A stretch of 64,000 nt of DNA from Halarcobacter mediterraneus (GTDB lineage: Bacteria > Campylobacterota > Campylobacteria > Campylobacterales > Arcobacteraceae), in the NCBI RefSeq assembly GCF_004116625.1, contig NZ_NXIE01000003.1, forward strand, positions 62,001-126,000, written 5' to 3'. A program made the position numbers and the translations under genes. Below, in pieces: positions 1 through 64,000 of the stretch (positions are counted from its first letter, which is position 1; every line of letters starts with the position of its first letter). The notes beneath the pieces are model-generated. The model made no database searches. It saw only the letters and a program-made list of their open reading frames with translations, and had not been told where the DNA came from.

Positions 1-545
1 AACTCTTCCAACTGTTTTATACATGTTTCAAAATGCTTTCCATCTTGAGATTTTTTAGCAGTTGATAAAGCTCCTTCTATACAAGCAACTACAAAAACAG
101 CTAAGCCTTTAATATCTGAATATTCAATTTCATTATTATCACTTGCCTTTTGTAAAACTTGTTCTAATACTTTTTCAAAGTGAAAATAAACTTTTTCTAA
201 GGCTTCTTTAAAATCTTTATCATGGTGTGACAATTCTTGAACTAAAGTATTCAATCTACAACCAAAAGTAAAATTAAAAGTCTCTTTGTTATATAAAACT
301 TTAAACATCTCATCAATATAGTTCTTATCTGTTTTTAAAATTTCACTATACTTTTTATCAATGTATTCAAAAATATGCGCATCAATTACTGCTAACATTA
401 ATTCTTTTTTTGATTTAAAGAAGTGATACATACTTCCTTTATTTAATTTGGCTTTTTTTAGGATTTTATCTACTGATGTTGCATAATAACCATTTTCATA
501 GACTTCATCAAATGTGACTTTTAATAATCTTTCTTTGCTACTCAT
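1..545 (-). CDS. TetR-family transcriptional regulator (partial, 3' end outside window)
   Basis: The minus-strand reading frame starts at ATG 545 and stays open to the left edge (about 181 codons seen), so the C-terminus is missing. The N-terminal 50 residues form a typical TetR DNA-binding domain, with a recognition region reading LNKGSMYHFFKSKKEL. The rest is the helical ligand-binding part (GCRLNTLVQELS). A ribosome binding site AAGGAT lies 4 bases before the ATG. It follows the helix-turn-helix gene at 560-1537 with only a 22-base gap to that gene's stop codon region, so the two are probably co-transcribed, divergently from prpD. The ligand is unknown; a role in propionate or fatty-acid control is only inferred from position. 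Confidence 0.85.
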   Translation of the reverse strand, partial: MSSKERLLKVTFDEVYENGYYATSVDKILKKAKLNKGSMYHFFKSKKELMLAVIDAHIFEYIDKKYSEILKTDKNYIDEMFKVLYNKETFNFTFGCRLNTLVQELSHHDKDFKEALEKVYFHFEKVLEQVLQKASDNNEIEYSDIKGLAVFVVACIEGALSTAKKSQDGKHFETCIKQLEE

Positions 546-559
546 TTTAATCCTTAAAC

Positions 560-1537
560 TTAATTTCTTCTTTGCCCAGGCTTAGGTTTACTAACTTGAC
601 TTTGTAAATCAATACTTAGATTATTATAAAATAATTCTCCATAATCTGTAGTTCTATTTATTGTTTCATATGCTTGTAATATACTATTATTATATTTTAT
701 AGCATCTTGTAAGATTTTAATAATTTTTACTGACTCTAAAAAGTTAACATGACTAGGAGCTTCAACAGGAGAAGAATAATATTTATGCATTCTTTCCACT
801 AAATTTTTATTCCTAATTTCAATAAATACTGATTCAATTGGAGATTTAAAGAAAAGTATTTTTTGTTTTACATTTATTGAAATATATGTTGTTTCTGTTC
901 CATATATTTTCCTAGAAAAAGAATCAAATAAAAATAGTTTTTTATTATAATTATTATTAAAAAGTTCATACATCAGTTCTAATATTCTTAACTTCTCTTC
1001 TTTTGTATAAAAGTTTCCAATACTTGCAAAACAAAAAGATAAAACAGATTTTATAGAATACCACTCTGTTGTATCATAATCATACTTAAGCATTTGGTCA
1101 ATTCTTTTTTGTTTTAAATCCTCTATTTCACAACTAGTCTTTGAACGATAAACTCTTTTTACCGCACTGTCTCTATACATTGGACCAGGGAATTGTGCTT
1201 GAATTACAAATCTTCTATTTTTCTCTAAATCAATTATATATTTTAATCTTCCTGTATAATCCTCATCAATAATTCTAACTTCTTTTTGTGGAATTTGAGT
1301 GATTGACTTTATAAATTCATCTCCAGTACAACCATCTTCCCAAATAAAATCTGGATATCTAAAAATATGACATATCTTTTGTTTTACCTCTTCATTTGGT
1401 TCTATATCTGAAATATTGTCTATCCAAGATGTCACTGTTCTTCTATCTTTTTGAATTAAAGAAGCAAATTTTGATATACTTAGATTTGATCTTTTAAATA
1501 TTTCTATAAATTTTTCAATTCCGTTTTTGTACACCAT
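560..1537 (-). CDS. Putative helix-turn-helix regulator divergent from the prp cluster
   Basis: This is a 325-residue protein I do not recognise as a named family. Its first 45 residues look like a helix-turn-helix (SISKFASLIQKDRRTVTSWI); the remainder shows no catalytic motif or membrane segment. I place the start at ATG 1537 because GGAG sits 6 bases before it. An in-frame ATG at 1549 has no ribosome binding site; its codons overlap that GGAG. It is divergent from prpD, and TTGTACWA elements lie in the shared intergenic region and across its own first codons. It is therefore the best candidate for the local regulator of the methylcitrate cycle. It is not the sigma-54-type PrpR of enterobacteria: it has no AAA+ domain, and no -24/-12 promoter is seen. 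Confidence 0.6.
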   Translation of the reverse strand: MVYKNGIEKFIEIFKRSNLSISKFASLIQKDRRTVTSWIDNISDIEPNEEVKQKICHIFRYPDFIWEDGCTGDEFIKSITQIPQKEVRIIDEDYTGRLKYIIDLEKNRRFVIQAQFPGPMYRDSAVKRVYRSKTSCEIEDLKQKRIDQMLKYDYDTTEWYSIKSVLSFCFASIGNFYTKEEKLRILELMYELFNNNYNKKLFLFDSFSRKIYGTETTYISINVKQKILFFKSPIESVFIEIRNKNLVERMHKYYSSPVEAPSHVNFLESVKIIKILQDAIKYNNSILQAYETINRTTDYGELFYNNLSIDLQSQVSKPKPGQRRN

Positions 1538-1601
1538 ATAAAACTCCATAATAATTTATAGTATTGTACTAATTTATTCCATAAGAACAAATATTGTACA
1601 A
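1527..1601. promoter_or_regulatory. Putative operator cluster between regulator and prpD (TTGTACWA elements)
   Basis: TTGTACAC at 1527-1534, TTGTACTA at 1564-1571 and TTGTACAA at 1594-1601 share a core; the last two are 30 bases apart, close to three helical turns. A TGTAA...TTACA inverted repeat follows at 1625-1640. The same TTGTACTA then TTGTACAA order occurs upstream of prpB. That these bind the adjacent regulator is inference. Confidence 0.4.
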
Positions 1602-1651
1602 AAATTCATTTTATTAAAAAAAACTGTAATTATGCTTACAAAAACTATACA

Positions 1652-1679
1652 ATGACTCTATTAAAATTTATTATATAAT
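1652..1679 (+). promoter_or_regulatory. Probable prpD promoter
   Basis: TATAAT at 1674-1679 is preceded at 16 bases by ATGACT (1652-1657), a 4/6 match to a -35 box. The start codon follows at 1716 with AAAGGA as ribosome binding site. The operator cluster lies just upstream. Confidence 0.5.
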
Positions 1680-1715
1680 TTTAATAATTAAAATCAATTT
1701 TATAAAGGACTTATT

Positions 1716-3188
1716 ATGAGTAATAATATGGGTATTTTAGACACCAAGAGACCAGAGTTTGACAAACTTATGACTGATATTGCAGAATATGCAGTAAACT
1801 ATGAGATAAATTCCGACTTAGCTTATGATACGGCAAGGTCTTGCTTAATTGATACTATTGCTTGTGGAATTTTAGCACTAGAACATCCAGAATGCACAAA
1901 ATTATTAGGTCCTGTTGTACCTGGAGCAGAATTTAGACCTTTAGGTGCAAAAGTTCCAGGAACATCGTTTCAGTTAGATCCAGAAAGAGCTGCTTTTAAT
2001 ATAGGTTGTATTGCAAGATGGTTAGACTTTAATGATACTTGGCTGGCAGCAGAATGGGGACATCCTTCAGATAATTTAGGTGCAATTTGGGCAGTAGGAG
2101 ACTATCTTTCAAGAAAAAATATTTCAGAAGGCAAAGAACCACTAAAAGTAAAAGATATTTTAACTGCAATGATTAAAGCACATGAAATTCAAGGTATTTT
2201 AGCTCTTGAAAACTGCTTTAATATTGAAGGGTTAGACCATGTATTATTAGTAAGAATTGCTTCTACAGCTGTTGCTGCTGCAATGCTTGGTGGAACAATG
2301 GAAGAAGTAAGAAATGCAGTATCTCATGCTTGGATTGATGGTGGTGCCTTAAGATGTTATAGACATGCTCCAAATACTGGTTCACGGAAGTCTTGGGCAG
2401 CTGGTGATGCTTCTTCAAGAGGAGTTAATCTAGCATTAAAAGCTTTAAGTGGAGAAATGGGTTACCCTTCAGCTCTAACTGCTGATTATTGGGGATATCA
2501 AGATGTAAAAATGAAAAAACAAAAAGAAAAAGGTGAAGTTTTACATATCCCACAAGCCTTTGAATCATATGTAATGGAAAATATATTATTTAAAATATCT
2601 TTCCCTGCAGAATTTCATGCACAAACAGCTTGCGAATGTGCAATGACATTACACCCTTATGTAAAAGATAAAATTGATGAAATAGAAAAAATAATTATTA
2701 CTACACAAGAATCAGGTCATAGAATCATTAATAAAGTAGGACCCCTAAATAATTATGCAGATAGAGACCATTGTATACAATATATGGTAGCATATCCACT
2801 AATTTTTGGAAAATTAACTGCCGATTCATATACTGATGAAGCAGCAAGTGACCCTAGAATTGATAAATTAAGAGAGTTAACAGATGTTCAAGTAGATGAT
2901 AGATATACTAAAGAATATTTAGAAGCAGATAAAAGATCAATTGCAAATGCAGTTCAAGTATTTTTCAAAGATGGTACATCAACTGAAAAAATAGAAGTTG
3001 AATATCCTATTGGTCATAGACTTAGAAGAGATGATGGTATTCCTTTATTAAATGAAAAATATAAAAATGCTTTAAAAACTAAATTTTCAGCAAAAACTTG
3101 CAAAGAAATAGAAGCTATTTCTTTTGAACAAAAAACTATTGAAGCTATGAACTTCAATGAATTCTCTGACTTATTCTCATTTGTATAA
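1716..3188 (+). CDS. prpD: 2-methylcitrate dehydratase
   Basis: This is a MmgE/PrpD-family dehydratase of 490 residues, close to the usual 480-490. It removes water from 2-methylcitrate to give 2-methyl-cis-aconitate in cytosolic propionyl-CoA oxidation. Recognisable family stretches include [20 protein letters not shown] near residues 100-120 and [14 protein letters not shown] near 228-241. The start is supported by AAAGGACTT just upstream. It is the first gene of the cluster but is separated from prpB by a hairpin terminator and a new promoter, so it is probably its own transcript. The cluster also encodes AcnD/PrpF, which perform the same step by another route, so PrpD may serve as the stereo-complementary dehydratase or isomer processor. 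Confidence 0.95.
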
Positions 3189-3217
3189 AAAGTAAAAGGT
3201 TTTAATCCTTTTACTTT
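3189..3217 (+). terminator. Hairpin terminator after prpD
   Basis: An 11-base stem, AAAGTAAAAGG (3189-3199) pairing with CCTTTTACTTT (3207-3217), begins right after the stop codon and is followed by a T-rich stretch. Confidence 0.7.
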
Positions 3218-3243
3218 CTCTATTTTATAAATAACCTCATATT

Positions 3244-3305
3244 TTGTACTACTAATTACATATAAGTTCAATTATTGTTAATATTTACAATAATTGTACA
3301 ATTAT
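3244..3305. promoter_or_regulatory. Putative operator region upstream of prpB with a 16-base palindrome
   Basis: A perfect 16-base palindrome, ATAATTGTACAATTAT, spans 3290-3305. Just before it is a 14/16 near-palindrome TTGTTAATATTTACAA (3275-3290), and TTGTACTA occurs at 3244-3251. The TTGTACAA core is shared with the prpD upstream region, suggesting one regulator binds both. Confidence 0.5.
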
Positions 3306-3370
3306 ATTTTTTTACAAAAAAAATTGCGAAATTAAAAACAAAATCATACACTCCCAATATGTCCAAATGA

Positions 3371-3378
3371 TGTATAAT
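3371..3378 (+). promoter_or_regulatory. Probable prpB promoter -10 element
   Basis: TGTATAAT lies at 3371-3378, about 30 bases before the prpB ATG. The palindrome lies about 66 bases upstream of it, which would suit an activator site. No good -35 box is visible. Confidence 0.55.
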
Positions 3379-3407
3379 AATAGTCAATTCAAATTAAAGG
3401 ACGTGTT

Positions 3408-4295
3408 ATGACAAGCGCAGGAAAAAGATTTAGAGAGGCATTAAAAGAAGAGTCTCCTTTACAAATTGTAGGAACAATAAATGCTTATCAAGCGTTACAA
3501 GCTACTAAAGTAGGTCACAAAGCTATTTACTTATCAGGTGGTGGTATTGCAAACGCTTCTTATGGATTACCTGATTTAGGTATGACTATGATTGAAGATG
3601 TATGTATTGATATTAGAAGAGTTACTTCTATTTGTGATACTCCATTAATCGTAGATGCAGATACTGGTTGGGGACACGCATTTAATGTAGCAAGAACTGT
3701 TAAAGAATTTATCAGATCTGGAGCTGCAGGACTTCATATTGAAGATCAAGTTGCTGCAAAAAGATGTGGACACAGACCAAATAAAGAATTAGTTTCAACT
3801 GAAGAAATGTGTGATAGAGTTAGAGCTGCTGTAGATGCAAAACAAGAACTTGATCCAGATTTCTATATTATTGCTAGAACTGATGCACATGCATCTGAAG
3901 GTCAAGAAGCAGCAGTTGCAAGAGCTAAAGCTTATGTTGAAGCTGGTGCAGATGCTATTTTTGCTGAAGCAATTCATACATTAAAAGAGTACAAAGAGTT
4001 TACTGATCAAATGGATGTTCCAGTATTAGCAAATATTACTGAGTTTGGAGCAACTCCAATGTTTACAACTGAAGAATTAGCAAGTGTAGGTATTGATATG
4101 GTTCTTTATCCATTATCAGCATTTAGAGCAATGAATAAAGCTGCATTAAATGTATACCAAGAATTAAAAGATAAAGGTACTCAAGAAAGTGTTATAGACA
4201 CAATGCAAACAAGAATGGAATTATACGATATGTTAAATTACCATGATTATGAGCAAAAAATGGATGAATTATTTGCAAAGGGAAAAGCGAAATAG
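3408..4295 (+). CDS. prpB: Methylisocitrate lyase
   Basis: This is an isocitrate lyase/PEP mutase superfamily enzyme of 295 residues, the normal PrpB length. It splits 2-methylisocitrate into pyruvate and succinate, the last step of the cycle. The catalytic loop motif KRCGH is at residues 118-122, with Cys120 as the expected catalytic cysteine. VDADTGWG near residue 82 supplies metal-binding acidic residues, and IEDQ follows at 111-114. The ribosome binding site is AAAGGA. It starts the prpB-prpC-acnD-prpF gene run, with 63 bases to prpC. Confidence 0.96.
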
Positions 4296-4358
4296 TTTAT
4301 TAACTATTAACCATATAATTAAAATAAATCTAGGGAAAAGAAAAAAAGGAGAATTATA

Positions 4359-5465
4359 ATGAGTGGATTAGCAGGTGTTACAGCTGGACAATCAGCAATT
4401 TGTACTTGTGGTTTAGGAAATGGTCTTAACTATAGAGGTTATGATATTGCAGATTTAGCATTAAAAGCAGATTTTGAAGAAGTTGCATTTCTTTTATTAA
4501 AAGGAGAACTTCCAAATAAACATGAACTTAAAATGTTTAGAAGACAAATTATTGCAGGTAGAGAATTACCAATCTCTGTAAAAAATGTATTAAAATCAAT
4601 TCCAGCTTCTTCTCATCCAATGGATGTAATGAAAACTGCAACTTCAGCTTTAGGTTGTGTTGAACCAGAAGCAGAAGATTTTTCTGATCAAATGGATAAA
4701 ATTATTAGATTATTAGGGGCTTTCCCATCTTTCTTAGTTTACTGGCATCACTGGCATGTACATGGTAAAGAAATTGATTTAATCTCTGAAGAAACTACTA
4801 TGGCAGGGTATATCTTAGAAAGATTAAAAGAAACTAAACCTTTAGATGTTGAAGTTAAAGCTATGAATGCAATGTTAACTTTATATGCAGAACATGAGTT
4901 TAATGCTTCTACATTTGCAAATAGAATTACTGCTTCAACTTTATCAGATATATATGCTTGTATGACTACTGGTATTGGAACATTAAAAGGTCCTTTACAT
5001 GGTGGAGCAAATGAAGTTGCTATTAAATTTGTACTTCAATTTGATGATGTTAATCATGCATTAAAAGAAGTAGATGAACTATTTGCAAGAAAAGAAAAAA
5101 TTATGGGATTCGGTCACAGAGTATATAGAGAAGTAGACCCAAGATCTCCAGTTGGTTTTGATTTAGCAAATGAATTAAAAGAATTAGAGACTTCTGATCC
5201 TAAATTATTTGATATTGCAAAAGCAGTTAGAGATAAAGTTAAAGCTGAAAAAGGTCTACCTGATAATATCGACTTCTTTGGTGGATTAATTTACCACTAC
5301 ATGGAAATCGAAAGACTATACTACACTCCATTATTTATTATGTCAAGAGCTGCTGGATGGGCTGCTCACGCATTCGAACAAAGAGCAAACAATAGAATTA
5401 TTAGACCAAGTTCAGAATATACTGGACCTGAGCCAAGAGACTTTGTTGCTTTAGAAGATAGATAA
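4359..5465 (+). CDS. prpC: 2-methylcitrate synthase
   Basis: This is a citrate synthase superfamily protein of 368 residues that joins propionyl-CoA and oxaloacetate. The catalytic triad is visible as His214 (GPLHGGANE), His253 (GFGHRVYR) and Asp305 (DNIDFFGG). The short length fits PrpC rather than the longer hexameric citrate synthases, and its place between prpB and acnD settles the call. A strong AAAGGAGAA site precedes the ATG. Confidence 0.95.
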   Translation: MSGLAGVTAGQSAICTCGLGNGLNYRGYDIADLALKADFEEVAFLLLKGELPNKHELKMFRRQIIAGRELPISVKNVLKSIPASSHPMDVMKTATSALGCVEPEAEDFSDQMDKIIRLLGAFPSFLVYWHHWHVHGKEIDLISEETTMAGYILERLKETKPLDVEVKAMNAMLTLYAEHEFNASTFANRITASTLSDIYACMTTGIGTLKGPLHGGANEVAIKFVLQFDDVNHALKEVDELFARKEKIMGFGHRVYREVDPRSPVGFDLANELKELETSDPKLFDIAKAVRDKVKAEKGLPDNIDFFGGLIYHYMEIERLYYTPLFIMSRAAGWAAHAFEQRANNRIIRPSSEYTGPEPRDFVALEDR

Positions 5466-5646
5466 TAATTTACTTATACAAAGTAAACAAACTCTTAGAT
5501 AAAAATTTAAGTCAGTCTCTTTTGAGGCTACTTAATTTTATGCCACAATACAGTGGAAGAATTCAACAAAATTTAACACTGTTGGTAAATAGAAAAATTT
5601 ATTTCTTCTATTTAAAAATAAATCAAAATAAAATAAAATGGATATG
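5466..5646. other. Intergenic stretch between prpC and acnD
   Basis: A 7-base-stem hairpin, TTTACTT (5469-5475) with AAGTAAA (5481-5487), follows prpC but has no T-run. The last 40 bases before acnD are A/T only and could fold TTTATTT against AAATAAA. I see no clear promoter or operator, so acnD is probably reached by readthrough from prpB. Confidence 0.3.
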
Positions 5647-8241
5647 AAAATGACAAACGAGAAATATCTTAAAAAATTAGATGGTACAGATGCCTGTTAC
5701 TATGATGTTAAAGAAGCTGTTGAAGATATTCAACCTGGTTCTTTTGAAAAACTAAATTATACATCAAGAGTATTAGCAGAAAATCTAATTAGAAAATGTC
5801 CTAGTGAAGACTTAAAAGATTCACTTATTCAATTAATTGAAAAAAGAACAGATAAAGATTTCCCTTGGTACCCTTCAAGAGTAATCTGTCACGATATTCT
5901 TGGACTTACAGCATTTGTTGACTTAGCAGGACTAAGAGAAGCAGTTGCTAGTAAAGGTGGAAATCCTGATAAGGTTAACCCAGTTGTTCCAACACAATTA
6001 ATCGTTGACCACTCACTTGCAGTAGAGTGTGGTGGATATGACCCAGATGCATTTCAAAAAAATAGAGATATTGAAGATAGAAGAAATGCTGATAGATTCC
6101 ACTTCATTAACTGGACTAAAGAAGCATTTAATAATGTAGATGTAATTCCTCCAGGGAATGGTATTATGCACCAAATCAACTTAGAAAAAATGTCTCCAGT
6201 AGTTCATTTAAATGATGGAATTGCAAGTCCTGATACATTAGTTGGTACTGACTCACACACACCTCATGTTGATGCACTTGGTGTAATTGCAGTTGGTGTT
6301 GGTGGATTAGAAGCTGAAAATGTAATGTTAGGAAACCCTTCTTATATGAGAGTTCCTGAAATTGTTGGTGTTGAAATTGTAGGTAAAAGAGCACCTGGAA
6401 TTACTGCTACTGATATTGCACTTTCTATGACTTCATTTTTAAGAGAAAACAATGTTATCTCTGCATACTTAGAGTTCTTTGGGGAAGGTGTTAAATATCT
6501 TAATCTAGGAGATAGAGCTACTATTGCAAATATGACTCCTGAATATGGAGCATCTGCTGGTTTATTTGCAATTGATGAGCAAACTATTTCTTACTTAAAA
6601 GTAACAGGTAGAGAACAAAAACAATGTGAATTAGTTGAAGCTTATGCTAAAGCAAATGGTTTATGGGCAGATCAATTTGAAAATGCTACATATGCTAGAA
6701 CTATTCAGTTTGACTTATCTAAAGTAACTAGATCTTTAGCAGGTCCTTCTAAACCTCATAAATTAGTTCCAACTTCTACATTAAAAGATGAAGGTATTGT
6801 AAAAGAATGGAAACAAGAAGGTGATTTAATTCCAGATGGTGGTATTTTAATTGCTGCTATTACTTCTTGTACAAATACTTCAAACCCAAGAAATGTTATT
6901 GCAGCAGGACTTTTAGCTAAAAAAGCAAATGAGCTTGGATTACAAAGAAAACCATGGGTTAAATCTTCTTTAGCACCAGGTTCTAAAGTTATTGAAGTTT
7001 ATTTAAAAGAGGCTGGATTATTACCAGAAATGGAAAAATTAGGATTCGGTGTAGTTGGTTTTGCTTGTACTACTTGTAATGGTATGTCAGGTGCATTAGA
7101 TCCAAAAATTCAACAAGAAGTAATTGATAGAGATATCTATTCAACAGCTGTACTTTCTGGAAATAGAAACTTTGATGGAAGAATCCACCCATATGTAAAA
7201 GAAGCATTCTTAGCATCTCCTGCACTTGTTATTGCATATGCATTAGCAGGAACTGTAAGATTTGATATTGAAAATGATTCTTTAGGTAAAGATGCAAATG
7301 GTAATGATATTAAACTAGCTGACTTATGGCCATCTGATGAAGAAATTGATGCAGTTGAAAAAGAGTTTGTTAGACCTGAGATGTATAATGCTATTTATGA
7401 GCCAATGTTTAATAGAGATGGAATCACTTCTGTTAAAGCAGAACCATTCTATAAATGGAATCCAAACTCAACTTATATTCAAAAACCACCTTATTGGGAA
7501 GATGAATATATGAGTATGCCAGCATTAAAAGGTTTAAGACCATTAGGTGTATTCCCTGATAATATTACAACAGATCACTTATCTCCATCAAATGCAATTT
7601 TACCTGAGTCTGCTTCTGGTGAATATTGTATCTCAAAAGGTCTTCCAATAGAAGACTTAAACTCTTATGCAACACATAGAGGGGATCATAATACAGCTTC
7701 TAGAGCTACTTTAGCAAATCCAAAACTATTTAATGAAATGGTTAAAGATGAAAATGGAAATGTTAAACAAGGTTCTTTAACTAAGATTATGCCTGAAGGT
7801 AAAGAATCAAGAATGTGGGAAGCTATTGAAGAATATAACAATAGAAAACAACCACTTATTATCATTGCTGGGACTAACTATGGTCAAGGATCTTCAAGAG
7901 ACTGGGCTGCTAAAGGTGTTAGACTTGCTGGTGTTGAAGTACTTATTGCTGAATCTATCGAAAGAATCCATAGAACTAACCTTGTTGGAATGGGTGTATT
8001 ACCATTACAGTTTAAAGAAGGTGATACTAGATTTACTTATAATATTGATGGTTCTGAAACTTTTGATATCGAAGGTGAAATCACTCCAAGATGTGACTTA
8101 ACTGTAGTAATGACAAGAGCAAATGGTGAGGTTGTAAAATTCCCAGTTTTATGTAGACTTGATACTTCTGCTGAAGTTGAAGTTTATAAAAATGGTGGTA
8201 TTTTACAAAAATTCGCTAAAGACGTTGTTGCTGAAGGATAA
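5647..8241 (+). CDS. acnD: 2-methylcitrate dehydratase, Fe/S-dependent
   Basis: This aconitase-family protein of about 864 residues forms 2-methylaconitate from 2-methylcitrate and needs PrpF to finish the step. Three [4Fe-4S] cysteines are in SCTNTSNPRN (codon 6868-6870) and CTTCNGMSG (codons 7066-7068 and 7075-7077). The swivel domain near the C-terminus has GTNYGQGSSRDWAAKG. It follows prpC and precedes prpF, the arrangement that separates AcnD from ordinary aconitases. I prefer ATG 5647: the protein then begins as AcnD proteins usually do, and a weak GGA lies 7 bases upstream. ATG 5638 has no ribosome binding site. Confidence 0.92.
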   Translation, partial: KMTNEKYLKKLDGTDACYYDVKEAVEDIQPGSFEKLNYTSRVLAENLIRKCPSEDLKDSLIQLIEKRTDKDFPWYPSRVICHDILGLTAFVDLAGLREAVASKGGNPDKVNPVVPTQLIVDHSLAVECGGYDPDAFQKNRDIEDRRNADRFHFINWTKEAFNNVDVIPPGNGIMHQINLEKMSPVVHLNDGIASPDTLVGTDSHTPHVDALGVIAVGVGGLEAENVMLGNPSYMRVPEIVGVEIVGKRAPGITATDIALSMTSFLRENNVISAYLEFFGEGVKYLNLGDRATIANMTPEYGASAGLFAIDEQTISYLKVTGREQKQCELVEAYAKANGLWADQFENATYARTIQFDLSKVTRSLAGPSKPHKLVPTSTLKDEGIVKEWKQEGDLIPDGGILIAAITSCTNTSNPRNVIAAGLLAKKANELGLQRKPWVKSSLAPGSKVIEVYLKEAGLLPEMEKLGFGVVGFACTTCNGMSGALDPKIQQEVIDRDIYSTAVLSGNRNFDGRIHPYVKEAFLASPALVIAYALAGTVRFDIENDSLGKDANGNDIKLADLWPSDEEIDAVEKEFVRPEMYNAIYEPMFNRDGITSVKAEPFYKWNPNSTYIQKPPYWEDEYMSMPALKGLRPLGVFPDNITTDHLSPSNAILPESASGEYCISKGLPIEDLNSYATHRGDHNTASRATLANPKLFNEMVKDENGNVKQGSLTKIMPEGKESRMWEAIEEYNNRKQPLIIIAGTNYGQGSSRDWAAKGVRLAGVEVLIAESIERIHRTNLVGMGVLPLQFKEGDTRFTYNIDGSETFDIEGEITPRCDLTVVMTRANGEVVKFPVLCRLDTSAEVEVYKNGGILQKFAKDVVAEG

Positions 8242-8263
8242 TTTTTAGCAGAATGTCATCATT

Positions 8264-8293
8264 AATTTTAGGGGTTTACCCCCCCCTAAAATT
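8264..8293 (+). terminator. Hairpin between acnD and prpF with a C8 tract
   Basis: AATTTTAGGGG (8264-8274) pairs with CCCCTAAAATT (8283-8293). The loop and right arm contain a run of eight C residues (8279-8286). No T-run follows, so this is more likely an attenuating or RNA-stabilising hairpin than a strong terminator. Confidence 0.5.
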
Positions 8294-8330
8294 ATTCATA
8301 AAGTTATTATAAAATATTTTTATGAATAAT
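8291..8330. repeat. Second inverted repeat upstream of prpF
   Basis: A perfect 12-base inverted repeat, ATTATTCATAAA (8291-8302) and TTTATGAATAAT (8319-8330), lies 20 bases before the prpF ATG and shares its first three bases with the preceding hairpin. The two structures would compete or stack. Confidence 0.45.
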
Positions 8331-8349
8331 TTAATATAAAAGGAAAACT

Positions 8350-9531
8350 ATGAGTTATCAACCACAATTTAAAGTAAAAGCAACATATATGAGAGGTGGT
8401 ACTTCAAAAGGTACATTTTTTAATATAGCTGACCTTCCAAAAGAAGCACAAGAAAATCCGGCTAAAAGAGATAAATTACTTCAAAGAATTGTTGGTTCTC
8501 CTGATGTTTATAAAAAACAAATGGATGGAATGGGAGGAGCAAGTTCTTCTACTTCTAAGGCTATTTTAGTTGGGAAAAGTGAAGTTCCTAATCATGATGT
8601 GGACTATTACTTTTGTCAAGTTGCAATCGACAAAGACTTTGTTGATATGAGTGGAAATTGTGGAAACTTATCATCTGCTGTTGGTCCATTTGCTATTAAA
8701 GAAGGTTTGGTAGATAATGTTCCTGAAAATGGTGTTTGTTGTGTAAGAATTTGGCAAGCAAATATTAAAAAAACTATTCTGTGCTATGTAAATATGGAAA
8801 ATGGAATGGTTAAAGAAATGGGTGACTATGAAATTGATGGTGTTGCCTTTCCAGCAGAAGAAATAAAATTAGAGTTTGTTGAACCAGTTGATCCTTCTGA
8901 AGAGTTATTTCCTACTGGAAACTTAGTTGATGATTTAGAAGTTGAAGGAGTAGGAACATTTAAAGCTACTATGATTACCGCTGGTATTCCAACTGTATTT
9001 GTAAATGCTGATGAAATTGGATACAAAGGGACTGAGCTTCAAGGTGATATTAATTCTGATACAGCTGCATTAGAAAGGTTTGAAAAAATTAGAGTTGCAG
9101 GTGCACTTAAAATGGGATTAATTAAAGATCCAAAAGAAGCAGAAACAAAACAACATACACCTAAAATTGCATTTGTAAGTCCAGCACAAGACTTTATTAC
9201 TTCTTCGGGAAAAGAAGTTAAAGCATCAGAGATGGATTTACATGTTAGAGCTTTATCTATGCAACAACTACACCATGCTATGATGGGTACAGCTTCTGTT
9301 GCTATTGGTGTAGCTGCTTGTATTCCAGGAACACTTGTAAATCTTGCAGCAGGTGGTGGAGAAAAAGAGACAGTTACTTTTGGTCATCCATCAGGAGCAA
9401 TTAAAGTTGGTGCAACTTTATCACAAAAAGATGGGAAATATATAGTTGAAAAAGCTTCTATGAGTAGAAGTGCAAGAATTATTATGGATGGAAATGTTCA
9501 TGTTCCAGCAGGAACAATGGATTTAAAATAA
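8350..9531 (+). CDS. prpF: 2-methylaconitate cis-trans isomerase
   Basis: This is a PrpF-family protein of 393 residues (usual length about 390-397) that acts with AcnD to give 2-methyl-cis-aconitate. Family signatures include YMRGGTSKGTFF at about residues 14-25 and MSGNCGNLSSAVGPFA near 101-116, where the Lys and Cys residues of the active site lie. AAAGGA precedes the ATG. It is the last gene of the cluster and is followed by a strong terminator. No prpE is present, so propionyl-CoA must come from elsewhere in the genome. Confidence 0.95.
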   Translation: MSYQPQFKVKATYMRGGTSKGTFFNIADLPKEAQENPAKRDKLLQRIVGSPDVYKKQMDGMGGASSSTSKAILVGKSEVPNHDVDYYFCQVAIDKDFVDMSGNCGNLSSAVGPFAIKEGLVDNVPENGVCCVRIWQANIKKTILCYVNMENGMVKEMGDYEIDGVAFPAEEIKLEFVEPVDPSEELFPTGNLVDDLEVEGVGTFKATMITAGIPTVFVNADEIGYKGTELQGDINSDTAALERFEKIRVAGALKMGLIKDPKEAETKQHTPKIAFVSPAQDFITSSGKEVKASEMDLHVRALSMQQLHHAMMGTASVAIGVAACIPGTLVNLAAGGGEKETVTFGHPSGAIKVGATLSQKDGKYIVEKASMSRSARIIMDGNVHVPAGTMDLK

Positions 9532-9545
9532 AACTCTTTTAATAT

Positions 9546-9578
9546 AAAGAAGGTTTAAATAAAAGATAAACCTTCTTT
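9546..9578 (+). terminator. Terminator after prpF
   Basis: A perfect 12-base stem, AAAGAAGGTTTA (9546-9557) with TAAACCTTCTTT (9567-9578), ends the prp cluster. Confidence 0.75.
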
Positions 9579-9579
9579 A

Positions 9580-9593
9580 TTGACTTTAATCAA
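9580..9593. promoter_or_regulatory. Crp/Fnr-type box upstream of the NnrS-like gene
   Basis: TTGACTTTAATCAA matches the TTGAT-N4-ATCAA consensus of Fnr-like regulators at 9 of 10 defined bases. With TAATAC (9615-9620) as the -10 element, its centre falls near -41, the class II activator position. Confidence 0.5.
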
Positions 9594-9645
9594 TATAATT
9601 ATAAATTTTTTATGTAATACTTCCTAAAAATCATTAGGATATATT

Positions 9646-10806
9646 ATGCAATTTTCAACTTCTCCAAATGAAACTCCTATTAAACAATCTTGGAAAGAGA
9701 GATTCTGCTCTCAACCTCATCAAATATTTTTTGTAAGTTCTATTTTCTTTTCAATTTTTATTATGTTACTAACTTTATTTTCTCTTTTGGGCAAAATAAA
9801 TATGAACTTCACGCTAATTCATGGATTTGGTTTAAATTATGCTGTTTTTACAAATGCATTTTTAGGTTTTTTAATTACTGTAATTCCTAAATATAATGCT
9901 TCAATCCCTATAAAAGAAAAATTATATATAAAACCTTGGATTATACTTCAAGTTGCTTTTTTTATAACTTTACTTATTAATCCACTTATTGGAAAAACTC
10001 TTGTTTCCTTAGTGATGTTTTATTTTGCAAAGATATTTTATACCACTATTAAATCAGGAAAAGCGATTATAAAAGAAGACAGTATTTATTTAAACTCAAT
10101 ATTTATTTTAGGAGCTATTCTTCTACTTATTGAAGCTATATTTACAATTGATTTATCATATTTAATCTTTTTTGCATATTTAATAAATATGGTCTATTTT
10201 GTTGCATTAAGAATGATTCCAGGTTTTTACTTCACTTATACTAAAATCCAACCTTGGCAAAAACCTAAATATATTAAACCTGTATCTTTTTTTCTTATTT
10301 TACTTGTAGGTATTGCTTTACAATTTAATATTAATACTATGATAACAGTTACTTCATTCTTGTCTTTTATATTTTTTGCTTATATATTTATAAAACTTAA
10401 TATGTTTAAAAAGACAAGTGCTATTTTACAAATTTTAGTTATTGGATTTGCATGGTTTCCTATTGGATTTTTAGGTTTATTTATAGAATCTCTTTTAGAA
10501 GTTTCAATTTTAAAAATGGGATTACATATTTTTGCACTTGGCTTTGTAACAACTTTATTAATTGGATTTGGAAGTAGAGTTAGTTTAGGTCATGCTATTC
10601 CACCTCAGACTATCATGGCAGATAATTTTACAAAATTTCTTTTTGCACTAACACAAATACTTTTAATTTCAAGAATCAGTGCTTCTATCTTAGTATTAAA
10701 TAATTCATCAATCTTTATGGGTATTTTACATTTAAGTGCTACTATTTGGATAGTTTTATTTATATTATGGACTTTAAAATACGGGAAGTATTTATTAAGA
10801 ATTTAA
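9646..10806 (+). CDS. NnrS family membrane protein
   Basis: This 386-residue integral membrane protein has about 10-12 hydrophobic segments. The early part has QPHQIFF near residue 25 and HGFGLNYAVFTNAFLGFL near residues 59-76, which fit NnrS, a haem/copper membrane protein linked to nitric oxide metabolism and NO tolerance in denitrifiers. It stands alone between two terminated or convergent genes. The Fnr-like box just upstream agrees with control by low oxygen or NO. AGGAT is the ribosome binding site. I am sure of a polytopic protein and fairly sure of the family; the NO role is inferred. Confidence 0.75.
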   Translation: MQFSTSPNETPIKQSWKERFCSQPHQIFFVSSIFFSIFIMLLTLFSLLGKINMNFTLIHGFGLNYAVFTNAFLGFLITVIPKYNASIPIKEKLYIKPWIILQVAFFITLLINPLIGKTLVSLVMFYFAKIFYTTIKSGKAIIKEDSIYLNSIFILGAILLLIEAIFTIDLSYLIFFAYLINMVYFVALRMIPGFYFTYTKIQPWQKPKYIKPVSFFLILLVGIALQFNINTMITVTSFLSFIFFAYIFIKLNMFKKTSAILQILVIGFAWFPIGFLGLFIESLLEVSILKMGLHIFALGFVTTLLIGFGSRVSLGHAIPPQTIMADNFTKFLFALTQILLISRISASILVLNNSSIFMGILHLSATIWIVLFILWTLKYGKYLLRI

Positions 10807-10812
10807 AACCTA

Positions 10813-12927
10813 TTAATTTATATTAATGGGTATTTCTATAATAAACTCTTCTCCTTTATACTTCTTATTATCATACTCATATTCTATTGTTTCATTATAA
10901 AGAGTTCCATTAAAATGTTTTTTTATGATTTCAGATGACATATAAAGTCCTAAACCTGTTCCTTGAGATTTATGTTTTGTAGTAAAATATGGTTCATAAA
11001 CTTTATTTTTAATACTACTTTTTATTCCACCTGCATTATCATAAACTTTAATTATTACTTTATCATTTTTAATATAGTTTTCCATAAAAATAAATTTATT
11101 ATCTTCTATTTCTTTAGCTCTTAAAGCATCTTTTGCATTATTTATTATATTAATTAAAACTTGCATTAGTTCAAATTTATAACCTTGAATTTCAATTGGT
11201 TCTAATTTTGTATGTAACTCAATTCCATAGGACTTATATGATGTTTCAAAAATGTCTATATTCTCTTTAATAATATCCTTAATATTAAAATGTTCTAACT
11301 CTTTATTTGGATTAAAAAAGTTTCTAAACTTATCTATAATAGTTGATAAATATTGCACTGTATCAATTACTTTATTTAAATCCTTAATTGTTTCATCTTT
11401 TTTAGTTAGTCCAAGTTCTATTTGCATAATTTGACTTGAGGCAATAGTACTTATTACATTTAGAGGTTGTCTCCATTGATGAGCAATATTCCCTATCATT
11501 TCTCCCATTGCAGCCAATTTACTTTGTTGATATATCATTTGTTCTTTTTTTCTATTATCTTCTTGTAATCTTATAAAGTGATCTACATCAGTATGAAATC
11601 CTGTCATTCGTATAGGTTTCCCTTCTATATCAAAGAAAACTTTTCCTCTAACTTTTAACCATTTATAAGATCCATTCTTACACTTGAAACGGTAATTATC
11701 TTCATAAAAACTTGTTTCTCCTTTCAAGTGTTTACTTAATTTCTTTAAAGTTTTTCTATAATCCTTTTTATGAACACTTTTTTTCCAAAAATTCTTAATA
11801 TCAACTTCTAAATGGTTTTTATAACCTAGCATTAGTAGATATCTATTTGAATAATAAGATTTACCAGTAATTAAATCAAGATCCCATAAACCATCTTGTA
11901 CTCCCTCTATGGCTCGTGAGTATTGTTCTTTTAAATCTCTTAATTCATCAATTATAGATTTTAAATCCATTGCAAAATTATCAAACTCTAAAATTTGGCT
12001 TTCTTCATATAATACCAACTCATTGTCTTTTGCTTTTTTTGCAAATTTCAATAATCTTGAAAAAGGTTTTATTAGATATTTATCACTTATCATATATAAA
12101 ACAATAAAAACAAATATTATAAAGATAAAGAGTAAGATACCAATTATTTTAAAGTCTTCTTTTAATAAGGAACTAGTTAAATTATTAGTTGAAAAGACAA
12201 AATCAAAACTATTCTTGCTATCAATAATTACTTTTTGTTTAAAATATATTTTTCCATTTTCTTTTATAATTTTTTTATCTTTAAAATCTTTTATATTTAC
12301 AGTTACTTTATTACTTGTGTTTACTATTAATTCCCTATTTATATATATTTTTATATCATTTAATGATGCACTTTTTTTTATCATATTTACAAAAGAAAGA
12401 TTATCATTTATAATTTTTCCTATATATAGTTTAGCTTGAACTCTCCCTGTTTTTTTATCAATAATATCTTTTGAACGGATTAAAAGTAAATACTTTTTAT
12501 TATTTAAGCTTACTATCGTAAAAGTGTTTTTTAAATCATCTTTTTTTATATTTACAATAATTTCTTTAGTATTAAATAAAGAGTTACTAAAATCTAAAGT
12601 TTTTTCATTTTTCTGAACATATAAAATATCAACTCTATCAAGAAAACTCAAATTTTCAAGCTTTCTTTCTAATAAACTTTGATTAAAAGGTAGGTCTTCT
12701 ATAATTTCAGCAGCTTCAAAAGTCATATAATCTAAACTTGTTTTTTCATTTTCAATTATTATATTTAATAGGTTTTTCGTCTGAGAAAAATATTGCTTAA
12801 TATTATAATCTAATACTTTTTCTGTAGATAAATATACCCAAAAAGAAATACCTATAGATAAAACTAATAAAAAAACAAATAATAAAGCATTATTTATAAA
12901 ACTAAGAGATACTTTAGGTCTACTCAT
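10813..12927 (-). CDS. LuxQ-like membrane sensor histidine kinase (PAS, no receiver)
   Basis: The protein has 704 residues: a membrane segment at about 13-31, a periplasmic domain at 32-260, a second segment at 261-280, a linker, and a PAS fold at about 335-455. The kinase core follows, with His483 in IAHQWRQPLN, N-box Asn597, DNAGG at 630-634 and GTGLGL at 656-661. It overlaps the LuxP-like gene by 8 bases, the arrangement of luxPQ. The periplasmic part has a TG-V...I--DN-SF pattern like LuxQ's (TGRVQAKLYIG then NDNLSFVNMIKK at about 160-184). Unlike Vibrio LuxQ it ends after the ATPase domain, with no receiver, so it cannot use the LuxQ-LuxU relay. The partner regulator is not evident here. 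Confidence 0.75.
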   Translation of the reverse strand: MSRPKVSLSFINNALLFVFLLVLSIGISFWVYLSTEKVLDYNIKQYFSQTKNLLNIIIENEKTSLDYMTFEAAEIIEDLPFNQSLLERKLENLSFLDRVDILYVQKNEKTLDFSNSLFNTKEIIVNIKKDDLKNTFTIVSLNNKKYLLLIRSKDIIDKKTGRVQAKLYIGKIINDNLSFVNMIKKSASLNDIKIYINRELIVNTSNKVTVNIKDFKDKKIIKENGKIYFKQKVIIDSKNSFDFVFSTNNLTSSLLKEDFKIIGILLFIFIIFVFIVLYMISDKYLIKPFSRLLKFAKKAKDNELVLYEESQILEFDNFAMDLKSIIDELRDLKEQYSRAIEGVQDGLWDLDLITGKSYYSNRYLLMLGYKNHLEVDIKNFWKKSVHKKDYRKTLKKLSKHLKGETSFYEDNYRFKCKNGSYKWLKVRGKVFFDIEGKPIRMTGFHTDVDHFIRLQEDNRKKEQMIYQQSKLAAMGEMIGNIAHQWRQPLNVISTIASSQIMQIELGLTKKDETIKDLNKVIDTVQYLSTIIDKFRNFFNPNKELEHFNIKDIIKENIDIFETSYKSYGIELHTKLEPIEIQGYKFELMQVLINIINNAKDALRAKEIEDNKFIFMENYIKNDKVIIKVYDNAGGIKSSIKNKVYEPYFTTKHKSQGTGLGLYMSSEIIKKHFNGTLYNETIEYEYDNKKYKGEEFIIEIPININ

Positions 12928-14011
12928 ATTCTGTATACCTAAATGCTCGTTTTTTTAGTTTTTCTAAAAAGTTACTTTCTATCCCTTTTTTTATAACTTC
13001 AAAGTTTCCTGAGTAGATTGTTGGTATACTTTCTTTTTTGCCTAATATATCAAACTTAATAGCTTCTGCCATTGCTATACCATTTTCATCATTCATTCTC
13101 ATCACAGTAATATCTAATAAAGAGTTTTCAATAGCTTTTAACTCACTATTTCCTCCACCCCAACCATTCACTTTTATTTTACCAAGTAAATTTTTTTCTT
13201 GTAAAACTTCCATAACACCTAATGCAATATCTGTCGAGCATGCATAAATAAACTCTACGTTATCATTTCTTTTCAATAAATCTCTTGTAGCTTCTTTTGC
13301 TTTTTGTTTATCAAAATCAGTGTAATATTCATGAATTAATTTTAAATTAGAGTGAGAAGAAATATATTCAATAAATTTAGTACCTCTCATATAACTAACA
13401 TAACCATCAGAGCCATAAAGAACAGCATAGTTGCCTTTTCCCTTAGTTTCTTTTATATAATAATTAGCTAAATACTTAGCTCCTATATAATGGTCAAAAC
13501 CTACATATAAAAAAGCTTGTCTATTTTCCCATTCTTTAAGAGGTGTTGTAATATTTTGTAAAATAATTTTTGTTTTATTTATACTAATTAATCTTTCTAT
13601 AAATTTTTTGTGTTTTTTAGTATCAAGGGTGAAGATTAGATAATCTGGATTTTCTTCTAAAGCTTTCAATAATTGTTTAGATTGTTCTTTTACCTCTACA
13701 GCAGGTTTAGTAAAAAAATCACTTAATTCATAATTTATATTTAATTCATTTAATCTTTTTTCAAAAGATAGTTTACTTTTTCTCCAATAATCAGAAATTT
13801 GTTTACCTGGATATACCATTACTATTTTTACTTTGTTTTTATTTCTTTTAATAGCTTTGGAATCTTCTTGTATTTCTTTTTGGAATTTATTATATATTAT
13901 TTTTTGATTAAAAAGTTTTAGATATTCTTCAAACTCATAATACTCTTCTGATTGAGAATACAAATTAGTTAAAATAAGAAAAGGTAATAATAATTTTATT
14001 ATAGATTTCAC
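12920..14011 (-). CDS. LuxP-like periplasmic autoinducer-2 binding protein
   Basis: This is a periplasmic sugar-binding-fold protein (Peripl_BP_4 type) of 363 residues with an N-terminal signal peptide (hydrophobic to about residue 18). Compared from memory with V. harveyi LuxP, long stretches agree: KQISDYW, ILQNITTP, YLIFTLDT, FIYACSTD, NGWGGG, DITVMRMND and KKRAFRY. All LuxP residues I recall as touching borated AI-2 have counterparts: Gln71, Ser73, Trp76, Asn153, Arg209, Thr260, Trp284 and Arg305 (counted from GTG). I chose GTG 14011 because AAGGA is 6 bases upstream; TTG 14014 would be only 3 away. The next gene is the LuxQ-like kinase. No luxS lies in this window. Confidence 0.85.
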   Translation of the reverse strand: MKSIIKLLLPFLILTNLYSQSEEYYEFEEYLKLFNQKIIYNKFQKEIQEDSKAIKRNKNKVKIVMVYPGKQISDYWRKSKLSFEKRLNELNINYELSDFFTKPAVEVKEQSKQLLKALEENPDYLIFTLDTKKHKKFIERLISINKTKIILQNITTPLKEWENRQAFLYVGFDHYIGAKYLANYYIKETKGKGNYAVLYGSDGYVSYMRGTKFIEYISSHSNLKLIHEYYTDFDKQKAKEATRDLLKRNDNVEFIYACSTDIALGVMEVLQEKNLLGKIKVNGWGGGNSELKAIENSLLDITVMRMNDENGIAMAEAIKFDILGKKESIPTIYSGNFEVIKKGIESNFLEKLKKRAFRYTEYE

Positions 14012-14075
14012 CAAAAATCCTTAAAATAGGTGTTTTATTATAACAAAATTGTAAGAATTAGTAAATATTATTCTT

Positions 14076-14101
14076 AGTAAAATAGAAAATTCTATTTTAC
14101 T
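14076..14101 (-). terminator. Hairpin at the end of the isochorismatase-like gene
   Basis: A perfect 12-base stem with a 2-base centre, AGTAAAATAGAA (14076-14087) and TTCTATTTTACT (14090-14101), overlaps the stop codon of the minus-strand gene. No clear T-run follows, so termination strength is uncertain. Confidence 0.45.
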
Positions 14102-14652
14102 AATTTTGAGATTTCTTTAAATACTGGATTTTTTGCATTTACTGTTAATTCAAAGAGTAATGACTCATAAGTTGTTGGAACTACACCTGCTTGTGTTAAT
14201 CTTAAAATTGCAGTCTCTTTATCTACTGCCTTTCTTGAGTTTACGCAATCAGTTACTAATACCACGTTTAAACCTTCTTCAAGTAAATCAATAGCAGTTT
14301 GTAAAACACATACATGAGTTTCAATTCCTGCTAAAATAACTGTATTTCTATTTGTTGCTTTTATTGCACTTAATCCATCTTCATTTCCACAACAAGAAAA
14401 TGTTGTTTTTTCAAAATGAGGATACTCATCAGTAAGTTCTCTTAAACTTGGAATTGTTTCCCCAATACCTTTTTTATATTGTTCATTTACAATAATTGGT
14501 ATTTCATGTAGTTTTAAACCTTTAATTAATGTAACTAAATTTTTTTCTAATTGTTCATTATCTGAAATATGGGGAAAAAGTTTTTCTTGTATATCAACTT
14601 GTACAAAAACACAATCCTCTGCTTTAATTCTACCTACTTTCTTATTTATCAT
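14092..14652 (-). CDS. Isochorismatase-family cysteine hydrolase
   Basis: The protein has 186 residues and no signal peptide. The family triad is visible: Asp in VQVDIQEKL (about 19), Lys in FEKTTFS (about 82) and Cys in ETHVCVLQTAIDLL (about 114). The family hydrolyses amide or ether bonds in small molecules (nicotinamidase, isochorismatase, ureidoacrylate-type); the substrate cannot be read from the sequence. AAGGAG lies upstream of the ATG. It stands alone. A second, distinct family member is at 34764-35330. Confidence 0.85.
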   Translation of the reverse strand: MINKKVGRIKAEDCVFVQVDIQEKLFPHISDNEQLEKNLVTLIKGLKLHEIPIIVNEQYKKGIGETIPSLRELTDEYPHFEKTTFSCCGNEDGLSAIKATNRNTVILAGIETHVCVLQTAIDLLEEGLNVVLVTDCVNSRKAVDKETAILRLTQAGVVPTTYESLLFELTVNAKNPVFKEISKLVK

Positions 14653-14770
14653 AATTACTCCTTAAATAAAAATTACATTTACTATTTAAGATAATACAAA
14701 AACATATAAAAAAAGTCTAGTAAAAATTTGAAAATTAAAAAGGTTTTTTATTAATTGAGAAGTATTTTAT

Positions 14771-14795
14771 CAAGAAGGGCATAAAGCCCTTAAAA
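14771..14795 (-). terminator. Weak hairpin after hemC
   Basis: AAGGGC (14775-14780) pairs with GCCCTT (14786-14791) about 8 bases after the hemC stop. The stem is GC-rich for this genome, but no strong T-run follows on the minus strand. Confidence 0.4.
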
Positions 14796-14798
14796 ATG

Positions 14799-15737
14799 CT
14801 ATGCAAATGCTACTTTTTCTGCTTTTTCAAGTAATTCTTTTGCACCTTGATCTATAAAAGTTTGTGCTAATGTTTGTCCTATTGTTTTATACTCTTCAAT
14901 ATCAGCAACAATATCTTCTTGAATATATTCACTACCATCAGGCATTCCAACAATAGCTCTAACATCAACAGAATTTTCATCTAAAATAGTAGCCTTTACT
15001 CCAATAGGAACTTGACAGCCACCTTCTAAAGTTCTAACAAAGTCTCTTTCAATAGTTGATTCAATTTCTGCATTCTTATCATGTAAAACTGATAGTAACT
15101 CAACTAGCTTAGGGTCATTTAACGTTTCTATTCCTAAAGTTGCTTGTCCCATTGATGGAATCATATCATCAGTTGAGATAGGTACAAAATATTTAACTTC
15201 ATCTTCAATCTTTAGTTTTTGAACACCTGTTGCAGCAAGAATAATAGCATCATATTCCCCTGCTTTCAATTTTGCGATTCGAGTATTAATATTCCCTCTT
15301 AAATCTTTTAAAACAATATCAGGTCTTAAAAGTTTTATTTCTAATCTTCTTCTTAAACTTGTTGTTCCAACAATTGCACCAGTTGGTAGCTCTTTTATAT
15401 TTGCATACTTTTCACTTAATAAAGCATCTCTTGGATCAAATCTTTTTGATAATGCAGCTAATACAAAACCATCTTCAAACTCCACAGGAACATCTTTTAA
15501 AGAATGAACTGCAATATCAGCTTCTTTATTTAAAAGTGCGATTTCTAACTCTTTTGTAAAAAGTCCTTTTCCTCCAATTTTAGCTAAAGGAACATCTAGG
15601 ATTTTATCTGCTTTAGTTGAAAAAGTTTTTAACTCTACTTCTATTTCAGGATAATGTTCATTTAGCTGTGCTTTTATATATTCACTTTGCCATAATGCTA
15701 GTTTACTGCTTCTTGTCGCTATAACTAATTTCTTCAT
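14799..15737 (-). CDS. hemC: Porphobilinogen deaminase (hydroxymethylbilane synthase)
   Basis: This 312-residue protein polymerises four porphobilinogen units to hydroxymethylbilane in haem synthesis. The N-terminal RSSKLALWQ motif, VHSLKDVP (77-84) and the dipyrromethane-cofactor cysteine Cys241 in LEGGCQVPIG are all present. Its ATG lies 1 base after the stop codon of the upstream thioredoxin-fold gene, so the two are translationally coupled. Confidence 0.97.
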   Translation of the reverse strand: MKKLVIATRSSKLALWQSEYIKAQLNEHYPEIEVELKTFSTKADKILDVPLAKIGGKGLFTKELEIALLNKEADIAVHSLKDVPVEFEDGFVLAALSKRFDPRDALLSEKYANIKELPTGAIVGTTSLRRRLEIKLLRPDIVLKDLRGNINTRIAKLKAGEYDAIILAATGVQKLKIEDEVKYFVPISTDDMIPSMGQATLGIETLNDPKLVELLSVLHDKNAEIESTIERDFVRTLEGGCQVPIGVKATILDENSVDVRAIVGMPDGSEYIQEDIVADIEEYKTIGQTLAQTFIDQGAKELLEKAEKVAFA

Positions 15738-15738
15738 T

Positions 15739-16569
15739 TTACTTTCCTAACTCTTCATATTTTAATTTAGATTTATCTTGTTCACCATTAATAAAAATAG
15801 TAGGTGTACCTTGAACAAGAACTTCCTCTCCCATAGAAACATCTTCAAAAATTTCATCACTTATATTTTTTGAATTAATATCTTTTTTTGTATATGAAGT
15901 TTTGAATATTTTATTAAAAGAAGAAATAATAACATCTTCATTTTGTTCTTTTGAAGAAAATTCCTCATCCCAATAAACAGAATAAACTCTTTCTTCAATA
16001 TTTTTTATTCCATCTTCTTTTGCTTTAACCATTAGTTTTACTAAAGGTACTGCTGCTGGGTGAATTCTACTTAAAGGAAAATGATAATAATAAAGTGCAA
16101 TTTTATCTTCATATTTTTTTACATGTTTTATTACATCTGGAACAAAATCCATACAAAAAGGACATAAAGGATCTGAAAAAATTACAATTTTATCTTTTGC
16201 TTTTGAGTTACCTGCAATAAGTTTTTCTTCATCATAATATTTTCTTGTTAAAGAAGGAGTCATCAAATCCTTATAAGAATCTCCACTTTTTATATCAAAA
16301 AGTTCTGTAGCTACAATTTCACCATTAGAAAATAATATATCTTTTGCTTTGACATCTTTTCCTGCCATTTTTACATTAACATCAATAATATATCCGTACC
16401 AATTTTTATTAGGTATTTGCTTTTTCATATTTACTGATAAATCAACTATTTCAATTCTTGAATTTTTTGAAAATCTATTTTTTTCAAAATCTAAGACTTT
16501 TTTATCCAACTCATTTGCACTTAAAGAAAGTGAAATAAACGTTATTAACATAATAAGTTTAAAATACAT
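15739..16569 (-). CDS. Periplasmic thioredoxin-fold thiol:disulfide protein (DsbC/DsbG-like)
   Basis: This 276-residue protein has a signal peptide (about 1-18, ending SLSA-NE), a roughly 100-residue N-terminal domain, and a thioredoxin domain with the active site CPFC at Cys136 and Cys139 in FSDPLCPFCMDF. The cis-proline loop reads GTPTIF near residue 258. The two-domain plan resembles DsbC/DsbG isomerases, but the N-terminal domain is divergent, so oxidase versus isomerase cannot be decided. AAAAGG precedes the ATG. It is directly upstream of hemC with one base between them. Confidence 0.75.
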   Translation of the reverse strand: MYFKLIMLITFISLSLSANELDKKVLDFEKNRFSKNSRIEIVDLSVNMKKQIPNKNWYGYIIDVNVKMAGKDVKAKDILFSNGEIVATELFDIKSGDSYKDLMTPSLTRKYYDEEKLIAGNSKAKDKIVIFSDPLCPFCMDFVPDVIKHVKKYEDKIALYYYHFPLSRIHPAAVPLVKLMVKAKEDGIKNIEERVYSVYWDEEFSSKEQNEDVIISSFNKIFKTSYTKKDINSKNISDEIFEDVSMGEEVLVQGTPTIFINGEQDKSKLKYEELGK

Positions 16570-16627
16570 TGTTACACCTTTTTTTAAATTAAAAATATGA
16601 TTATATTAAACTAAGACTTAAGTAGTT

Positions 16628-16885
16628 TTAATTTCTTGTTTTAACAGTAATCTTTTTTACATGTAATAATTCTTTTGCTCTATCTAACATTGGAGAATTT
16701 AAAATATCATTTAGTTCTAATTCTTTTTGAGAAGGGCTTGGATTTGCTGTTTTTTGCATATCTGCAACACAACCTGAACCAAGTTCAACATCTTCTAGCA
16801 TAGAACTACTTTGAGAAGAGTTATCTTCTTTATTCTCTAAATTTTCCTCTTTTTTCTCTATTTTATCTTGAGGAGGGATCTTCCT
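16628..16885 (-). other. dnaX: C-terminal extension of dnaX in the +1 frame
   Basis: After the dnaX stop codon (16863-16865) an open frame shifted by +1 runs on to a stop at 16628-16630. It encodes about 80 residues ending NSPMLDRAKELLHVKKITVK plus TRN, which look like a natural C-terminus and not noise. It lacks its own ribosome binding site. The first in-frame ATG is deep in the segment. The two frames overlap for about 22 bases (16864-16885), and a CCC-T sequence at 16877-16874 would allow a +1 slip from Pro into this frame, giving a protein of about 669 residues. A one-base insertion or sequencing error is the main alternative. Confidence 0.6.
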
Positions 16886-18638
16886 TTATAAATTCAATTT
16901 CAATATCTTGTCCAAAAATATCATAAATAAATAATTTAATCACTCCATAATGTTTTAAAAGAAATTTTCTTTCATCTCCTTGAGCATATGAACTTATTTT
17001 TAAACTTTTATTTTCAAAAGACTTATATACAAAATTTCTTTCAAAAAGTTCTCCTAATTGGACATCTCTTTCATATACTTTATTTATTAAAGTTTCATAT
17101 ACATCTTTACTTGGGTCATAAGGTTCAGAAATAATCTCTTCTTCAGCCTCTTCAAGTTCTTCAATATTATTTTCTTCAGTAGAAGTAGTTGATTCAAGAT
17201 TAATGTTTGATTCTTGAAGATTATTAAGTTCAGTATCTTCTTGTTTTAAAGTTGATTCTTCTTTTTTATTATTATCTTCTAAATTTATTTCTTCATCAAA
17301 TGGTGTGGCAAACTCATCAAAGGGAGTCGAAAAATCATTTTCTTGCTCTTGTACTTCTTTTTCAATTGTTTCAATTGGAGCTACAGTTTCAATTGCATCT
17401 ATAGAATCTAAAGATATATTATTCTCATTTTCTACATTAATTTCTTTTTCTTCTTCTAAAGAAGAAATTGAAGGCTTAGCATCATTATATGTATTATTCA
17501 CATCATTATTTGCATGTTCTAATACTTTATTAACTGATATAGCCTCTTTCATAGCAGGTTTAACTTCAATATCTTCAACTTGATTAATTATTTCATCAAT
17601 TGATTTTAAATTTGTTGCTTCAATCATTTTTGATAAAGTTAAAATCAAAACAAAAAGTCCATCAGAATTCAATGATAATAAATGTTTTGCATCACTTAAA
17701 ATTCTAAAAAATCTATCAAAAAGTAATAAGTCAAATTTAGCATCTTTTTCAAGCATTTTTTGTCTTAGATAAATTGTCATTTCATCACATACTTGTGATA
17801 TCTCATAATTTTCTAACTCTTTGACTAAAGAAGTTACATCTTCTTTTTTTAAGATTGTTTCAAATAATTTCTCCATTAATTCAGGCTCTATAAGTCCTAA
17901 CATATCCACTACTGCAGACACTGTTATTTTTCCTTTTGAAAAAATAATTGCTTGGTCTAATAAAGTAAGAGTATCTCTTAAACTTCCTTGCCCACTTCTT
18001 GTTAAGATTTCTAAAGCAGCTGTTTCAAATTCTATATTTTCTTCATTTAAAATATGAGATAAATGGTGCATTACATCAGAGTTTGCTATTTTATTAAATC
18101 TAAAATGTTGAGTTCTACTCAAAATTGTTGCAGGTAATTTTAAAGGGTCAGTTGTAGCTAAAATAAACTTTACAAAGCCAGGAGGTTCTTCTAAAGTTTT
18201 TAATAAAGCATTAAAAGCTTGTGTTGTAAGCATATGAACCTCATCGATTATAAAAACTTTAAATCTTGCAGAACTTGGTTTATACTTTGTATGTTCAATC
18301 AAGTCCTTAATATCATCAATACCTCTATTTGATGCAGCATCCATTTCAATAATATCTAAATGCCTATAAGCATTTGCACTTTTACAGTTTTCACATACTT
18401 CACATGGTTTTGAAGTTGGTCCATTTGAACATAATAAAGCTTTTGCCATAATTCTAGCAGTTGAAGTTTTACCACTTCCTCTAAGTCCAGAAAAAAGATA
18501 AGCATGAGATAATCTATTTGAATCTAATGCCAATGATAGAGTTTGAGAAATTGTGCTTTGACCGACTAAATCTTCAAATCTTCTAGGTCTATATTTTAAA
18601 GCTAAAACTTTCTTTTCTATCATTTCATTTTCACTCAT
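16863..18638 (-). CDS. dnaX: DNA polymerase III subunit gamma/tau
   Basis: In the zero frame this is a 591-residue clamp-loader ATPase. The P-loop reads GLRGSGKTSTARI near residue 51, the zinc-binding cysteines lie in CSNGPTSKPCEVCENC (about 69-85), and the Walker B region is IIDEVHML. Domain III follows to about 370, then a long acidic Glu/Asn/Ser-rich linker (about 375-530), then a folded C-terminal part. The zero frame ends abruptly at DPSSR, while a plausible tail continues in the +1 frame (see the separate entry). It overlaps murI by 8 bases. Confidence 0.93.
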   Translation of the reverse strand: MSENEMIEKKVLALKYRPRRFEDLVGQSTISQTLSLALDSNRLSHAYLFSGLRGSGKTSTARIMAKALLCSNGPTSKPCEVCENCKSANAYRHLDIIEMDAASNRGIDDIKDLIEHTKYKPSSARFKVFIIDEVHMLTTQAFNALLKTLEEPPGFVKFILATTDPLKLPATILSRTQHFRFNKIANSDVMHHLSHILNEENIEFETAALEILTRSGQGSLRDTLTLLDQAIIFSKGKITVSAVVDMLGLIEPELMEKLFETILKKEDVTSLVKELENYEISQVCDEMTIYLRQKMLEKDAKFDLLLFDRFFRILSDAKHLLSLNSDGLFVLILTLSKMIEATNLKSIDEIINQVEDIEVKPAMKEAISVNKVLEHANNDVNNTYNDAKPSISSLEEEKEINVENENNISLDSIDAIETVAPIETIEKEVQEQENDFSTPFDEFATPFDEEINLEDNNKKEESTLKQEDTELNNLQESNINLESTTSTEENNIEELEEAEEEIISEPYDPSKDVYETLINKVYERDVQLGELFERNFVYKSFENKSLKISSYAQGDERKFLLKHYGVIKLFIYDIFGQDIEIEFIKEDPSSR

Positions 18639-19425
18639 TATTTTCCTTTATTTCAATTTTCTCACATTTCACTTTTGGCCCTAAAACTATATTGACCATA
18701 CTTGTATTTAACTTGCCAGTATAATATATATTTACTTTAAAATCTGTACTTCTAATCAAATCCAATTTTCTAGATAATTCTTCAAGTCTTTTGGCTATTG
18801 CTTCACCAGTATGAATAATATTTACCTTATCCAAAATTTTTCTAATATTATGTTCAATTATTGGATAATGTGTACAACCTAATACAATAGTATCTATACT
18901 TTTATCTTTCATAGGTAACAACCAGCCTTCTAACATTTTTATAGTTTGAACATCATCTATTAAGCCTAACTCTATTTGTTCAACCAAGCCAGGGCAAGAC
19001 TGCGAATAAATATTACTACAGCTATTAATACAAAGAGAATTTAATAAATTTTTATATTTTTGTCCCTTTATTGTTGCGTTGGTAGCTAGGACACCTATAT
19101 TACCCGTTTTAGTTAAAGACAATGCCGGCTTTACACCAGGTTCTATTCCTATAATTATTAAATTTTTAAACTCTTCTCTTAAATAACTTATTGCAGCTGA
19201 TGTAGCAGTATTACAAGCTACAACTAAAGCATCTATGTTATGATTTTTTATTAAATACTTAGTAATATCTTTACTAAATTTTAATATCTCTTCTTCTGTT
19301 TTTTCTCCATAAGGAGCATTTTTTGTATCTGCTATATAGTTGATTTCTACATTTTTAAATTTATTAGCAATCTCTTTTACAACAGTCAGACCACCAAGTC
19401 CTGAATCAAAAATACCAATTCTCAA
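18631..19425 (-). CDS. murI: Glutamate racemase
   Basis: This protein of about 265 residues makes D-glutamate for peptidoglycan. The two catalytic cysteines are in VVACNTATSAA and VLGCTHYPI, and the N-terminus has IGIFDSGLGGLTV. I chose the TTG at 19425: AAAGG lies 6 bases upstream and the family protein normally begins just before RIGIFDSG. An ATG at 19458 would add 11 atypical residues and has no ribosome binding site. It overlaps dnaX by 8 bases, so the two are coupled. Confidence 0.93.
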   Translation of the reverse strand: MRIGIFDSGLGGLTVVKEIANKFKNVEINYIADTKNAPYGEKTEEEILKFSKDITKYLIKNHNIDALVVACNTATSAAISYLREEFKNLIIIGIEPGVKPALSLTKTGNIGVLATNATIKGQKYKNLLNSLCINSCSNIYSQSCPGLVEQIELGLIDDVQTIKMLEGWLLPMKDKSIDTIVLGCTHYPIIEHNIRKILDKVNIIHTGEAIAKRLEELSRKLDLIRSTDFKVNIYYTGKLNTSMVNIVLGPKVKCEKIEIKENNE

Positions 19426-19483
19426 ATTGAACCTTTTATAAAAAAGTGATTTTAGCATAAGTATTTATATAAGCATATTAGTT

Positions 19484-19489
19484 TATAAT
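19484..19489 (+). promoter_or_regulatory. -10 element placing transcription start at the ATG of the UDG-like gene
   Basis: TATAAT ends 5 bases before ATG 19495. Transcription would begin at or within one base of the start codon, so the mRNA is probably leaderless. No Shine-Dalgarno sequence is present. Confidence 0.5.
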
Positions 19490-19494
19490 ATTTT

Positions 19495-20160
19495 ATGTTT
19501 AAACATTTTCATCCTTATAAACCTTATTTAAATAAAGATACAAAAAAAATTATAGTTGGAACTTTACCTCCTCCAAGATTCTGTAATAAAGAGTTCAAAA
19601 AAGAAGATGTTAATTTTTGTTATGGTTCAAAAGACAATCTTTTATGGCAAGTTCTTGATAAAGTTTTTAATTTAGATTTATTATTTAATAATAGTAAAGA
19701 TGCTGTAGTTCAAAGAAAAAACTTTTTAGATAATAATCAAATTGGTATTTGTGATATAGTTGATTCATGTGAAAGGTCAAAAATTGATGCAAGTGATTTA
19801 GGTATGGAAAATATTGTTTTGAGGGATATGCTTTATTATCTAAAAGAATATAAAAATATTGATACTTTAATATTTACAGGAGGAAACTCAAAAAATGGTC
19901 CAGAATTTTTTTTAAGAAAGATATTAAAAAAACAAGATATTAAATTTGAACTTATAGATAATGAAATTCCTAAACTACATAAATTTTATTTTGAAAATAG
20001 AGAATTCAAAACTATTTCATTAACTTCTCCATCAAATGCTGCAAATAGATATATAGGTTCAAATAAGTTATATAAAGAAAGAAAAGAAGAGAATAAAAAA
20101 TACACAACTTTTGATTTTAGAATGGAACAATACTCAAAAGTGTTTAAAGAAAATATATAA
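19495..20160 (+). CDS. Uracil-DNA glycosylase superfamily-like protein
   Basis: This 221-residue protein lacks signal or membrane segments. Its layout resembles Mug/UDG-superfamily proteins: IIVGTLPPPRF at about 19-29, then FCYGSKDNLLWQVL (about 41-54), GICDIVDSCERS (about 84-95), a LIFTGGNSKNG strand, and a late TSPSNAANR motif in the place of the family's second active-site motif. The canonical GxDPY and HPSP motifs are not present as such, so glycosylase activity is unproven; a divergent base-excision or nucleotide-binding role is possible. It is divergent from murI and probably translated from a leaderless mRNA. Confidence 0.55.
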   Translation: MFKHFHPYKPYLNKDTKKIIVGTLPPPRFCNKEFKKEDVNFCYGSKDNLLWQVLDKVFNLDLLFNNSKDAVVQRKNFLDNNQIGICDIVDSCERSKIDASDLGMENIVLRDMLYYLKEYKNIDTLIFTGGNSKNGPEFFLRKILKKQDIKFELIDNEIPKLHKFYFENREFKTISLTSPSNAANRYIGSNKLYKERKEENKKYTTFDFRMEQYSKVFKENI

Positions 20161-20184
20161 AAAGGAGGAAACTCCTTTTTATAT
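20155..20184. terminator. Bidirectional terminator between UDG-like gene and metQ
   Basis: A 13-base stem, ATATAAAAAGGAG with CTCCTTTTTATAT around a GAAA loop, has A-rich and T-rich flanks and would serve both convergent genes. Confidence 0.85.
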
Positions 20185-21003
20185 TTAGAAAGCTTCTACA
20201 ATAGAACCTTTATATTTTTTAGCAATAAAATCTTTAATCTCTTTAGAGTTTAATACTTCATTTAAAGCTTTAACATAATCTTTATTTTCATTTCCTTCTT
20301 TTACTACTAAAATATTAGCATATGGAGAGTCTTTTGATTCAATAATTAAAGCATCTTTTAAAGGATTTAATTCCGCAGCTAAAGCATAATTTGTATTAAT
20401 AATTGCTCCATCAACTTCATCTAAAACTCTTGGTAATTGAGGGGCATCTAATTCCTTAATTTTAAGATTCTTTGGATTTTCTATGATATCAAGTGCTGTT
20501 TTAAATTGTGCATCTTTAAACTTAAGTAAGCCTTGTTTAACTAAGATATTTAAAGCTCTTGTTTCATTTGTTGGATCATTAGGAACAGCAATTGTTGCAC
20601 CATCTTCTAACTCATCTAAAGATTTAATTTTTTTAGAATATAAACCCATTGGTTCTAAGTGAACATTTACAGTTTTAACTAATTTTGTATTTTTAGAATT
20701 GTTAAACTCATTTAAATATGGAGTATGTTGAAAAAAGTTTGCATCTAGTTCACCTTCATCAACTGCAATATTTGGAGTAACATAATCAGTAAATTCAACT
20801 ATCTCTAAATCATAACCTTTTTCTTTTAAAAGGGGTTTTACAACCTCTAAAATCTCAACATGAGGAACTGGAGTAGCTCCAACTTTAATTACTGTTTTCT
20901 TAGGTTCTGTTTTAACCTCTTCTTTTTTCTCTTCTTTTGTGCACGCAGTTAAACCTAATGCAAGAGCAACAGCAAACGTAACTTTTAAAATATTTTTAAA
21001 CAT
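20185..21003 (-). CDS. metQ: Methionine-type ABC transporter substrate-binding lipoprotein
   Basis: This 272-residue NLPA-family lipoprotein has a lipobox LGLTAC with Cys21 as the lipidated residue, followed by a charged Lys/Glu linker. The mature part begins KVGATPVPHVEIL, the family hallmark. It binds methionine or related ligands in the periplasm and delivers them to MetI/MetN, which lie directly upstream in the same operon. Ligand specificity is inferred from family. Confidence 0.93.
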   Translation of the reverse strand: MFKNILKVTFAVALALGLTACTKEEKKEEVKTEPKKTVIKVGATPVPHVEILEVVKPLLKEKGYDLEIVEFTDYVTPNIAVDEGELDANFFQHTPYLNEFNNSKNTKLVKTVNVHLEPMGLYSKKIKSLDELEDGATIAVPNDPTNETRALNILVKQGLLKFKDAQFKTALDIIENPKNLKIKELDAPQLPRVLDEVDGAIINTNYALAAELNPLKDALIIESKDSPYANILVVKEGNENKDYVKALNEVLNSKEIKDFIAKKYKGSIVEAF

Positions 21004-21012
21004 TTTTTTCCT

Positions 21013-21651
21013 TTATTTTTTAGTAATTTTATATAAATAATCTCCTGCACTTTGACAAATTTGTACAAGTGCAATAAGAATAATAACCGTATAAATCATA
21101 GTATCCGTTTGAAATCTGTAATATCCATATTTAATAGCTACATCTCCTAAACCTCCACCACCAACAGCACCAGCCATAGCAGAAAAACCAATAACAGTTA
21201 TTAAAGTTAATGTAATTGCTGAAATTATACTTGGCATAGCTTCAATTAACATTACTTTAAAAATAATTTGCCAATCACTTGCACCAAAAGATTTTGCTGC
21301 TTCTATGACACCTCTATCTACTTCTTTAAAAGCACTTTCAATAAGCCTTGCAATAAAAGGAGCTGCCCCTATTGTAAGGGGAATAATTGCAGCTGTTGTA
21401 CCAATACTTTTTCCTATTAAAAATTTTGTAAGTGGAAATAAAACAATCATTAAAATAATAAAAGGAAAAGATCTTAAAGTATTTATAACAACATCTAAAA
21501 CTGTATAAAGTTTTAAATTTTGTCTTAATCCACCTTTTGAACTCAAAATTAAAATAATAGCTAAAAAGAATCCAATGATAACAGCAAAAAAAGTGGCAAC
21601 AAAAGACATATATATAGTTTCACCCAAAGCTGGAAATAAAATATCAAACAT
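21013..21651 (-). CDS. metI: Methionine ABC transporter permease
   Basis: This 212-residue inner-membrane permease has about five membrane segments and the family coupling region EAAKSFGASDWQIIFKVMLI near residues 135-155. The start is ATG 21651, which has GGGAGG 7 bases upstream and overlaps the metN stop codon by one base (TAATG). An ATG at 21666 would lie inside metN and has no such site. Confidence 0.93.
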   Translation of the reverse strand: MFDILFPALGETIYMSFVATFFAVIIGFFLAIILILSSKGGLRQNLKLYTVLDVVINTLRSFPFIILMIVLFPLTKFLIGKSIGTTAAIIPLTIGAAPFIARLIESAFKEVDRGVIEAAKSFGASDWQIIFKVMLIEAMPSIISAITLTLITVIGFSAMAGAVGGGGLGDVAIKYGYYRFQTDTMIYTVIILIALVQICQSAGDYLYKITKK

Positions 21652-22607
21652 TATAATACCTCCCATACAATATCATGTTCTTTAATATATTCAAGAACTT
21701 TTTGTTTCTCTTCTTCTTTTATATTTATCACCATATTTCCAACAATATGGGTATTTATTTCTTCAAGTTTTCCCCATACAATATTAAAATCCATATTTAA
21801 TTCTCTTGCCATTTTAGTAATAAATGCTTGATAAACATTATCTTTAGGAAAATATAGTTTTATATTTATACCTTTATTAGGTACTACTTCATTTTCCCCT
21901 AAAAAATGTTTCATTTTTTCATCAGGCTTTAAAAATAGTTCTTCTGTTACATCCAAACCAATAATATTCCCATGCTCTAATAATAAAGCTTTTTGAGCAA
22001 TTTGCTTAACTACTTCCATTTCATGAGTTACTAATACAATTGTAATATTTAGTTTTTTATTAATCTCTTTTAAAAGATTTAAAATAGATGTAGTTGTATT
22101 TGGATCAAGTGCAGAAGTAGCTTCATCAGAAAGTAAAATATCAGGGTCAAGGGTTAAAGCCCTTGCAATTGCAACTCTTTGTTTTTGTCCACCACTTAAT
22201 TGACTTGGATAAACATCAATTTTTTCTTCTAAACCAACAAGGTTGACCAACTCTTTTACTTTTTTATTGATCTCTTTTTTTTCATATCCCCAAAGCTCCA
22301 TAGGAAGTGCTATGTTTTCATATACAGTTTTTCTTTGAATTAATGAGAAGTGTTGAAAAATCATTCCAATATCTTTTCTAAACTCTCTTAATTGTTCTTT
22401 GCTCAAATTTTTTATTTCTTTATTATGTACTTTTAAAGAACCTTCACTATAAACTTCAAGTCCATTAATACATCTTAAAAGTGTAGATTTCCCTGCTCCA
22501 CTATGTCCTACAATTGCAAAAATCTCACCTGAATCAATTTCTATTGAAATATTATTTAAGACTTTAGTATCACCATAATATTTATTCAAATTTTTAATAT
22601 TAATCAT
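21651..22607 (-). CDS. metN: Methionine ABC transporter ATP-binding protein
   Basis: This 318-residue ABC ATPase has Walker [10 protein letters not shown] near residue 34, signature LSGGQKQR near 137 and Walker [15 protein letters not shown]-terminal NIL domain (about 240-318) fits MetN, where bound methionine inhibits transport. It is the first gene of metN-metI-metQ. The 80 bases upstream are A/T-rich without a clear riboswitch. Confidence 0.95.
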
Positions 22608-22687
22608 AAAATACCCTTATTAATAGCGAATATTATTCAAACTTTTATAAATTTAATGTTAAACAATTATGCAATTTATATCTTTTA

Positions 22688-24625
22688 TTAATCACTAAAA
22701 CTATCTCTTATTTCTAAAAACTCATCTAAGTTTTCAAAAAATATTTTTATTAATTTAGGATCAAAGTACTTTGAAGATTCTTCTTTTAAAAATTTAAATA
22801 TTCTTTCATCTTCCCAAGCCTCTTTATAACATCTACTACTACCTAATGCATCAAAAACATCTGCAATTGCAGTTATTCTTCCATAGATATTAATATCACT
22901 TCCTTTTAAACCCCTTGGGTAACCTGTACCATCCCATCTTTCATGATGTTCATAAGCAATTGTTGCAGCTGTCTTTAAAAGAGGTCTATTAGAGTTTTTA
23001 AGCATCTCATATCCTAGTTGAGCATGAGTTTGCATTATTTTTCTTTCTTCTTCAGTTAAAATATCTGGTTTATTTAAAATACTATCTGGTATAGCTACTT
23101 TTCCTATATCATGCATAGGACTTGCTTGTTTTAACATTTCTGATTCTTGTTCATTTAATCCATATTTTAAAGCTAATAACTTTGAATACTCAGCAACTCT
23201 TTTTACATGGTTTCCTGTTTCTTCTGACCTTCTTTCTCCAATTGAACCCATAGTAAAGATTATCTCTTTTTGGATTTCTTCAATTTCTTTAGCATCTGTA
23301 ATATCTTGTCTTACTGCACTAAAACCTACAATTTCTTTATTTTTGTAAATTGGTTCAACTTCTGCTTCAACCCAGTAAAAACTTCCATCTTTTCTTAAGT
23401 TTTTAACTTCACCTCTCCAAATTTTTCCACTCTTTATAGTTTCCCACATCTGTTTAAAAACTATTTTTGGCATATCTGGATGTCTTACTATATTATGTGG
23501 TTTTCCAATTAATTCCTCCAAAGTATAGCCTGATATTTCACAGAAAGCTTTACTTGCATGGGTAATTATCCCTTTTGAATCTGTTTTTGAAAATATTACA
23601 TTTTTATCATAGATTTTTAATAAAGATTTCAATTTTTCTTTTTGTTTCTTTATTTTTGAAGTTTTTTTCTCAACATCTTTATTTAATTGCTTTGTATAGT
23701 TTCTATTTAAAATATATAAAAATAATAATATTAGAATAATTAGTAAAATGCTAACTTTAATAAAATACTCAACTTTAAAATTATATAAAATTGATTTATC
23801 TAGTTTTTCTTTATCAAGGAAGAATATAAAAAATCCCATTTCTCCACCATGCATATTTTTAATTTGATCAGTGATTACAATATATTCTTTTAATACTAGT
23901 GGTTTTTCTAAATACATAAGTTTTTTTATTCCAATTTTTTCTGCTTTTTCCATAAAAGATTTGGAAGCATTTAAATTAGCTACATAATTATTTTCTATAA
24001 AAAGTCCTGTAAAGGGTTTAATAAATCTTTTTGTATAGTTTTCATGTAACACCATTAAAGGTTCAATATTTTGTTCTTTTAATATTTTTGCAATAGAATT
24101 AAATTTAGATATCATTTCAATTATACCAAGGAATTTTCCTTTATGAAAAAGTGGAATCATAGTTTTAAAAGTCATATCAAACCTTCCTGTACTAATTCCT
24201 TTTATAGGCTTAGGACTTTTAATCATATCAGCAATATCAATTCTTGCACTTGCTGCGTGATCTCCTACTTTGTTGGTCCAACTTCGATAAAAACTATAAC
24301 CATTTTTATCAATTATTTGTACCCATAAGTTTTTATACTCGCCATACTCTTCTATTTCATCAATTAAATCTCTATAATCTAAACTACTATTATCATTTTT
24401 TAATAAAGCATCAATAATTTGTTTATCTTTACTAAGTAAATAAGTAAGACCAAAAGTTCTTCCAAACTTTTTTTTAACTTCATTTCTAAATAATTGTTTT
24501 ACTTCTTTACTTTTTTTTGTATAAATTTCTTCAGTTAGTTTTTTTATTTCTACTTCATAATAAAACTTGTGTATTAAAATAAATATAAATAAAGCACAAA
24601 GTAATATTAGTAAGGTTTTTCGCAT
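22688..24625 (-). CDS. Membrane sensor with PAS and HD-GYP c-di-GMP phosphodiesterase domains
   Basis: The protein has about 645 residues: a membrane segment at about 4-22, a large periplasmic sensor region to about 288 (Cache-like, LWVQIIDKNGYSFYRSWT), and a second membrane segment at about 290-310. A coiled linker leads to an Aer-type PAS at about 345-455 (VRHPDMPKIVFKQMWETI) and an HD-GYP domain. The metal-binding HD is in MHDIGKVAIPD and the GYP motif in HHERWDGTGYPRG, so it should cleave cyclic di-GMP. The start is ATG 24625, with AGG 7 bases upstream. It stands alone between metN and rho, and the external signal is unknown. Confidence 0.9.
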   Translation of the reverse strand: MRKTLLILLCALFIFILIHKFYYEVEIKKLTEEIYTKKSKEVKQLFRNEVKKKFGRTFGLTYLLSKDKQIIDALLKNDNSSLDYRDLIDEIEEYGEYKNLWVQIIDKNGYSFYRSWTNKVGDHAASARIDIADMIKSPKPIKGISTGRFDMTFKTMIPLFHKGKFLGIIEMISKFNSIAKILKEQNIEPLMVLHENYTKRFIKPFTGLFIENNYVANLNASKSFMEKAEKIGIKKLMYLEKPLVLKEYIVITDQIKNMHGGEMGFFIFFLDKEKLDKSILYNFKVEYFIKVSILLIILILLFLYILNRNYTKQLNKDVEKKTSKIKKQKEKLKSLLKIYDKNVIFSKTDSKGIITHASKAFCEISGYTLEELIGKPHNIVRHPDMPKIVFKQMWETIKSGKIWRGEVKNLRKDGSFYWVEAEVEPIYKNKEIVGFSAVRQDITDAKEIEEIQKEIIFTMGSIGERRSEETGNHVKRVAEYSKLLALKYGLNEQESEMLKQASPMHDIGKVAIPDSILNKPDILTEEERKIMQTHAQLGYEMLKNSNRPLLKTAATIAYEHHERWDGTGYPRGLKGSDINIYGRITAIADVFDALGSSRCYKEAWEDERIFKFLKEESSKYFDPKLIKIFFENLDEFLEIRDSFSD

Positions 24626-24702
24626 CAAATAGCCTAAGGTAAGATAATATTTAATAAGTGAATTTTAACATTCTATAGTTTAAAGCTGTATTGTTGTATA
24701 GG

Positions 24703-24730
24703 AATAAAAGAGAGAAACCTCTCTTTTATT
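24703..24730 (-). terminator. Intrinsic terminator overlapping the rho stop codon
   Basis: A perfect 12-base stem, AATAAAAGAGAG (24703-24714) and CTCTCTTTTATT (24719-24730), with a 4-base loop contains the rho stop codon (24726-24728) in one arm. Confidence 0.75.
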
Positions 24731-26069
24731 CATTCATAGAGGCAAAAAACTCTTCATTATCTTTCGTTTTTTGCATTTTTGAGTATAAGAATTTTAAAGC
24801 TTCTACTTCATCCATTGAAGCAATAGCATTTCTTAAGATCCAAGTTTTTTGTAAAATATCAGGAGTCAATAATAACTCTTCTTTTCTTGTTCCAGATCTA
24901 ATAATATCTAAAGCAGGATAAACTCTTTTATTTGCAGCATCTCTACTTAATACAACCTCAGAGTTACCAGTTCCTTTAAACTCTTCGAAAATAACTTCAT
25001 CCATTTTTGAACCAGTTTCAATTAAAGCTGTAGAAATAATAGTTAAAGAACCACCCTCTTCTATATTACGTGCAGCTCCAAAAAATCTTTTTGGTTTATG
25101 TAAAGCATTTGCATCTACTCCACCAGAAAGTACTTTTCCAGAACTTGGTGTTACTGTATTATATGCACGAGCTAATCTTGTAATAGAATCAAGTAAAATA
25201 ACGACATCTTTCTTCATTTCTACAAGTCTCTTTGCTTTTTCAATAACTATTTCTGCAACTCTGACATGATTGTGTGCAGGCAAATCAAAAGTAGAAGAAT
25301 AAACTTCACCCTTTACTGACCTTTGCATATCTGTTACTTCTTCTGGTCTTTCATCAATTAATAAAACCATAAGATGTGTATCAGGATGATTTCTTGATAT
25401 TCCATGTGCTAGTTCTTTTAGAAGTTCTGTTTTACCTGTTTTTGGTGGAGCAACAATAAGCCCTCTTTGACCTTTCCCCATAGGAGAAAATAAATCTATC
25501 ATTCTTCCTGTCATTCTTGTCTGATCATATTCAAAAGAGAATCTATCTGTTGAGAAAAGAGGAGTTAAGTTATCAAATAAAGGTCTATTCTTAGATTGAA
25601 TGATTGGTAAATAATTGATTGCTTCAATTTTAAGTAAAGCATTATATTTTTCACTTTCTTTATTAGGAGGTCTTACTTGTCCACTTACAATATCACCTGT
25701 TCTTAATGCAAATTTTCTAATTTGAGTTGCACTTACATAAGAGTCATTCGAAGTATCTGAGAAATTACCATCTAAAGCTCTTAAAAATCCAAAACCACCA
25801 TCTTTTATCTCTAATATTCCAGTGAATAATATAAAACCACCTTGGTCAATTTGAGACTTTAAAATATTGAACATTAAATCTTGTCGTTTAAGTTCTTGTG
25901 GATTTTCTACTTCTAAATCTTTTGCAATTTTTAAAAGTTCTTCTAAGGGTAACTCCCTTAACTGTTCTATTTTATACCCTTCTACAGGTATATGTGTTCT
26001 TGTCTTTTTCCCATTACCATTTGAATTTTTGGCATTTTTGGGCTTAGATTGAGTTTTTGACTCTTCCAT
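24726..26069 (-). CDS. rho: Transcription termination factor Rho
   Basis: This 447-residue hexameric RNA helicase has a Lys-rich N-terminus, an RNA-binding cold-shock-like domain (about 70-150, GFGFLR), the P-loop [12 protein letters not shown] near residue 208, the Walker B region [16 protein letters not shown], and the Q/R loop segment [14 protein letters not shown]. Length and motifs are normal for the family. It ends in an unusually neat intrinsic hairpin. Confidence 0.97.
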
Positions 26070-26192
26070 GAATATATTTTGCCTTTTTCAGAATTACATA
26101 TTTAAGTAATGTAGTTTTTGTAGTTATTTTGTATTTTAGGTTTTGTAATTTTAGTGTTTATTTAAAAAAAAGTCAATTAAATAGTATAAATC

Positions 26193-26227
26193 AAAGCTTA
26201 AGGTGAAGATTCACCTTAATTAGCTTT
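26193..26227 (-). terminator. Terminator after the peroxiredoxin gene
   Basis: TTAAGGTGAA (26198-26207) pairs with TTCACCTTAA (26210-26219), extended by AAAGC/GCTTT at the base. It follows the minus-strand gene directly. Confidence 0.65.
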
Positions 26228-26236
26228 AATAATTTA

Positions 26237-26833
26237 TTATAAATCACCTTCGTGTTTTGCAAGGTAAGAAGCAACACCTTCAGCAGTATCTTTCATACCT
26301 TCATCACCTTTATTCCATCCAGCAGGACAAACTTCACCATGTTCATTTGTAAACTGCATTGTATCTACCATTCTAATCATTTCATCAATATTTCTTCCAA
26401 GTGGTAAATCATTAATTACAGCATGTCTAACAGTTCCATCTTTATCAATTAAGAAAGATCCTCTTAATGCTACAGATTCACCAAATAATACATCATAATC
26501 TTTTGAAATTTGTTTAGAAAGATCTGCAACTAATGGAAATTTAACTCTTCCAATTCCACCATTTTCTACAGGTGTTTCTCTCCAAGCAAAGTGAGAATAT
26601 TGAGAATCAACAGAACAACCAATTACTTGAATTCCTCTATCTTCAAAATCTTTAATTCTATTAGAGAATGCAATAATTTCAGATGGACAAACGAAAGTAA
26701 AATCTAGTGGGTAGAAAAATAATACTGCACCTTTTTCACCAATATTATCATATAAATTAAAATCTTCAACAATTTGACCATCAGCAAGTACTGCTGTTGC
26801 TGTAAAATCTGGAGCTTTTTTTGTTACTAACAT
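26237..26833 (-). CDS. 2-Cys peroxiredoxin (AhpC/TSA family)
   Basis: This 198-residue thiol peroxidase reduces H2O2 and organic peroxides. The peroxidatic cysteine is Cys49 in DFTFVCPSE and the resolving cysteine Cys169 in GEVCPAGW, so it is a typical 2-Cys enzyme. AAAGGA precedes the ATG. A TATAAT at 26869-26874 on the minus strand is its likely -10. It is monocistronic between two terminated units. Confidence 0.95.
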   Translation of the reverse strand: MLVTKKAPDFTATAVLADGQIVEDFNLYDNIGEKGAVLFFYPLDFTFVCPSEIIAFSNRIKDFEDRGIQVIGCSVDSQYSHFAWRETPVENGGIGRVKFPLVADLSKQISKDYDVLFGESVALRGSFLIDKDGTVRHAVINDLPLGRNIDEMIRMVDTMQFTNEHGEVCPAGWNKGDEGMKDTAEGVASYLAKHEGDL

Positions 26834-27100
26834 GTAATTTCCTTTTATTAAAATAAATTTGTGATAACATTATAATACAAGTTTTTTAAAAATTTTACTA
26901 AATAAAATATAAATTTACAAATTTAAGAAAACTTTTACTTTAGGAAAATTTTTTTCCTTTGTAAATTATTTTTTTAATGATATCTATTATTGTTTTCATT
27001 TATAAAGCCCTTTATATCGTTATTTGAGAATTCTTATTATTTAAAGATAAATTTATATTTACTGTGCTAAAGTTTCTAAAATTTTACTAGGAGCTAACAA
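26834..27100. promoter_or_regulatory. Divergent promoter region between peroxiredoxin and ferredoxin
   Basis: These 267 bases hold no gene. TATAAT on the minus strand at 26869-26874 suits the peroxiredoxin. For the ferredoxin I see only a ribosome binding site (AGGAG) and A/T-rich tracts with no clear -10/-35 pair. An imperfect hairpin, AGGAAAATTT...TTTCCT, lies near 26942-26960. Confidence 0.4.
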
Positions 27101-27376
27101 ATGGCAGTTAAAATTACAGATATTTGCATAAATTGTGATGCATGTTTAGATGAATGTCCAACAGAATCAATTGTTGATAATGATGAAAACCCAACAGGTG
27201 AAGATATTTATTATGTAAACCCTGAAACATGTACTGAATGTATTGGTGATAATGATGAACCAGCATGTGCAGAAGCATGTCCTACAGAAGGTTGTATAGT
27301 GTGGGATGCAAGAGAAGGAGCATCACATCCAACAAGAGATGGAATGATTGCTGGTGAACCTTGCGTTGAAGACTAA
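27101..27376 (+). CDS. YfhL-type 2[4Fe-4S] ferredoxin
   Basis: This 91-residue acidic protein has two cluster motifs: CINCDACLDECP near residues 9-20 and CTECIGDNDEPACAEACP near 46-64. The wider spacing of the second motif is the mark of the Allochromatium-type/YfhL ferredoxins. It carries electrons in the cytosol. The partner enzyme is not evident from neighbours. A strong terminator separates it from ndk. Confidence 0.92.
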   Translation: MAVKITDICINCDACLDECPTESIVDNDENPTGEDIYYVNPETCTECIGDNDEPACAEACPTEGCIVWDAREGASHPTRDGMIAGEPCVED

Positions 27377-27421
27377 AATATAGTCTAAAACAAGTATCAT
27401 TACTTACTTAAATATCTTAAC

Positions 27422-27458
27422 AAAAGGTAAGTAGTTTTTTACTACTTGCCTTTTTTTT
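27422..27458 (+). terminator. Terminator after the ferredoxin gene
   Basis: AAAAGGTAAGTAGT pairs with ACTACTTGCCTTTT (one G-T pair), followed by a run of T. It is a classical intrinsic terminator. Confidence 0.88.
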
Positions 27459-27466
27459 ATTTTTTA

Positions 27467-27474
27467 GGTATAAT
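27467..27474 (+). promoter_or_regulatory. Probable ndk promoter -10 element
   Basis: GGTATAAT follows the T-run of the previous terminator. The ndk ATG is 34 bases downstream. The T-rich upstream stretch without a -35 box is typical of Campylobacterota promoters. Confidence 0.6.
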
Positions 27475-27507
27475 CCGCGGCTTAAAAAATAAATGAGGAA
27501 AATACCT

Positions 27508-27921
27508 ATGGAACAAACATTATCAATAATTAAACCTGATGCAGTAGCTAAGAACGTAGTTGGTAAAATCTTAGATAGATTTGAATCAAATGGACTTAGA
27601 ATTGCTGCAACAAAAAAAGTACAGCTTTCAAAAGCAGATGCAGAAGCTTTTTATGCAGTACATGCAGAAAGACCATTCTTTGGAGAATTAGTTGAATTTA
27701 TGATTTCTGGACCAGTTGTAGTTTCAGTTTTAGAAGGTGAAAATGCAATGGCTAAAAACAGAGATTTAATGGGTGCTACAAACCCTAAAGAAGCAGAAGC
27801 TGGAACTATTAGAGCAGACTTTGCAGAATCAATTGATGCAAATGCAGTACACGGTTCAGATTCTTTAGAAAATGCAGCTATTGAAATTAAATTTTTCTTC
27901 TCAGATAGAGAAATTTGCTAA
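27508..27921 (+). CDS. ndk: Nucleoside diphosphate kinase
   Basis: This 137-residue enzyme balances NTP pools using a phosphohistidine. N-terminal [13 protein letters not shown] and the catalytic-His region NAVHGSDS fit the family. I start it at ATG 27508, which has GAGGAA upstream. The ATG at 27493 would overlap that site and add five atypical residues. It heads the ndk-yceD-rpmF-plsX-fabH run. Confidence 0.96.
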
Positions 27922-27938
27922 GAACTTAAAATTTTCTA

Positions 27939-28319
27939 ATGAAAATTGAATTTAAAAAAGTACCACAGACCCCTAAAACTTTTAGTGCTGAATACGATTC
28001 AGTAAAAATTGAAGGTACTTTTTGTAAAATATCGCAATCTTTAGTCAAAATAGACAGCATTTTAAGAGGAGAAGCCTCAATTCAATGTTCAAGATGCGGT
28101 GAAGATGATACTATTACTTTAGAGGATGAATTCAATTTCTTGATAAGTGATGGTATTTTCAAGAATGAATCCTCTGAATCAGAAGATTTGATTATAGAAG
28201 TTGATAATCATATAATAGACTTTGATAAAATTATTCAAAGTGAGATATCATCTATACGTAGTGACTATCACATTTGTAAAAATTGTATAAATGTAGATTT
28301 CGTTGAAAAAGAATATTAA
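27939..28319 (+). CDS. YceD/DUF177 family protein
   Basis: This 126-residue protein has a CSRCGE cysteine pair in the middle and a second pair in CKNC near the C-terminus, suggesting zinc binding. The family almost always precedes rpmF, as here (15 bases). It is linked to 23S rRNA/ribosome large-subunit maturation, but its exact role is not established. The ribosome binding site is weak. Confidence 0.85.
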   Translation: MKIEFKKVPQTPKTFSAEYDSVKIEGTFCKISQSLVKIDSILRGEASIQCSRCGEDDTITLEDEFNFLISDGIFKNESSESEDLIIEVDNHIIDFDKIIQSEISSIRSDYHICKNCINVDFVEKEY

Positions 28320-28334
28320 AATAAGGAGAATATT

Positions 28335-28487
28335 ATGGCAGTACCTAAGAGAAGAGTATCACATACTAGAGCAGCAAAAAGAAGAACTCACTATAAAATT
28401 ACTTTAAAAAGACCAGTTAAAGATAGTGATGGAACTTGGAAAATGCCTCATACGGTAAACCCAAATACTGGTGAATATAAAAGCTAA
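28335..28487 (+). CDS. rpmF: 50S ribosomal protein L32
   Basis: This is a 50-residue basic protein starting [20 protein letters not shown], the L32 signature, and ending [19 protein letters not shown] precedes the ATG. Its TAA overlaps the plsX ATG by one base (TAATG). The cysteine zinc ribbon of some L32 forms is absent. Confidence 0.95.
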
Positions 28488-29479
28488 TGCTTAAGATTGC
28501 AATTGATGCTATGGGAGGGGACTTCGGTCCTGGACCCATAATAGATGGCTTAATTGCCGCACTTAAAATGAACAATAATTTTACTGCTATTGCAGTAGGA
28601 GATAAAAATAAACTCGAAGAATTAATTCCTTCATACTATAAAAATAGAATTGAAATTTTACATACAGAAGATGTAATATCAATGTCTGACTCAGCAACCG
28701 ATGCACTTAAAAGAAAAGAATCAACAATTTATAAAGCAATTGACCTTGTAAAAGAAGGTTCAGCAGATGCAGTAGTATCAGCTGGTCACTCTGGAGCCTC
28801 AATGTCTTTAGCAACACTTAGAATTGGTAGAATTAAAGGTGTTAGTAGACCTGCTATTGCAACCTTAATGCCTACTAGTGAAAATCAAAATACTCTTGTA
28901 TTAGATGTAGGTGCAAATGTAGATTGTGATGCAAAAAACCTATTTGAATTTGCAGTTATGGGACAAACTTATGTTCGAGATGTTTTGCAAATTGATGAAC
29001 CACTTGTTGGACTTTTAAGTAATGGGGAAGAAGAGAGTAAAGGAAATGAAGTTACAAAAGAAGCCTATAAGTTAATATCAAAAATTCCTAACTTTGCAGG
29101 AAATGTAGAAGGAAGTGATATATTTAAAGGTACAGTTGATGTTGTAGTTTGTGATGGATTTATTGGTAATATTTTACTAAAAACTGCAGAAGGTGTTGCA
29201 GATACTATTGGTAAAATTATTAAAAAGAATTTGAAAAGATCACTAATCTCAATTGCTGGTGCAGTTTTAATGAGAAAAGTGTTTAAAAACTTAAAAGTTA
29301 GAGTAGATTATGCTGAATATGGAGGTGCTCCATTATTAGGTGTAAAAGCTCCTGTAATTATTGCACATGGGAAATCAAACCCTAAAGCTATTCAAAATGC
29401 TATTTTTCAAGCTATTAATAGTGCAAGTTCTAACTTAAACCATGATATTGAGGAAAAACTAAAGCATTACTCTGCTTAA
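28487..29479 (+). CDS. plsX: Phosphate acyltransferase
   Basis: This 330-residue enzyme makes acyl-phosphate from acyl-ACP for phospholipid synthesis. It begins [12 protein letters not shown], the PlsX hallmark, and has [13 protein letters not shown] near residue 97. It is translationally coupled to rpmF and followed by fabH. Confidence 0.96.
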
Positions 29480-29506
29480 AACCTCTATTAATTTAAGGAA
29501 TTTTTT

Positions 29507-30505
29507 ATGGCGTATGCAGCATTTAGATCAGTAGGAGCATATATTCCTCCTAAAATAATGACTAATTTTGATTTTGAAAAAATTATAGATACAAGTGATG
29601 AATGGATCACTAAAAGAACAGGTATAAAAGAAAGAAGGTTAGCTGAAGAAAATGAAGCTTCTTCTGATTTAGGTACAAGAGCAGCTCAAGTTGCAATTGA
29701 TAGAGCAAATATTTCTAAAGAAGAAATAGACTTAGTAATATGTGCAACGGTAACACCTGATTATCTTTGTATGCCTTCTACTGCTTGTTTAATTGCGTCA
29801 AAATTAGAATTACCAAAAGTTCAAGCTATGGATATAAGTGCTGCTTGTACTGGCTTTGTATATGCTCTTTCTGTTGCAAAAGCTTTTATTGAATCTGGAA
29901 TGAAAAAAAATGTACTTATTGTAGGTACAGAAAAATATTCTTCAATTTTAGACTATACAGATAGAGGTACTTGTTTTATTTTTGGAGATGGAGCAGGTGC
30001 AGCAATTATTTCTGCAACTGATAAAAAAGAAGAAGCAATAGTTGATGTAAACTGTTCTAGTGATGGGAATTATGATGATTTAATTAAAACTCCAGGAGGA
30101 GGAAGTAAACATCCTTGTTCACAAGAAGTAGTAGATAATAAAATGGCGTGTATAAGAATGAAAGGTAATGAGACTTTCAAACTAGCTGTAAAAACACTTA
30201 CTTCTGATGTAAAAGATATGCTAAAAAAACATAATCTTACAAATGAAGATATAAATCACTTTATCCCACATCAAGCTAATTACAGAATTATTAAAGCAGT
30301 AGGTGATTCTTTAGGTTTAAATGAGGAGCAAACTGTTGTAACAGTTGATAAGTATGGAAATACTTCAGCAGCTTCAATTCCTATGGCAATGAATTATGCC
30401 TATGAGCAAGGTAAAATAAAAGCAGGAGATAACATCTTGTTTGATGCTTTTGGTGCAGGACTTACTTGGGGATCTGCATTATTCCCATTTTCACCAAAAA
30501 ACTAA
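29507..30505 (+). CDS. fabH: 3-oxoacyl-ACP synthase III
   Basis: This 332-residue ketosynthase starts fatty-acid chains. The catalytic Cys lies in ISAACTGFVYAL (about residue 113), His in IPHQANYRI and Asn in GNTSAASIP. AAGGAA precedes the ATG, 27 bases after plsX. A terminator follows. Confidence 0.96.
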   Translation: MAYAAFRSVGAYIPPKIMTNFDFEKIIDTSDEWITKRTGIKERRLAEENEASSDLGTRAAQVAIDRANISKEEIDLVICATVTPDYLCMPSTACLIASKLELPKVQAMDISAACTGFVYALSVAKAFIESGMKKNVLIVGTEKYSSILDYTDRGTCFIFGDGAGAAIISATDKKEEAIVDVNCSSDGNYDDLIKTPGGGSKHPCSQEVVDNKMACIRMKGNETFKLAVKTLTSDVKDMLKKHNLTNEDINHFIPHQANYRIIKAVGDSLGLNEEQTVVTVDKYGNTSAASIPMAMNYAYEQGKIKAGDNILFDAFGAGLTWGSALFPFSPKN

Positions 30506-30530
30506 AATAGACTTTGTCTATTTTTGTTTC
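30504..30530 (+). terminator. Terminator after fabH
   Basis: AAAATAGAC pairs with GTCTATTTT around a TTT loop, followed by a T-rich run. Confidence 0.8.
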
Positions 30531-30553
30531 ATATTCTTTAATTAATTTCCTTA

Positions 30554-30874
30554 TTAAAAATACTGTACTAAACCCATATAAAATATTGTCCCTAAAAAGA
30601 TTGAAATAAGATAATTCTTCATAAGTATATGAAGAGAAGCAGTAAATAAAATACTTATAATCTCTTTTGCCCCATAAGGAGATAAAGAGAAGTCAATATC
30701 CTTTAAAGTATAAAAAACTAAAATTGTCATAATTGTTGCAGGAAAAAACTTCTCAATAAATTCTAAAGATTTGGGCAAATCATTTTTTGTAAAAAACAAA
30801 AAAGGAAAAACTCTAGTCAAGAAATTCACTAAAGCCATTATTATAATTGCTATATATATTTCAAAATTAGTCAT
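30554..30874 (-). CDS. azlD: AzlD family branched-chain amino acid transport subunit
   Basis: This 106-residue membrane protein has three to four hydrophobic segments and the family stretch NFLTRVFPFLFF at about 17-28. It is the small partner of AzlC, with which it overlaps by 8 bases. AzlCD exporters move branched-chain amino acids or analogues. The call rests on family and pairing. Confidence 0.85.
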   Translation of the reverse strand: MTNFEIYIAIIIMALVNFLTRVFPFLFFTKNDLPKSLEFIEKFFPATIMTILVFYTLKDIDFSLSPYGAKEIISILFTASLHILMKNYLISIFLGTIFYMGLVQYF

Positions 30875-31556
30875 TTAAATCAAGCCTTTTTCTAAAAAAG
30901 AAAAGTAACAATAAAGAAATAAAAATAGCTACAATAAGCATTTTATCACTTGGTATAAAAATTAAAGCAAAAATAGAAGCAACTGTTCCTACTAAAAAAG
31001 GAATTGAATTTTTTAAGTTTTTATACTGCTCAATACATAATACTACGAAAAGTGCAGTTAAAGAAAACTCCAAACCTGCTGTATTAAATTCAATATTAGA
31101 ACCTATGATTGCCCCTGCTGTAGCACCTACAAACCAATAAATTTGATTCAATGCCGTTAAAAAGAAATAATACCATCTTTTTTTCAATTGTTCATCATCT
31201 TTTATTGTAGTTAACAAGGCATAAGTTTCATCTGTTAATCCAAATATTAAATAAGGTTTTAGTTTTCCTGTCTTTCTAAATCTTTTCAATAAAGATAATC
31301 CATAAAAAGACTGCCTTAAATTAACAAATAAACTAGCAATTGCTATATCTACAAATCCTGCTTTTACATTGAAAAAATTTATTGCAACAAATTGCAAAGC
31401 CCCTGCATAAATAAAAATACTCATTAACGGTGCTAAATACCAGTCATAATTAAAAGAAACTAATAGTAATCCAAAGGCAAAGCCTAAAACAAGGTATCCC
31501 ATCATAACAGGAATTGAGATCTTAAAAGCAGCCTTTAATTCTCGTTGATATTTCAA
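30867..31556 (-). CDS. azlC: AzlC family branched-chain amino acid transport permease
   Basis: This 229-residue inner-membrane protein has about five to six segments. Family features include IPVMMGYLVLGFAFGLL near residue 15 and NLRQSFYGLSLL near residue 83. The start is TTG 31556, which overlaps the preceding gene's stop (TTGA), so translation is probably coupled; no strong ribosome binding site is seen. Confidence 0.85.
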   Translation of the reverse strand: MKYQRELKAAFKISIPVMMGYLVLGFAFGLLLVSFNYDWYLAPLMSIFIYAGALQFVAINFFNVKAGFVDIAIASLFVNLRQSFYGLSLLKRFRKTGKLKPYLIFGLTDETYALLTTIKDDEQLKKRWYYFFLTALNQIYWFVGATAGAIIGSNIEFNTAGLEFSLTALFVVLCIEQYKNLKNSIPFLVGTVASIFALIFIPSDKMLIVAIFISLLLLFFFRKRLDLND

Positions 31557-31993
31557 CTATCGAATCTTTTATTATTTGGATTTCGTTTAAAAATATTTAT
31601 AGATTTTTCTTTTTTTAACTCTTCATTATACTTGTCAACTGTAGCAACTGAATTTACAAATAATATAGATTCATCTACAACTATTTGAAAAATTGCATGA
31701 AAAGGGATTGTCACTGTTGAACCAAAATTTTCACTTCCAAAACCAGCTTCAAAACTAATATGCGTTTCATCTATTTTTATTGTTGTATAGGTATAATTTT
31801 TAAGTATAAATAGTGAAAACTTAGCAAGTTGCTCTTTTGTAGCACTTGGTAATTCAGGATTAAAATTCACTGCATCTATATTTGCAGTAAGAGCAAACTC
31901 TTCACCTAATTCTACTAAATACTCCATTGTTTCTTTAATTTGTGAACTTACTAATTCTTTATAATTTTCATCTTCTAATATATTATTAATCAT
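31553..31993 (-). CDS. Conserved hypothetical protein, possibly SspB-like
   Basis: This 146-residue soluble acidic protein is not one I can name with certainty. A central strand-rich part, ISFEAGFGSENFGSTVTIPF followed by HAIFQIVVDESILFVNS, resembles the SspB fold (ClpXP adaptor) found in alpha-proteobacteria, where a glycine-rich strand leads to a proline-phenylalanine turn and a hydrophobic strand. AGGAT precedes the ATG. It is the first gene of an operon with azlCD, which does not explain its function. Confidence 0.45.
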   Translation of the reverse strand: MINNILEDENYKELVSSQIKETMEYLVELGEEFALTANIDAVNFNPELPSATKEQLAKFSLFILKNYTYTTIKIDETHISFEAGFGSENFGSTVTIPFHAIFQIVVDESILFVNSVATVDKYNEELKKEKSINIFKRNPNNKRFDS

Positions 31994-32022
31994 TTTTTTA
32001 TCCTGTATTCAAATTAGTTTGA

Positions 32023-32028
32023 TATTAT
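32023..32028 (+). promoter_or_regulatory. -10 element immediately before the LapG-like gene
   Basis: TATTAT ends 5 bases before ATG 32034, and there is no Shine-Dalgarno sequence. This suggests a leaderless transcript. Confidence 0.4.
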
Positions 32029-32033
32029 ATCTT

Positions 32034-32675
32034 ATGAAACAAATAATTTTACTTATTCTAATAACAATTATTAACTTAGAAGCAAATAGTATAAAGCTTT
32101 CAAAAACTGATATAAAAAAAATTGAGGAGCATCACTCTAGAAATGCTATTTATTTGAGGCTTAAAAAATATATAGAATTAAAAAAGAATATAAAAGATTT
32201 TTCAATAGAAAAAAAACTTAATTATGTAAATACTTTTTATAATAAAATTCTTCCAATACAAGATTCACAGAAATATTTAAGTGATGATTATTGGGCTACT
32301 CCAAAAGAGTTTATGATTGAAGGTAAAGGTGATTGTGAAGATTATGCTATTGCAAAATATTTTACACTTTTAGAGATTGGTATTAAGAAAGAAAAACTAT
32401 TTTTAACTATTGTAAAAGTAAAAGGCAAAACAAATTACCATATGGTTTTATCTTATCTTGAAAATAAAAACTCTATACCTTTAATATTAGATAATCTCAG
32501 TTTTAAAGTTCTTCCTTTTGATAAAAGAAAAGATTTAATCCCAGAAGTTATATTTAATGAAAAAGAAGCTTTCATATTAAAAAATAAAAAGATTTATAAA
32601 AAAGCAAAAATAAACTGGGGAAAAGAAAATAAATGGGAAAAACTTTTAAATAGAGTTTATGAAAAGAATGAATAA
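32034..32675 (+). CDS. LapG-like transglutaminase-type cysteine protease
   Basis: The protein has 213 residues with a signal peptide (about 1-18). The bacterial transglutaminase-like triad is clear: Cys101 in GKGDCEDYAIAK, His136 in YHMVLSY and Asp153 in ILDNLS. LapG proteases cut large surface adhesins and are held back by the c-di-GMP receptor LapD; neither LapD nor an adhesin is nearby. The start is ATG 32034; an upstream TTG at 32019 would spoil the signal peptide and lies across the -10 element. The 3' end overlaps the convergent PabC-like gene by 19 bases. Confidence 0.8.
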   Translation: MKQIILLILITIINLEANSIKLSKTDIKKIEEHHSRNAIYLRLKKYIELKKNIKDFSIEKKLNYVNTFYNKILPIQDSQKYLSDDYWATPKEFMIEGKGDCEDYAIAKYFTLLEIGIKKEKLFLTIVKVKGKTNYHMVLSYLENKNSIPLILDNLSFKVLPFDKRKDLIPEVIFNEKEAFILKNKKIYKKAKINWGKENKWEKLLNRVYEKNE

Positions 32676-33220
32676 TCTTCTAAAATATCAAAACCTATCA
32701 TTGCATTCATAAGAGCTATTTTTCTAGAAAATTTCAACATATTTAAATCAATATCTTTTTCTATGATTTCACCTTCTTTTAAAAGTCTTGCCCTTGTTGT
32801 TCCTTTTAACAAAGGTATTTTAGGAGTAAGCCAATTTGTTCCATCAAATATTGCAATATTTGCAATTGAAGTATCTGAAACTAGACCATTTTTTATAATT
32901 ATAATCTCATCTTTATCTTCTTTTTTCAAAGATAAAGTATCTAAATTACTTCTATCTAAATACTTTTTAGAATACTCTATTTTATCATCAAAAACTATTT
33001 TAAAACTGTTTATCTTTTTTTTAGTATATTCAAAATACTGTACATCTAAAACTTCTGATTCATTATAAATTAATTTACATCGATAAAGTCTACTTGAAGG
33101 GGGATAAATATACTCCTGTAAATTTAGATTTAAACCTATTGTATTTGTAACTCTTTTTTCATGAAAAGAGAGATTATAAACTTCAGTATCAAAGCATTTT
33201 ATAGTTTCAAAGTATTCCAT
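32657..33220 (-). CDS. Aminotransferase class IV, PabC-like (aminodeoxychorismate lyase)
   Basis: This 187-residue protein is shorter than most family members (about 270), and the N-terminal domain is reduced. It keeps the C-terminal core: KNGLVSDTSIANIAIFDGTNWLTP and PLLKGTTRARLL, which bind PLP phosphate. PabC releases pyruvate from aminodeoxychorismate to give p-aminobenzoate for folate. A short PabB lies 3.3 kb away on the same strand, which supports the role. The ribosome binding site is weak. Confidence 0.75.
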   Translation of the reverse strand: MEYFETIKCFDTEVYNLSFHEKRVTNTIGLNLNLQEYIYPPSSRLYRCKLIYNESEVLDVQYFEYTKKKINSFKIVFDDKIEYSKKYLDRSNLDTLSLKKEDKDEIIIIKNGLVSDTSIANIAIFDGTNWLTPKIPLLKGTTRARLLKEGEIIEKDIDLNMLKFSRKIALMNAMIGFDILEDYSFFS

Positions 33221-33292
33221 ATTGTCTATTTATTCCTATTTTTCTAATAATATCAAAATAAATATTTAATTTATCCTTTCTTTTTTTGCTTT

Positions 33293-33301
33293 TGGTATAA
33301 T
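33293..33301 (+). promoter_or_regulatory. Extended -10 promoter before the hydrolase gene
   Basis: TGGTATAAT is a textbook extended -10, 24 bases before the TTG start, with AGGATAAA between as ribosome binding site. Confidence 0.55.
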
Positions 33302-33325
33302 TTCAAAAAATCAGGATAAAAAATT

Positions 33326-34096
33326 TTGAAAAAAATAAAAAAAGAATTTAATAAATATGATAATTTTGAAGATACCTTTAAATACTCTTATATAGGTTTA
33401 CCAAAAGGCTTTATGGGCTTAGAAAAACCTTATTATGGACAGTATTATAAAATAAAAAAACTACTAAAAGAGAAAAATCATACTAATAAGAAATTTCCTT
33501 TAGTTTTATTTATACATGGTTCAAGTGGATTAAATAAAGGTACAGTTTATAGAAAATGGATTGTGGAACAAGGTTTTATTTTTATTTGCCCAAACTCTTT
33601 AAAAATAGATAACAGACCTACATATAAAACTCCTGATAAAATATCTGCTTATGAGAAAGTACATAAACTAAGACAAGCTGAAATAGTATTTAATATAAAT
33701 AAAATAAAAAACTTTGATTTTATTGATAAAAACAATATCTTTTTAATGGGAAATTCAGAAGGTGGTTTAGCAGCTGCTGCATATAAAGGGAAAGAATTTA
33801 AAGCTAGAATTATTACAGCTTATTCTTGCGAGAATGGATATTATTCAAAAGATTTTAAAATTGGAGCTAAAAAAAGTGATCCAATTTTAAATATTATTGG
33901 AACAAATGATGAGTTTTTTAGTAAAAAATCAGAAGCTAGCAAAGATTATAAAGTGGAAGGACACTGTACTAAGGCTTTAAAGAAATATAAGAATGCTAAA
34001 GTCGTAATCTTAGCTCAAACTAAACATGATATAACTCAAAATGGCTATGTAAAAGATGATATTATAAGCTTTTTAAGACTTTGGAGGAAAAGCTAA
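33326..34096 (+). CDS. Alpha/beta hydrolase (dienelactone-hydrolase-like)
   Basis: This 256-residue cytosolic protein has an oxyanion strand FIHGSSG near residue 63, nucleophile Ser144 in MGNSEGGLAAAA, a probable acid residue in GTNDEFF, and a late histidine in TKHDIT. Neither natural substrate nor pathway is evident. It starts at TTG with AGGATAAA upstream. The 3' end overlaps the convergent response regulator by 4 bases. Confidence 0.75.
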   Translation: MKKIKKEFNKYDNFEDTFKYSYIGLPKGFMGLEKPYYGQYYKIKKLLKEKNHTNKKFPLVLFIHGSSGLNKGTVYRKWIVEQGFIFICPNSLKIDNRPTYKTPDKISAYEKVHKLRQAEIVFNINKIKNFDFIDKNNIFLMGNSEGGLAAAAYKGKEFKARIITAYSCENGYYSKDFKIGAKKSDPILNIIGTNDEFFSKKSEASKDYKVEGHCTKALKKYKNAKVVILAQTKHDITQNGYVKDDIISFLRLWRKS

Positions 34097-34767
34097 TTTT
34101 GGAGATTTAATTTATATCCAATTCCTGAATAATTTTTAAGAATTGTTTTATAAGTTTTTTTTCTAAAATCTCTAATTAAAGATTTTAAAGCTGCTGTGGT
34201 ACACTCATTATCCCAAATATGATATTCCAACTCCTCATAAGTTATTACTCTATTTGGGTTTTGTATAAAAAGATTTACTAAAATGGATTCTTTTTTATTT
34301 AATACAAAAACTTTCCCATCTTTTGTAAGGCTTTGGGTTTGAAAATTAAACAAAATACCATTTCCTAAATTTACATTACTGTAAATTCTACTTTCAATAA
34401 CTTCAAGACACTTGTTTAAACCTAAAAGTAAGTGTTCGATTTTAAATGGTTTCAAAATATATTTTGTAATATAAAGTTCCATTAATGCATAAAGATATTC
34501 ATTTGCTTTATTATTACTTAAAACTAAGAATGCTGTTTTTATATCACTTTGTCTAATTTCTTGAAGAAACTTCACCATAGTATTATCTAAAAAAGAATCA
34601 TCAAGAACAATAATACAAGGTGAATATTTCCTATAACAACTTTGGGCTTGTTTTAAACTATTTGCTGTAAATACTTTTTTTAACTTTTCTTCTAAAAGAG
34701 GTAAAACTTCATTTTTTGAAGATTCTTTATCATAAACATATAAAACAAGTAAATTATTTAATTTCAA
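34093..34767 (-). CDS. OmpR-type response regulator with altered acidic pocket
   Basis: The protein has 224 residues: a receiver (about 1-120) and a winged-helix DNA-binding domain (about 130-222, LNKKESILVNLFIQNPNRVI). The phosphorylation site is in IIVLDDSF and the conserved Lys in ILKPF. The usual acidic pair in the first strand is changed (YVYDKE for VEDE), which may weaken Mg2+ binding. The start is TTG 34767 overlapping the preceding stop (TTGA). No kinase is adjacent; the neighbour is a cysteine hydrolase. Confidence 0.8.
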   Translation of the reverse strand: MKLNNLLVLYVYDKESSKNEVLPLLEEKLKKVFTANSLKQAQSCYRKYSPCIIVLDDSFLDNTMVKFLQEIRQSDIKTAFLVLSNNKANEYLYALMELYITKYILKPFKIEHLLLGLNKCLEVIESRIYSNVNLGNGILFNFQTQSLTKDGKVFVLNKKESILVNLFIQNPNRVITYEELEYHIWDNECTTAALKSLIRDFRKKTYKTILKNYSGIGYKLNLQN

Positions 34768-35330
34768 GTATCAAAACCTTTTAAAAATTCATTAGTGCTT
34801 TCTACTTTTGCATAAGCAAATTCAAAAGCAGCCATAAAACTTTTGTGAACATCAAAAGAGGAAACTATTTTCCCATCAAACTCTAAGTCTTTTGTTGCAC
34901 AAGCATCACTTATAACTGTACAATTATATCCAAAATCTTTTGCAGCTCTTAGGGTTGCATCTACACACATATGAGTCATTGCTCCCACAATAACTACAGA
35001 ATCAATATTTTTTTCATCCAAATAATTTTTTAAATTGGTTTGTAAAAATGAATTTGGATAATTTTTTGTTATCACAAGTTCACTTTCTAGAGGTTCTACA
35101 TTTTTATGTATATTTGCTCCATTTGAACCTACTTGGAAAAAAGGTGCATCAACTTTTGGGTTTTCATGTTTTATATGAATTATATCTATAGATTTATCTC
35201 TAAACTTTTCTAAAATTTTTGAAGCCTTTAAAGAAGCCCCTTCACTATTGTTTAATGGAAATTTTGAATCTTTAAAAGTTTCAAAATAATCATTTTGAAA
35301 ATCTATTAGAAGTAAAGCTGTACTTTTCAT
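34764..35330 (-). CDS. Isochorismatase-family cysteine hydrolase
   Basis: This 188-residue protein has the triad Asp in LLLIDFQNDYF (about 10), Lys in VITKNYPNSF and Cys in GAMTHMCVDATLRAAKD. The last stretch resembles the nicotinamidase-related/YrdC-type hydrolases. I start it at ATG 35330 (AAAGGATAA upstream); an earlier in-frame start would add a non-family hydrophobic stretch. Its stop overlaps the response regulator start, so the two are coupled. Confidence 0.85.
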   Translation of the reverse strand: MKSTALLLIDFQNDYFETFKDSKFPLNNSEGASLKASKILEKFRDKSIDIIHIKHENPKVDAPFFQVGSNGANIHKNVEPLESELVITKNYPNSFLQTNLKNYLDEKNIDSVVIVGAMTHMCVDATLRAAKDFGYNCTVISDACATKDLEFDGKIVSSFDVHKSFMAAFEFAYAKVESTNEFLKGFDT

Positions 35331-35395
35331 ATTTATCCTTTTATAATTTATTAAAAGAATTATAAAAGAATATAGAAGCAAAAAAGTAGGATAAC

Positions 35396-36439
35396 CTACT
35401 TTTTATTAGATTTTTTATCTTTTTTTACAAATACTTTTGCAACTTCTTTTGCATATTGTAATTCTGTAGTAATACCAACACAAGAACAATTTATTTCTGA
35501 TAAAATATAGGTATCTCTTTTTTTATCATCATAATCCATAATATAATCCATAGTCCATAATAAAGGATAATTTTGTCCATTTAAAAAAGGTTTTATATCT
35601 TTTAAACCTTTCATTGTAAGATCAATAACATCTTTCCATTTAGGTTCATCTGGAGATTCATATTTATATTTTGCACCAGAAAAAAGTGTTGCTGAAAACT
35701 CACCTTCTTGAGGCTTTTTATGAACTACTGAGATTGGTTTATCATTTACAAGAAGAACTCTTACTTCTCCTTCACTGATTCTTTCAAGATATCTACAGCC
35801 TACAAAACCAGTTTTTCCTTTAAAATATGCAGCATTTTCTGATTCTTCTTCAAATTTAACTTCAAATTTTTCTAAGAATTCATTCATATTATCATAGTAA
35901 AACTTATCATTGTTTACAGCTTCTACAGAATAAATAGAACCATCATCTTTTAAAGAAACTAAATAAACACCCTCACCTGTTGAGCCATAATTTGTTTTTA
36001 AAACTCTAATTCCATGCTTTTTCAAATCTTTTGGAAATTTTCTCACAAAGTCTGTATATGTATGATAAAAATATGTTTCATCATCACCTAGTCTTGTATC
36101 TTTTAATTTTGCTAAGATATCTTTAAAATCAAGATTTATCATAACATCTGGATGAGTATGAACCTCAACTCCACTATTTCCTAAAGCTTTTAAAAACTGA
36201 AAATATTCATCGACTTCTTTTAAATTTCCTGGATTAATTCTACTTATTACTGCAACAGCTCTTTCTTTTAAATAGTCTAATAATTCATACTTTCTATTTG
36301 GTTTATAAAAAACAATTTCTGTTTGATAATCAGTTAAATCTTCAATAGCATCTAAAATTGGTTTAGTATCAGGTCTAAAACCATCAAAACCTTTATCACT
36401 TCCTTTTTGATACTCTATAATGAAAATTTTATTTTTCAT
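35396..36439 (-). CDS. Cj0069 family protein, ATP-grasp-like
   Basis: This 347-residue soluble protein is recognisable as the Campylobacterota Cj0069 family of unknown role. Several stretches look like an ATP-grasp fold: LKTNYGSTGEGVYLV (about 150-164, nucleotide loop), RISEGEVRVLLVNDKPISVV and the late LSEINCSCVG (metal-binding Glu/Asn). It may therefore ligate a carboxylate to an amine or thiol. AGGAGAT precedes the ATG. It is monocistronic. Confidence 0.7.
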   Translation of the reverse strand: MKNKIFIIEYQKGSDKGFDGFRPDTKPILDAIEDLTDYQTEIVFYKPNRKYELLDYLKERAVAVISRINPGNLKEVDEYFQFLKALGNSGVEVHTHPDVMINLDFKDILAKLKDTRLGDDETYFYHTYTDFVRKFPKDLKKHGIRVLKTNYGSTGEGVYLVSLKDDGSIYSVEAVNNDKFYYDNMNEFLEKFEVKFEEESENAAYFKGKTGFVGCRYLERISEGEVRVLLVNDKPISVVHKKPQEGEFSATLFSGAKYKYESPDEPKWKDVIDLTMKGLKDIKPFLNGQNYPLLWTMDYIMDYDDKKRDTYILSEINCSCVGITTELQYAKEVAKVFVKKDKKSNKK

Positions 36440-36535
36440 TTCATCTCCTAAAAAATTTTTTAGGATTGTAGTAAAGAAAATATACTTTTTGGTTACAAAT
36501 AATATATTTTTCTGTTTTTGTAATCTATTTGTAAT

Positions 36536-37489
36536 TTAAAAAGGTAGATAAACTTTATCAAGTAGTTCTTTATATTCTTCTTCTAGATTTGAATCACAGG
36601 TTATTCCACCACCGCTTTTATAAAAAAGTTTTCCATCTTTTTGTTTTTCTAAAAATCTTATCATTACAGCACTATTTAAAGAACTTCCATCAAAAACTCC
36701 AAAAACTCCAGTGTAATAACCTCTATCGTAAGTTTCATTCTCTTTTAATATTTCTACAGTTTTCTTTTTAGGTGTTCCAGTAATTGACCCAGCTGGTAGA
36801 AGTGAAATTAAAATATCACCTATTTTTTCATTCCAATTTTTTTCAAGATGCCCTGATATTTTGGAACTTACTTGTAAAAGTTTCTTATCTCCTGCATTTA
36901 TTTTATCAAGATATCTAAACTTTTCTACTGTAATTTTATTAGCCATAATTCCCAAATCATTTCTTAATAAATCTACAACCATAGTATGCTCAGCCATTTC
37001 TTTTGTATTTCCTAAAATCTTGGCACTTGCATTTTCTATTTTACTATCAATTGTTCCCTTCATTGGATAAGTAGAAATTTTATTCTTTTTTATTTCAATA
37101 AATTTTTCAGGGGAAAAGCAAACAAATTCTTCAAAAAACTTTAGTTTATATTTTGCATTTGCTTTTTCATAAATTTCATTTAAATTATATTTTGTCTCAA
37201 CTTGCGTTTTAAAAGTAAGATTTAAAATATATGAATTTCCACTTTTAATATGTTTTTGTAAAGAATCAAAAGCTTTTTTATATTCCTTAAAAGAGATTGG
37301 ATATTTTGTAAGTTCTTCTTTTTTATCTATCTTTGAAGAGACTTTCTCTTTTATTTCATATTTTATATCTTCTGGAAGTTCTTTTAAAGGTTTCACATAA
37401 AATTCTGTTAAGTCATAAGAAATTATAAAAAGAAATGGCTCTTTTAAAGAGCCATAATAATTTAATATTTCTTGTAAGTTTTTATTCAA
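36536..37489 (-). CDS. pabB: Aminodeoxychorismate synthase component I (short form)
   Basis: This 317-residue chorismate-binding enzyme lacks most of the N-terminal domain of E. coli PabB but keeps the catalytic half: STYPMKGTID (about 138-147), VVDLLRNDLG, LLPAGSITGTPK near 230, and the final YKSGGGITCDSN. It aminates chorismate for p-aminobenzoate/folate. Its ATG is one base after the pyrB stop, so it is co-transcribed with pyrB. The usual partners are PabA (not in the window) and the PabC-like protein at 32657-33220. Confidence 0.9.
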   Translation of the reverse strand: MNKNLQEILNYYGSLKEPFLFIISYDLTEFYVKPLKELPEDIKYEIKEKVSSKIDKKEELTKYPISFKEYKKAFDSLQKHIKSGNSYILNLTFKTQVETKYNLNEIYEKANAKYKLKFFEEFVCFSPEKFIEIKKNKISTYPMKGTIDSKIENASAKILGNTKEMAEHTMVVDLLRNDLGIMANKITVEKFRYLDKINAGDKKLLQVSSKISGHLEKNWNEKIGDILISLLPAGSITGTPKKKTVEILKENETYDRGYYTGVFGVFDGSSLNSAVMIRFLEKQKDGKLFYKSGGGITCDSNLEEEYKELLDKVYLPF

Positions 37490-37490
37490 T

Positions 37491-38366
37491 TTATTTGATT
37501 AGTTTTTTAAGTATTGCCATTCTTACTGCAACACCATTTTTTACTTGTTCTAAAATCTTATTTCGTGGATCACTTAGCATTTCATCAGAAATATCAATAT
37601 TTCTATTTACTGGACCTGGATGAAGTAAAAGAATATTTCTATCTCCAAACACTTCTTTTGTAATACAATAATCTTTTGCATAGTCATTTAAAGATTGAAA
37701 ATATACTTCATTGTGTCTTTCAAGTTGAGTTCTTAAACTCATGATTACATCAACCTCATCAATTACATCAGAAATTTTATCATATTGTTTAAATTCATTA
37801 CTTTCATATTTAAAACAATCAGGAGCAACAAAACAAACTTCCATACCAAATCTAGGAAGAAGTCTTCTATTTGAACCAGCAACTCTTGATGATTTTACAT
37901 CTCCAATAATAGCTACTTTCTTACCTTCTAAATCTCCATCAAAATGTTCATACATTGTAAAGAGGTCTAAAAGTGCTTGCGTGGGATGCGCATGTTTTCC
38001 ATCTCCTGCATTTATAATAGGACAATTTACATGTTCTATCAAACTTCCTGGTAATCCACATTCACTGTGTCTAATAGTAATTGCATCTGGACTCATAGCA
38101 TTTATATTTGCAATTGTATCAAAGATAGTCTCACCTTTACTTCTTGAACTTCTTCCTACATCTAAAGAAATAACTTGTGCTCCTAATCTTTTTGCTGCCA
38201 TTTCAAAAGCACTTCTTGTTCTAGTAGAATCTTCAAAAAATAGATTAACGATAATTTTACCTTTTAAAACTTCGTTACTTTCCATATCTAAAAACATTCT
38301 AGCATCATCAAAAAGTTCAAGAATTTCTTCTTTTGTAAAATCTGCTGTTCGAATTAAATGCTGCAT
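37491..38366 (-). CDS. pyrB: Aspartate carbamoyltransferase catalytic subunit
   Basis: This 291-residue enzyme commits carbamoyl phosphate and aspartate to pyrimidine synthesis. The carbamoyl-phosphate loop FEDSTRTRSAFE (about 49-60), AGDGKHAHPTQALLD and LHPGPVNR are all present. No regulatory subunit (pyrI) follows. It forms a two-gene unit with pabB. Confidence 0.96.
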   Translation of the reverse strand: MQHLIRTADFTKEEILELFDDARMFLDMESNEVLKGKIIVNLFFEDSTRTRSAFEMAAKRLGAQVISLDVGRSSRSKGETIFDTIANINAMSPDAITIRHSECGLPGSLIEHVNCPIINAGDGKHAHPTQALLDLFTMYEHFDGDLEGKKVAIIGDVKSSRVAGSNRRLLPRFGMEVCFVAPDCFKYESNEFKQYDKISDVIDEVDVIMSLRTQLERHNEVYFQSLNDYAKDYCITKEVFGDRNILLLHPGPVNRNIDISDEMLSDPRNKILEQVKNGVAVRMAILKKLIK

Positions 38367-38427
38367 TTTTTCCCTTTAATTTTAGTTTGGATTTTATCAA
38401 AAAGGAGTTTAAAAATTTAAATTTATG

Positions 38428-38433
38428 TATAAT
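38428..38433 (+). promoter_or_regulatory. Probable promoter -10 for the cis/trans isomerase gene
   Basis: TATAAT preceded directly by TG lies 28 bases before ATG 38461. It overlaps the first codons of a longer upstream start, which argues against that start. Confidence 0.55.
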
Positions 38434-38460
38434 AGCCTCAATCAAACCTTAGGAATCTTA

Positions 38461-40755
38461 ATGTATATTTTTTTACTCTTCTTTTCCCTTCTTATTTTTA
38501 GTTTTAAAAGTCTTATTTTTGCAAGTGATAAGATTTCATATACTAAAGATGTTAAACCTATTTTAGATAATAGATGTGTAACCTGTCACTCTTGTTATAA
38601 CTCACCTTGTCAATTAAAACTATCATCTTTTGAAGGTCTTATTAGAGGTGCAAATAAAAAAGATATTTATGAAAATAGATTAACAGCAGCAGAACCTACT
38701 AGACTATTTGTAGATGCATCTAGAGAAGAACATTGGAGAGAAAAAGAGTTTTTCTCGGTAAATAAACATTTTGAAGATTCAAATAATTCTATAATGTTAG
38801 AATTTTTAAATCAAAAACAAAAGAAACCAACTAATATAGGTAAATATTCTCCTGAAACAGATGACTTAAGTTGTGTGAAAAATGAAAAAGAGTTAAAAGA
38901 TTATCTAAAAGACAACCCCCATAAAGGTATGCCTTATGGATTTCCAGCCTTAAGCGAAGATGAACATAAAGTTCTTGAAAAATGGTTAAAAAAGAAAACT
39001 CAAACTTCTGATGAGAAACATTTGATTTCAGATTTTGAAAAAAATCAAATAGAGAAGTTTGAAAACTTTTTTAATAAACAAGAGATAAAATACCAAGTTA
39101 CAGCAAGATATATTTATGAACATATTTTCCTTGCACATTTATATTTTGATAAAAATAGTAATAACTTTTTTGAAATAGTAAGGTCAAAAACTAAAACTGG
39201 TAAAATAGAAATTATTCCTACTAGATTCCCTTACGAAAAAATAGAAGAGGATTTTTTTTACAGAATTAGAAAAATCAAATCCACTATTGTGCATAAAACT
39301 CATATGATTTATGAGTTAAACGACTTTAAGCTAAATAGATATAAAGAATTATTTATAAATATTCCTTGGGTAGAAAAACCATATATGCCCCCTTTTGATA
39401 CAAAAATATCTGCAAATGCTTTAAAGACTTTTAAACAAATTCCAGCAAAGAGTAGATATGAGTTTCTTCTTGATGATATCCACTATTTCATTATGAATTA
39501 TATTAGAGGACCTGTTTGTAAAGGGCAAATTGCATTAAATGTAATAAATGATCATTTCTGGGTTATGTTTATGGATCCAAATTCAGACCTTGCAGTAAAA
39601 GATTCTTCTTATTTAAATAAAAATCTTAAAAACTTGTCTATTCCAAATAAGTACGGAGAAAATCCTGATTTATTGGAGACTTTTACTATTATTAAAAACT
39701 ATCAACAAGCTGAAATATATTTTAATAATAAAAATAAAATCTATAAAAAGTATTATAAAGATGGTCTTTCTTTAGAAAATATTTGGAAAGGAAATAAAGA
39801 AAAAAATGATTCTATACTAACTATTTATAGACATTTTGATTCAGCTTCCGTTCATAAAGGAGCTTTAGGGAATACTCCAAAAACTTTATGGCTTATTGAC
39901 TTTCCTTTACTTGAAAGATTATATTATTCTCTAGTTGCTGGTTTTGATATTTTTGGAAGTACTTCCCATCAGTTTTTAGTAAGAAAGCATATGGATAGAC
40001 TAAGAATTGAAGGGGAAACAAACTTCTTAGAATTTTTACCAAAAAATTCACGAAGAGAGTATTTTAATTCTTGGTATAAAGGTTGGTTAGCTAAACACTT
40101 TGCCCTTTATATACCTTCAAATAATGAACCAAACATTGAATATTCAACAGAAGATTATAAAGATGAGTTTATAGATAAACTATTTAAAGAGCTAAATATT
40201 AAAAAAGATAAAATAAACTTTATTGAAAAGGACTATAAAAATACAAAAATCTTACGAAAGTACAAAACAAAAGAAGAGATTGAAACTAGCTTAAAAATGT
40301 TGACTTTACCAAATAACTCAAGATTTATTCAATATCATACAGATGATAAAACGAATCTAGCCTATATTAAAATTGAATTAAACAATAATGAAAATCTAGT
40401 TTACTCTATGGTTATAAATAGATGGCATGATAATGTGGCATTAATGTTTAATGAAGATTCTAGATTAAACCCTAAAAAAGATAGAATTAATTTTATAGAA
40501 GGTTTTGTTGGTTCTTATCCCAATATTTTTATAAAAGTCAAACAAGATGATTTAAATGAATTTTTCAATCTAATTTATGATTATCAAGATTCTAAAAAAC
40601 AAAAGAAAAAACTTTCAAAATTTATAATAAATAGAGCAAATCCAGATTTTTGGGAAGATTATGACTGGTTTACAAATCAATTTAAAAAACAAAATAAACT
40701 TCAATTTGGATTATTTGATTTAAATCGTTATTATGATAAAGCTATAAATGACTAA
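38461..40755 (+). CDS. cti: Cis/trans fatty acid isomerase (Cti-like)
   Basis: The protein has about 764 residues with an N-terminal signal/membrane segment (about 4-24). It then has a c-type haem motif CVTCH just inside the mature protein and a long Cti domain (LTAAEPTRLFVDA, YRHFDSASVHKGALG and HQFLVRKHMDRLRIEGE are family-like). Cti acts in the periplasm and turns cis-unsaturated membrane lipids to trans, a fast stress response to solvents or heat. I chose ATG 38461 because AGGA is 6 bases upstream; ATG 38425 overlaps the promoter. It stands alone. Confidence 0.88.
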   Translation: MYIFLLFFSLLIFSFKSLIFASDKISYTKDVKPILDNRCVTCHSCYNSPCQLKLSSFEGLIRGANKKDIYENRLTAAEPTRLFVDASREEHWREKEFFSVNKHFEDSNNSIMLEFLNQKQKKPTNIGKYSPETDDLSCVKNEKELKDYLKDNPHKGMPYGFPALSEDEHKVLEKWLKKKTQTSDEKHLISDFEKNQIEKFENFFNKQEIKYQVTARYIYEHIFLAHLYFDKNSNNFFEIVRSKTKTGKIEIIPTRFPYEKIEEDFFYRIRKIKSTIVHKTHMIYELNDFKLNRYKELFINIPWVEKPYMPPFDTKISANALKTFKQIPAKSRYEFLLDDIHYFIMNYIRGPVCKGQIALNVINDHFWVMFMDPNSDLAVKDSSYLNKNLKNLSIPNKYGENPDLLETFTIIKNYQQAEIYFNNKNKIYKKYYKDGLSLENIWKGNKEKNDSILTIYRHFDSASVHKGALGNTPKTLWLIDFPLLERLYYSLVAGFDIFGSTSHQFLVRKHMDRLRIEGETNFLEFLPKNSRREYFNSWYKGWLAKHFALYIPSNNEPNIEYSTEDYKDEFIDKLFKELNIKKDKINFIEKDYKNTKILRKYKTKEEIETSLKMLTLPNNSRFIQYHTDDKTNLAYIKIELNNNENLVYSMVINRWHDNVALMFNEDSRLNPKKDRINFIEGFVGSYPNIFIKVKQDDLNEFFNLIYDYQDSKKQKKKLSKFIINRANPDFWEDYDWFTNQFKKQNKLQFGLFDLNRYYDKAIND

Positions 40756-40816
40756 AATTAAATATACTATTAGATATAATCTTTTTCAAATATTATAGAT
40801 TATTTTAGGAAAAAAA

Positions 40817-42001
40817 ATGGTAGAACAATTAGATAAACAGTATGTACTTCATACATATGCAAGAAATTATGTAAACTTTAAAAAAGGTATAAACGCAACA
40901 CTTTTTGATGAGAAAGACAAAGACTATATAGACTTTACTTCAGGTATAGGAGTAGTTTCAGTAGGTCATGGAAATAAAGAAGTTGCAGATGCAATATATA
41001 AACAAGTTAGTAATATTACTCATATTTCAAATCTTTATGCAATTGAACCACAAGCAAAACTTGCTGAAAAAATTGCACAACTTTCAGAAATGGATGTTGC
41101 AACATTTTTCTCTAACTCAGGAGCAGAAGCAAATGAAGGTGCAATAAAAATTGCAAGAAAGTATGGAGAAACAAAATTCAACAAAAAAAGATATAAAGTA
41201 ATTACTTTAGAACACTCTTTTCATGGAAGAACAATAACAACAGTTAAAGCTACGGGACAAAGCTCTATGCATAGTCCAAATTTTTCACCATATCCTGATG
41301 GATTTAAATATGATGCAAGAATTGATGATATTTATAACTCTATTGATGATGAAACTGTTGCTGTTATGATAGAACTTGTTCAAGGAGAAGGTGGAGTACA
41401 ACCTTTTGAAAAAAAAGATATTCAAGAACTAGCAAAATTCTTAAAAGAAGCAGGTATTTTATTAATAATTGATGAAGTTCAAACTGGTGCTTATAGAACA
41501 GGTGAATTTTTAGCTTCAAATCTTTATGAAATTGAACCAGATGTTATTACAATGGCAAAAGGTTTAGGAGGAGGAGTTCCTATTGGTGCAGTTATTACAA
41601 AACACAAAGATATTTTTCAACCAGGGGACCATGGTTCAACTTTTGGTGGTAATTATTTAAGTTGTGCTGCAGCAAATAAGGTATTAGAACTTTTAGACTC
41701 ATATAAAAATAGTGGGGAGCTTGATGAAATAATTATTTATTTTGATAAAAAACTAAATGAAATTCAAAATAAATTCCCTGAAATACTAACTCAAAAAGTT
41801 GGGATTGGACTTATGAAAGGTTTTAGAATAAAAGACAATGAAACTCTTACAGCACTTATTTCAAAATGTTTTGAAGAAGGTGTTTTAGTTTTAAAAGCAG
41901 GAAGAAACACTTTAAGACTTTTACCACCATTAACTATATCAAAAAAAGAGATTGAGGAAGGATTTAAGAGGTTAGAAAATGCACTTACAAAAATTAAATA
42001 A
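40817..42001 (+). CDS. argD: Acetylornithine aminotransferase
   Basis: This 394-residue class III PLP aminotransferase is in the arginine pathway. SGAEANEGAIKIARK (phosphate-binding), EHSFHGRT, LIIDEVQTGAYRTG and the PLP lysine region TMAKGLGGGVPIGA are present. Family members can also act on succinyldiaminopimelate. The TolC-family gene begins inside its last codons (23-base overlap), so the two share a transcript. Confidence 0.92.
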   Translation: MVEQLDKQYVLHTYARNYVNFKKGINATLFDEKDKDYIDFTSGIGVVSVGHGNKEVADAIYKQVSNITHISNLYAIEPQAKLAEKIAQLSEMDVATFFSNSGAEANEGAIKIARKYGETKFNKKRYKVITLEHSFHGRTITTVKATGQSSMHSPNFSPYPDGFKYDARIDDIYNSIDDETVAVMIELVQGEGGVQPFEKKDIQELAKFLKEAGILLIIDEVQTGAYRTGEFLASNLYEIEPDVITMAKGLGGGVPIGAVITKHKDIFQPGDHGSTFGGNYLSCAAANKVLELLDSYKNSGELDEIIIYFDKKLNEIQNKFPEILTQKVGIGLMKGFRIKDNETLTALISKCFEEGVLVLKAGRNTLRLLPPLTISKKEIEEGFKRLENALTKIK

Positions 42002-43160
42002 AAATTTTTTTATTTTCCTTTTATTCACTACTTTTTTAAATGCAAATGAAGTTGATGAAAATATTCTTTCTGAAGATAGATTAAATATCATTGACTTTAA
42101 TAAAAAACAAAATGAAGAAAATAGCTCAAAGTTAAAAAAAGATTGGATTAATCCAATCACTTTTAGCTATTCAAAAAACTATACAGATACTTATGATACA
42201 GCTAAAAGTATAATTTCTATAAACCAACCTATTTTTAAAAGTGGAGGAATTTATAGTGCTATAAAATATGCAAATGCAAATTTTAAATATAACAGTTTAG
42301 ATATTGAAACACAAAGAAAAGAGCTTATAAAACAAGCTACTACTATTTTATTTAACCTGCATATTTTAGATTTAAATATTAAAAAAAATGAATTACTTTT
42401 AAAAAATGCAAACATTGATATTCAAAGAAAAAAAGAACAAGTTTTAAATGGTTTTTTAGATACTTCTTATTTAGATAATGCCATATTAGATGCAAATACT
42501 ATAAAAAACTCATTAGCAGATCTTTATTATCAAAAAGAAGAATTAGAAAATAGTTTTAATAACTTATCAAATAAAGAATATAAAAGATTTACACTACCAA
42601 CACTTAGTTTAACAAATAAAGAAACTTTTTTAGACAACTCTTTAGAATTAGCTAAAGCAAAAGCAGATATAAATCAAAAAGATTATCTAAAAGATATGAC
42701 TATTTCTCAATATCTCCCAAGTTTAAATGTTAATTTAGACTATACACATTATCATGATACAGACAATAACTACTCTTTAGATGAAAATTCAAAAACTTAT
42801 GGTTTATCTGTTTCTATGCCTTTAGATGTAAGAACTTTCAATGATATTGAATCACAAAGAATAGAGTACTTAAAAGCAAAACTAAATTTAAATACAACAA
42901 TCATAGAAGAACAAAATTTTTATAAAACAAAAATATCGAAAATCAATATGCTAGAAAGAAAAAAGAAAATTGCAAAAGAAGATTTTGAATTATATGAATC
43001 TTTATTAAAAATTATTATTGAAGAAAAAAATGCTCAATTAAAAACTCAAAGTGATGTTGATACCCTTGCTAATTCACAAAAAATAAAATCAATAGAAGTA
43101 AAAATTTACGAACTTGAAAAGCAAGTTGAACTTTTAGAAATATATGCAAAAGTTATTTAA
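41979..43160 (+). CDS. TolC-family outer membrane channel protein
   Basis: The protein has 393 residues with a signal peptide (about 1-22) and long alpha-helical, Asn/Lys/Glu-rich hairpins with the internal duplication typical of outer-membrane efflux proteins. It is shorter than E. coli TolC. No RND pump or membrane-fusion partner lies nearby, so it must pair with a pump encoded elsewhere. The start lies inside argD with GAGG upstream. It ends at a bidirectional terminator shared with pyk. Confidence 0.8.
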   Translation: MHLQKLNKNFFIFLLFTTFLNANEVDENILSEDRLNIIDFNKKQNEENSSKLKKDWINPITFSYSKNYTDTYDTAKSIISINQPIFKSGGIYSAIKYANANFKYNSLDIETQRKELIKQATTILFNLHILDLNIKKNELLLKNANIDIQRKKEQVLNGFLDTSYLDNAILDANTIKNSLADLYYQKEELENSFNNLSNKEYKRFTLPTLSLTNKETFLDNSLELAKAKADINQKDYLKDMTISQYLPSLNVNLDYTHYHDTDNNYSLDENSKTYGLSVSMPLDVRTFNDIESQRIEYLKAKLNLNTTIIEEQNFYKTKISKINMLERKKKIAKEDFELYESLLKIIIEEKNAQLKTQSDVDTLANSQKIKSIEVKIYELEKQVELLEIYAKVI

Positions 43161-43188
43161 AATATTATGGCTTTTGCCATAATATTTT
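43159..43188. terminator. Bidirectional terminator between TolC-family gene and pyk
   Basis: A perfect 13-base stem, AAAATATTATGGC and GCCATAATATTTT, surrounds a TTTT loop between the two convergent genes. Confidence 0.85.
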
Positions 43189-43191
43189 ATT

Positions 43192-44643
43192 CTACTTCTT
43201 TTTCATTGTAGGTAAATTTAAATAATATTCCATCTCTGATGGAGTTAATATTTTAATAGTATTTGTACTTCCTGGTTGTCCTACTGGATAACCAATTGTT
43301 GCAATATAAATACCATCTTTATTTAATAACTCTTTTGCTTCTAAATGCTTAAGCATTGAATGAATCATCTTAGAAGCTTGTGCTTCTTTTATTTTTGCAA
43401 TTGGTTGAACACCCCAATTTGCACAAAGAGGATTTAAAACTCTTCTTTTATGAGTAAAGATATAAATTGGTGTTCTTGGTCTATATCTTGAAATTTTCAT
43501 TGCTGATTTACCAGAACTTGTTAAAGCAATAATTCCAGTTGCATTTAAATCATCTGCAAGCTTTGTTGCAGTTGCTTGAATAACATCAAATTTATCATGA
43601 TAAGCTAATTTGTCATGCTTATCAAAAGGATAAATTTCCTCTGTTTCTCTAATAATATGTGCCATAGTATCAACAGTATTTATAGGGTCAATCCCTACTG
43701 CACTTTCTTCACTAAGCATTACAGCATCTGTTCCATCTAAAACTGCATTTGCAACATCAGAAATTTCTGCTCTTGTCGCTCTTTCATTTTCAGTCATTGA
43801 AAGTAACATTTGTGTTGCAGTAATTACAGGAATACAAGCTTGGTTTGCTTTTTTTATTAATCTTTTTTGAATAGTTGGAACTTCATAATATGGGACTTCA
43901 ATTCCAAGATCACCTCTTGCAACCATTATTCCATCACTTACTTCTATAATTTCATCAATATTTTGTACAGCATCAAACTTTTCAATTTTTGCAATAATTC
44001 TTCCCTTATAATTACCTAAAAGTTTTCTTGCATTTTCAATATCATTTTTATTTTGAACAAAAGAAATAGCAAAGTAGTCTACTTTATTTTCAACTCCCCA
44101 TTTTATATCTGCTTTATCTTTTTCAGTAATAACATCTATATCTATTACTGTATTAGGGAAGTTTATTCCTTTTTTAGAACCTAAAGTACCCTGATTCTCG
44201 ATAACTGCTTTTATCTCTTCACCAGTTTCTATTACTTTTGCTCTAATTGTTCCATCATATAAGTAAATATATTCTCCTTCTTTTACCTTGTCTAGTAAGT
44301 CAGGATAATTAATTGATACTACATATTTTTTATCAGCTTCTTTATATCCTACAATATCATTTTTTATAAAAGTTATTTCATCACCTTTAAAAAGTTTAAA
44401 AGGTTCTTCCAATTCCCCTATTCTTACTTTTGGTCCAGAAATATCTTGTAAAACTGCAATTGTAGTATTAAGATTATTCATTGCTTTTCTAATATTTTTT
44501 AAAGTAGTTGAATGATATTCATGATCACCATGAGAAAAATTCAGCCTGAACATATTTGCTCCTGCTTTTATTAAACCTTCTATCATTTCAACACTATTAC
44601 TCGCTGGCCCTAATGTTGCTAAAATTTTAGTTCTTTTTTCCAT
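43192..44643 (-). CDS. pyk: Pyruvate kinase
   Basis: This 483-residue enzyme converts phosphoenolpyruvate to pyruvate with ATP formation. FRLNFSHGDHEYH (about 33-45), the metal/PEP region IIAKIEKFDAVQNIDEI, DGIMVARGDLGIE and ITATQMLLSM are intact. AAAGGAG precedes the ATG. Confidence 0.97.
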   Translation of the reverse strand: MEKRTKILATLGPASNSVEMIEGLIKAGANMFRLNFSHGDHEYHSTTLKNIRKAMNNLNTTIAVLQDISGPKVRIGELEEPFKLFKGDEITFIKNDIVGYKEADKKYVVSINYPDLLDKVKEGEYIYLYDGTIRAKVIETGEEIKAVIENQGTLGSKKGINFPNTVIDIDVITEKDKADIKWGVENKVDYFAISFVQNKNDIENARKLLGNYKGRIIAKIEKFDAVQNIDEIIEVSDGIMVARGDLGIEVPYYEVPTIQKRLIKKANQACIPVITATQMLLSMTENERATRAEISDVANAVLDGTDAVMLSEESAVGIDPINTVDTMAHIIRETEEIYPFDKHDKLAYHDKFDVIQATATKLADDLNATGIIALTSSGKSAMKISRYRPRTPIYIFTHKRRVLNPLCANWGVQPIAKIKEAQASKMIHSMLKHLEAKELLNKDGIYIATIGYPVGQPGSTNTIKILTPSEMEYYLNLPTMKKK

Positions 44644-44761
44644 TGGGCTACTCCTTTATATTTTATAATTTTGATTAGCTGATATTATATCAAAAATCAT
44701 TTACATTGTAGTTACAGAAACTATATATTTAATATTAATTTTTTTTAGATAAACTTCAAAA

Positions 44762-45775
44762 ATGAATCAAAATATACTTTTTAGCCAATATATGAACAAT
44801 TGGCTTTATGATAAAGATGCTTATTATAGTAATTATAAAACTATAGGAAAAGAAGGTGACTTTTTTACTTCTGTCTCAACTTCCAGTTTTTTTGGGGGAA
44901 GTATTGCTAAAAAGATTGTTGATGAAATAGAAAAGAGTAATTTACCCAAAAATACAACAATAGTAGAAATTGGTGCTCACCACGGATATCTTTTAGCTGA
45001 TATTATTCAATTTATTTATACTTTAAAACCTAAACTTTTAGAAAGTTTAAATTTTGCTATTGTGGAAAGATTTGAAAACCTTAAAGAAGTACAAAAAAAA
45101 TATTTAAAAGAATGTTTTGCAGATGCAATAAATTTTAAACATTATAATAATATCGAAGATTTAAAATTAGAAAATGCTTTTATTATAGCAAATGAGATTT
45201 TTGATGCATTTCCTTGTGATTTAGTTTTTACAGAAAACTCTGAATTAAAACAAGCCTTTGTAAAAAACAATCAAATATCTTTTAAAAAGTGTATAGATTT
45301 AGATATTATAAATCATTGTAGGAAATATAATATTACAAAAGGGGAAGTATGTTTAGAATATAAAAACTTTATAGATACTCTTTGTAAAAATATATCACAT
45401 TTTCATTTTCTTAGTTTTGATTATGGGGATAACTTTCCTAGAAATGATTTTTCCGCAAGAATTTATTCAAAGCATAAAGTTTTACCAATCTTTGAAACAA
45501 ACATTAGATTAGAAAATTATTTTAAAAATTCTGACCTTACTTATGACGTATTTTTTACTCATTTAATAGATTTATTTAAAAATAATAAAATAGAAGATAT
45601 TCAATACAATACTCAAATGAATACTTTAATTGAATTTGGGATTATAAATCTATTAGAAATACTTAAAGATAATAGTTCTGAAAATAATTATTTAAGAGAG
45701 TTACAAAAAGTAAAGATGCTTATCGAGCCTACTGGAATGGGAGATAGATTCAAAAGTTTATATATCAAAAAATGA
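44762..45775 (+). CDS. SAM-dependent methyltransferase, MidA/NDUFAF7 family
   Basis: This 337-residue protein has the early GDFFTSVSTSSFFGG stretch (about 34-48), a SAM-binding loop VEIGAHHGYLLADI (about 72-85), and IIANEIFDAFPCD (about 140-152), all marks of the DUF185/NDUFAF7 family. The mitochondrial member methylates an arginine in a complex I subunit; the bacterial target is not established. No Shine-Dalgarno sequence is seen before the ATG. It is divergent from pyk. Confidence 0.85.
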   Translation: MNQNILFSQYMNNWLYDKDAYYSNYKTIGKEGDFFTSVSTSSFFGGSIAKKIVDEIEKSNLPKNTTIVEIGAHHGYLLADIIQFIYTLKPKLLESLNFAIVERFENLKEVQKKYLKECFADAINFKHYNNIEDLKLENAFIIANEIFDAFPCDLVFTENSELKQAFVKNNQISFKKCIDLDIINHCRKYNITKGEVCLEYKNFIDTLCKNISHFHFLSFDYGDNFPRNDFSARIYSKHKVLPIFETNIRLENYFKNSDLTYDVFFTHLIDLFKNNKIEDIQYNTQMNTLIEFGIINLLEILKDNSSENNYLRELQKVKMLIEPTGMGDRFKSLYIKK

Positions 45776-45863
45776 CATTTAATAAAAATAATATTTTGAT
45801 AAAGTTCTTTACATTAACTTTTATGTATAATTTTACATTAAACTTCTTAGCAAAAGGAAAATA

Positions 45864-47939
45864 ATGAAAAATCTATCCATAAAAGCTAAATTACTACTAA
45901 TAGTTATAAGTTCAATTGTAATTGTTTCTGTAATAATCTTAATTGAATCAAATATAGCTTTATATAAAACCTCAGATAAAATAACAAATGAGTTTGAGCA
46001 GCAAGCTTTTAAAGCAAAAGAAGAAGAACTTAAAAGTTATGTGCAAATTGCATATAAAACAGTAGAAGCCTTCTACAAGAGAGCCCAAGAAAATCCAGAA
46101 AATACATTAGAGTATAAACAAGCAGCAGTAAAAGCAATTGAAGCGATTAGATATGGGAAAGATGGTTATTATTGGATAAATGATTCTCATCCAAATATGA
46201 TAATGCATGCTATTAAACCAGCATTAAATGGTACTGATTTATCAGAAAATAAAGACCCAAATGGTGTTTATGTTTTTAAAGAAATGATTAAAGCTACTTC
46301 TGATGGAGATAATGAAGGCTTAGTAAGATATGTATGGCCTAAACCCGGATTTGAAAAACCGCAGCCAAAATTCTCATATGTAATTAAATTTGAACCGTGG
46401 GATTGGATAATTGGAACTGGAGCTTATGTAGATAATATTACAACTTCAATAAATGAAATGAAGTCTTCAACTGAAGAAGAAATATTTGAAACTATGATTA
46501 CAAATATTATAATTATTTTTATAATTATGATTATTTTAGCCTTTGTTATGCTTGTAATTGCAAAGAAAAGTATTTTTGATCCTCTTGAAAAATTCCAAAA
46601 TGGACTATTAAGTTTTTTCAAATATCTTAATAAAGAACAAAATAATATAGACTTACTTGATGATAGTAGTAAAGATGAGATTGGTACAATGTCAAAAGAA
46701 GTAAATCAAAATATCAAAAAAACACAAACTTTGATTGAAGAAGACTCTGTATTAATTGATGATGTAAAAAGAGTAGTTGCAGAAGTAAAAGCAGGATATC
46801 TTGATAAAAAAATCACTAAAACAACTCAAAATGAAGCACTAAAAGAGCTACAAATAATCTTTAATGAAATGCTTGAAATTATGGAGAGAAATGTTCATAA
46901 TGATATTAATGAACTAAATAAGGTATTAGTTAGTTTTAAAAATAGAGATTTTAGAGAAAAAATTCAAACACCTAAAGGTGAAGTTGCAAAAACTTTAAAT
47001 GAATTATGTGAGATAATCAATAAAATGTTACTTGATAGTTTACAAAATGGTAACACTATGAATGAAAATGCAGAAACTCTTAGAAATAATGTAGAACAAT
47101 TAAGTGTTAGTTCTAATGAACAAGCAGCTTCTTTAGAAGAAACAGCTGCTGCACTAGAAGAAATTACTGGTACAATTACAAATACTTCAGAAAATATAGC
47201 TCAAATGGCAAATTATACTCAAGAATTAAGTAATTCTGTAAAAACAGGACAAGAATTAGCAGGACAAACAACCTCAGCAATGGAAGATATAAACTCACAA
47301 ACACAGTTAATTGCTGAAGCTATTACAGTAATAGACCAAATAGCATTCCAAACAAATATTCTTTCATTAAATGCAGCAGTAGAAGCAGCAACAGCAGGAG
47401 AAGCTGGAAAAGGTTTTGCAGTTGTAGCACAAGAGGTTAGAAACCTAGCAAATAGAAGTGCAGACGCAGCAAAAGAGATAAAAACTATTGTTGAAAATGC
47501 TACATTAAAAGCAAATAGTGGTAAAGAAATTTCTCAAAAAATGATAGAAGGTTATCAAACTATTAATACTAAAGTTCAAGAAACAAATACTTTAATCGTT
47601 GATATTACAACAGCATCTAAGGAACAAAGTACAGGAATTGCTCAAATAAATGATGCAGTTGCACAATTAGATAAAGCTACTCAAGAAAATGCACATATTG
47701 CAAGTAACACAAGTGACATTGCAAATCAGACCTCACAAATGGCAATAAATATTGTACAAGAAGCTAATAAATCAGAGTTTCTAAATAAAAATAGTGTCAA
47801 AATAAAAAAACATGAAAAAACAACAACTATAAAAAAAGAAAAAGAAACTTCAGTTTTAAAAAAAGAAAATAAAGAAAAAAAAGTAGAAGTTATTAAAGCT
47901 AATAATACAGAAAATGATGATGAATGGGAAACTTTTTAG
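45864..47939 (+). CDS. Methyl-accepting chemotaxis protein with single Cache domain
   Basis: The protein has 691 residues: a membrane segment at about 10-28, a periplasmic sCache_2 sensor at about 35-200 (GKDGYYWINDSHPNMIMHAI, WIIGTGAYVDNI), a membrane segment at about 211-233, HAMP-like helices, and the MCP signalling hairpin with AFQTNILSLNAAVEAATAGE near 495. After a Lys/Glu-rich tail it ends EWETF, which matches the CheR/CheB-tethering pentapeptide (NWETF type). sCache_2 receptors often sense small organic acids. AAAGGA precedes the ATG. It is monocistronic. Confidence 0.93.
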   Translation: MKNLSIKAKLLLIVISSIVIVSVIILIESNIALYKTSDKITNEFEQQAFKAKEEELKSYVQIAYKTVEAFYKRAQENPENTLEYKQAAVKAIEAIRYGKDGYYWINDSHPNMIMHAIKPALNGTDLSENKDPNGVYVFKEMIKATSDGDNEGLVRYVWPKPGFEKPQPKFSYVIKFEPWDWIIGTGAYVDNITTSINEMKSSTEEEIFETMITNIIIIFIIMIILAFVMLVIAKKSIFDPLEKFQNGLLSFFKYLNKEQNNIDLLDDSSKDEIGTMSKEVNQNIKKTQTLIEEDSVLIDDVKRVVAEVKAGYLDKKITKTTQNEALKELQIIFNEMLEIMERNVHNDINELNKVLVSFKNRDFREKIQTPKGEVAKTLNELCEIINKMLLDSLQNGNTMNENAETLRNNVEQLSVSSNEQAASLEETAAALEEITGTITNTSENIAQMANYTQELSNSVKTGQELAGQTTSAMEDINSQTQLIAEAITVIDQIAFQTNILSLNAAVEAATAGEAGKGFAVVAQEVRNLANRSADAAKEIKTIVENATLKANSGKEISQKMIEGYQTINTKVQETNTLIVDITTASKEQSTGIAQINDAVAQLDKATQENAHIASNTSDIANQTSQMAINIVQEANKSEFLNKNSVKIKKHEKTTTIKKEKETSVLKKENKEKKVEVIKANNTENDDEWETF

Positions 47940-48031
47940 TTTTCTATTCTTAAAATAAAAGTGTAACTATTTTTCATTTGATTATTATGAAAATAAACTG
48001 TTAAACTAAAAATTAAAAATAAGGATATAAA

Positions 48032-48232
48032 ATGAATCTTATTGTAAATGGTGAAGAAAAAACTTTTGATGCAAACTCTACACTACAAACAATTATAGAT
48101 AAACTAAAAATAGAAGAAAAAGTAATGGCTGCTGCTGTAAATATGGAAATTGTAAAAAAAGAGCAATGGAATAGTTATCAACCAAAAGAGAATGATAAAT
48201 TAGAACTTCTTCAGTTTGTTGGTGGAGGTTGA
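48032..48232 (+). CDS. thiS: Sulfur carrier protein ThiS
   Basis: This 66-residue ubiquitin-fold protein ends QFVGGG; the terminal glycine becomes the thiocarboxylate that gives sulfur to thiazole in thiamine synthesis. AAGGAT precedes the ATG. No other thiamine gene is adjacent; yraN follows after 6 bases. Confidence 0.9.
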   Translation: MNLIVNGEEKTFDANSTLQTIIDKLKIEEKVMAAAVNMEIVKKEQWNSYQPKENDKLELLQFVGGG

Positions 48233-48238
48233 TATAAG

Positions 48239-48574
48239 ATGTCTTCTAAAGAAAAAGGGAAACTAGCAGAACAAAAAGCTTGTAAATATTTAGAAGACTA
48301 TGATTTTTATATTATAGAAACAAATTTCTTTGCAAAAAAACTTGGAGAAATAGATATTATTGCTAAAAAGAATAATATCTATCACTTCATTGAAGTAAAA
48401 TCTGCCCTTGATTATGAAACAGCTATAAATAATATTACTCCAAGTAAACTCTCTAAATTAAAAAGAAGTATTGAATACTATCTTCAAATAAAAAAACTTG
48501 ATATTTCATATTGTATTGATGTGATAATTATTGTAGATAATGATATTGATTTAATTTCTAATATTACCATTTGA
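48239..48574 (+). CDS. YraN family (UPF0102) nuclease-fold protein
   Basis: This 111-residue protein has the Holliday-junction-resolvase-like core: KGKLAEQKACKYLE, NFFAKKLGEIDIIAKK and FIEVKSA. The Asp of GEID and the Glu-Val-Lys motif are the family's putative metal-binding residues. Cellular function is not established. It is probably co-transcribed with thiS. Confidence 0.88.
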   Translation: MSSKEKGKLAEQKACKYLEDYDFYIIETNFFAKKLGEIDIIAKKNNIYHFIEVKSALDYETAINNITPSKLSKLKRSIEYYLQIKKLDISYCIDVIIIVDNDIDLISNITI

Positions 48575-48601
48575 AATACTATTGCAAAATGAAATATATT
48601 T

Positions 48602-48610
48602 TGCTATAAT
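48602..48610 (+). promoter_or_regulatory. Extended -10 promoter placing the start at the dinB ATG
   Basis: TGCTATAAT is a perfect extended -10. It ends 6 bases before ATG 48617, so transcription would start at the A of the ATG. No Shine-Dalgarno sequence exists. Confidence 0.6.
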
Positions 48611-48616
48611 TATTTT

Positions 48617-49894
48617 ATGTTTTTACACCTAGATTTAGACTGTTTCTTTGTATCAGCCCACAGAACTATTGATAAAAGTTTAGAAAATATTCCTACTGCC
48701 GTAGGAGGACGAAGTAATCTAAATATATTTTCTAGTAAAAAAGAGCTTAGACATATAAGTGAAAATGGTGGAGCTTTTGTTAGCACAATTCTAACAAATG
48801 AAGGCGAAAAAAGTTTTAAAGAATACTTTGTAGATGAAAACGGAAGAATAAGAGGAATCATCACTACAGCATCTTATGAAGCTAGAGCTTACGGAATAAA
48901 AACAGCAATGAGTGTAAACGAAGCTTTAAAGTTATGCCCAAACTTAAAAATGATTGCTCCAAACTACCCTTTATATCATGAACTTTCAAAGAAACTCTCT
49001 GATTTATTAAAAAAAGAAATCCCTTTAGTTGAACAATACTCTATTGATGAATTCTTTGGGGATTTAAGTGGCTATATAAAAGAAGAAGAGATTGAAGAGT
49101 TTGCATTTAATTTAAAGAAAAAAATCAAAGAAGAACTTGATTTACCTATCTCAATAGGAATAGCTTCATCAAAATACCTTTCAAAATTAATAACTGAGCA
49201 TGCTAAACCAGATGGGATAAAACTTGTAAAAAAAGAAGATATAAAAAACTATATAAAAAATATTCCTATTGAAGAATTTCCAGGTATTGGAAAAAAATTT
49301 CATGAAAGATTAAAAGGTTATGGAATAAAAACTTTAGGTAATATTGAGAATAAAAAAGAACTATTTTACTCTTGGAAAAAGCCTGGTATTGAACTTTATA
49401 ATAGAGTCTGTGGAATAGAAGATAATAAATTAAACCTTCAAAGGGATAAAAAATCTATTGGTATAGGTAGAAGTTTTGATGCTATTTATGATAGACAAGA
49501 ACTTGAAAGAAGAGTTCTAATATTAAGTAGATATTTATGTTTTATTGTAAAAAAAACTGATAAAAACCCTCTTTCTTATGCTATAAAAATCAAATATGAA
49601 TCAAATTTAAAAGCTAAAGACTTTATAAATGTAAATAGAATATTTAATGAAGAAGACTTTAAAAAAAGTATGATAAATTTATTTAAAAAAAATGATACGC
49701 ACCATAATCATGGGATAATTCAATTAAATCTAACAGTTTATAATTTTTCAAATCCAAATGAGTATACTTATAATATTTTTGAATATGAATCAGACATAAA
49801 AAAAAGAGAACTTAGTAATAAAATCCAAATACTTAGACAGAAATATGGGGTAGACATAATAAAAAGTGCTTCAGAGATAAAAAAAACTATTTGA
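48617..49894 (+). CDS. dinB: Y-family DNA polymerase (Pol IV-like)
   Basis: This 425-residue translesion polymerase has catalytic acids in LHLDLDCFFVS (start) and SIDEFFGDLS (about 140). Helix-hairpin-helix motif FPGIGKKF is near 217. Between the first strand and TTASYEARAYGIKTAMS there is an insert of about 35-40 residues (roughly 35-72) not found in E. coli Pol IV; I infer a lineage-specific loop in the finger/little-finger region. It appears to be transcribed as a leaderless mRNA. It converges on the tRNA pair. Confidence 0.9.
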   Translation: MFLHLDLDCFFVSAHRTIDKSLENIPTAVGGRSNLNIFSSKKELRHISENGGAFVSTILTNEGEKSFKEYFVDENGRIRGIITTASYEARAYGIKTAMSVNEALKLCPNLKMIAPNYPLYHELSKKLSDLLKKEIPLVEQYSIDEFFGDLSGYIKEEEIEEFAFNLKKKIKEELDLPISIGIASSKYLSKLITEHAKPDGIKLVKKEDIKNYIKNIPIEEFPGIGKKFHERLKGYGIKTLGNIENKKELFYSWKKPGIELYNRVCGIEDNKLNLQRDKKSIGIGRSFDAIYDRQELERRVLILSRYLCFIVKKTDKNPLSYAIKIKYESNLKAKDFINVNRIFNEEDFKKSMINLFKKNDTHHNHGIIQLNLTVYNFSNPNEYTYNIFEYESDIKKRELSNKIQILRQKYGVDIIKSASEIKKTI

Positions 49895-49897
49895 AAT

Positions 49898-49974
<77 letters not shown>

Positions 49975-49986
49975 CTAATCGATAAA

Positions 49987-50061
49987 TGGATGGGATAGCA
50001 GGATTCGAACCTGCGAATGCTGGTACCAAAAACCAGTGCCTTACCGCTTGGCGATACCCCA
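49987..50061 (-). tRNA. tRNA-Gln (TTG)
   Basis: A 75-base cloverleaf on the minus strand with anticodon loop TTTTGGT (anticodon TTG), T-loop GGTTCGAATCC and an encoded CCA. The discriminator base is T. It lies 12 bases upstream of tRNA-fMet, so the two are probably one transcript. Confidence 0.94.
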
Positions 50062-50096
50062 AATAGTAATACTGTTGAAATATCTTTAAGAGTGAA

Positions 50097-50102
50097 ATTG
50101 TA
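50097..50102 (-). promoter_or_regulatory. Possible tRNA operon -10 element
   Basis: TACAAT preceded by TGT on the minus strand gives TGTTACAAT, an extended -10, about 36 bases before the tRNA-Gln 5' end. No convincing -35 box. Confidence 0.4.
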
Positions 50103-50236
50103 ACAGATAAAACTTAAAACAATATAATTTTTATAGGTAAAAATGAAATTCAATCTTTTCATAATATTTTACTTATTTTTTATAAATATACTAATCAATA
50201 TTCTGTATAATTAGAAAAAAATAGGACTTTGACTAT

Positions 50237-52081
50237 ATGCATATAAAATTATTAATATTAGTTCTTTTACTTTTTAATCCTTTATTCTCAAAAACATTAC
50301 CTATTTATTCAGAAATAGAAAAAATAGATCTTTTAAGATTTTCACAAATATATATTGATTCTACCCAAAATCTTTCAATATTAGATATTAAAAAAGAGAA
50401 CATAAACTTTAGAAATAATGATAAAAAAATGGTAGGATTTGGGTATTCACCTGCTTTTAATGTATGGATAAAATTCACACTAAAAAATGAAACTGAAAAA
50501 AAAATTTTAAAAATATTAGAATATGATAACCCATTAACCACTCACATAGAGTTTTATTCGCCTGACAATAATTATAGAAAGATACAAAAAGGTTTATTTT
50601 TTAAAGATAAAAATACTAATACAATTAATTCAACATTTCAAATAGTACTAGAACCATTTAGCAAGAAGACCTATTATATAAAAGCTAAATCAGAAATAAC
50701 TCCACTAATAGTAAAAATTAATTTATGGGAGAATTCAAACTTTTTAAGTAAAGAATTAAAACATCAAGCTATTTTATGTCTATTTTTTGGAGCAATGCTA
50801 ATATTAGCCATATACAATTTATTTATATATTTTTTTACAAAAGATGTAAGTTACTTATATTATGTTCTTTATATTATTGGAATAATTATTCATCACTCTT
50901 TATATGTAGGATTAGCTACAACTTACATTTTAGAAAGTTATCTAATAAAAAATGTATTTATTTTTGCTTCTGTAATTGTTGCTATTCCTATTTTAGCTTT
51001 AGCTTTTTTTACAAAAGAATTCTTACATACAAAACAATACCCAAAAAATAATAGATTTTTAAATATTTATATTCTAATACTTATTTTATCTATAATCTTT
51101 TTCTTACTTACTAATTCATATGATAAATATAGAAATATATTAACTATGCTTTTACTTGTATATTTAATGTCCCTTACAATATATGCTGCATTAAAAAAGA
51201 ATACACAAGCTTACTTTATTCTTTTTGGTTGGTCTATTTTCTTACTATCTGGCTTAGCAATGTTCCTATCAAGTGCTGGAGTATTTAATATTTATCAATA
51301 TTTTCCATATTTTGTTGAAACTTCTTTTGTTTTAGAGGCTATAATTTTTTCAATTGCTTTAGCTAATAAAATTAATAAGTTACAAAAACAAAAAAATGAA
51401 GCAAATCAAAGATTATTAAAACATCAAGAAAGTGAAACAAAAAGATTAAGTAAAGAAGTAAACAAAAGAACAAAAGATTTAAAAGAAACATTAGTAGAAA
51501 AAGAGCTTCTGTTAAAAGAGCTTAATCATAGAGTAAAAAACAATATGCAAACTATAGTTTCACTAATACGTCTTCAAAATGATGAAGTAAAAAATGAGAA
51601 GTTAAATGATATTTTACTTACTATTCAAAATAGAATTAATGCAATGAGTCACTTACATGAACTCTTATATAAACAAGATAATATCTCACATATAAATACT
51701 TATGCGTATTTTGAAGTTTTAATTGAAGAAGTGAAAGAAAGTTATAAAAAAGATGTAGATATAAAAATAGATATAAAAACAAACCTAAGAATGGAACAAG
51801 CTATTTATTGTGGTTTAATATTAAATGAACTATTAACAAACTCTTTTAAATATGCATTTCCTAATCTTATAGGAAAGATATCTATTACTCTTACAAAGAA
51901 AAACAATTTAATTACTCTTATAGTAAAAGATAATGGAATAGGATATAACAAAGAAAAAGTTCATGATTCTTTAGGGCTTACACTTGTTGATACCTTAGCA
52001 AGAAAACAGCTAAAAGGAAATATTTTCATAGATACTACAAAAGGGGTATTTTCTAAAATAATTTGGGAGGATAAAGAATAG
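50237..52081 (+). CDS. 7TMR-DISM sensor histidine kinase
   Basis: The protein has 614 residues: a signal peptide (about 1-19), a periplasmic DISM extracellular domain (about 25-170), seven membrane segments (about 180-380), a coiled linker, and a HisKA_2-type kinase with His431 in KELNHRVKNNMQTI. The ATPase domain has LILNELLTNSFKYAF and DNGIGY. DISM domains usually bind small extracellular ligands, often sugars. It is the first gene of a run with a LuxI-fold protein and a response regulator; 63 bases holding a TGTGACATA box separate it from the next gene. Confidence 0.9.
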   Translation: MHIKLLILVLLLFNPLFSKTLPIYSEIEKIDLLRFSQIYIDSTQNLSILDIKKENINFRNNDKKMVGFGYSPAFNVWIKFTLKNETEKKILKILEYDNPLTTHIEFYSPDNNYRKIQKGLFFKDKNTNTINSTFQIVLEPFSKKTYYIKAKSEITPLIVKINLWENSNFLSKELKHQAILCLFFGAMLILAIYNLFIYFFTKDVSYLYYVLYIIGIIIHHSLYVGLATTYILESYLIKNVFIFASVIVAIPILALAFFTKEFLHTKQYPKNNRFLNIYILILILSIIFFLLTNSYDKYRNILTMLLLVYLMSLTIYAALKKNTQAYFILFGWSIFLLSGLAMFLSSAGVFNIYQYFPYFVETSFVLEAIIFSIALANKINKLQKQKNEANQRLLKHQESETKRLSKEVNKRTKDLKETLVEKELLLKELNHRVKNNMQTIVSLIRLQNDEVKNEKLNDILLTIQNRINAMSHLHELLYKQDNISHINTYAYFEVLIEEVKESYKKDVDIKIDIKTNLRMEQAIYCGLILNELLTNSFKYAFPNLIGKISITLTKKNNLITLIVKDNGIGYNKEKVHDSLGLTLVDTLARKQLKGNIFIDTTKGVFSKIIWEDKE

Positions 52082-52090
52082 AAATTATTT

Positions 52091-52111
52091 TGTAACACTA
52101 CATGTGACATA
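52091..52111. promoter_or_regulatory. TGTGACATA operator upstream of the LuxI-fold gene
   Basis: TGTGACATA at 52103-52111 is preceded 12 bases earlier by a weaker copy, TGTAACACT (52091-52099, 6/9 matches). It sits in the -35 position of a possible TATATA -10 (52117-52122). The same box occurs twice before the response regulator gene. Confidence 0.5.
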
Positions 52112-52144
52112 GAACATATATAGTTTGTCTAAAAAAGGACAAAC

Positions 52145-52909
52145 ATGAGTTACTTAAATAAAAACATTTCAATAAACTATTTACAAGATTTTGTAAATCA
52201 AACTATTTCAAAATCAAATTATCTTCCTGAACAATTTAATGAACAACAAAAAGAAGCCTTAGAAATATTTAAAAAAAGAATTTTTCTTGAGGAAATTATT
52301 GAAGAGACCATAAACTTTAATAAGAAACTCAAATGGGAAGATAAATACTCTAATATAAATTTAATTAAAAATACAGAAGAATTAATTGAGGTTTTTAAAT
52401 TAAGAAGTGATGTTTATCATGAAATTTCTTATGATAAAGAGTGTCCTGATAAAATAAAAGGCTTAAACTTTGACCTTTTTGATAAAAGCTCAGCAATAAT
52501 ATATTGTACAACAAACAATCAAATTTCAGGAACAATCAGATTTATATTTGATTCAAATAACAAACTTCCAACAGAAGAAAAAGTAAATTTTGACGAATTT
52601 AGAAACACTTATAAAAAAATAGGAGAAATCTCAAGGAATATTGTAAAAACAAGAAATCAAGGATTAAATCAAGAGTTTAAATATCTAATGAATGGTATCT
52701 ATAATGTTTTTATCAATAATGATGTAGATATTGCTTTATCAGGTATAAGAAAAGACCATTTAAAACTATTTCAAAAGCTTGGAGGAGTAAATGTTGAAAA
52801 AGAATTATCAGCATATGGTAATGTTAATATTCCTTTTTTAATAATCTCATATAATCCAAGACTTGCATCAAAATTTTTTAAAAAGGTTTTTTTGAAAGAA
52901 AATATGTGA
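52145..52909 (+). CDS. LuxI-fold N-acyltransferase-like protein (possible signal synthase)
   Basis: This 254-residue soluble protein is GNAT-like. Key positions match the autoinducer-synthase family by type and spacing: Arg87 with Tyr91 (R-x3-aromatic), Asp110 and Asp113 (D-x2-D), Arg132, and Glu161-x2-Arg164 in GEISRNIVK. In EsaI, as I recall, these are R24, F28, D45, D48, R68, E97 and R100. The tryptophan near position 34 of LuxI is not evident, and there is an extra N-terminal region of about 75 residues. It could make an acyl-homoserine lactone, another N-acyl amino acid (FeeM-like), or modify something else. AAAGGA precedes the ATG. It lies between a sensor kinase and a response regulator. 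Confidence 0.6.
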   Translation: MSYLNKNISINYLQDFVNQTISKSNYLPEQFNEQQKEALEIFKKRIFLEEIIEETINFNKKLKWEDKYSNINLIKNTEELIEVFKLRSDVYHEISYDKECPDKIKGLNFDLFDKSSAIIYCTTNNQISGTIRFIFDSNNKLPTEEKVNFDEFRNTYKKIGEISRNIVKTRNQGLNQEFKYLMNGIYNVFINNDVDIALSGIRKDHLKLFQKLGGVNVEKELSAYGNVNIPFLIISYNPRLASKFFKKVFLKENM

Positions 52910-52924
52910 CATACCTGTGACATA
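52905..52924. promoter_or_regulatory. Tandem TGTGACATA operator and promoter before the response regulator
   Basis: Two perfect TGTGACATA copies (52905-52913 and 52916-52924) are 11 bases apart, one helical turn, as in PhoB/OmpR-type tandem sites. An extended -10, TGTTATCAT (52929-52937), begins 5 bases after the second copy. The first copy overlaps the preceding gene's stop codon. Confidence 0.6.
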
Positions 52925-52960
52925 AAAATGTTATCATTTTAAAAATAATTAAGATTGAAT

Positions 52961-53650
52961 ATGAGTAAAAATAAAATATTAATAGTAGAAGATGAAACAA
53001 TAGTAGCTTTAGAAATTCAAAAAGCATTAGAAAGTTTTGATTATGAAGTAACAGATATTGCTACAGATTATGAAAGTGCACTAGAAAGTGTAAAAAAGAA
53101 TTCTCCAAATTTAATTTTAATGGATATAAATTTAGGAGGAGATAAAGATGGTATAGATATAGCTAAAGAGATTCAAAATAGTTACACTATACCAATAATC
53201 TTTACAACAGCATATTCCGATGAGGAAACAATAAATCGTGCAATTAGAACCAACCCTATTAGCTATTTGATAAAACCATTTAAAAGAGAAGAATTAAAAT
53301 CAAATATTTTATTAGGACTATACAAATCAAAAAATAGTGATAAAACAAAAATAGATAAGAAACTTTTAAATTTGGGATATCAATATTTTTATGATGAAGA
53401 ACTAGATAAATTATACTACAAAGAATTATATATAAAACTTGGATTAAAAGAAAGAAAACTTTTAAGAATTCTTATTGAAGAAAAAGGGAAAATTGTATCT
53501 TTTGAAAAGATTGAATATAAGATTTGGAATACACATATTGTTTCAAGTAGTACATTAAGAACCCTTATTTATAGATTAAGGTCAAAACTGCACTACGATT
53601 TAATTGAAACAATCCCAAATGTAGGTTGTAGAATTTATATAAAAGGTTAA
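52961..53650 (+). CDS. OmpR/PhoB-type response regulator
   Basis: The protein has 229 residues: a receiver with Glu10/Asp11, phospho-accepting Asp55 in LILMDIN and Lys105 in LIKPF, then a winged-helix domain (about 135-229) with the recognition helix SSSTLRTLIYRLRSKL. I start it at ATG 52961; a TTG two codons earlier is less likely. It is the natural partner of the kinase at 50237-52081. The tandem boxes before it suggest that it binds its own promoter and that of the LuxI-fold gene. It converges with the next gene with a 4-base overlap. Confidence 0.9.
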   Translation: MSKNKILIVEDETIVALEIQKALESFDYEVTDIATDYESALESVKKNSPNLILMDINLGGDKDGIDIAKEIQNSYTIPIIFTTAYSDEETINRAIRTNPISYLIKPFKREELKSNILLGLYKSKNSDKTKIDKKLLNLGYQYFYDEELDKLYYKELYIKLGLKERKLLRILIEEKGKIVSFEKIEYKIWNTHIVSSSTLRTLIYRLRSKLHYDLIETIPNVGCRIYIKG

Positions 53651-54927
53651 AATAAACTTCGTTTATGATGTTGTTTTTTTAACTCTTCAATTTCTTCTTG
53701 AAAATTAGTAACTAAATCTCTTAAATCATTTATTCTTTTTTTATTTTCAAGATCTTTTTTAATAAAAGAATCTAACTCTTCAGTTTTTTCTGCCAACATT
53801 ACTTCCATATCCTTAATATGTTTTTCATGTTTTCTATTAACACTTTTTAAAGCATTTAAAGCTTCATACATTTGCTCAAATTGCTTTGTTTTATCTTGTC
53901 TAGTCATTAAATTTAGTTTATCAAATTCTAAATTGTTACGTTCATAGGCTTCTAATTGGCTTAATAATTGTTTTCTTTTCATTTCTATTTGTTGTGCTCG
54001 AGAATCAAGAGATTTAATAGTGTTTGAAGACTCTTGTAGTCTTTGAAACAATTCTTCTTTTTCTTTAGATAAAGTTCCAATTTTCTTTTTATATTCTGTT
54101 ATTTGTTCTAAAAATCTTTTAAAGTTTTCTCTTTTTTTTAGTTCCTCTTCAGTCACAAGAAATCTTATAGCTATATATTGTTCTATTTTTTTATTTGAAC
54201 TATCAAAAATAGGTATTATTTTTGTATTTACAAAAAAAGTAGAGCCATCTTTTGCTAAATTCTTAAAAGTACCACTCCACACTTTACCACTTTGAATAGT
54301 TTCCCATAGATTTTTGAAAAAATCTTTTGAAACCTCTGGATGTCTTATTACTTTATGTGATTTTCCAATTAGTTCATCTTCTGTAAAACCTGTAATCTCA
54401 CAAAAGCCATCATTTACATAAGTTATTTTACCACTTAAATCTGTTTTTGAAACTATTGCTTCTTGATTTAAGATATCTAAATAGGTTTGAAGTTCTTTTT
54501 TCTGTACTTCATAATTTTTTTGATAGAAAATATCTGTGCAAATCCTATCAAGTTTTCCATTTATTATATTCAAATCAATTGGTTTTAAAATATAACTATC
54601 TATATGCAAAGAAATTGCTTTTAACATTTGTTCAGTCTCTGTTCTTGCCGTAATAAGCATTGTTGGAACTTTACTATCAATTTCTTTTATTTTTTCAAGC
54701 ATTTCTAAGCCATCCATTTTAGGCATATTAATATCACTGATAATCAAGTCAAATTTTTCATTCTTATTAAATGCATCTTGAAAAGCAAAAAAACCATCCA
54801 AACCATTTGCACATAACTGAACATCAGTAAATCTTCTTTTTAAAAACTTACCTAACTTTTCCCTAGCTAACTCTTCATCTTCGACATATAAGACTTTTAA
54901 ATTTTTTATATTAATTGTACTTTCCAT
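53647..54927 (-). CDS. Receiver-PAS protein with a long coiled-coil tail
   Basis: The protein has 426 residues: a receiver (about 8-125; Glu16/Asp17, Asp65 in LIISDINMP, Lys in ILKPI), an Aer-type PAS (about 150-265; IRHPEVSKDFFKNLWETI), then roughly 150 residues of charged heptad-like coiled coil. There is no enzymatic or DNA-binding output, so it probably acts through protein contacts. AAGGAT precedes the ATG. It overlaps the kinase gene upstream by one base (TAATG), making that kinase its likely partner. Confidence 0.85.
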   Translation of the reverse strand: MESTINIKNLKVLYVEDEELAREKLGKFLKRRFTDVQLCANGLDGFFAFQDAFNKNEKFDLIISDINMPKMDGLEMLEKIKEIDSKVPTMLITARTETEQMLKAISLHIDSYILKPIDLNIINGKLDRICTDIFYQKNYEVQKKELQTYLDILNQEAIVSKTDLSGKITYVNDGFCEITGFTEDELIGKSHKVIRHPEVSKDFFKNLWETIQSGKVWSGTFKNLAKDGSTFFVNTKIIPIFDSSNKKIEQYIAIRFLVTEEELKKRENFKRFLEQITEYKKKIGTLSKEKEELFQRLQESSNTIKSLDSRAQQIEMKRKQLLSQLEAYERNNLEFDKLNLMTRQDKTKQFEQMYEALNALKSVNRKHEKHIKDMEVMLAEKTEELDSFIKKDLENKKRINDLRDLVTNFQEEIEELKKQHHKRSLF

Positions 54928-56834
54928 TAGATATCCTTCAATCCATCTTTAATTAATGTTTTTTCATAAGTTTTGATAGCTTTTTCTTTAATATCATTTT
55001 CTAAGTTATTTTCATAAATAACAATAAGTTCTCCTTTGAACTCATCAACTAAAAACTCTTTTTCTTCTTCATTTAGTTTTGAAATATCAATTAAAATCTT
55101 ACTTTCTTTATCTTTAAACTTTTTAAACTCTTCAAAACTTGATACCTGCTTTACTAAATATTTTTTATTTAATTGTATTATTAAATTAAAAAATAAAATA
55201 GGGTCATTATTTAAAATATAAATCTCTTTTTTTTCTTCATCTAATATTTCTATTTGATTTTCCATTAATACTTCTTCTATATCTTCTTTTTTATCTTTTG
55301 AATCTGCTTTTAATTCTAAAGTATCAAGTCCTTTTAGAAGTTCTTTATTTTTAGAGATAGTAACAATAAATCTAGAACCTACATTTTCTTCACTTGTTAC
55401 AGAGATATCTCCTTTTAATAACTTACTTAAATCTTTACATATAGCTAACCCTAATCCTGTTCCACCATATTTTCTAGTTGTGCTACCATCTACTTGTTTA
55501 AACCTATCAAAAATATGAGATAATTTCTCTTTTGCAATACCAATTCCTTGGTCTTCAATTATCATTTTTATATTTTCATCATCATTTCTTATAATAAATT
55601 TGATTTTCCCTTTTTCTGTAAACTTTAAAGAGTTACTCAATAAATTTTTTGCTATTTGTTTAATTCTATCCTTGTCACTAAAAATATAGCCTATAGACTC
55701 ATCAACCTCATATATAAAATCAAGATTCTTTTCATTCATTTGTTCGATGAACATATCATAAATACTATCTCCTATATCTTTAATATCTACTCTATCATTA
55801 TTTAAAATAATTTCCCCAGCTTCTAGTTTTGATAAATCTAAAACATCATTTATTAAAAATAACAAGTCTTTTCCACATTTATTAATTATTTCAAAATTTT
55901 TAATTTCTTTTTCATCAAAAACACCTCTTCTATTTTTCATCATTACATTACTGATTACATTAATTGAGTTTAAAGGTGTTTTCAATTCATGACTCATATT
56001 TGCCATAAAGTCATCTTTTGCTTTGTTTGCATCTTGCAACTCTTTTTTCTGTTGTTCTAATTTATTTTTTTGTATTTCTCTAATCATTGTTAACTGTTGC
56101 ATATTAATATATGCTTCATTAATCCTTTTTGACATTTTATTAAATGTACCTGCAAGCTTATGAAGTTCATTCTTTTCTATTTCTTTAAGATCAATCTCTA
56201 TTGTTTCATGCTCAACAACATCAAACTTTTTAGTTGCAGCAATAATTGTATTTAAGGGTCTAATTAAATGTTTTGAAGAGAAAATAAAAAATAATACACC
56301 TAATAAAATCATACTTGCTATGATATTTAGTAAAATTAGAAAAATTGATTCTTCTAAATTAATATATACTTCATTTAAATCTATAAACAGAAAGATATAG
56401 TAGTTTTGTTCTTTTAATTTAAACTCTATTGTATGGGTTAATAAATTATTTGAATAGGCATAGGTTAAACCTTCTAAACGGATAATTGGCTCAAGATTCT
56501 TTATATCTTCACTAACTACTCCATCTAAAAAAATAAAACTCCTTTTTTCATTTATAATTGATATCCCTGTAATGTCTGTAGTAGATTCAATTGCATTAGC
56601 AAGATTTATTAAAGCATTAATATTTCTTTGCTTTACATTCTCTATTAATATATTTTTATATACATTTTCTATCTTTTGAAATATTTTTGTTATTTGTTTT
56701 TTTTCATTTCTATATTCTGTAAAAATTTGAAAAGATACAAATAAAAACATAAAAACAAAATATGTTAAATAAACTTTTTTAAATAATATATAACCTATAC
56801 TATTTTTGAATTTTTCAATTAAACTTATCATCAT
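54927..56834 (-). CDS. Membrane histidine kinase with a degenerate receiver-like tail
   Basis: The protein has 635 residues: membrane segments at about 21-39 and 164-186, a small periplasmic domain between, HAMP (187-240), HisKA with His282 in NMSHELKTPLNS, an ATPase domain with EDQGIGIA and KYGGTGLGLAI, and a C-terminal domain (about 525-635). That last domain looks like a receiver, but its first-strand acidic pair is changed (YILNNDP). The kinase core and tail closely resemble those of the kinase at 58046-59473, so the two are paralogues. Its ribosome binding site is far upstream with a hairpin in between (see the hairpin entry). Confidence 0.88.
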   Translation of the reverse strand: MMISLIEKFKNSIGYILFKKVYLTYFVFMFLFVSFQIFTEYRNEKKQITKIFQKIENVYKNILIENVKQRNINALINLANAIESTTDITGISIINEKRSFIFLDGVVSEDIKNLEPIIRLEGLTYAYSNNLLTHTIEFKLKEQNYYIFLFIDLNEVYINLEESIFLILLNIIASMILLGVLFFIFSSKHLIRPLNTIIAATKKFDVVEHETIEIDLKEIEKNELHKLAGTFNKMSKRINEAYINMQQLTMIREIQKNKLEQQKKELQDANKAKDDFMANMSHELKTPLNSINVISNVMMKNRRGVFDEKEIKNFEIINKCGKDLLFLINDVLDLSKLEAGEIILNNDRVDIKDIGDSIYDMFIEQMNEKNLDFIYEVDESIGYIFSDKDRIKQIAKNLLSNSLKFTEKGKIKFIIRNDDENIKMIIEDQGIGIAKEKLSHIFDRFKQVDGSTTRKYGGTGLGLAICKDLSKLLKGDISVTSEENVGSRFIVTISKNKELLKGLDTLELKADSKDKKEDIEEVLMENQIEILDEEKKEIYILNNDPILFFNLIIQLNKKYLVKQVSSFEEFKKFKDKESKILIDISKLNEEEKEFLVDEFKGELIVIYENNLENDIKEKAIKTYEKTLIKDGLKDI

Positions 56835-56840
56835 ATATAA

Positions 56841-56868
56841 TAGAATAAATTAATTATTCTACCCTCCT
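56841..56868 (-). promoter_or_regulatory. Shine-Dalgarno plus intervening hairpin before the kinase start
   Basis: On the minus strand AGGAGGG (56868-56862) is followed by an 8-base stem TAGAATAA/TTATTCTA with loop TTAAT, then TTATAT and ATG 56834. Unfolded, the ribosome site is 27 bases away; with the hairpin formed, it is 6. In-frame stop codons rule out a start nearer the site. Confidence 0.5.
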
Positions 56869-56950
56869 AAATGAAATTATAGTAACAAATAATACTATAA
56901 AAGTATTAATAAATAAAATTTTTTGATATTTTTACAATACTATATGTTAT

Positions 56951-56956
56951 TATAAT
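56951..56956 (+). promoter_or_regulatory. Probable FIST operon -10 element
   Basis: TATAAT lies 25 bases before the FIST gene ATG in an A/T-rich stretch. No clear -35 box. Confidence 0.45.
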
Positions 56957-56981
56957 TAAATATAAAAAAAAGAGTTTTATT

Positions 56982-58052
56982 ATGAAGAAAGTACAATATT
57001 TTGAAAATATGATTCATTTATTAAATTCAAAACTTGAATTTAGTAATAAATACCTTATTCTAGTAGCTGAAAACACAATATTTGATTTAGAACAATTAAA
57101 TAGTTTAAATATTGAATTTGTAGGGGCTATTGTCCCTGAAATAATATTTGATAACAAACATCTAAAAGAAGGTTTAGTTATTTATACCCTAAACCTAAAT
57201 AGTCAAATGAATTTAATTGAAGATATGAATAATATTGATTATTTAAAAAAAGAAAACTTTCATAAACACTCTTCTTTTATAATAATAGTTGATGGTCTAA
57301 GTAGTTATATTACAAAGTTTCTTGAGTCAACTTTTCAAGTTTTACCTTTAAACAGTAAAATTGTAGGAGGAGGAGCAGGGAAATCTACCTTAAAACAAGA
57401 GCCTATAATCTTTTCAAACTCTGGTATTTATCAAGATTCAGCCTTAGTTATATCAATGAATTTAAAACTTAATATTGCAGTAGAAAATGGTTGGCAATAT
57501 TTAGAGGGACCTTTTTTAGTTTCTTCCTGTGATAAAAACTGCCTTAAATCTTTAAATTTCTCAAAAGCTTTTAAAGCATATAAAGAAGTTATAGAAAAAG
57601 ATTGTAAAATAAAAATCACTAAAGATAATTTTCTTGATGTTTGTAAATCTTATCCCCTAGGAATTATTAAATTTGATGAAGAAATAATAGTAAGAGATCC
57701 TATATTTCTAGATGAAGATGAAAATATAATTTTAATTGGTGATATAGAACAAAACTCTACAATAAATATTTTAAAAGGAAATAAAGAGTATCTCTTAAAT
57801 GCTTCAAAAAATATTGTTAATAAAGCTTGTAAAAATATACAAAAAGATGATATTCAGGCTATTGCAATTTTTGATTGCATTTCAAGATCAACTTATTTAG
57901 GAAAAGATTTTGTTGAAGAACTTAACCATATAAAAAAACAAAGTAATGACAAACTCATTTTTGGAGCATTAAGTCTTGGGGAAATTGCAAATAATGGTAA
58001 TGAATATATAAATCTTTATAATAAAACTTGTGTAGTAGGTGTATTATGTTAG
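56982..58052 (+). CDS. FIST-domain sensor protein (NosP-like candidate)
   Basis: This 356-residue cytosolic protein has FIST_N (about 25-180, with IVGGGAGKSTL near 127) and FIST_C (about 200-345, with AIAIFDCISRSTYLG and LIFGALSLGEIANN). FIST proteins are ligand-sensing partners of signalling proteins. The NosP subgroup binds haem, senses nitric oxide and is encoded next to a histidine kinase, as is the case here (7-base overlap with the kinase gene). I cannot identify a haem ligand, so NO sensing is inference from gene order. The ribosome binding site is weak. Confidence 0.8.
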   Translation: MKKVQYFENMIHLLNSKLEFSNKYLILVAENTIFDLEQLNSLNIEFVGAIVPEIIFDNKHLKEGLVIYTLNLNSQMNLIEDMNNIDYLKKENFHKHSSFIIIVDGLSSYITKFLESTFQVLPLNSKIVGGGAGKSTLKQEPIIFSNSGIYQDSALVISMNLKLNIAVENGWQYLEGPFLVSSCDKNCLKSLNFSKAFKAYKEVIEKDCKIKITKDNFLDVCKSYPLGIIKFDEEIIVRDPIFLDEDENIILIGDIEQNSTINILKGNKEYLLNASKNIVNKACKNIQKDDIQAIAIFDCISRSTYLGKDFVEELNHIKKQSNDKLIFGALSLGEIANNGNEYINLYNKTCVVGVLC

Positions 58053-59473
58053 TTCAAAATTTAGCGATTGCTTTTAAATGTTATAGTGCTATTGGTAATT
58101 CATTTGATTTAAAAAAAATGATGTATGAAGTTTTAAAAGTTTTTGTTTCAGAAAGCTATTGTACGTATGGCTCTTATTGTATTAAGAATAAAGAATTTAG
58201 TTATTTTGGTAAAATTGATAAATTCTGTGCTGAGGATTATGATGAATATAAAAAAGAAATTAATTTTATTGAAGAAGAAGAAAAAGTAGTTATTATCATA
58301 AGACTAGAATATGGTTCAATTTTTCTTATTTCTAAAAATCTCGAAACTGATTATGGCTTTTTTATTTCAATGTTTGAAAGCTTAATAAAAAAATTAAATA
58401 TTAGTATAGATTCATGTATGAATGTACAAAAACTAAAAGAATTAAATCAGGCAAAAGATGATTTTCTAGCGAACATAAGTCATGAATTAAAAACTCCTCT
58501 AAACTCTATAAATTTGATTTCATCTGTTATGAAAAAGAATAAAGATAATTCTCTAAATGAAAGAAATCTAAAAAATATTGAAATCATAAATAGTAGTGGG
58601 AACTATTTATTAAATCTTATAAATGATATTTTAGATATATCTCGGTTAGAATCAGGAAGAACTACAGTTCACTATGAAAAAGTAAACCTAAAAGAGTCTT
58701 TAGAAGAAATTCAAAATATTTTTTTACCTCAATTAGAAGAAAAAGGTATAGATTTTATCTTTAACTTTGATGAAAATATCAAAGAAATTTACAGCGATAA
58801 TAATAAAATAAAACAAATAGTTAAAAACCTTCTAAGTAATGCAATAAAATTTGTAAATAAAGGCTATATAAAACTTAGCGTAAAAGATGAAGATAGCAAT
58901 ATAATGATTAGTGTAGAAGATAATGGTGTAGGAATTGCACAAGAAAAATTAGAACATATTTTTGATAGATTTAAACAAGCAGATAGTACTACTACAAGAA
59001 AATATGGCGGAACAGGCTTAGGATTATCAATATCTAAAGAATTATTAAAACTTTTGAATGGTTCAATATTTGTAAAAAGTAAGGAAAACATTGGTTCAAC
59101 TTTTTATGTAACTATTCCAAAAAATCTTAATGAATTAAAACATTTAGATGAACTTGATGTAATGAGAAACTATAAAAAAGAAGAAGTTCAAGAATCAAAA
59201 AAAGATATCTTAGTTTTCAACTCCAATGCCATAACTTTTTTTTCTTATGTTATGCATTTAAACAAGTTTTTTAATGTAAAGCAAATTAATCAATTAGATC
59301 AACTAAATGATATAGATATAGAAAATTTTGAAAAAATTATTGTTGATAAAAGTAGTATCGACCATACAATTTTTAATACTTTAAATGATAACTTCAATAA
59401 AAAATTATTTTTGATTGACAGAGACAAAAGTATTACAGAAACTATAAATGAATTAAAAAAGGATATATTATGA
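58046..59473 (+). CDS. Soluble histidine kinase coupled to the FIST protein
   Basis: This protein of about 475 residues has no membrane segment. About 125 N-terminal residues are unassigned (cysteine-containing, GAF-like in size). HisKA follows with His146 in NISHELKTPLNS, then an ATPase domain with EDNGVGIA and KYGGTGLGLSI, and a short receiver-like tail (about 390-475) with a changed acidic pair (LVFNSNA). I start it at ATG 58046 with AGG upstream; it overlaps the FIST gene. Kinase core and tail resemble the divergent kinase at 54927-56834. Confidence 0.88.
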   Translation: MLVQNLAIAFKCYSAIGNSFDLKKMMYEVLKVFVSESYCTYGSYCIKNKEFSYFGKIDKFCAEDYDEYKKEINFIEEEEKVVIIIRLEYGSIFLISKNLETDYGFFISMFESLIKKLNISIDSCMNVQKLKELNQAKDDFLANISHELKTPLNSINLISSVMKKNKDNSLNERNLKNIEIINSSGNYLLNLINDILDISRLESGRTTVHYEKVNLKESLEEIQNIFLPQLEEKGIDFIFNFDENIKEIYSDNNKIKQIVKNLLSNAIKFVNKGYIKLSVKDEDSNIMISVEDNGVGIAQEKLEHIFDRFKQADSTTTRKYGGTGLGLSISKELLKLLNGSIFVKSKENIGSTFYVTIPKNLNELKHLDELDVMRNYKKEEVQESKKDILVFNSNAITFFSYVMHLNKFFNVKQINQLDQLNDIDIENFEKIIVDKSSIDHTIFNTLNDNFNKKLFLIDRDKSITETINELKKDIL

Positions 59474-60573
59474 AAGATAAATTTTCAGTATTAATTATAG
59501 ATGATGTTCAAGAAAATATCTATTCTCTTGAACTTTTAATAGAAGAATTTAATGTGAATATATATTCTGCTTTAAATGCAAATGATGCAGTAAGTATCTT
59601 AATGAAGAATCCTGTTGACTTAATACTATGTGATATACAAATGCCTGATGTAGATGGTTTTCAATTTGCTGAATATATTAAAGGTATTGATAAATTAAAA
59701 GATATACCAATCATTTTTATTACAGGAATTTATGATAAAGATTCATATCAAAAAAAAGGTTATGATTTAGGTGCAATAGAATATATTTCAAAACCAATTG
59801 ATGATGTATTATTAACTTCTAAACTAAAGGCATATATTGAACTATTTAATAAAAATAAAGAAATAAGAAGTTCTCTTGACCAAGCAAATAAATTAGTTGT
59901 ACATAATACAAAAATGGCCAGTATTGGAGAAATGATAGGAGTTATATCACATCAATTAAAACAACCATTAAACGTTTTATCACTATATTGTGATGATATA
60001 AAGTTTTCATATGAACATGGTGAAATTGATGATGAAATAATAGAAGATTTTTCAGAAAATACAAAGAAACAGATACACTATATGAGAGATACTATTGATG
60101 GTTTTTTAAGTTTTTTTAATCCAGATAAAGATAAACACTCATTTGAAATAAAAAAAGTTATAGAAGCTACCTATGAATTATTAAAATCACAAATTGGCAA
60201 AAATAATGTTGATTTTGAGATGCAAATAGAATCTAATTTCTCCTTAAAAGGAGTAGAAATGGAGTTGTCTCAAGTACTTATAAATCTTATTACAAACTCT
60301 ATTCAAGCTTTTAATGAAAGAGAAATAGAAAATAGAAAGATTGAACTAATTACTTATAGTAAAGACAACAAAAATTATTTGATTATTACAGATAATGCGG
60401 GAGGAATAGAAGAAAATAATCTTGAAAAAATATTTGACCCTTACTATACAACAAAAGCAGAAGGAACAGGAATTGGCTTGTACATGGTAAAAATTGTTAT
60501 AAAAAATAGCTTTAATGGTAATTTAAAACTAGAAAACTCTAAAGAGGGTGTTAAATTTGTAATACAATTTTAA
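59470..60573 (+). CDS. Receiver-histidine kinase hybrid
   Basis: The protein has 367 residues: an N-terminal receiver (Asp11/Asp12, Asp55 in LILCDIQMPD, Lys in ISKPI), then a kinase with His161 in VISHQLKQPLN, N-box NLITNSIQAF and ATPase motifs DNAGGIE and GTGIGLYM. It starts 4 bases inside the previous gene (ATGA). An N-terminal receiver followed by a kinase suggests a relay: the FIST-associated kinase phosphorylates this protein, which in turn signals to another regulator. Confidence 0.88.
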   Translation: MKDKFSVLIIDDVQENIYSLELLIEEFNVNIYSALNANDAVSILMKNPVDLILCDIQMPDVDGFQFAEYIKGIDKLKDIPIIFITGIYDKDSYQKKGYDLGAIEYISKPIDDVLLTSKLKAYIELFNKNKEIRSSLDQANKLVVHNTKMASIGEMIGVISHQLKQPLNVLSLYCDDIKFSYEHGEIDDEIIEDFSENTKKQIHYMRDTIDGFLSFFNPDKDKHSFEIKKVIEATYELLKSQIGKNNVDFEMQIESNFSLKGVEMELSQVLINLITNSIQAFNEREIENRKIELITYSKDNKNYLIITDNAGGIEENNLEKIFDPYYTTKAEGTGIGLYMVKIVIKNSFNGNLKLENSKEGVKFVIQF

Positions 60574-60577
60574 TCAA

Positions 60578-62149
60578 CTATATTGGTTGGTTAAATTGTA
60601 ATGTAAACTCTATTTCAATACCAGCTTCAGTTTTTATGAAATTAACTGGATATGTTATATTTATAGAATACAATTCATTATTTAAAGTATCAATAAGTTT
60701 GAAAAACTCTAAAGGAGACTTAACAACTAAGTTAATAAGGTAGTTAAAAGTATTAAACTTATCTTTAGAACTTGATTTAAAATTTATAATAGTATTAGTA
60801 GGAAATAAAATCTTTAATTGTTCGGTTACTGCTATAATTGGCATAAATTCATTAGAGATATATACATCTTTATAGTTTTTAAAAGTATTACCTTTCATTT
60901 CCTTATGATATTTATTTGCTTTTATCAATGCTTTTAAAATAATATTTTCTTCTTTGAATTTAATATCAACATTTTCATAAGATTTTTTTAATTCAGGTTT
61001 AATAACCTTAATAAAAGTATCTTTTTTAAGCATATCCACATCTAATATAATATTATTTCTATCTAAAATAAATTCTCTTAATACAACATCATAAGGGATA
61101 GTTTCTAATGCTTCCAAAGCTTTAAATTCAATAATAGAATTACTTTTTATATGATTGGGAAGAATTATTTCTTTTATCTTTTCTACTTTTTTTTCTTCAA
61201 CTTTCTCTATTTTTTTCTCAATTCCTAACCATTTATTATATGGTAAAATAAAAAGACTTACTGTAAATAAAAAAAGAAATATAACTAAAGTTATTAGCAT
61301 ATTTCTAAAGGTATTTGTAGGTTTAGGTCTAGGTCTTATAAAACTTTTATTACTATGAGTACTTTTAGATAATTCATATAACTCTTCATCTACTGAAATA
61401 GGATGATAAGTTAAATCAATCATCAGATCACTACTCATTTGTGATATTTGTGCTTCAGTTAAATATCTTATATTATAAAGCAAAGAAACTTTTTCTATAA
61501 AAATATTTTTTCCCTGTTTATAAAATTCTTCAATTATATTTTTTACAAGCTCTTCTAATTCTAAAGCATAAACCTCATCATAAAGTTTTTGCCCAAGAAC
61601 CTCATTTTCATAAAATTTACTTTGTTTAATATCCTCAAAAGCAGTTAAAGTAAATCTTTTATTATAAATTATCTGCCCTGAATCATTCACAACTATACAA
61701 AAAGCTTGATTGTTAAAAAGTAAGACAACTAAATTATTATTACAAGGGTTTTGTTCTATATGTAAATTTAAAATATGATAAGCTGAAAAAATATAGTCAA
61801 TACCACACTTTTCAAAATAATTTCGTGTTTCAAACAAAGTATTTTTTGAAACAGCTATATTATAATCATTGTTTAAAGAAGTTACTACATAATCTCTTAA
61901 TTTAACTTCTTTTTTTCTCAATAATATTGTATCATCTGCAATTAAAAGAGTAGAGATATAAGTATTATTTATTTCCGAGGCATGGTTATTTAATTTTGTA
62001 GCAATATCTCTTCCTAAGATATCATCAGTTGCAATAAATGTAGAGCTATTAGTTTCAATAATTTCATCATTATTTAACTTTTTATAGTTAACTTTTAATT
62101 GGTTACTAAATTTTATTGCATTTATATATAATGATTCTTTTGAAAACAT
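60578..62149 (-). CDS. PilM/GspL-like single-pass membrane protein
   Basis: This 523-residue protein is not one I recognise by name. The first 270 residues are rich in strands of the actin-like PilM/GspL-cytoplasmic type (LLIADDTILL, NLVVLLFNNQAFCIVVNDSG). One membrane segment follows at about 284-303, then a periplasmic Lys/Glu/Val helix and an alpha-beta region resembling PilN/PilO or GspL C-terminal domains (SPLEFFKLIDTLNNELYSI). It would thus fuse cytoplasmic PilM-like and periplasmic PilN-like parts. ATG 62149 is preferred to TTG 62158. No pilus genes are adjacent; it follows DUF374 and miaB by 15 bases. Confidence 0.45.
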   Translation of the reverse strand: MFSKESLYINAIKFSNQLKVNYKKLNNDEIIETNSSTFIATDDILGRDIATKLNNHASEINNTYISTLLIADDTILLRKKEVKLRDYVVTSLNNDYNIAVSKNTLFETRNYFEKCGIDYIFSAYHILNLHIEQNPCNNNLVVLLFNNQAFCIVVNDSGQIIYNKRFTLTAFEDIKQSKFYENEVLGQKLYDEVYALELEELVKNIIEEFYKQGKNIFIEKVSLLYNIRYLTEAQISQMSSDLMIDLTYHPISVDEELYELSKSTHSNKSFIRPRPKPTNTFRNMLITLVIFLFLFTVSLFILPYNKWLGIEKKIEKVEEKKVEKIKEIILPNHIKSNSIIEFKALEALETIPYDVVLREFILDRNNIILDVDMLKKDTFIKVIKPELKKSYENVDIKFKEENIILKALIKANKYHKEMKGNTFKNYKDVYISNEFMPIIAVTEQLKILFPTNTIINFKSSSKDKFNTFNYLINLVVKSPLEFFKLIDTLNNELYSINITYPVNFIKTEAGIEIEFTLQFNQPI

Positions 62150-62164
62150 TTTGAGCAAAACCTC

Positions 62165-62779
62165 TTATTTCATAGCATTAACTAACATTTTTTCTCTTAT
62201 TAACTCTTTTGCCTCTTGAACATCTAAACTACTAATATCTAAAGGTTCTTGAATAAAAAATTCTAATTTACCAAAAGGCTTAGGGACTATAAACTTATCC
62301 CAAGAATTAAACTGCCAATATTTATTTGCTTTACAATTAAATATCAAAATTCTAGCATTACTCTTCTTTGATATTGCTACTATTCCATCTGCAACTGAAT
62401 GCCTAGGACCTTTTGGCCCGTCTGGAGTAATTGCAATATCATTATTATTTTTCAATTCTTTAAGTGCTCCAATTAAAGCTTTTGCACCACCTCTGGTACT
62501 TGAGCCCCTAATCGAGCCTATTCCTAAATACTCTACAGTTTTTGTTATAGCTTCTCCATCTTTGTGCTCACTAATCATAGCACTAACTCTACCAGATGGT
62601 TTTAATTTTTGATAATTAAAAGGTTGCATTAAAAGCTCACCATGCCAAAAAGCCACAATAAAAGACTCTTTATCATTTATTTTTGGATGATGAAACTCTT
62701 TTTTACTTGTAAAATATATAAATCTTACAAAAAGTTGTAAAAGAAAAGGAACAACTTTTGTAATCAAAAATAGTTTCAT
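62165..62779 (-). CDS. DUF374 lysophospholipid-acyltransferase-like protein
   Basis: This 204-residue protein has an N-terminal hydrophobic anchor and the DUF374 acyltransferase core: FIVAFWHGELLMQPF (with the catalytic His), GSSTRGGAKALIGALKE and ITPDGPKGPRHSVADG. The family is related to acyltransferases acting on lipids or lipid A. Its ATG directly abuts the miaB stop, so they are coupled. Confidence 0.85.
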   Translation of the reverse strand: MKLFLITKVVPFLLQLFVRFIYFTSKKEFHHPKINDKESFIVAFWHGELLMQPFNYQKLKPSGRVSAMISEHKDGEAITKTVEYLGIGSIRGSSTRGGAKALIGALKELKNNNDIAITPDGPKGPRHSVADGIVAISKKSNARILIFNCKANKYWQFNSWDKFIVPKPFGKLEFFIQEPLDISSLDVQEAKELIREKMLVNAMK

Positions 62780-64000
62780 TTATTTTACCAACTCACCTTT
62801 TAATGCAGTTCTTGTTGCATCAATAATTTTAACATCAACAATCTGCCCTAAAAGTTCATCACTACCTTTTATAAATACTTGACAGTAATTATCTGTAAAA
62901 CCTGCAATCTCACCATTAGGTTTAAGTGATTCAAATAAAACCTTAACAGTCTTTCCAATATTTTCACTCATTAATTCACTTTGATGAAGTTTATGTAACT
63001 CAATAACTTCTGTAAGTCTTGCACTTCCAATATCATCTGCAATTTCTAGGTCTTTGAATTCTAAAGCTTTTGTATTTGGTCTTGGAGAATATTTAAAATT
63101 AAATATTTGGTCAAATTTAACTTGTTTTATTACATCAATTGTATCTTCAAAATCCTCTTGAGTTTCCCCAGGGAAAGCCACAATTATATCTGTTGTAATT
63201 CTTACACCAGGAACCATATCTCTTATTTTTTTTGCTCTATTTAAAAACCACTCTTTTGTGTATCCTCTTTTCATCGCTTTTAAAACTTTTGTAGAACCAC
63301 TTTGTAAAGGCATATGAATACACTTAGATATTTTAGGGTTTCTTGCAAACTCTTCAATAAATTCATCATTCATATGCAATGGATGAGGAGAAGTAAATCT
63401 AATTCTTTCTAATCCATCTACTTTAGATACTTCTTGTAGAAGTTTAGTGAAACTTGTTCTCTCTCTTTTATCAGAGAACCTTCTACCATAAGAGTTTACA
63501 TTTTGTCCTAGTAAGGTTACTTCTTTAGCACCATTAGCTACATCTTTTTCAATTTGTGAAACAATCATTTCTGGAGGAATAGAGATTTCATCCCCTCTAG
63601 TTGCTGGAACAATACAATAAGTACACTCTTTATCACATCCTATTGAAATATTTACAGATGTTTTATATAAAGAGTGTGAAGAAGAAGCAAATTGATATGT
63701 TGAATCATCATAGTCTATATCAATTTCAACAGAACCTTTTTTATCTACAACATCTTTAATTTTTGAGATATTTCTTGCTCCTAAGACAAAGTCTACATAA
63801 GGAGCTCTTTTTATAATATCTTCTCCTAAGTGACTTGCAGTACAACCACATACACCGATTTTTGCATCTTTTTTCTTTTTTATATTAAACTGCCCTATTT
63901 CTGAAAATAGTTTTTGAACAGGCTTTTCTCTTACAGAACAGGTATTAATAATAATCAAATCAGCATCTTCCATTTGATCAGTTGTAGTATAATTTTTATG
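62780..64000 (-). CDS. miaB: tRNA-2-methylthio-N6-dimethylallyladenosine synthase (partial, 5' end outside window)
   Basis: This radical-SAM methylthiotransferase modifies A37 of tRNAs. The visible part starts in frame at the right edge with HKNYTTTDQMEDADLIIINTC, so the N-terminus of about 40 residues is missing. Auxiliary-cluster cysteines lie in INTCSVRE, GVCGCTAS and the radical-SAM motif CDKECTYC. A TRAM domain ends the protein (about the last 65 residues). It leads the operon with DUF374 and the PilM-like gene. Confidence 0.95.
   Translation of the reverse strand, partial: HKNYTTTDQMEDADLIIINTCSVREKPVQKLFSEIGQFNIKKKKDAKIGVCGCTASHLGEDIIKRAPYVDFVLGARNISKIKDVVDKKGSVEIDIDYDDSTYQFASSSHSLYKTSVNISIGCDKECTYCIVPATRGDEISIPPEMIVSQIEKDVANGAKEVTLLGQNVNSYGRRFSDKRERTSFTKLLQEVSKVDGLERIRFTSPHPLHMNDEFIEEFARNPKISKCIHMPLQSGSTKVLKAMKRGYTKEWFLNRAKKIRDMVPGVRITTDIIVAFPGETQEDFEDTIDVIKQVKFDQIFNFKYSPRPNTKALEFKDLEIADDIGSARLTEVIELHKLHQSELMSENIGKTVKVLFESLKPNGEIAGFTDNYCQVFIKGSDELLGQIVDVKIIDATRTALKGELVK

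Follow-up and report, generated by a model that had tools for sequence, protein, structure and literature searches.

What is an acyltransferase gene doing directly between the genes for a sensor histidine kinase and a response regulator? This arrangement is found at positions 50237 to 53650 of the window, by which we mean the whole stretch of 64,000 nucleotides of Halarcobacter mediterraneus analysed here, and an earlier note had proposed that a LuxI-fold enzyme encoded at this locus makes an acyl-type signal which is read through the two-component system. The features of the locus are as follows:

50237..52081, + strand: 7TMR-DISM sensor histidine kinase (DISMED2, seven transmembrane helices, HisKA_2, HATPase; Pfam, His431), proposed receptor
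52091..52108, + strand: box 1, direct repeat TGTAAC-ACTACA-TGTGAC, proposed regulator site, 36 bp before the enzyme start; position kept in relatives
52123..52144, + strand: predicted leader hairpin GTTTGTCTAAAAAAGGACAAAC over the ribosome-binding site of the enzyme gene (z -3.0); kept in relatives, absent before other genes
52145..52909, + strand: FeeM/LuxI-type acyltransferase of 254 aa (PF21926 66.2 bits, fold matches, conserved residues), proposed signal synthase
52905..52921, + strand: box 2, direct repeat TGTGAC-ATACC-TGTGAC, across the enzyme stop codon; relatives have it in this position too, ahead of RR2
52955..53650, + strand: OmpR-type response regulator of the RR2 clade (Pfam REC and Trans_reg_C, regulator tree, Asp57/Lys107)

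All three open reading frames are intact in the ORF list of the window, with the ATG at 52961 as the likely true start of the regulator. From the comparisons below we consider it probable that they form a self-inducing, quorum-sensing-like acyl-signal two-component module. Two tRNA genes (Met and Gln, 49898-50061) lie just upstream on the opposite strand, a common type of insertion site, and by-eye reading of the ORFs downstream (53647-60573) found more signalling genes, of receiver and sensor-kinase types, along with a 356-aa protein.

A FeeM-family enzyme by profile, with LuxI-like active-site charges

The window protein matches the FeeM profile PF21926 over positions 1-156 of 158 (cut-off 27 bits), and all of the 41 relatives searched match it as well, in every case far above the LuxI profile PF00765. 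With the latter the window protein gave no match in the profile search; four of the 41 relatives matched it at E 0.01, and among those examined only L032 (29.2 bits) exceeded the cut-off of 24. The related profile Acetyltransf_5 was scored slightly below its cut-off, and the similarity to the PEP-CTERM/exosortase-associated acyltransferase (TIGR03694) is weak, at 24 bits far below the curated cut-off of 112; a by-eye reading of the surrounding ORFs showed no exosortase gene. As a lone query against PDB sequences the window protein had no match, and a profile and relatives were required: the profile built from 41 relatives placed FeeM on top (E 9e-4), while the top match of L032 was LasI, a weak one (E 0.013) in which the R, D, D, R, E and R positions line up. 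For the AlphaFold model (mean pLDDT 87.5) FeeM is again the best predicted fold match (2g0b, Z 18.5, rmsd 3.3, 177 residues), followed by RpaI, BjaI, MesI and LasI (Z 16.5-17.5); a single plain GNAT reaches Z 16.1 and other GNATs 14.5 or less. The LuxI fold of the earlier note is therefore right in so far as AHL synthases are close in fold, but the best match is FeeM and PF00765 is unmatched, so that the FeeM-like enzyme which it had named as an alternative fits better than LuxI. It had also named an unrelated GNAT family as the finding that would speak against it, and instead the enzyme falls in the FeeM/LuxI branch.

The pattern of LuxI charged residues which had been read from the 254-residue protein is borne out by its relatives. 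The residues are R87-x3-Y91, Y96, D110-x2-D113, R132 and E161-x2-R164, and among 52 relatives R87, Y96, D110, D113 and E161 are conserved in 100%, R132 in 98% and R164 in 96%; the six charged LuxI positions (R, D, D, R, E, R) are aligned with LasI through L032. The alignment with FeeM pairs R132 and R164 of this family with Ser and Gln, and a published active-site table gives Glu94 and Gln97 for FeeM (PMC9654057). Since the FeeM profile match is accompanied by LuxI-like R132 and R164, the enzyme reads, by its sequence, as a member of the FeeM family with active-site charges that resemble LuxI. Residues 1-66 lie outside the matched domain, as a helical extension that is also conserved. Plasmid-borne copies of the enzyme are annotated only as "hypothetical protein".

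These charges raise the question of whether this is a true AHL system, a sub-case of an acyl-signal module with a known signal class, in which S-adenosylmethionine would be used, an acyl-homoserine lactone made, and the product sensed by the kinase in the way that LuxN senses that of LuxM. The conserved LuxI positions, with arginines where FeeM has Ser and Gln, the score of L032 above the PF00765 cut-off and the nearness of AHL synthases in fold all point this way, but they are set against a FeeM profile far above PF00765 in all relatives and a window protein lacking a PF00765 match, and we regard this sub-case as unlikely. The absence of a LuxR partner, stated earlier for the surroundings of the gene, extends to the whole H. 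mediterraneus genome, where no LuxR-type receptor (PF03472) was found with a positive E. coli control; PF00765 was likewise absent from this genome in a search that was positive in 13 of 397 genomes of the phylum. In two other loci (L075:5357-6824, L091:5220-7050) a leucine-carboxyl-methyltransferase-like gene is followed by a LuxI/FeeM-type gene that scores above the PF00765 cut-off, and the enzyme of L091 has a cyclic-nucleotide-binding domain fused to it.

Kinase, regulator and their linkage to the enzyme

The flanking 7TMR-DISM kinase and OmpR-type regulator described from the letters are confirmed by their Pfam domains, and the two have the marks of a two-component pair: the kinase matches 7TMR-DISMED2, 7TM, HisKA_2 and HATPase well above cut-off and has the phospho-acceptor His431 in its H-box, and the receiver of the regulator has Asp57 and Lys107 in place, with matching profiles. 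The nearest group of sensors is set apart from other 7TMR-DISM kinases, as complete copies score at least 221 bits and the next at most 155. Few ligands of 7TMR-DISM kinases are known. Carbohydrate-like ligands are usually assumed for DISMED2 domains, which are not a natural pocket for an acyl amide, and this speaks against the kinase as an acyl-signal receptor.

We compared 52 Campylobacterota loci with a close relative of the enzyme (one being a duplicate contig of one assembly). In 50 of these a 7TMR-DISM kinase and an OmpR-type regulator are within three genes of the FeeM-like gene, in the other two the kinase ortholog is on the same contig at a distance of about 15 and 32 kb, and the enzyme was never found in a genome without the kinase. 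In the FeeM-profile search 42 of the 104 family genomes had a member, and with the window protein as query relatives were found in further families of the order.

The usual gene order is kinase-RR1-FeeM(-RR2), where RR1 is adjacent to the kinase and RR2 follows the enzyme. The regulator tree places the window regulator in the RR2 clade and not with RR1, and the gap between kinase and enzyme is 63 bp. The position of the enzyme between kinase and regulator, although correctly seen, is a derived layout, because RR1, which normally follows the kinase, is missing here while RR2 is kept; with RR1 gone, the phosphorelay of this strain may differ from that of its relatives. With regard to the gene order among relatives, the association is conserved, whereas the exact kinase-enzyme-regulator order is found in this strain only. 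Other layouts have the enzyme convergent to regulator and kinase, the enzyme divergent from the kinase, or the order RR-enzyme-kinase, which gives at least five layouts. The flanks are mostly unrelated between groups, and thus the gene set itself is the conserved unit.

This gene set travels in Arcobacter-type bacteria. The H. mediterraneus genome has a second copy, and copies are also carried on Aliarcobacter plasmids of 100-160 kb; a plasmid search for relatives of the enzyme found them on Aliarcobacter/Arcobacter plasmids only, and there was no relative on the viral contigs scanned. When the kinase domain is allowed for, enzyme divergence tracks that of the kinase sensor (partial rho 0.36) and not that of the regulator (0.04), a mirror-tree correlation between sequences of shared ancestry, which is suggestive only.

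Such tight linkage to the kinase, together with the conserved helical N-terminal extension outside the catalytic domain, could also be expected if the enzyme were to modify or bind the kinase or another protein, with no diffusible product. We consider this very improbable, as the enzyme has the active-site pattern of small-molecule acyl amide synthases, and the two loci with the enzyme gene 15-32 kb from the kinase gene, with a box nearby, also speak against it.

Direct-repeat boxes track the kinase

The upstream regions of the synthase and RR2 share a direct repeat with the consensus TGTGAC-N6-TGTGAC (at times N5), which follows the kinase across genomes. Most box-bearing loci have ~38 bp between the end of the box and the enzyme start and ~41 bp to RR2; in the window box 2 ends about 39 bp ahead of the probable regulator ATG. 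Of the 52 loci, 31 had the loose pattern upstream of the enzyme, compared to 0.01 expected from mononucleotide shuffles. Among the 104 family genomes the strict box was found in 40 of 46 with the kinase and in 7 of 58 without it (Fisher p 3e-15, kinship ignored), with 186 and 17 sites, respectively, and a reversed control pattern had no sites in these 104 genomes. H. mediterraneus is one of the six kinase genomes lacking a strict box because its boxes are variants, and the relaxed pattern has only eight matches in its genome, boxes 1 and 2 included. Frequently there is a TATAAT-like element shortly downstream of the box. Binding sites of OmpR/PhoB-type activators are located over the -35 region, and box and TATAAT-like element together show that geometry. 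We infer that the module regulator binds the box, and the shared boxes suggest that the gene set may switch itself on.

A predicted hairpin in the enzyme leader

Enzyme leaders are predicted to fold more stably than other leaders from the same loci, with a mean z of -3.4 and 75% below -2 (n=44), versus a z of about 0 for the controls (31 kinase, 67 regulator and 150 other leaders). The core of the ribosome-binding site is predicted to be paired in 35 of 40 distinct enzyme leaders, and stem positions carry several pair types, a count made on predicted pairs and hence supportive rather than independent. No Rfam family matches the leader hairpin. From the predicted structure, the hairpin may gate translation of the synthase. 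A precedent for such gating is the lasI RNA thermometer of Pseudomonas aeruginosa (cited in PMC6786874), which likewise is a structured leader on a signal-synthase gene, although unrelated in sequence to the hairpin predicted here.

Genes behind the boxes and loci without the enzyme

Behind the boxes are many genes for small lipoproteins and membrane proteins. Both in the H. mediterraneus genome (L141, G000:C1:728150) and in L053 near 10320 a box precedes an SbcD-like nuclease gene, and in L089 the box is located between divergent SbcD-like and FeeM-like genes. Defence-type genes behind boxes include SIR2, TIR, AbiZ-like and IetA-like genes, and a dGTPase gene is a frequent neighbour of the loci. 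Genome G035 (L178-L199) has 24 strict boxes, several of them before SIR2, TIR, AbiZ-like and Tle1-like phospholipase genes, and these may represent a possible conflict-gene regulon. A box regulon for anti-phage defence was rejected, since PADLOC also matched control genes of the same loci (e.g. GajB), and with these controls an enrichment of defence genes behind boxes was not shown.

Several genomes contain kinase-regulator pairs without a neighbouring synthase (L112-L118, L120), and five of these genomes (G006, G008, G013, G014, G031) had no match in the FeeM-profile search either. L112 has its upstream flank in common with L053, without the enzyme and RR2, and several of the enzyme-less loci have a box before repeated lipoprotein genes. 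Pairs with boxes but no enzyme are as expected for listeners. In another family of the order (L093, L096, L097, L100) a more distant gene of the FeeM/Acetyltransf_5 type comes first in a conserved set of other composition, with genes for a protein that has a TonB plug domain, an exported protein of 180 aa and a HAMP-GGDEF-EAL protein; this may be a second arrangement for signal sensing.

A probable signal circuit and its strongest rival

Since a synthase, a kinase, a regulator, shared boxes and a throttled synthase are found together, the data fit a positive-feedback signal circuit. In this circuit the FeeM-like enzyme would acylate a small amine, with acyl-ACP or acyl-CoA as the probable donor, and the product would be released as a diffusible amphiphilic signal. 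The 7TMR-DISM kinase would sense this signal at the membrane and phosphorylate the OmpR-type regulator or regulators, which would bind the box over the -35 region of the synthase and RR2 promoters, with positive feedback and a presumably density-dependent response as the outcome, and would also act on the boxes of scattered accessory genes. The hairpin over the ribosome-binding site would hold synthase translation low until needed. The signalling module proposed earlier is supported by the linkage, the shared boxes and the co-occurrence of box and kinase.

The same data also fit a kinase-regulated lipid synthase. The kinase would then sense an envelope or environmental cue and switch on one-step synthesis of an N-acyl amino acid or aminolipid, a surfactant or membrane lipid that is the output of the circuit and not its input. 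Membership of the FeeM family, the near-match to Acetyltransf_5 and boxes which would place the enzyme under regulator control are all compatible with this strongest rival, which we nevertheless consider rather unlikely, as the flanks of the loci have no other biosynthetic gene in common, the kinase always accompanies the enzyme in the genomes of the 52 loci, the box also precedes RR2 and unrelated, scattered accessory genes, and receiver-only loci exist.

Comparison with known systems

The acyl-signal circuit has counterparts to each of its parts. FeeM, an N-acyl amino acid synthase (PF21926, PDB 2G0B), is alike in profile family, best fold match and the position of the catalytic-site Glu, but it lacks the two arginines and the extra helical N-terminus, and is encoded in a biosynthetic cluster rather than beside a sensor kinase and regulator. 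LuxI-type AHL synthases (LasI, EsaI, BjaI, RpaI) share the fold, the charged active-site positions and aromatics at two further positions, and differ in the PF00765 match and LuxR-type partner that are missing here. That a membrane kinase can sense an acyl signal is already known: in LuxM/LuxN and AinS/AinR of Vibrio the gene for an acyl-type signal synthase is also next to that for a multi-pass membrane histidine kinase. LuxM belongs to an unrelated synthase family and LuxN, a hybrid kinase, has a different sensor, whereas here a 7TMR-DISM kinase with HisKA_2 has a dedicated OmpR-type regulator. A limited search of the open-access literature found no description of a synthase of this family together with this type of kinase, the box and the hairpin, and no paper on an acyl-type signalling system in Arcobacter or the Campylobacterota.

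It is quite possible, though slightly less likely than not, that the module represents a new class of quorum sensing and the first acyl-signal system of the Campylobacterota, with a FeeM-type synthase, a new N-acyl signal, a 7TMR-DISM receptor, double gating by box and hairpin, and receiver-only eavesdroppers. The box promoter is a ready reporter, which makes the question directly testable. If true, this would be an undescribed system of bacterial communication, in which 7TMR-DISM kinases would gain a ligand class and FeeM-type enzymes would extend from natural products to signalling.
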